Assembly (NCBI GenBank): GCA_024687845.1
Contig: JAILEL010000101.1
Span: 1-21,291, forward strand
From: Eubacterium sp.
GTDB taxonomy: Bacteria; Bacillota_A; Clostridia; Lachnospirales; Lachnospiraceae
Direction of reading: 5' to 3'
Length of the DNA stretch: 21,291 bases
Under the pieces are notes generated by a model, which saw only the letters and a program-made list of their open reading frames with translations, did not search any database and was not told the DNA's origin. Position numbers and translations under genes: made by a program. Positions 1 through 21,291 of the stretch are shown here, one piece after another; the stretch's first letter is position 1; each line of letters begins with the position of its first letter.

Positions 1-1
1 C

Positions 2-370
2 TATAAGCTATCAGTTGACATAGATATCGGTCAGGATATGCCAAGAACCATTAAATATGCTGTAATCGGAATCACGAAGGAATGCATTTCCAATATAATA
101 AAACATAGCCATAATGAAGCTGTGGATATCAAGCTCTATGAACACCCATCGATGTACCAGCTGATTATACATGACTATACAAATAAAGACAGTTCAGATA
201 CTTCAGACCAGCAAAGCAGCAAAACCACCAAAAGTCAAATCGGTGGAGCAGGTGAACGCGGAATGGGACTTGAGAATATTCAGAATCGCGCCGACTCAGT
301 TGATGGAACCCTGAATATTTCCTCAGATAATGGATTTAGGGTTTTTGTTACTATACCAATAAGAAGATAG
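2..370 (+). CDS. Sensor histidine kinase, C-terminal ATPase part (5' truncated)
   Basis: The reading frame is open to the left edge (first full codon at position 2), so the N-terminus, sensor and dimerization parts lie outside the window; the ATG at 38 is internal. The visible part is a GHKL/HATPase_c domain of the NarX/DegS (HPK7) class. An N-box, ITKECISNIIKHS, lies near the start and a G2-type stretch, GMGLENIQNRADSVDG, near the end, followed by a beta-strand ending TIPIRR. Between them the usual DxGxG loop is replaced by HDYTNKD and a Ser/Thr/Gln-rich stretch of about 25 residues, so the ATP lid is unusual. The response regulator starts 28 bp downstream and is surely its partner. The family autophosphorylates on His and transfers to the regulator's Asp. 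The signal sensed cannot be told from this fragment. Confidence 0.9.
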   Translation, partial: YKLSVDIDIGQDMPRTIKYAVIGITKECISNIIKHSHNEAVDIKLYEHPSMYQLIIHDYTNKDSSDTSDQQSSKTTKSQIGGAGERGMGLENIQNRADSVDGTLNISSDNGFRVFVTIPIRR

Positions 371-398
371 GCATTCGCAGCCAGGAAAGGAAAAGCTC

Positions 399-1103
399 AT
401 GAGAATTGTAATTGTAGATGATGATAAACTTGTAACCATGTCACTTAAGACCATAGTTGAAGCTGACAAAGATATAGAAGTTGTTTCAACAGGTTTTTCT
501 GGAAATGATGCTATAGAGCTTTACAGGCTTCATAGGCCAGACGTTCTGCTATCAGATATCAGAATGGCTGGACTGACTGGACTTGAGGCAGGAGAACAGA
601 TTCTTTCTGATTATCCAGATGCAAAGCTGCTCTATCTCACCACCTTCAATGATGATGAATATATTGTAAAAGCGCTTTCCATGGGGGCCAGAGGTTATAT
701 CATAAAACAGGATTTCGATTCTATAGTTCCTTCTCTTAAAGCAGTTTACAGTGGGCAGTCTGTTTTCGGAAATGAAATAACAGATAAGCTTCCAGACATT
801 CTCAATAAAACTCTCAGCTCCGGCAACAGTATTTCTCAAAACAATGATTCCAAAGCTGAAAAATCATCTTCAGAAAGTGTATCTCCAGAAGATAAAATGA
901 AAGCATTTTCTGCCATGGGAATTACCGAACAGGAATATGAAATCATCAAATGTGTCGCCGATGGCCTTTCTAACAAAGAAATAGCTGATAAGCTCTTCCT
1001 GTCCGAAGGGACAGTCAGAAACTATATCAGCGTAGTTCTAAGCAAGTTGAATCTGCGAGACAGAACCAACCTGGCGATATATTACTACAAAGTAACTGTT
1101 TAG
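399..1103 (+). CDS. NarL/LuxR-family DNA-binding response regulator
   Basis: A 234-residue two-component response regulator. The receiver domain (about 1-120) has the acidic pocket VDDD at 6-9, the likely phospho-acceptor Asp53 (LSDIRMAG), Thr81/82 and Lys103 (GYIIKQD). A Ser/Asn/Lys-rich linker (about 132-165) leads to a LuxR-type helix-turn-helix (about 172-230) with the typical GLSNKEIADKL and SEGTVRNYISVVLSKL. The start is supported by AGGAAAGG about 8 bases upstream. It is cotranscribed with the kinase fragment before it. It converges on the PASTA kinase gene with 15 bp between stop codons and no clear hairpin between, so the two transcripts may overlap at their 3' ends. Its targets are unknown. 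Confidence 0.95.
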   Translation: MRIVIVDDDKLVTMSLKTIVEADKDIEVVSTGFSGNDAIELYRLHRPDVLLSDIRMAGLTGLEAGEQILSDYPDAKLLYLTTFNDDEYIVKALSMGARGYIIKQDFDSIVPSLKAVYSGQSVFGNEITDKLPDILNKTLSSGNSISQNNDSKAEKSSSESVSPEDKMKAFSAMGITEQEYEIIKCVADGLSNKEIADKLFLSEGTVRNYISVVLSKLNLRDRTNLAIYYYKVTV

Positions 1104-1118
1104 TAAGCAAAATTAAGC

Positions 1119-4004
1119 CTAGTAGGATTCAAGTATATATCCAAGCTTGTAGCCTTCTCTGAAATCATTCCATGTTCCGTCAGCCCATATTCCCAGATAG
1201 TTTTCATCTTCTCCAGTTTCTGTGGAATAGTTATCAGGCTGTCCTGCCGGCCATTCATTATAGGTAAATGGTTCTCCGGTTATCCACTCAAAATTGCCTT
1301 CCTCATATAAGTCATCCGCTCCAAGCCAGTAGCCTGTTGATCTGCTGCTCATTCCACCTATCAGGCTCAGTATGAACTGCATCTCATCAGCTGAAGTAAT
1401 GGTTGCGAGATGGTAGGAGCCATCCTGCATGGAATATGCATCTGATGCGGAAATTGAATCATTCATAATAAAGTAGGTATGTCCATTATATTCACCCCAG
1501 CCTTCACCACCTGAATCTCCGGCAGCTCCACCTGAAGGATCACTAATTTCAACCACATCCACCTGATATATCTCATATTTTCCCGAAGCATCGTAGGCAT
1601 ATATATGTGTCACATATTTTCCATATTCGTCGTTATGATCTGACCTGCTTACATGAAATGTTGCAACGCCCTTATCAAGACTGCCATCCTTCCAGAGAAC
1701 ATCGTCCTGATCATTTCCTCCAGATGCATTCAGAGTCCAGGTTGGAAAACTAACCTTAGTTACTTCCACATCGTCACTTACATCACAAGTCACATCATAT
1801 CCATCACTTGTTTTATTACTGATCTGAACATTTTTTATCTCAGGCTTTTTCTCATCCTTTTTCTCTGGTTTTCCTTTGCTGACAGTTATCATCACGTAGG
1901 AGCCTATGGTAAGCTTTGCGCCAGGTTTTTCATTCTGTTCTATAACAACATCCTTTGCAACCGTTTCACTTGTTGCGTCAACTATCTGATAATTCAAAGA
2001 GCTGGATCGGATTGTATCTATAGCAGCATCCTTCTTCATTCCAACAACATCTGGTACAGTGGCGATTTCCGAACCAGCCGAAGAACTCTTCTCATTTCCA
2101 TTGCCGGTAGCTACTCCATTTCCAGAGGTTGTTTTTGAACTACTGCTAACTACAACATCAACTATGTCTCCCTTTTGATAAGTTTTATTATCTGCAATCT
2201 CATACTTATCCCCATTGGAAGCATTTCCGATATATTCACCAGACTTTCCAGTTTTAGACTTATCCCCCTCTTCAGTTTCACCCTCACTGTCTTTATATTT
2301 TGTATATTGTCCCGGTGTATTATCAATTACAATCCTCTCATTTCTATAAGAGGTCTGATCCATCACAGTTCCCTCAGGCTTGCTGTTAGTATATACTTCA
2401 ATAAAATTCACCTTCAAGCCCGCATCAGTCAGCTCCCGCTCCGCCTTATCCCGGTTCATTCCAACCACATCAGGCACATGGACTGCCGTAGCACTGCATT
2501 TGACAATGCTTATATTAGATCCGTTCTTAACCCTGTCATCATGATGTGTCTGAGAAATGATTTCTCCTGGCTCTGCATTATATACCGGTGCCTCACTGAC
2601 GCTTACCTTTAGTCCTGCATCTTCTATCTTATCCCTGGCTTTAGTCTCAGACATGCCTGTAACTTCAGGAACGCTAACAAGCTTATCCCCTTCAGAAGGC
2701 AGCAGGAAGAATACCAGAAGCAAAGCTATCAAAGCGACAGCAAGAAATGCAGCTGAGGCAATTGTAAATATCCGCACCTTTTTGTTTCCGTCATTGGAAA
2801 CCATCTCACTGTATTCATAGGAAGAAGTATTATAGTCACCATTATGACTATAATCAGAAGAATAATTCTTATTATAATTCTGACTATATCCAATGTTTTG
2901 GTCATAACCCTGGTCAGCACTCTGAATATAGTTTTGATTATAGTTTTGAAACATATTGCTGCTCTTTGCAGCTTCAATCTGATCAGCCCTGCTCACATTA
3001 AGATCTACATCTCTCGGATAGAGAAGAGCTTCTTTGAAATCCTTCATATTCTGAAATCTGTCCTCAGCTCTTACTGCCATGGCTCTCATCACGGCATTAC
3101 TGAACCAGATAGGAACCTTTGAATTCAGCTTATACAAGGGAAGAAGGTTGTCCTCTAGAACACGTTCAGTAGATTCAGTAGGTTTTACACCAGATAGAAG
3201 ATAATAAACGGTTGCTCCAAAGGCATAAATATCCGTCCATGGGCCGATCCGTCCCTCAGAGGAGTACTGTTCAATAGGAGCAAATCCTTTTTTTACTATA
3301 ACTGTAGAGGAAACACTGACGTCAACACTTTCTCCGCCATAATACTTTTCTCTTATTGCACCAAAATCAATAAGCTTAAAGCTTCCATTACGGCAGAAGA
3401 ATACATTATCCGGACTTATGTCCCTATGAATAATTCCGTTGTCATGAATGTAACAAAGAGTATCACCAATATCAGAAATCATTTTCCTGACAAGCTTGTA
3501 GTCTACAAGCTTTTTTGTCTTCTCTATATATTCCCTCATGTTACATCCATCCAGATATTCCATGACAATATAGGCTGTTCCATTCGCCTCAAAGAAATCA
3601 TGTACATTTACTGTACCAGCCTGATTACTCAGCTTAGCAAGACTACGTGCCTCCTTGAGGAATTTTTCTTTTCCATGATTGAAAGACTTAGATTGCTTTT
3701 CAAAGCTTACAGAAACCGTTTTATCTCTGGTTCTTGTTACTATTCCCTGAGGAAAATATTCCTTTATGGCAACCTTTGTATCAAGAGTTTTATCCCACGC
3801 TCTATAGGTAATTCCAAAGCCTCCTGCTCCTCTGACTGTTCCTATGATATATCTCTCATTTATCACAAAACCAGTTGGAAGCTGATTTTCTTTATGAGGA
3901 GGTGTATTTTCTACGAAACCACAATAAGGGCAACAACAGTTGTCGCCCTCATATCCCTGTGGAATACTGAATATTTTCATACAATTAAGACATCTTCTAT
4001 TCAT
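1119..4004 (-). CDS. Membrane Ser/Thr protein kinase with PASTA, GBS_Bsp-like and C-type-lectin-like ectodomain
   Basis: 961 residues. An N-terminal zinc ribbon has Cys5/Cys8 and Cys23-25/Cys28. The kinase domain (about 51-330) has the Gly loop GAGGFG (59-64), Lys81 in VAIKEYF, the catalytic HRDISPDN (Asp195), DFG (Asp213) and an APIEQY activation segment, so it looks active. An Asn/Tyr/Gln-rich stretch (351-400) precedes one membrane helix (about 410-435). Outside are PASTA 1 (442-504), PASTA 2 (507-620, split by a charged insert at about 553-608), PASTA 3 (647-711), a GBS_Bsp-like beta domain (about 720-820) and a C-type-lectin-like domain (about 836-961) with YWLGADD, QPDN and TWND motifs. 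Kinases of this zinc-ribbon class are common in Clostridia, and PASTA modules in PrkC/PknB relatives bind muropeptides. The lectin tip suggests glycan sensing (inference). It is not next to a PP2C phosphatase as prkC usually is. Start site: ATG at 4004, with only a weak upstream GGGTGAT. Confidence 0.93.
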   Translation of the reverse strand: MNRRCLNCMKIFSIPQGYEGDNCCCPYCGFVENTPPHKENQLPTGFVINERYIIGTVRGAGGFGITYRAWDKTLDTKVAIKEYFPQGIVTRTRDKTVSVSFEKQSKSFNHGKEKFLKEARSLAKLSNQAGTVNVHDFFEANGTAYIVMEYLDGCNMREYIEKTKKLVDYKLVRKMISDIGDTLCYIHDNGIIHRDISPDNVFFCRNGSFKLIDFGAIREKYYGGESVDVSVSSTVIVKKGFAPIEQYSSEGRIGPWTDIYAFGATVYYLLSGVKPTESTERVLEDNLLPLYKLNSKVPIWFSNAVMRAMAVRAEDRFQNMKDFKEALLYPRDVDLNVSRADQIEAAKSSNMFQNYNQNYIQSADQGYDQNIGYSQNYNKNYSSDYSHNGDYNTSSYEYSEMVSNDGNKKVRIFTIASAAFLAVALIALLLVFFLLPSEGDKLVSVPEVTGMSETKARDKIEDAGLKVSVSEAPVYNAEPGEIISQTHHDDRVKNGSNISIVKCSATAVHVPDVVGMNRDKAERELTDAGLKVNFIEVYTNSKPEGTVMDQTSYRNERIVIDNTPGQYTKYKDSEGETEEGDKSKTGKSGEYIGNASNGDKYEIADNKTYQKGDIVDVVVSSSSKTTSGNGVATGNGNEKSSSAGSEIATVPDVVGMKKDAAIDTIRSSSLNYQIVDATSETVAKDVVIEQNEKPGAKLTIGSYVMITVSKGKPEKKDEKKPEIKNVQISNKTSDGYDVTCDVSDDVEVTKVSFPTWTLNASGGNDQDDVLWKDGSLDKGVATFHVSRSDHNDEYGKYVTHIYAYDASGKYEIYQVDVVEISDPSGGAAGDSGGEGWGEYNGHTYFIMNDSISASDAYSMQDGSYHLATITSADEMQFILSLIGGMSSRSTGYWLGADDLYEEGNFEWITGEPFTYNEWPAGQPDNYSTETGEDENYLGIWADGTWNDFREGYKLGYILESY
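1122..1499 (-). other. C-type-lectin-like domain of the PASTA kinase
   Basis: This covers residues about 836-961, the extreme C-terminus. It follows the CTLD layout: GHTYFIM, then an alpha-helical stretch with HLATITSADE, YWLGADD, FEWITGEPFTYNEWPAGQPDN, and finally ENYLGIWADGTWND with a last strand GYILES. In the C-type lectin family the EPN/QPD loop and the WND strand form the Ca2+/sugar site; QPD is the galactose-type form. No cysteine is present, so the family's disulfides are missing, as is usual in bacterial CTLDs. Sugar binding itself is inferred, not shown. Confidence 0.8.
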
Positions 4005-4226
4005 ATCACCCGTGGTTTAGTCCTTTTCTTTTACAATCTCAGTTCACTTCATAAAACTATTTTAGCAAAGAACTGAAAACAATTCTATAACGACTTTGTA
4101 TTTTGCAAGCTATACATTGCAAGAATCATTAACTAAAAAGCTAAAATCAACCTATTACTTGGTAGTTTAATTAACTGCATGCATTCTACAGATGTATGTC
4201 ATTTTTCCATCTGGGGGACATTGGTG
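4005..4226. promoter_or_regulatory. Divergent promoter region between PASTA kinase and XRE regulator
   Basis: This gap separates two divergent genes. On the - strand an extended -10-like TGCTAAAAT (4059-4067) lies about 55 bases before the kinase ATG but lacks a good -35; a TTGCAA ... TAGAAT pair with a short 15 bp spacer is an alternative. TTGCAAG occurs twice as a direct repeat (4103-4109 and 4117-4123, period 14), and because TTGCAA is palindromic both strands read it. Further along are a near-palindrome AGTTTAATTAACT (4164-4176) and an 8 bp palindrome TGCATGCA (4176-4183). These are plausible operator sites for the neighbouring XRE protein. No assignment is firm. Confidence 0.35.
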
Positions 4227-4472
4227 ATGAATCAGAAGATCAGAAAAAACAAACTTTTAGGTTATAAGATTCGTGACCTTCGCAACTCCAAAAAATACAC
4301 ACAGGAACAGATGGTAGCAAAACTACAGCTACGTGGACTGGACACCACCAGAAGTCGCTATTCCCAGATAGAGTGTGGAACGTATAATATCTGTATAGAT
4401 GAACTAAAAGCAATAGTTGAGATACTTGAGGTTGATTATAATACCATTTTCGACCTGGATAACAAGGTGTAA
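4227..4472 (+). CDS. Small XRE-family helix-turn-helix regulator
   Basis: An 81-residue protein of the Cro/CI (XRE) type. The start was set at ATG 4227 because GGGGGA lies 9 bases upstream and homology-like sequence (MNQKIRKNKLLGYKIRDLR) starts there; an upstream ATG at 4179 would add 16 unrelated residues. The helix-turn-helix spans about 10-65: KIRDLRNSKKYTQEQMVAKL, then a recognition region with TTRSRYSQIECGTYN and a closing helix ELKAIVEILEVDYNTIF. There is no ligand or dimerization domain beyond this. It is a single-gene unit: divergent from the kinase and followed at once by a terminator. It could repress itself or the divergent kinase gene; its target is not known. Confidence 0.85.
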   Translation: MNQKIRKNKLLGYKIRDLRNSKKYTQEQMVAKLQLRGLDTTRSRYSQIECGTYNICIDELKAIVEILEVDYNTIFDLDNKV

Positions 4473-4486
4473 CTTTTCAGTCACAA

Positions 4487-4531
4487 AAAATGCAGCTCCT
4501 TGCTTACTAACCAAACAAGAAGCTGCATTTT
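4487..4531 (+). terminator. Rho-independent terminator of the XRE gene
   Basis: A perfect 11 bp inverted repeat, AAAATGCAGCT (4487-4497) with AGCTGCATTTT (4521-4531), lies 14 bp after the stop. An inner CTTG/CAAG pair extends the stem. T-rich sequence follows on the + strand, and the upstream A-run lets it also act on - strand transcripts. Confidence 0.75.
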
Positions 4532-4543
4532 ATATTATTCATA

Positions 4544-4575
4544 AAAACTTCCCACATAAGTATATGAGAAGTTTT
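4544..4575 (-). terminator. Rho-independent terminator of the hisS operon
   Basis: The inverted repeat AAAACTTC (4544-4551) with GAAGTTTT (4568-4575) lies 10 bp past the hisS stop. An inner CATA/TATG pair closes a 4-base loop. Read on the - strand the stem ends in GGGAAGTTTTTAT, giving a U-tract. Confidence 0.7.
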
Positions 4576-4585
4576 AATTATTCAA

Positions 4586-6007
4586 TTAAAACTCTCTATC
4601 CTTGAAGAATTCCACAAATTCTGTATATCCTTCTTCCTGCATCTTATCCTTCTGGAATTTTTTATTCTTTTTCATAACAACAACATTTACGGAGTTTCCA
4701 TTCTCGCGTTCCTGCTTTGCCATATCAAAGATTTTTCCAAGTTTATCTGCCGGCATTCCTTTTTCTACAAGAAATGCTTTTTTATCTGTCTGTCCCGGAA
4801 CCTTAAAATCACTTTCCAGAAGCAGCATTACTATACGCTCAAATCCAATTGAGAATCCAACAGCCGGTGTTGCCTGGCCGGTGAACTTGCCTATCATTTC
4901 ATCATAACGTCCACCACCACCGACTGATCCACCATATTCATCCATGGATATTTCAAATATCGGGCCTGTATAATAAGACATTCCTCTTACAAGTGTTGGA
5001 TCAAACATCATACCAAAATCTGCTGATTTTGCATTTTCTACACTTGTAATGATAGTTTCAAGATTTGAAGAAACTTCTACATCAAGATATTCACCCAGCT
5101 CGTTCTTTATCATGCGAAGATTGTCTATACTGATCTGTCCCTTATTCTTAGAACTGTCTTTATCTGTTTCCTCAGAAGCTTCATTTCCTGCCTCAGCAGA
5201 CAGTTTTTCTGTACTTACAAGTTTTCCATAAAGTCCGAGATATTTTTCAACGCTTGTCTCAGCATAGCCTTCCTTCAGAAGTTCTTCTTTAACTCCATCC
5301 AGACCTATCTTATCCATCTTATCAAGAATGATGAATACTGTATCGTAGTCTTCTTCTTTGAATCCGCTATAAGCCGCCATAGCCTTCAGGATTCTTCTGT
5401 CGTTTATTCTAATGGTAAAATTCTTAAAATCCAGTTTTCCAAGCAAGGTTGTAGTTGCTAATATAAGCTCTATCTCTGCAACTATGCTCTGTTCTCCGAG
5501 AATATCTATATCACACTGCATGAACTGACGAAATCTTCCTCTTTGAGGACGGTCTGCTCTCCACACATTTCCCATCTGAAGTGCCTTAAATGGACTTGGA
5601 AGTTCATTTGCATTATTAGCATAATATCTGGAAAGTGGCAGTGTCAGATCATATCTGAGTCCGCTGTCAGAGAGAATGTTCATATCTACGCCACCGTTTT
5701 TCTCTCCCTGCTTCTCATCATCAGAAAGGTTCTCCGCTGCCTTCATAGCCGCGTAGTCACTTGCAAGTTTTCCAACTGATGAACTAAGCTTATCACCACG
5801 CTTAAGAACCTTGAAGATAAGCTTTTCATTCTCACCACCCTGATTACTGGTCAGATTCTCGATATGCTCAACCGCAGGAGTTTCTACTGATGTAAATCCA
5901 AAATCCTTATAGGTTTCCTTAATTAATCCAATAGCATAATCTCTTATTGCCATCTCCTTTGGAAGTATATCCTTCATGCCTGTAACAGGCTTCTTCTTCA
6001 TAGCCAT
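4586..6007 (-). CDS. hisS: Histidyl-tRNA synthetase
   Basis: 473 residues, class II aminoacyl-tRNA synthetase, charges tRNA-His in the cytoplasm. It opens with KKPVTGMKDILPKEM, typical of HisRS. Class II motif 2 is at about 144-165 (MGNVWRADRPQRGRFRQF). The histidine-binding motif is RGMSYYTGPIFE (341-352). Motif 3 is GFSIGFERI (384-392). Two low-complexity polar insertions are seen at about 79-112 and 264-290. The C-terminal anticodon-binding part (about 408-473) is only about 65 residues, shorter than the roughly 90-100 usual in the family. The start ATG at 6007 has an AGGG-type site 6 bases upstream; a second in-frame ATG two codons later is possible. It is the last gene of the recJ-to-hisS cluster. 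No T-box leader is visible, and aspS, often next to hisS in Clostridia, is absent. Confidence 0.95.
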   Translation of the reverse strand: MAMKKKPVTGMKDILPKEMAIRDYAIGLIKETYKDFGFTSVETPAVEHIENLTSNQGGENEKLIFKVLKRGDKLSSSVGKLASDYAAMKAAENLSDDEKQGEKNGGVDMNILSDSGLRYDLTLPLSRYYANNANELPSPFKALQMGNVWRADRPQRGRFRQFMQCDIDILGEQSIVAEIELILATTTLLGKLDFKNFTIRINDRRILKAMAAYSGFKEEDYDTVFIILDKMDKIGLDGVKEELLKEGYAETSVEKYLGLYGKLVSTEKLSAEAGNEASEETDKDSSKNKGQISIDNLRMIKNELGEYLDVEVSSNLETIITSVENAKSADFGMMFDPTLVRGMSYYTGPIFEISMDEYGGSVGGGGRYDEMIGKFTGQATPAVGFSIGFERIVMLLLESDFKVPGQTDKKAFLVEKGMPADKLGKIFDMAKQERENGNSVNVVVMKKNKKFQKDKMQEEGYTEFVEFFKDREF

Positions 6008-6025
6008 TTCTTTCCCTTTCCATAC

Positions 6026-6087
6026 AATGACACTTTAATCACTAAGCCGCTTTCGTTTTTGTGAAAGCACTATGCATAATTGTCATT
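6026..6087 (-). promoter_or_regulatory. Possible folded leader upstream of hisS
   Basis: In the 105 bp gap between hemZ and hisS, the - strand can form a 7 bp closing helix AATGACA/TGTCATT (6081-6087 with 6026-6032). It encloses a 6 bp hairpin GCTTTC/GAAAGC (6049-6054 with 6063-6068). There is no T-box consensus and no U-tract. It may be an RNA processing or stability element, or chance. Confidence 0.25.
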
Positions 6088-6112
6088 TATTCTTATTAAT
6101 TCTTTTAATTAT

Positions 6113-7621
6113 TTATTCGAGAGGCATGGTGCGTGCATTCACACCAGCACTTTTTCGCTCCAGCATCTCATCTATTCGTGAAATGTATTCATCCACATTT
6201 TTTACATTTTCCACTCTGTCAACACGTGTAATAACATGCTTAGAATCAACAGTACCTAGATTCAGCAGTCTGGTGATTCCGCCTGCTCCAGCTGCAAAGG
6301 TATCAAGCTTCTCTTCCATAATCATAACATTATAGATGCATTCTTTACCTTTTTTTGCATATCCAGTATTTTCAAGATTTCCAGCAATGTTTTTCTGCCT
6401 GTAGAGATAGTAGGGATCCATTCCCATTTCTTTTGCCTGTACTCCTGCAAGTGAAACCATTGCATCGATGTCATGGTTTATCGCTCCACGATACATATCA
6501 TACTGCTGAGTAAGCTCTGACGCTCTCTTCAGTGCAAGTGAATGGACTGTTAAGGATTCCGGAGCCATTTTTTGAATCTCATAAAGAGTATATTTCATAT
6601 CTTCAAGATTCTCGTTAGGAAGTCCCGCAATTATGTCCATATTAACATTCTTGAATCCAACCTTTCTTGCTTCACTCATAGCCCATTTAATTTCAGCCGG
6701 AGTATGTCCTCTTCCAATGGTTCTAAGTGTAGATGGATTCATGCTCTGTGGATTGATACTGATTCTTGAACATCCCAATTTTTTCATTATTTCAAGTTTC
6801 TGAGTGGTAATGCTATCGGGGCGGCCAGCTTCAACAGTAAATTCTCGCAGATGTTTCAGATCAAAAGACTCATTTACACATTTCATTAAATCTTCAAGAT
6901 CTTCTTCTGAAAGAGAAGTTGGTGTGCCTCCGCCTATATAAATAGCCACAAGACGTCTGTTTCTATTCAAAAATGAAATAAATGGAAGTTCCTGTTTCAG
7001 AGCCTTTATATAGTCCTTAACCCTGGACTCATACTCATTTATCGGGTAAGCAGCAAATGAGCAATAAAGACATCTGGTTGGACAGAAGGGAATACCGATA
7101 TAGAGCAGATAATCCGTAACCGGATTAAAAAGCTTTACAATCTCCTGTTCCTTTTCTGCCACAAGTGTAGCAAGAAGCGCCTTTTCCTCAGAAGCATCAT
7201 AAGTAAGCTTATAATAGTCAACTATTTCATTTCTTACCTTGTTCTTCTCAAGCGCACCTGTCGCAATCTTAGTAGGACGCATTCCTGTCATACTTCCCCA
7301 GGGAAGTGTGCGTCCGGTATATTCACTAAGTAATCTGTAAGATGCAAGTTTTATCTTATTCTTATATCTTTTTCTATTCTTAAAATCGCCATAGGCATAA
7401 GCCGAATACAGAACATGACCTTTTTCTTCTATTCTGAGCCGAGTATTATTTCCATCATAAAGCGCAGTGAAAATAAATCTGAACTCACCGTACATCTCCT
7501 TACTATAATCAAGAAGCTCTGCAGGAGCTGCATTCTTGATCTTCTCGGCAGGAAAAAACGCGCCTATCATGGCACGTAGATCCGTATCATATTCTAAATC
7601 ATTCTGAACAAGTAGTATCAT
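6113..7621 (-). CDS. hemZ: Radical SAM coproporphyrinogen dehydrogenase-like protein HemZ
   Basis: 502 residues. A HemZ-specific N-terminal region (about 1-165) includes SYRLLSEYTGRTLPWGSMTGMRPTK-like sequence. The radical SAM barrel follows: the 4Fe-4S cysteines are Cys180, Cys184 and Cys187 (FCPTRCLYCSF, CxxxCxxC), and the SAM-binding strand is GGGTPTSL at 230-237. HemN/HemZ motifs further on include DIIAGLPNE and a C-terminal domain with FAAGAGG. The family is proposed to convert coproporphyrinogen III to protoporphyrinogen IX without oxygen, but other radical SAM roles are possible for HemZ in organisms lacking the rest of heme synthesis. The gene lies 17 bp after the MBL hydrolase stop, so they are probably cotranslated from one mRNA. 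Confidence 0.9.
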   Translation of the reverse strand: MILLVQNDLEYDTDLRAMIGAFFPAEKIKNAAPAELLDYSKEMYGEFRFIFTALYDGNNTRLRIEEKGHVLYSAYAYGDFKNRKRYKNKIKLASYRLLSEYTGRTLPWGSMTGMRPTKIATGALEKNKVRNEIVDYYKLTYDASEEKALLATLVAEKEQEIVKLFNPVTDYLLYIGIPFCPTRCLYCSFAAYPINEYESRVKDYIKALKQELPFISFLNRNRRLVAIYIGGGTPTSLSEEDLEDLMKCVNESFDLKHLREFTVEAGRPDSITTQKLEIMKKLGCSRISINPQSMNPSTLRTIGRGHTPAEIKWAMSEARKVGFKNVNMDIIAGLPNENLEDMKYTLYEIQKMAPESLTVHSLALKRASELTQQYDMYRGAINHDIDAMVSLAGVQAKEMGMDPYYLYRQKNIAGNLENTGYAKKGKECIYNVMIMEEKLDTFAAGAGGITRLLNLGTVDSKHVITRVDRVENVKNVDEYISRIDEMLERKSAGVNARTMPLE

Positions 7622-7638
7622 TATATGTCTCCGTCTGA

Positions 7639-8271
7639 TTATGAAAAATAATAATTGTGTTCCTTTTCTCTGCCTATCGTTGTTGGAGAGTCATGTCCCG
7701 GAAAAACATTTGTATCTTCCGGAAGTGTAAGAAGCTTCTCTCTGATATTATTTATCAGATCTTCTCCATTACCCGTTGGAAAATCCGACCTTCCTACACT
7801 GCCTCTGAATAATGTATCTCCATCAAACAAGCTTTTCAGATCAGGTATGTAATAACACATTCCACCTATTGTATGCCCTGGTACTTCAATGCACTTGATA
7901 TTAAGACCGATAAGCTCGATTTCCTCGCCATCCCTTACTGTTTTATCTGCTTTTACAACAAGATTTTTTCCCATAAAGGACATGGCAAGATTAAGATTTG
8001 GATTCCCTAGAAGCTTTTCATCATTCTCTCCAATATATACATCTGCCTTAGGAAATTTTTTCTTAACTCCATCCACAGCATCTATATGATCAAAATGTGC
8101 ATGTGTTAGAAGTACAGCCTTAAGATCTGCATTTATCTCAGTTATTCCCTGAAGAAGGCTGTCTAAGTCACCAGTTGCATCAACAAGTATTGCCTCTCCA
8201 GTAGAATCATTTATTAAAGTGTAGCAATTAGTTCCGATAACACCAAGTGAAGAATACGTTATTTTATACAT
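7639..8271 (-). CDS. MBL-fold metallohydrolase (glyoxalase II-like)
   Basis: 210 residues of the metallo-beta-lactamase fold. All metal ligands are visible: THAHFDHID (His57, His59, Asp61, His62), His133 in PGHTIGG, Asp152 in FDGDTLF and His193 in FPGHD. The phrase GSVGRSDFPTG is typical of the short YcbL/glyoxalase II-like group found between relA and hemZ in Clostridia. The reaction is likely hydrolysis of a thioester such as S-lactoylglutathione or an analogue, but the true substrate is not known. The start at 8271 is supported by AGGAG 7 bases upstream. The dtd (D-aminoacyl-tRNA deacylase) gene often found between relA and this gene is missing; only 51 bp separate them. Confidence 0.92.
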   Translation of the reverse strand: MYKITYSSLGVIGTNCYTLINDSTGEAILVDATGDLDSLLQGITEINADLKAVLLTHAHFDHIDAVDGVKKKFPKADVYIGENDEKLLGNPNLNLAMSFMGKNLVVKADKTVRDGEEIELIGLNIKCIEVPGHTIGGMCYYIPDLKSLFDGDTLFRGSVGRSDFPTGNGEDLINNIREKLLTLPEDTNVFPGHDSPTTIGREKEHNYYFS

Positions 8272-8322
8272 TAACTAACTCCTGAATCTGATCATCAAAC
8301 AATTATTGAACAACTACCGTCA

Positions 8323-10632
8323 TTATCCCTGTGTTCTTTCGATATCTATAATTCCTTCAATGCTTCTGATCTTGGAAATGAGTGTATTCAGCTCGTTTAC
8401 TGATTTAACTCTGAACTGTACACCTACAGTGGATTTACCCTGCTTATTTACTTTTCCTTCAATCTTGGTTATAGGAACCTCTGACTCCATGAATATTCTG
8501 CTTATATCATATATAAGAGCGCTTCTATCCATAGCATAAACATTTATTTCGGCAGAGAATTCCTGCTGAAGGTCTGACTCGGAAACCCACTCTGCTTCTA
8601 TAAGTCTGTGTCTCTCAGATTCGCTCATACTAAGCACATTTTCACAATCTGTTCTGTGAACTGAAATTCCTCTTCCCCTTGTAACAAATCCGATTATTTC
8701 ATCACCTGGAACAGGACTACAGCATCTGGAACATCTGACTACAAAGCCTTCAACTCCTCGAACGCGAATGCTTCCCTTCGGAGCTGAAAAGTCTTTTTTC
8801 TGTGAATTGATATCCCTGATAATATCGTCATCTGTAGTATTTTTCAGATTTTCTCGTCTTACCTCTTCGAGAAGTCTGTTTACTATCTGTCCTTCTTTAA
8901 GGCCACCATGACCAATAGCAGCCATGAGTGAATCCCAATCAGAGAAATTATATCTCTTAAGAGTTTTATTCATATATTCCGGCTTCAAAATATCCGTAAG
9001 AACGATTCCCTTCGTCTTACAGTAATTCTCCATTGCAGCCTTACCCTTAATGATATTTTCATCCTTCAGTTCCTGACGGAACCACTGATTAATCTTAGTC
9101 TTTGCCTGAGTACTCTTTACCAGCTTAAGCCAGTCCATACTTGGTCCCTTAGAATTCTGAGACGTTACTATTTCAACCTGATCACCAGAATGAAGAGTTG
9201 TCTCTATCGGAACCTGACGGCCATTTACCTTGGCGCCGACCATACGATTACCTACTGCAGTATGAATAGCGTAGGCAAAATCAATTGTATTTGATCCCCT
9301 CGGAAGTGATTTTACATCACCTGCAGGAGTAAAGCAGTAAACCTGATCCTGGAACATATCCAGATCAGTCTTAACCGCATTCATAAATTCCTTATTATCT
9401 TTTGTATCATTCTGCCAGTCGAGAATCTCCTGAAGCCAGTTAAGCTTCTCTTCTTCTCCTGTAACCTTCTTGCTGCCACCCTCCTTATACTTCCAGTGAG
9501 CAGCAATACCATACTCAGCGGTACGATGCATGTCATAGGTTCTTATCTGAATCTCAAATGGTCTTCCACCATGTCCAATCAGAGTCGTATGCAGTGACTG
9601 ATACATATTTGCCTTAGGCATGGCTATATAATCCTTGAATCGTCCAGGAATCGGTTTATATTTCTCATGAATTATTCCAAGAGCTGCATAACAGTCACGT
9701 ACCGATTCAACCTTGATTCTAAGAGCAAAGATATCATATATCTGGTCGAGATTCTTGCCCTGAGTTTTCATTTTCTTATAAATACTGAAAATGTGCTTTA
9801 CTCTACCTTCTATCTCAGCCTTAATATCTGCTTCCTCGATGTACTGAGTAACCTCAGTAATCATATCGTTAATGAATCCTTCACGCTCTGACAGCTGTTC
9901 GCCAATGCTGGATCTTAATTCAGCATATATCTTCGGATAGAGATACTGCATACAGAGATCATCCATTTCAACCTGAACACGTGAAATACCAAGTCTGTTA
10001 GCTATTGGAGCATAAATGTCCATAGTTTCACGAGCTTTTTCAACCTGCTTTGCCTCGCTCTGATACTGAAGAGTTCTCAGGTTGTGCAGACGGTCTGCCA
10101 GCTTAATAATTATAACTCTGATGTCCTTCGCCATAGCTATGAACATTTTACGAAGGTTCTCAGCCTGAATCTCAATTTTATCCTGTGACAGATTCAACTG
10201 TGTCAGTTTGGTTACACCGTCTACCAAAGTAGCTATTTCAGGAGAAAACAGCTTTGCAATATCTTCTTTAGAATATTCAGTGTCTTCTATAACATCATGA
10301 AGGAGACCTGCTACAATGGTTTCCTTGTCCATTTCCAGCTCTGCTAAGATTATTGCAACACAGAGTGGATGAATGATATATGGTTCTCCTGATTTTCTCT
10401 TCTGATGTTTGTGAGCATCATCTGCAATCCTATATGCTTTTTCTATTAGTGAGAAATCGTCCGATGGATGATACTCTTTTATTTTCTCCAAAAGGATCTG
10501 ATATATATCATCAGGGGATGTAAAATCCTCAGGAGTTGCAAGAACACCTGTTTTGGCGCCTTCATTTATGATTTTAATTACAGGACCATGATGATCGTTT
10601 TCCGCAATGTTTTCCACGTTATTATCAGCCAT
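8323..10632 (-). CDS. relA: Bifunctional (p)ppGpp synthetase/hydrolase (Rel)
   Basis: 769 residues with the full long RSH layout. The HD hydrolase domain (about 60-215) has HDVIEDT (112-118), so hydrolysis is likely intact. The synthetase domain (about 255-385) has RFKDYIAMPKANMYQSLHTT (331-350) and EIQIRT (360-365); RFKD, not ExDD, marks the bifunctional Rel type. A TGS domain follows (about 430-490). A zinc-finger region has Cys634, Cys637 and Cys638 (CSRCC). The ACT/RRM domain is at about 692-769. The enzyme makes and degrades the alarmone (p)ppGpp on the ribosome during amino-acid starvation. A very strong AAAGGAGGAAG site precedes the ATG. It lies 78 bp after apt and in the same run as the FHA-domain gene. 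Confidence 0.97.
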   Translation of the reverse strand: MADNNVENIAENDHHGPVIKIINEGAKTGVLATPEDFTSPDDIYQILLEKIKEYHPSDDFSLIEKAYRIADDAHKHQKRKSGEPYIIHPLCVAIILAELEMDKETIVAGLLHDVIEDTEYSKEDIAKLFSPEIATLVDGVTKLTQLNLSQDKIEIQAENLRKMFIAMAKDIRVIIIKLADRLHNLRTLQYQSEAKQVEKARETMDIYAPIANRLGISRVQVEMDDLCMQYLYPKIYAELRSSIGEQLSEREGFINDMITEVTQYIEEADIKAEIEGRVKHIFSIYKKMKTQGKNLDQIYDIFALRIKVESVRDCYAALGIIHEKYKPIPGRFKDYIAMPKANMYQSLHTTLIGHGGRPFEIQIRTYDMHRTAEYGIAAHWKYKEGGSKKVTGEEEKLNWLQEILDWQNDTKDNKEFMNAVKTDLDMFQDQVYCFTPAGDVKSLPRGSNTIDFAYAIHTAVGNRMVGAKVNGRQVPIETTLHSGDQVEIVTSQNSKGPSMDWLKLVKSTQAKTKINQWFRQELKDENIIKGKAAMENYCKTKGIVLTDILKPEYMNKTLKRYNFSDWDSLMAAIGHGGLKEGQIVNRLLEEVRRENLKNTTDDDIIRDINSQKKDFSAPKGSIRVRGVEGFVVRCSRCCSPVPGDEIIGFVTRGRGISVHRTDCENVLSMSESERHRLIEAEWVSESDLQQEFSAEINVYAMDRSALIYDISRIFMESEVPITKIEGKVNKQGKSTVGVQFRVKSVNELNTLISKIRSIEGIIDIERTQG

Positions 10633-10710
10633 AAATCTTCCTCCTTTCCATCCGATACACTATTATTCACCCCTGTTATCCCATGCGGGACTTTAATAAT
10701 ACCTTTCCTT

Positions 10711-11235
10711 CTATTTTCCAGGATACTTAACTACTGACTCTACTTCATAGCCTTCCAGCTTCTTACGTCCTTCAAGACCTTCAAGCTCAAGCAGGAACAG
10801 GATCTTGGCAACTTCACCACCAAGCTCTTCTATAAGCTCTGCAGCGGCCTTGATAGTTCCTCCAGTTGCAATAAGATCGTCTACTACAACTATTTTTTCA
10901 CCCTTACTAATAGAGTCTTTATGAATCTCAATAGTTGCTGTTCCATATTCAAGATCGTAGGTCTTCTCAACAGTTTCTCTTGGAAGCTTGCCTTTCTTTC
11001 TTATAGGAATGAACTTCTTTCCTGCCTTATAAGCCAGAGGCATACCAAAGAGAAAGCCTCTTGCCTCTGCTCCAGCTATAGCATCATACTCTACACCATC
11101 AAGCATTTTGTAGAGTTCATCAATAGCAAGCTTTAGTCCCTCAGCATTATCAAGAATGCCTGTAACATCTCTGAACATGATACCTGGCTCCGGAAAATCC
11201 GGAATTGTTATAATGTAATCCTCCAATGTTTTCAT
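10711..11235 (-). CDS. apt: Adenine phosphoribosyltransferase
   Basis: 174 residues. It makes AMP from adenine and PRPP (purine salvage). The start was set at 11235 (MKTLEDYIITIPDFPEPGI), with AGGAGG 9 bases upstream; a longer frame from 11262 would add nine residues and overlap the FHA gene. The PRPP-binding motif VVVDDLIATGGT is at 116-127, the flexible loop with RKKGKLPRETVEKTY is at about 79-93, and GAEARGF (55-61) lies in the core. The length is normal. Its ribosome binding site overlaps the stop of the FHA gene, which suggests translational coupling. The apt-relA pairing is standard in Clostridia and joins purine salvage with alarmone control. Confidence 0.96.
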   Translation of the reverse strand: MKTLEDYIITIPDFPEPGIMFRDVTGILDNAEGLKLAIDELYKMLDGVEYDAIAGAEARGFLFGMPLAYKAGKKFIPIRKKGKLPRETVEKTYDLEYGTATIEIHKDSISKGEKIVVVDDLIATGGTIKAAAELIEELGGEVAKILFLLELEGLEGRKKLEGYEVESVVKYPGK

Positions 11236-11248
11236 AGTTGGTCTCCTC

Positions 11249-11989
11249 CTATTTACACACAATTGTAACTCTGTCTTTAATATTTTTATCGTTATATATT
11301 TCTATAACATTGTTTTTTAATGCAAGATTTTTAACTTTCTTTCTGAAATAATATATTCCATTCGTGCTGTTCAGATCTTTGATCTTCCACTCCCCATTAT
11401 CTATATAGAAGCAGCCATGAAGACGTGATACATATTCTTTATTGATAACAATGTCACAGTCAGGCTGTCTTCCAAAGCTGACCACTTCCTTATTGAAAGA
11501 GCTGAGATCAATATGAACATCCTTATCATCATAGGTTATAAGGACAATATGAGGTGAATCAGATCTTATTTCTGTAAATCCGCTTTCATCGGTAAATGTA
11601 TTCGGATTGATTGTTACATCTCCATTCTCTGGAAGCATAATTGTAGGTTCATCATCTATATCAGTAAGAGGTTTCAGCTGATCCTCCGGAAGCATTATCG
11701 TAGGTTCATCATCTGGATTAGAAAGCGGTTTAGACTGTTCTTTCGGAATAATAAGTGTCGGAAAATCATCGCTGTCTATATTTCCAAGTGAATGCGGCTG
11801 GTTATTAATCGGGGCAGCTTTAGGCATGCCATTATTTGGAGATGGCTGACCGCCAGCAACTGAAGTGTTTCGTCCCCCGGTCATAGATTCATCAGACTTT
11901 TTATTCAGCAATAATAAAACTAACGCAACCACAATCGCAATTACTGCAGCAGCAACTACAATAACCAGAATCAATAATGATGTTGACAT
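11249..11989 (-). CDS. Membrane-anchored FHA-domain protein with tandem Pro-Thr repeats
   Basis: 246 residues if begun at ATG 11989, which has GGAGGG 8 bases upstream; an ATG at 12013 would add eight residues with a poorer site. A single N-terminal membrane helix (about 4-28) is followed by NKK, so the rest is probably cytoplasmic. The linker holds three 19-residue repeats (74-130) built as DD(F/E)PT(L/I)(I/M)(I/L)P, with Thr78, Thr97 and Thr116. The C-terminal FHA domain (about 148-246) has the key residues SFGR (171-174), SRLHG (188-192) and DLNSTNG (205-211). FHA domains bind phosphothreonine, often with a preference for an aliphatic or Asp +3 residue. The repeats fit that rule, so self-binding after phosphorylation is possible (inference). 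It sits between recJ and apt, where most clostridial clusters have no such gene. A partner kinase candidate lies at 1119-4004. Confidence 0.9.
   Translation of the reverse strand: MSTSLLILVIVVAAAVIAIVVALVLLLLNKKSDESMTGGRNTSVAGGQPSPNNGMPKAAPINNQPHSLGNIDSDDFPTLIIPKEQSKPLSNPDDEPTIMLPEDQLKPLTDIDDEPTIMLPENGDVTINPNTFTDESGFTEIRSDSPHIVLITYDDKDVHIDLSSFNKEVVSFGRQPDCDIVINKEYVSRLHGCFYIDNGEWKIKDLNSTNGIYYFRKKVKNLALKNNVIEIYNDKNIKDRVTIVCK
11600..11770 (-). repeat. Three tandem 57 bp coding repeats with putative phospho-Thr sites
   Basis: Three in-frame 57 bp units encode 19-residue repeats of the FHA-protein linker. The last two are nearly identical at the DNA level over their first third (GGTTCATCATC on the + strand recurs 57 bp apart). 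The first is diverged. The strict 19-residue spacing of one Thr per unit suggests selection on that site. Confidence 0.85.
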
Positions 11990-12060
11990 ACTTAATACCC
12001 TCCATGTTAACATACCATTTCATTCCTTGCTGAATACTCCCCCCTGAAACCCACTACCAT

Positions 12061-13842
12061 TTAATTACTGCCAGTAGAGCTTACATCGTATTCTTTGATA
12101 ACAAATTGCAAAGAACGAACGCCATTATATTCATTTATTCCTAACTCATATGCAATATCAAGCTTTGCACCGGAATAAACACCTTTCACCATTTTATCAC
12201 AAACATCAGTAGTAAACCACTTTTTTATATTATTTTCGAATTCATCAGGTCTGAAATATATCATTTCAGCTACATTTCCTCTTGAGCTCCTGACTCTCAG
12301 TTTCATAACATTTCTGTTCTGGCCGTAAATGTTATATCCTAAAACCTCAAGATTCTTTTCTGCAAACATTGGATATTCATTACCCTTACCAAAAGGTTCT
12401 AATGCTTCAAGTTCTTCTGCGAGTTTCATAGTTGCATAGCCCGTTGGCATAGGAACATCTATCATAAGTTTTGGTGTCATGTCCTTTTCTGTAAGCCCAG
12501 AATTTTGATTAAGCTCTTTCCTAAAGAGTTCAAGCTTATCTTTTTTTATTGTTAAACCAGCAGCAAGAGGATGGCCACCAAATTTAACCAGTAGTTCACC
12601 CTGCTCACCTATTTTTTCAAACATATTGTATGCATCAATCGACCGGCCAGATCCTTTTAAAACAGTTTCATCCTTTTCACTATCCGTAAATATGATCGTC
12701 GGTCTATAGTATCTCTCTTTAATTCTTCCTGCTACAATTCCTGCCAGACTTTCATGAAGTCCAGGAACATAAATTACCAGAACACTATCCTCAGGTATTT
12801 CTTCTCCATCCACTTCCTTCATAGATTTGGAAAGCTCAGCCACTACGTTTTTCTCACCATTTTCTGTCATGGATTTTCGGCTGTCATTCATTTCCTTAAG
12901 TGTTGCAGCAAGTCTATTTGCATCTTCTTCATTATCAGAAAGCAGGAGTGACATAGCCTCCTTTGCACTCCCTAATCTTCCTGCGGCATTGATGCATGGT
13001 CCTATCACAAAACCCATATGATAAGCCGTAAGAGTTTTATTCGCCAGCTGATTAATATTTAGTAATGCTCTAAGTCCCATGTTTTCTGTCTGGGGCATTC
13101 TTCGAAGACCTTCCCTGACATATATTCTATTCTCACTCAGGAGTGGCATTACATCACATACAGTTGCTGCTGCCACGTATTCCAGGTACATTCGTCTGTC
13201 AAATGGCAGTTCCATCATTTTATAAAGAACCGAAATAAACTTATATGAAACCAAAGCACCGCAAATATCTTTGTAAGGATAAGCATCCTCCATTTGATGT
13301 GGATCAATAATTGCGTCAGCCTCTGGAAGCACAGGTGGAATCTCATGATGATCTGTTACTACCACCGTCATTCCAAGCTCAACTGCTTTATTAATTGCAT
13401 CAACTGCGGCAATTCCGTTATCACAAGTGATTATAACATCTACCCCATCCTGATAGGCCTGCATTATAATCCGTTCATTTATTCCATATCCATCAATTAC
13501 TCTGTGAGGAATATCATAGGTTACATTTGCGCCAGCCTTCTTCAAAGCATCATATAAGATATATGTGGACATTACGCCATCCACATCATAATCACCAACA
13601 ACTCTTATGCTATCACCTGTCTCAATTGCAGACATTATAATATCTGCTCCCAGTTCCATATCAGTCATAATCTCTGGATCAAAACATGAATCAAGCGTTC
13701 CATAAAGATATCTCTCCATTTCCTCAGGAGTTTCGATATCCCTGTTTCTTATTATTCTTGCAGTTACGGGATTTATTCCAAAACGTTTAGAAAGCGCATT
13801 AAAATCAGCGTTTTTAGCGTAGATTCTCCAGTCTTTTTTCAT
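12061..13842 (-). CDS. recJ: Single-stranded-DNA-specific exonuclease RecJ
   Basis: 593 residues. A DHH-superfamily 5'-3' exonuclease on single-stranded DNA, acting in recombination and repair. The motifs in order are DYDVDGVMS (84-92), Asp141 in TCDNGIAA, the DHH motif VTDHHEIPP (162-170), and NAAGRLGSA and GGHPLAAG in the DHHA1 part. The C-terminal OB-like domain includes EALEPFGKGNEYP. The length fits the shorter clostridial RecJ form. The start ATG at 13842 has GAGGA very close (2 bases), a tight spacing. It opens the recJ-FHA-apt-relA-MBL-hemZ-hisS run, separated from secDF by a hairpin, so a promoter is likely just before it, although none is clear. Confidence 0.96.
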   Translation of the reverse strand: MKKDWRIYAKNADFNALSKRFGINPVTARIIRNRDIETPEEMERYLYGTLDSCFDPEIMTDMELGADIIMSAIETGDSIRVVGDYDVDGVMSTYILYDALKKAGANVTYDIPHRVIDGYGINERIIMQAYQDGVDVIITCDNGIAAVDAINKAVELGMTVVVTDHHEIPPVLPEADAIIDPHQMEDAYPYKDICGALVSYKFISVLYKMMELPFDRRMYLEYVAAATVCDVMPLLSENRIYVREGLRRMPQTENMGLRALLNINQLANKTLTAYHMGFVIGPCINAAGRLGSAKEAMSLLLSDNEEDANRLAATLKEMNDSRKSMTENGEKNVVAELSKSMKEVDGEEIPEDSVLVIYVPGLHESLAGIVAGRIKERYYRPTIIFTDSEKDETVLKGSGRSIDAYNMFEKIGEQGELLVKFGGHPLAAGLTIKKDKLELFRKELNQNSGLTEKDMTPKLMIDVPMPTGYATMKLAEELEALEPFGKGNEYPMFAEKNLEVLGYNIYGQNRNVMKLRVRSSRGNVAEMIYFRPDEFENNIKKWFTTDVCDKMVKGVYSGAKLDIAYELGINEYNGVRSLQFVIKEYDVSSTGSN

Positions 13843-13891
13843 ATTCCTCGATTTCTTTCTATATTTTTGTATTATTCTTCCATAAGTTCAA

Positions 13892-13922
13892 AACGAGGGA
13901 AATACTAAATATCTCCCTCGTT
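13892..13922 (-). terminator. Hairpin terminator after secDF
   Basis: A perfect 9 bp inverted repeat, AACGAGGGA (13892-13900) with TCCCTCGTT (13914-13922), sits about 70 bp past the secDF stop. On the - strand the stem ends CTCGTTTTGAAC, a short T-run, so termination may be partial and recJ may get some read-through. Confidence 0.65.
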
Positions 13923-13992
13923 AATCTTTTAGTCCACTATTATTTTAAGTTACAAATTATGAATTATTCCTATAATAACTCAAATACTATAT

Positions 13993-16227
13993 TTATGCCT
14001 TAGCAACCTTTTTGGTGCTATTTGCTGAACTGTCATCCTTGCTGACAAACTTGGTTCTAAGCCACAGCCACAGAGGTCCTGTTATACAGATGGATGAATA
14101 TGTACCTGCTACAACACCAACCATAAGTGTAAATGTGAATTCCTTAAGTGATGATACTCCAAGGATATAAAGCATGAGTATGGTAAGGAATGTTGTCAGG
14201 TTTGTATAGATATTACGTGTAAATGTCTGTGAAATACTTGTATCTACGATTACATCATAGCCTTCCTTATCAACATTCATTTCCTTCAGATTCTCTCTGA
14301 TACGGTCGAATATGATAATTGAAGAGTTGATGGAGTAACCAACTATCGTAAGCATACATGCGATAAATGTACCACCTACTGAGAGGTAAAGTACCGAATA
14401 TGCGAAGAATACGAAAAGTACATCGTGGATAAGTGCAAGCACCGCACTAACACCGAATCTTGCATCACTAAATCTGATAGCAATATAAATCAGCATAAGA
14501 AGTGAAGCTATTATAACAGCGAGAATCGCATCTCTCTGAGTCTCATGACTGATAGTACTTGATATATTCTGTGAATCAATCTTATCGTCTGTAATCTCGA
14601 ATGCTTCCTTAAGCTTTGATGCAAGTGCTGTACGAGTATCCTCATTCAGACTGGCAGTCTTAAATACTACCTGATTAGTATTATCAACTATCTGAATCTG
14701 AACATTTGAATCAATTCCGGCTTCCTTAAATACAGGAAGAACCTTTTCTTCAGCCTGCTGAAGTGTATATGGCTCATTAAATGTAACTGCTGTTGATGTA
14801 CCACCACTGAATTCCAATGAGAAGTTCATTGTATTTCCACGAGTTCCGATACCCTTATTAACAAACAGGAATGCAATACCTGTAACAATTACAAGGCCTG
14901 AAATAACAGATGCATATTTGAAGCCCTTTGAATATTTTGTAATCTTCTTGGTCTGTGCAGAGCCATAAAGCTTTTTGCTTATTACTCCGAGTGCAACAAA
15001 TGCATTTAACAGGAATCTTGTGATAACAAGTGCTGTAAACATTGAAAGGATGATACCAAGAATAAGTGTTCTTGCGAATCCCTTTACGGTACCAGTACCC
15101 ATAAGCAGAAGCACGATACCTGCAATGATTGTTGTTATATTTCCATCTATGATTGCTGACATAGCCTTGTTGAATCCGGCTTTAACTGCTGTCTTAACCG
15201 TCTTTCCTTCACCAATCTCTTCCTTTATACGGGTAAAGATTACGACATTTGCGTCGACCGCCATACCTATGGAAAGTATGATACCAGCGATACCTGGAAG
15301 AGTAAGTGTGATATGAAGTGAATTCAGGAAGAACAGCTCAAGTACTGTATATACTGAAAGTGCAATTGCTGAAATAAATCCAGGGAATCTGAACACGATC
15401 ATCATAAGCAGGAAAATAAGTCCAAGTCCGATTGCACCAGCAATAAGTGATGTACGAAGTGCATCTGAACCAAGCTTAGCTCCTACAACCTGTGAGGAAA
15501 GTTCCTGAAGTGTAAGAGGAAGTGCACCGATCTTGATAGTACTTGCAAGATTAGATGCCTCTTCATAATCAGCCATTCCATCTATCTGAGCGCTTCCACC
15601 TGATATCTGTTCTCTAACAGTTGGAGCACTAACTACTTCGCTATCATATATGATATAAACTCTGTCGCCTACATTTGCTCCAGTTACATCTGAAAACTTC
15701 TTAGCGCCTTCATCTGTAAACTGAAGTGAAACTATATATTCATCCTCGCCTGTGCTCTCCTGAATACGTCCACCCTCAGCGTTCTTAACGTCTGAACCAG
15801 TAAGAGCAGCCTCGTATTCCTGACCCTGTGAAAATTTATCATAGTTTTCCGGATCAATGAACTCAAGCTTTCCAGGACGACCTAATGCATCAAGAATAGC
15901 GTTAGGATCATATTTGCTTGTATCTACAGGAATCTCAACAGTAATACGTTTACTACCCTGCTTATAAACCTCTGCATCTGGACTGTATGTATCTACTCTT
16001 CGCTGCAGTTTGTCTATGGTTGCATTAATCTGCTCGTCTGTAGCATCGTCTTCCTGTATCTCGTAAGTAACGCTGACACCTCCCTGCAAATCAAGTCCAA
16101 GCGGAATATCCTTGGCACGTCCTACCGCGTCTGAACCCAATCCTTCAATTACTGCATAGACTGCACCTGCAACAAGCAGTACAAAGACTATGAGTCCAAG
16201 AATCGCATTTCTTTTTGCCTTCTTCAT
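13993..16227 (-). CDS. secDF: Fused protein-export membrane protein SecDF
   Basis: 744 residues, SecD and SecF in one chain as in Bacillus. The SecD half has a first membrane helix (about 8-28), GLDLQGGV (44-51), a large outside domain, then five helices (about 258-415) with the conserved GMAVDANVVIFTRIKEE (Asp325). The SecF half begins near 435 with FSLEFSGGTST and a smaller outside domain, then helices (about 566-725) with GYSINSSIIIFDRIREN (630-646) and Arg671. SecDF uses the ion gradient to pull proteins outward after SecA/SecYEG. Ser635 stands where E. coli SecF has Asp213, an unusual change. The start has AGAGGAGA upstream. The gene is 33 bp after the NlpC/P60 gene with no terminator, so they share an mRNA. 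Confidence 0.97.
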   Translation of the reverse strand: MKKAKRNAILGLIVFVLLVAGAVYAVIEGLGSDAVGRAKDIPLGLDLQGGVSVTYEIQEDDATDEQINATIDKLQRRVDTYSPDAEVYKQGSKRITVEIPVDTSKYDPNAILDALGRPGKLEFIDPENYDKFSQGQEYEAALTGSDVKNAEGGRIQESTGEDEYIVSLQFTDEGAKKFSDVTGANVGDRVYIIYDSEVVSAPTVREQISGGSAQIDGMADYEEASNLASTIKIGALPLTLQELSSQVVGAKLGSDALRTSLIAGAIGLGLIFLLMMIVFRFPGFISAIALSVYTVLELFFLNSLHITLTLPGIAGIILSIGMAVDANVVIFTRIKEEIGEGKTVKTAVKAGFNKAMSAIIDGNITTIIAGIVLLLMGTGTVKGFARTLILGIILSMFTALVITRFLLNAFVALGVISKKLYGSAQTKKITKYSKGFKYASVISGLVIVTGIAFLFVNKGIGTRGNTMNFSLEFSGGTSTAVTFNEPYTLQQAEEKVLPVFKEAGIDSNVQIQIVDNTNQVVFKTASLNEDTRTALASKLKEAFEITDDKIDSQNISSTISHETQRDAILAVIIASLLMLIYIAIRFSDARFGVSAVLALIHDVLFVFFAYSVLYLSVGGTFIACMLTIVGYSINSSIIIFDRIRENLKEMNVDKEGYDVIVDTSISQTFTRNIYTNLTTFLTILMLYILGVSSLKEFTFTLMVGVVAGTYSSICITGPLWLWLRTKFVSKDDSSANSTKKVAKA

Positions 16228-16260
16228 GCTATGTCTCCTCTGTTTCTAAATGTATTTCTT

Positions 16261-17850
16261 TTATTGTTCAACCCATATACCTTTCTTGTTGAACTTATAA
16301 TCCTTACCATCAATAGTAATGGTCTTACCTTTAGCATACCATCCATTGGTATCCTTATACATCCATCCTGCGTCTGTCTTTTTCCAGGATGCCTTGTACT
16401 GATATGTCCATCTTCCATTTTTGCTAAGGAAATAACCATCTACCCATTCATTGGATGCAAGTTTTCCATCAGACTTAAAGTAGTACCAATAGCCGCCTAC
16501 CTTAGCCCATCCATCGTCAAGTACATATCCATCCTTGCCGAATCTGTACTTGTAGCCATCTATCTTATACCATCTTTTCTTTGCATACCAGCCTTTTGCA
16601 TTACCGTACCATCTACCCTTGCTGTCTTGTTTCCAGGAGCATACTGCCTTGTTTGTTTTTTGTCCCTTGGCATCGTAGTACTCACCATTATACCACTCGC
16701 TTTTCTTAACAGTCGCAGGATTTGCTTTGATGTTCAGGCTCTTCGTTGCCTTAACACCATTTGGTGCAGATACTGTAATCTCAACCTTACCAACAGAAAC
16801 AGCAGTAACCTTACCAGTATTATCTACTGTTGCTATACTATTATTGGAAGAAGTCCAAGTAAGAGCTACACTCTTACATTCTGTCGGAGTAACTGTAGCG
16901 GTAAGCTTTACTGTCTTACCTGCCTGTAAGGAATTCATATTCTTTTTATTTATTTCAAGAGCAGTAACACCCTTTGTCTTCTTATAAATAGAAACCAGTT
17001 TCTTAACAATTCCCTTAGTTGCCTTGCCCGTAACCTTAAGATTATACTTAGTCTGGAACTGTTTAAGTGCAGCTTCAGTAAGTGGACCAAATGAGCCATC
17101 TACTACAAGATTAGAGCCCATTACCTTATTAAGTGCTGTCTGAAGCCATCTTACTTCATTTCCATAATTTTTATTAACTGCAGCACTAGGAATAGAAAAC
17201 GGATGTCCAGGGTTATCAGCTGAATCCGTACCTGAATCAGGATTATCCGTTGAACCATTGTCAGGATCCTTATTTGGAGAAGGATTATTCTGACCTGATG
17301 GTACTCCATTTATTATGTTTGGCTTTATTATTGCAAGTATTTCCATACCATTAGGTCCGCCACAGAGGTAGGATATAGCATCCTTTGTAACTCCATAAAG
17401 CTTTCCACGAGCATGAATAACTTCTTTATTTCCATTTGAATCATGAGTACAGATTCCGGCATGTCCGGCAAAGCCCAGAGATGAATTGAATATAATTATA
17501 TATCCATCTCTCATCTTGTCAGGAGTATTTCCAACAATTTTTCCAATCTTTCCTGACTTGCCGCCATAATATATCTGTTCAGCATCTCTGATTCCGTATG
17601 TGCCAATAAAATCAACTCCATGTCTTTTAAAGATTGCACACACAAATCCTGAACAGTCACAACCTTTATTAAGATCTGTGCCGCCCCATACATATGGCGT
17701 AACTCCCACCCACTGGGCTGCATCATTTACAATCTCAGCAGCAGTTGCGGCCTCAACTCCATTCCCCCGATTGAATGAAGCCTCCGGAAATAGCATTATT
17801 ATAATAGAAGCAACCAATAATAATGTTGTGATTCTTTTTATTTTCTTCAT
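16261..17850 (-). CDS. Secreted NlpC/P60 peptidoglycan hydrolase with PG-binding, Ig-like and cell-wall-binding repeats
   Basis: 529 residues. A signal peptide (KKIKR, then a hydrophobic core 7-21, with a cleavage region near VEAAT at 32-36) directs export. The NlpC/P60 domain (about 36-178) has the catalytic Cys66 in GCDCSGF, His130 in GHAGI and His146 in HARG, so it should cut peptide stems of peptidoglycan. A Pro/Asp/Asn/Gly-rich linker (185-216) follows. Next come a PG_binding_1 module (about 227-285, with VDGSFGPLTEAALKQFQ), a Big_2-like Ig domain (about 296-376, TWTSSNNSIATVDNTGKVTA) and aromatic choline-binding-type repeats (385-529, for example GGYWYYFKSDGKLAS). It has its own promoter and is followed by secDF. 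It is a likely cell-separation or wall-remodelling enzyme. The start has GAGGAG 5 bases upstream. Confidence 0.94.
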   Translation of the reverse strand: MKKIKRITTLLLVASIIIMLFPEASFNRGNGVEAATAAEIVNDAAQWVGVTPYVWGGTDLNKGCDCSGFVCAIFKRHGVDFIGTYGIRDAEQIYYGGKSGKIGKIVGNTPDKMRDGYIIIFNSSLGFAGHAGICTHDSNGNKEVIHARGKLYGVTKDAISYLCGGPNGMEILAIIKPNIINGVPSGQNNPSPNKDPDNGSTDNPDSGTDSADNPGHPFSIPSAAVNKNYGNEVRWLQTALNKVMGSNLVVDGSFGPLTEAALKQFQTKYNLKVTGKATKGIVKKLVSIYKKTKGVTALEINKKNMNSLQAGKTVKLTATVTPTECKSVALTWTSSNNSIATVDNTGKVTAVSVGKVEITVSAPNGVKATKSLNIKANPATVKKSEWYNGEYYDAKGQKTNKAVCSWKQDSKGRWYGNAKGWYAKKRWYKIDGYKYRFGKDGYVLDDGWAKVGGYWYYFKSDGKLASNEWVDGYFLSKNGRWTYQYKASWKKTDAGWMYKDTNGWYAKGKTITIDGKDYKFNKKGIWVEQ

Positions 17851-17962
17851 ACTAACTCCTCTAAAAACTAAATCGTATGTGATAAAACAGAAACCTTCAC
17901 TACGTTCCCCATAACATCATATAATAAAATAAAAGTTTTATTGCGCAGTACAAACAATCTAC

Positions 17963-17992
17963 ATTATACCCCAATATAGGAAGGCAAGTAAA
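17963..17992 (-). promoter_or_regulatory. Sigma-A-type promoter of the NlpC/P60-secDF unit
   Basis: On the - strand a perfect -10 TATAAT (17963-17968) lies 18 bp from a -35-like TTTACT (17987-17992, 4 of 6 matches). This predicts a start near 17956 and an mRNA leader of about 105 bases before the ATG. No known riboswitch consensus was recognised in that leader. Confidence 0.7.
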
Positions 17993-18012
17993 GTATTTTT
18001 TCATTACCACTC

Positions 18013-18065
18013 AAAAAAACAGGTGACACACGAAGATCATAAATACCGATTTTCATGTGCCACCT
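18013..18065 (-). terminator. Strong Rho-independent terminator of the Ig-repeat gene
   Basis: An 18 bp stem, 18048-18065 with 18021-18038 and a 9-base loop, carries two G-U pairs and one mismatch when read as - strand RNA. It is followed by a run of seven T (18013-18019). It lies 39 bp past the stop of the Ig-like repeat gene. The stem folds better as - strand RNA than as + strand RNA, where it has two A-C mismatches. Confidence 0.9.
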
Positions 18066-18103
18066 AATTTTATCATATTATTTTTCTGACTATTAGTAAC
18101 CGA

Positions 18104-21100
18104 TTAACTTCTATTTCTTCTCGCAATAAGTGCAAGTATTCCGATTATCAGAAGAATAGCTATTACGGCTATTATTACGATAAGCAGCCAGTTAACTGAT
18201 GCAGCCTTACCAAAGGAGAACTCGTATGCAATTGACGCTTCATTCTCAGCCTGGTCTTTAGCTGTAGCTTCAAGTTTATACTTACCCTTTGTATCTACTG
18301 TGAATGAAGCTTCGTTATCATTTATAGCAATTTCTGCACCATTAAGTTTTACAGATGTAAGTGTATCCTCATCCAGCTGAACTGATACAGTTACATTAGT
18401 TGCAGTTTCAAGCTTTGCTTTATCCTCAACTCCTGTAACGATAATCGTAGGATTCTTTGAGTCAACTATGAACTTAGCTTCTTTGAATTCAGTGTTACCC
18501 ATTTCATCAGTAGCTTCTATTCTGAGAACATGACTACCATCATCTACTGGTGAATCCCCATCATAAAGCACACCATCGATGTAAAGCTTAACATCACAAA
18601 CAGTAAGATCCTTAGCTAAAGAATCTGGTGAGCCAAGATCCCATTTGAACTCTTTGAATATCTTTCCATCATACTTTGAAATATCTCCAAGTGATGGGTT
18701 AGTCTTATCGATTGTGAAATGAATATCCTTAGAGCTTGAGTTACCTGCTCCATCTGTTGATGTAATCTGAATATCATAGATTCCGTCTTTATCGAAAACT
18801 TCTTCCATGCTCTTAATAGTTGTTCCAGCAAATTTGCTTGGATCAAGATCCAGAGTTTCGATATTACCATCAATGTCCTTTCTGGTTCCTGTCATTACAA
18901 TCTTATTCTTTGAATAGAACGCTTCTTCAACAGTTACCTTAAAGCTGACATTCTGGTCTGTCATATCATAGTTGCTTACACCACCAAGTTCAATCTTAGG
19001 AGCTGTAGCATCCTGAATGAGTGAATAACTTGTCTTAGATGTATTTCCAGTTTTATCTTCTGCTGAGAACTCAATTCTGTATTCAGCATCTTCATCAAAT
19101 GTAAATGTTATACTGTCACTTGAACTTCTAGGAGCAAATTCTTCTGACTTAATCTGTCTCTCGCCTTCGCCGTCTTTCTTCATATATACTGTATATTTAG
19201 CAGCTGGCATATCAGCATAGAATGCTTCCTTAATATTAAGTGTTACTGTTGTCTTAGTTGTTGATGAAGCAGGGCCAGTAATTGTAAGCTCTGGAGCTGT
19301 CTTATCAACACGGAAGTTTACATGTCTTGTTGCACTCTTTCTTCCTGAAAGATCTACTGCAGTGTATTGAACTTCGTAATCAGCCTCAGATGTAAAGCTT
19401 TCTGTTCCTTCACTGATCTTGTTCTGTACTACTGAAGTTCCTGATCCCGGAGGGCTCATACTACTGATTCTTGTAAGATCATTTGCATCCTTATATGTAT
19501 CATTTACAGATACTGTGATTGTTCCGTCAGACTTAAGGTATCTGATACCTGAGCCTTCTGTATAGTTCTCTCCATTAAGGATTGTTGTAATATCAGGATC
19601 TGTACTATCAATATATACTCTGATACGTTTTGCCGAATCAGTATCTATTGTTTTGTTGCCAGCCAGATCTTCAGAAACCAGATACAGGATATGCTCGCCT
19701 TCTCCTGAAAGTGTTACTTCCTTTGTATATCTGTTTGTATCTGCTGCATTATCAATTGTTTCAGTAAGTATCGGAGATGTAGTGCTGCTATAAGTATCAT
19801 ATATTTCATACTTAGACAGCGTATCCTCAACGATTCCTACTTCTACCTGAACAGAAGAATCAAAGTAGAGACCATATTCATAGTTTTCTCTCTTGTTTGC
19901 AAATTTACCTGTCTTATTAATGTAATGATTCTTATAATCTGCAAACTTAGCTGGATTATCAGTCTTTACATAAAGGTTATGAGCAGGTACTACTGTGTCT
20001 CTTCCTACGTATATTGTTTTTTCTGACTCATTACCAGCTCTATCTGATGCTGTAAATGTAAGTTCATAAATACCATCTTCAACAATCTTTAGCTTTGTTC
20101 CATCGACAGTTTCTGTCTCCTCTGATTCTTCACCAGCAAGTGTTGAATACAGATACTCAAGATCATATGTATCATCATCAATATTTTTATCAGATGCTTT
20201 CGCTACTACAAGAAAGCTCTTATTAAAATACTGCATATCTGATGGATCATCAATATCATAATTGTTTCCATCCACCTTGAAGCTAAGTGCTGGGTTTGTA
20301 GAATCCACAATGAATTTTCTTGTTCTTGTATTAACATTCTTAGAAGGATCCAAAACAGTTATTTCATATAAATATGTTCCTTCTTCATCACCTGCAACAA
20401 TATCTCTTGCAACCCATGCTCCAGAGGTTTCATTCCATTCATAATCCCCAGGATTAACAGCTTCACCATTTATCTTCATAGATGAGATATATTTTAAGAA
20501 CTGTGCTTTAGTAAGTCCTGAAAGGTTAGCATCTTTTATAGTCATTTTTACAGTAGTATCACCACTATAATATACTGACTCATATATTGTTTCCTTTGTA
20601 TTTCCACTACTATCTGATACATCGTATCTAACTGTTGGTGCTGAATTATCAACCTTGAACTTACCTGATGTACTGGTTTCATTTCCAGCCTTATCCTTTA
20701 CAGTAAGTGTAATATTATATATCTTTGATTCATCTATCTTTCCGATTATTTCGCTAAGCTTCTGCTTACTTTTAACATCTTTATATTCTTTTTCATTGAT
20801 TTTAACAATAATACCATCTGTTTCAGCCCATCCGCTTATATTATCTTCTATATTATAAGTAATAGCTGGATCGCCTGAGAAATAAGAAAGCTTACTGTTA
20901 CTTACATCTCTAAGACCTACATGGAAGGTATTGATTTCAGGTCTTGTGCTATCTACATAGAAGGTTCCTTCCCATTCAAGATCACCTGATTTAAATGATA
21001 CCTTAGTACCCTTTGAATCCTTTGACTCTTTAACCTCAGCCATGATCGGCTCAGCCCCATCACTAGTATAAGTGCTCTTATTAGTACCAGTAGCTGTGAC

Positions 21101-21291
21101 CTTTCCAGCTGGGGCAATGACATAAAGCACAACCTTCTGTGTCCATGTAGTACTTCCTGCAGCCGCTACATCAAGCTTACTTCCAAGGTCAATGCTCTTA
21201 ATCTTAATCTGATCCACGCTTACAACGCCATTCTTGTTTTTGAATGTCAGGAATATTCCACCATACTCCTTTGTAGGAGCCGGATCAACTA
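18104..21291 (-). CDS. Ig-like repeat surface protein with C-terminal membrane anchor (5' truncated)
   Basis: At least 1061 residues; the frame is open through the right edge, so the N-terminus and signal peptide are outside. The GTG at 21217 is internal: 24 more in-frame codons precede it. The visible part is a chain of about eight Ig-like beta domains of roughly 90-130 residues, each ending in a (V/I)D(S/K/N)xxP joint (for example VDNSAP, VDSTNP, IDSTDP, VDKTAP, IDKTNP, VDSKNP) and most holding a D.AGN-type turn. The C-terminus is one hydrophobic helix (last 30 residues, starting NWLLIVIIAVIAIL) ending in ARRNRS, a stop-transfer signal. There is no LPxTG. It is therefore likely a membrane-tethered extracellular stalk or adhesin; ligand and N-terminal head domain are unknown. 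Only one cysteine was noticed in the visible part. Confidence 0.88.
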   Translation of the reverse strand, partial: VDPAPTKEYGGIFLTFKNKNGVVSVDQIKIKSIDLGSKLDVAAAGSTTWTQKVVLYVIAPAGKVTATGTNKSTYTSDGAEPIMAEVKESKDSKGTKVSFKSGDLEWEGTFYVDSTRPEINTFHVGLRDVSNSKLSYFSGDPAITYNIEDNISGWAETDGIIVKINEKEYKDVKSKQKLSEIIGKIDESKIYNITLTVKDKAGNETSTSGKFKVDNSAPTVRYDVSDSSGNTKETIYESVYYSGDTTVKMTIKDANLSGLTKAQFLKYISSMKINGEAVNPGDYEWNETSGAWVARDIVAGDEEGTYLYEITVLDPSKNVNTRTRKFIVDSTNPALSFKVDGNNYDIDDPSDMQYFNKSFLVVAKASDKNIDDDTYDLEYLYSTLAGEESEETETVDGTKLKIVEDGIYELTFTASDRAGNESEKTIYVGRDTVVPAHNLYVKTDNPAKFADYKNHYINKTGKFANKRENYEYGLYFDSSVQVEVGIVEDTLSKYEIYDTYSSTTSPILTETIDNAADTNRYTKEVTLSGEGEHILYLVSEDLAGNKTIDTDSAKRIRVYIDSTDPDITTILNGENYTEGSGIRYLKSDGTITVSVNDTYKDANDLTRISSMSPPGSGTSVVQNKISEGTESFTSEADYEVQYTAVDLSGRKSATRHVNFRVDKTAPELTITGPASSTTKTTVTLNIKEAFYADMPAAKYTVYMKKDGEGERQIKSEEFAPRSSSDSITFTFDEDAEYRIEFSAEDKTGNTSKTSYSLIQDATAPKIELGGVSNYDMTDQNVSFKVTVEEAFYSKNKIVMTGTRKDIDGNIETLDLDPSKFAGTTIKSMEEVFDKDGIYDIQITSTDGAGNSSSKDIHFTIDKTNPSLGDISKYDGKIFKEFKWDLGSPDSLAKDLTVCDVKLYIDGVLYDGDSPVDDGSHVLRIEATDEMGNTEFKEAKFIVDSKNPTIIVTGVEDKAKLETATNVTVSVQLDEDTLTSVKLNGAEIAINDNEASFTVDTKGKYKLEATAKDQAENEASIAYEFSFGKAASVNWLLIVIIAVIAILLIIGILALIARRNRS

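What the first reader, a model, noticed from the sequence alone, without database searches (positions are those of the whole stretch)
1119..4004. Bacterial receptor Ser/Thr kinase tipped with a C-type-lectin-like domain
One chain joins a cytoplasmic zinc ribbon and an apparently active kinase (Lys81, HRD Asp195, DFG Asp213), a membrane helix, three PASTA modules, a GBS_Bsp-like domain and a terminal CTLD with WLGADD, QPDN and WND motifs. PASTA kinases of the PrkC/PknB group are known muropeptide sensors, and lectin receptor kinases are known from plants. This layout would be an independent bacterial version, possibly sensing host, diet or neighbour glycans. Domain calls are read from sequence; glycan sensing is inferred.
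Basis: partly seen in the sequence, partly recalled or inferred. Interest (0 to 1): 0.72.

Follow-up and report, generated by a model that had tools for sequence, protein, structure and literature searches.

The report
Bacterial receptor kinase with lectin tip
A bacterium of a gut-dwelling family carries a membrane signalling enzyme whose outer end is a sugar-binding domain like those of animal lectins; it probably lets the cell sense sugars of cell walls, and related bacteria have coupled the same two parts in other ways.

The parts
1119..4004 (-). whole receptor kinase gene, 961 aa
   Evidence: ORF; 99% identical protein P0001 elsewhere
3921..3992 (-). N-terminal cytoplasmic zinc ribbon (C5, C8, C25, C28)
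   Evidence: read from sequence; same MNRRC..C..CPFCGF-type start in genus kinases; no Pfam hit here
3024..3872 (-). Ser/Thr kinase domain, residues 45-327, motifs intact
   Evidence: Pfam Pkinase 99.5 bits; motifs
2700..2768 (-). transmembrane helix, residues 413-435
   Evidence: hydropathy maximum
2496..2690 (-). PASTA 1
   Evidence: three PASTA stretches in Pfam; borders by eye
2100..2492 (-). PASTA 2 with an insertion
   Evidence: Pfam PASTA; borders by eye
1872..2063 (-). PASTA 3 (residues 648-711)
   Evidence: Pfam best stretch 649-710
1569..1838 (-). GBS_Bsp-like domain (residues 723-812)
   Evidence: Pfam PF08481 39.4 bits, cut-off 31.6
1125..1502 (-). C-type lectin domain, residues 835-960, without cysteines
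   Evidence: Pfam Lectin_C; AF2; PDB comparison
1164..1241 (-). long-loop calcium/sugar site: Q922-P-D924, E934, W945-N946-D947
   Evidence: ligand positions recalled from mannose-binding protein
4179..4472 (+). small HTH (XRE-type) gene divergent from the kinase; link unproven
   Evidence: Pfam HTH_19 39.4 bits

Best explanation
This is a one-pass membrane receptor Ser/Thr kinase of a Lachnospiraceae zinc-ribbon kinase family that keeps one cytoplasmic kinase and changes ectodomains. Its ectodomain is a rod: three PASTA modules (peptidoglycan contact), a GBS_Bsp-like spacer and a distal QPD-type C-type lectin domain. Shown here: the architecture, the lectin fold, the complete set of ligand positions, the kinship of the GBS_Bsp+CTLD pair with wall-hydrolase and choline-binding proteins, and kinase-CTLD coupling in relatives by fusion or by gene neighbourhood. 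Inferred: the CTLD binds, with calcium, a galactose/N-acetylhexosamine-type sugar exposed in cell-wall polysaccharide or peptidoglycan (own wall or a neighbour's). Binding at several points along the wall clusters the kinase, which trans-phosphorylates and reports wall state or turnover to cytoplasmic targets. The CTLD would thus add a second, sugar-specific reading to the PASTA reading of muropeptides.
For: CTLD by profile, by PDB sequence match and by fold, nearest to galactose-type lectins such as CEL-I, the rattlesnake lectin, MGL and ASGR1. Ligand pattern QPD-E-ND complete. GBS_Bsp-CTLD on wall proteins: by the precomputed domains, 10 of 12 non-kinase hits with GBS_Bsp carry choline-binding repeats and/or a wall-hydrolase domain (Amidase_6, CHAP, M23, NlpC/P60); my own Pfam scan of 7 of those 12 plus P0072 found GBS_Bsp and choline-binding repeats or M23 in 8 of 8, and Lectin_C in 7 of 8 (not P0019, which matches the query's CTLD by search). 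The CTLD tree puts the query in a 26-row clade (100/99) with those proteins. Split version in relative G002: a membrane protein with two CTLDs (51% identical to the query's), then 41 bases downstream a kinase 55% identical to the query's. Fusions of the same kinase family to a CTLD: G213 and G118, and G159, whose contig ends inside the frame. NagZ-like GH3 gene beside membrane CTLD genes in 19 distinct pairs, 17 with the CTLD first, one of them the G159 kinase-CTLD. Literature passages: PASTA kinases bind muropeptides and dimerise (PMC6213207); animal CTLDs Reg3A and MBL bind peptidoglycan (PMC6448482).
Against: No ligand, calcium binding or kinase activity measured. The ligand code of animal lectins may not carry over: the P0034-type kinase CTLDs lack the E/ND pattern in my alignment, and only 4 of 11 kinase-fused CTLDs, query included, have the full pattern. 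No wall gene is fused or directly adjacent to this kinase; the window's NlpC/P60 gene with choline-binding repeats is 12 kb away. Wall-anchored hydrolases may carry CTLDs to bind something other than their own wall. In the order-wide sample none of 42 CTLD frames examined had a kinase in the fetched flanks. No listed match in 61 genus genomes spans kinase and CTLD.
Confidence: 0.45

Rival explanations
1. The lectin tip recognises foreign glycans (host mucin, diet or rumen plant polysaccharide, or another microbe) and the kinase switches gene expression or surface proteins in response.
For: QPD-type site nearest to GalNAc/galactose lectins; nearest named relatives are rumen and gut Lachnospiraceae; CTLDs also sit on large surface proteins with Big_2, LRR_5 or ricin-type domains.
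Against: The closest CTLD kin travel with wall hydrolases and choline-binding repeats, and membrane CTLD genes pair with NagZ-like GH3 genes. No polysaccharide-utilisation gene recognised among the window ORFs (not every ORF was scanned).
Confidence: 0.27
2. The CTLD binds a protein, or only anchors and positions the receptor (for example at septa), and does not transmit a sugar signal; PASTA modules alone set kinase activity.
For: CTLDs often bind proteins (established knowledge); several kinase-fused CTLDs lack the full ligand pattern.
Against: The query keeps all five ligand positions, and D203, N204, W224 and D226 of the model are invariant in the 16-row alignment. Relatives couple CTLD and kinase without any PASTA: L118 and L130 by fusion, L117 by neighbourhood.
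Confidence: 0.2
3. It is a phage-defence kinase of the PD-T4-6 or similar type.
For: PADLOC PD-T4-6 models match the protein, best 178.6 bits.
Against: The match spans kinase and PASTA regions common to this superfamily; no cut-offs are given there; the canonical PASTA-kinase model scores higher (262.8). No neighbour looks like a defence gene by eye; the other window genes were not scanned against PADLOC.
Confidence: 0.04
4. The CTLD end is an assembly chimera.
For: No full-length copy among the listed matches in 61 genus genomes or in genome contigs by the first scan.
Against: P0001, 99% identical with 10 member sequences on another contig, has the same architecture; GC of the CTLD part (0.437) equals that of PASTA 1 (0.436) in the same gene.
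Confidence: 0.01

Closest known systems
PASTA Ser/Thr kinases PrkC/PknB/Stk1 (NF033483)
   Same: cytoplasmic kinase, one membrane helix, several PASTA modules
   Different: scores 262.8 against the cut-off 450; N-terminal zinc ribbon; GBS_Bsp and CTLD appended; relatives have an over-cut-off kinase elsewhere; the directly adjacent genes are not a phosphatase
Cyanobacterial retroelement-target kinases with C-terminal CLec (PMC7517822, passages)
   Same: bacterial Ser/Thr kinase with a C-terminal CTLD-fold domain thought to sense a ligand
   Different: there the CLec is the hypervariable retroelement type; here a PF00059 type with calcium/sugar positions behind a membrane helix and PASTA; no reverse transcriptase noticed in the window (no dedicated search)
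Zinc-ribbon kinase-CTLD fusions of Lachnospiraceae (L118/G213, L130/G118, L149/G159)
   Same: same kinase family, membrane helix, C-terminal CTLD
   Different: no PASTA or GBS_Bsp by Pfam in L118 and L130 (L149 is cut and was not scanned); CTLDs from other branches of the tree
P0034-type kinases (P0034, P0174, P0176-P0179)
   Same: kinase, membrane helix, C-terminal CTLD
   Different: no PASTA in the precomputed domains, no zinc ribbon by eye; CTLD ligand pattern altered in my alignment
GBS_Bsp+CTLD wall proteins (for example P0004, P0009, P0011, P0019, P0072)
   Same: the same GBS_Bsp-CTLD pair, up to 59% identical CTLD
   Different: hydrolases or choline-binding-repeat proteins, no kinase
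Plant lectin receptor-like kinases (search listing of PMC7293193)
   Same: lectin outside, Ser/Thr kinase inside
   Different: no common ancestry of the architecture is implied

Membership tests
Stk1/PrkC/PknB PASTA kinase (NF033483 equivalog) | whole-protein score over the curated cut-off of 450 bits | tested here: not met
   262.8 bits
Stk1/PrkC/PknB PASTA kinase (NF033483 equivalog) | extracellular PASTA modules behind one membrane helix | tested here: met
   three PASTA stretches; helix 413-435
Stk1/PrkC/PknB PASTA kinase (NF033483 equivalog) | is the genome's only candidate orthologue | tested here: inconclusive
   own genome not held; 18 of 18 relatives have a separate over-cut-off kinase
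Stk1/PrkC/PknB PASTA kinase (NF033483 equivalog) | co-encoded, adjacent PP2C phosphatase (general, not universal) | tested here: not met
   adjacent genes are a response regulator, a histidine-kinase fragment, an HTH protein and hisS; not every window ORF was scanned
C-type lectin domain (PF00059) | Pfam score over gathering threshold | tested here: met
   28.6 against 22.6 bits
C-type lectin domain (PF00059) | CTLD fold | tested here: met
C-type lectin domain (PF00059) | calcium/sugar site residues | tested here: met
   Q922, D924, E934, N946, D947; ligand positions recalled
C-type lectin domain (PF00059) | conserved disulphides of animal CRDs | tested here: not met
   no cysteine in the query CTLD
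C-type lectin domain (PF00059) | calcium-dependent sugar binding | not testable with these tools
   needs protein
retroelement (DGR) CLec kinase | reverse transcriptase and template repeat nearby | not tested
   none named among the window proteins scanned; no dedicated search
active Ser/Thr kinase | catalytic motifs | tested here: met
   GAGGFG, VAIK, HRD, DFG

The most novel reading that the evidence does not exclude
Lachnospiraceae have repeatedly built their own lectin receptor kinases: a fixed zinc-ribbon kinase chassis to which calcium-type lectin domains are coupled by fusion or by operon, forming a bacterial repertoire of glycan receptors that read wall sugars together with NagZ-like hydrolases, parallel to the lectin receptor kinases of plants.
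Probability: 0.33. Interest if true: 0.75.

Novelty: new variant of a known kind. Interest (0 to 1): 0.52.

Why it matters
What PASTA kinases read besides muropeptides is open. A natural kinase with a second, testable sugar-binding tip, and a relative in which tip and kinase are two adjacent genes, gives defined proteins for testing whether a bacterial kinase can be switched by a specific sugar. If wall sugars are the ligand, it would link wall turnover to Ser/Thr phosphorylation in a major gut and rumen family.

Tried and rejected
Synteny: of 80 RelA loci (many too short to reach the site) four had any kinase match and only L002 a close one, directly after hemZ, where the window has hisS next, and with another ectodomain (gene names by eye; what follows it lies beyond the locus). 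L001 has no kinase there; the gene after hisS looks like aspS by eye. So no fixed orthologous site.

One common origin of all kinase-CTLD proteins: not supported; the CTLDs fall on separate branches (few columns, many open forks).

P0034 as a wide family: the class-wide search (391 genomes, 370 with a match) gave kinase matches only; none of the listed rows reaches its CTLD (residues 555-700), and no CTLD was found in the 12 fetched loci with 16 kinase frames.

Chance neighbourhood: for the Lachnospiraceae sample I expected 0.045 kinase within 500 bases on the same strand and saw 3 (G002, G212, G094) among 62 unfused CTLD frames. This is post hoc, assumes even spread, and the order-wide sample gave none among 42 CTLD frames in 40 loci, some frames counted twice. 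64 of the 65 frames were fetched (not G172:C31); many with only about 1.5 kb of flank, and for frames over 1,000 aa the far N-terminus was often not seen. The G094 kinase is not of the zinc-ribbon type by eye.

Foreign origin of the CTLD part by composition: GC 0.385-0.437 across the domains, CTLD 0.437 and PASTA 1 0.436, against 0.364-0.397 in four neighbouring genes; no clear signal. Defence kinase: weak. The second fold job was not used. A fold absent from the lists says nothing about the GBS_Bsp part, which was barely tested there.

Full report
What is there. The minus-strand ORF 1119-4004 encodes 961 residues. Pfam finds PASTA (three stretches), Pkinase, GBS_Bsp-like and Lectin_C, all over their curated cut-offs. 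The four cysteines of the N-terminal ribbon and the membrane helix at about 413-435 are read from the sequence and its hydropathy. P0001, 953 aa and 99% identical, repeats the architecture on another contig; its sequence starts eight residues later, but genus kinases share the MNRRC-type start.

The kinase end. The NCBI PASTA-kinase equivalog scores it 262.8, below 450, while each of 18 relatives has a separate kinase over that cut-off. Seven genus kinases that I read are 46-61% identical over the first 326 to 522 residues and end in other things: a DUF6273 domain in L206 and nothing known to Pfam in L205; other ectodomains in L002, L212 and L213, and no evident ectodomain in L209 and L211, by eye. 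So the chassis is kept and the sensor changes.

Coupling of CTLD and kinase elsewhere. In the protein database 8 proteins carry both Pfam domains: P0001, P0034, P0055 (3 of 55) and P0034, P0174, P0176-P0179 (6 of 19). Of the 120 listed relatives of the whole protein (5,641 matches among 7,984 candidates), only P0001 has both PASTA and Lectin_C. In 299 genomes of the family of G002 (Lachnospiraceae by its record title), 46 have Lectin_C at 69 places, 65 frames. Three frames are fused to a kinase: G213 and G118 complete, G159 cut by the contig end, where the NF033483 search sees the kinase C-lobe in the CTLD frame (26.6 bits). Three more lie next to a kinase on the same strand: G002, G212, G094. 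G002 is the clearest: a membrane protein with two CTLDs, then after 41 bases a zinc-ribbon kinase, both close to the query's parts. In G350 a zinc-ribbon CTLD membrane protein lies in a cluster with three kinases, one gene away from the nearest. In the order-wide sample 42 of 392 genomes have Lectin_C, and none of the 42 CTLD frames examined there (some counted twice) had a kinase.

What the CTLD travels with. The tree of 74 CTLDs puts the query in a 16-row set (95/85) inside a 26-row set (100/99) of GBS_Bsp and choline-binding proteins plus the G002 operon CTLDs; the other kinase CTLDs fall elsewhere (many forks open). In one search, 13 of 55 proteins have GBS_Bsp; apart from P0001, 10 of 12 carry choline-binding repeats and/or a wall-hydrolase domain (the exceptions are P0018 and P0052). 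P0072 has an M23 peptidase, four GBS_Bsp and two CTLDs. Unexpectedly, membrane CTLD genes are repeatedly the direct same-strand neighbour of a GH3 gene: 20 loci, 19 distinct pairs, 17 with the CTLD first (order; L123 from its frame list and the Lectin_C place), against 132 loci with a CTLD match, duplicates and short flanks included. The KHFPGHG motif is in 18 of the 19 rows printed, one of them a duplicate. Five GH3 proteins were scanned: the best NCBIfam match in each is beta-N-acetylhexosaminidase (PRK05337; NagZ, recalled name), 154-202 bits, below the cut-off 207. The G159 kinase-CTLD is one of the 19.

Interpretation. PASTA kinases bind muropeptides and dimerise (PMC6213207 passages), and animal CTLDs can bind peptidoglycan (PMC6448482 passages). 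Together with the company the CTLD keeps, I think the receptor reads wall sugars, own or neighbours', rather than host or diet glycans. The signal path is unknown; an FHA protein, membrane-anchored by eye, is encoded 7 kb away but separated by housekeeping genes.

Novelty. [quoted passage not shown] I found no account of a PASTA kinase with a CTLD in ten searches of the open PMC library (titles, abstract starts and passages of four papers seen); subscription papers are not covered. Hence new variant of a known kind.

Noticed in passing
L084, L086, L083, L200, L141, L148, L149, L150, L201, L203, L244, L260 and others: Membrane CTLD genes directly followed on the same strand by a NagZ-like GH3 gene; 19 distinct pairs among fetched loci, 17 with the CTLD first, frames often overlapping.
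   Followed up: partly
L084:1429-3309, L086:1429-3267: Membrane proteins joining a vWA domain and a C-terminal CTLD (Pfam on L084; L086 by eye), with a zinc ribbon at the N-terminus by eye.
   Followed up: partly
L118:4878-10999: Four zinc-ribbon kinases in tandem in G213, one of them carrying the CTLD.
   Followed up: partly
L204:1-14000: Cluster in G350 of three kinases with different ectodomains, two resembling solute-binding proteins by eye, beside a zinc-ribbon CTLD membrane protein.
   Followed up: no
L206:807-2807: Closest genus kinase (61% over the first 326 residues) ends in a DUF6273 domain.
   Followed up: no
window 11249-12013: FHA-domain protein, a possible phosphothreonine reader, membrane-anchored by eye, encoded just upstream of a phosphoribosyltransferase gene.
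   Followed up: no
window 18104-21289: Large surface protein of Big/OmpL47-type repeats with a C-terminal membrane helix by eye, cut by the window end.
   Followed up: no
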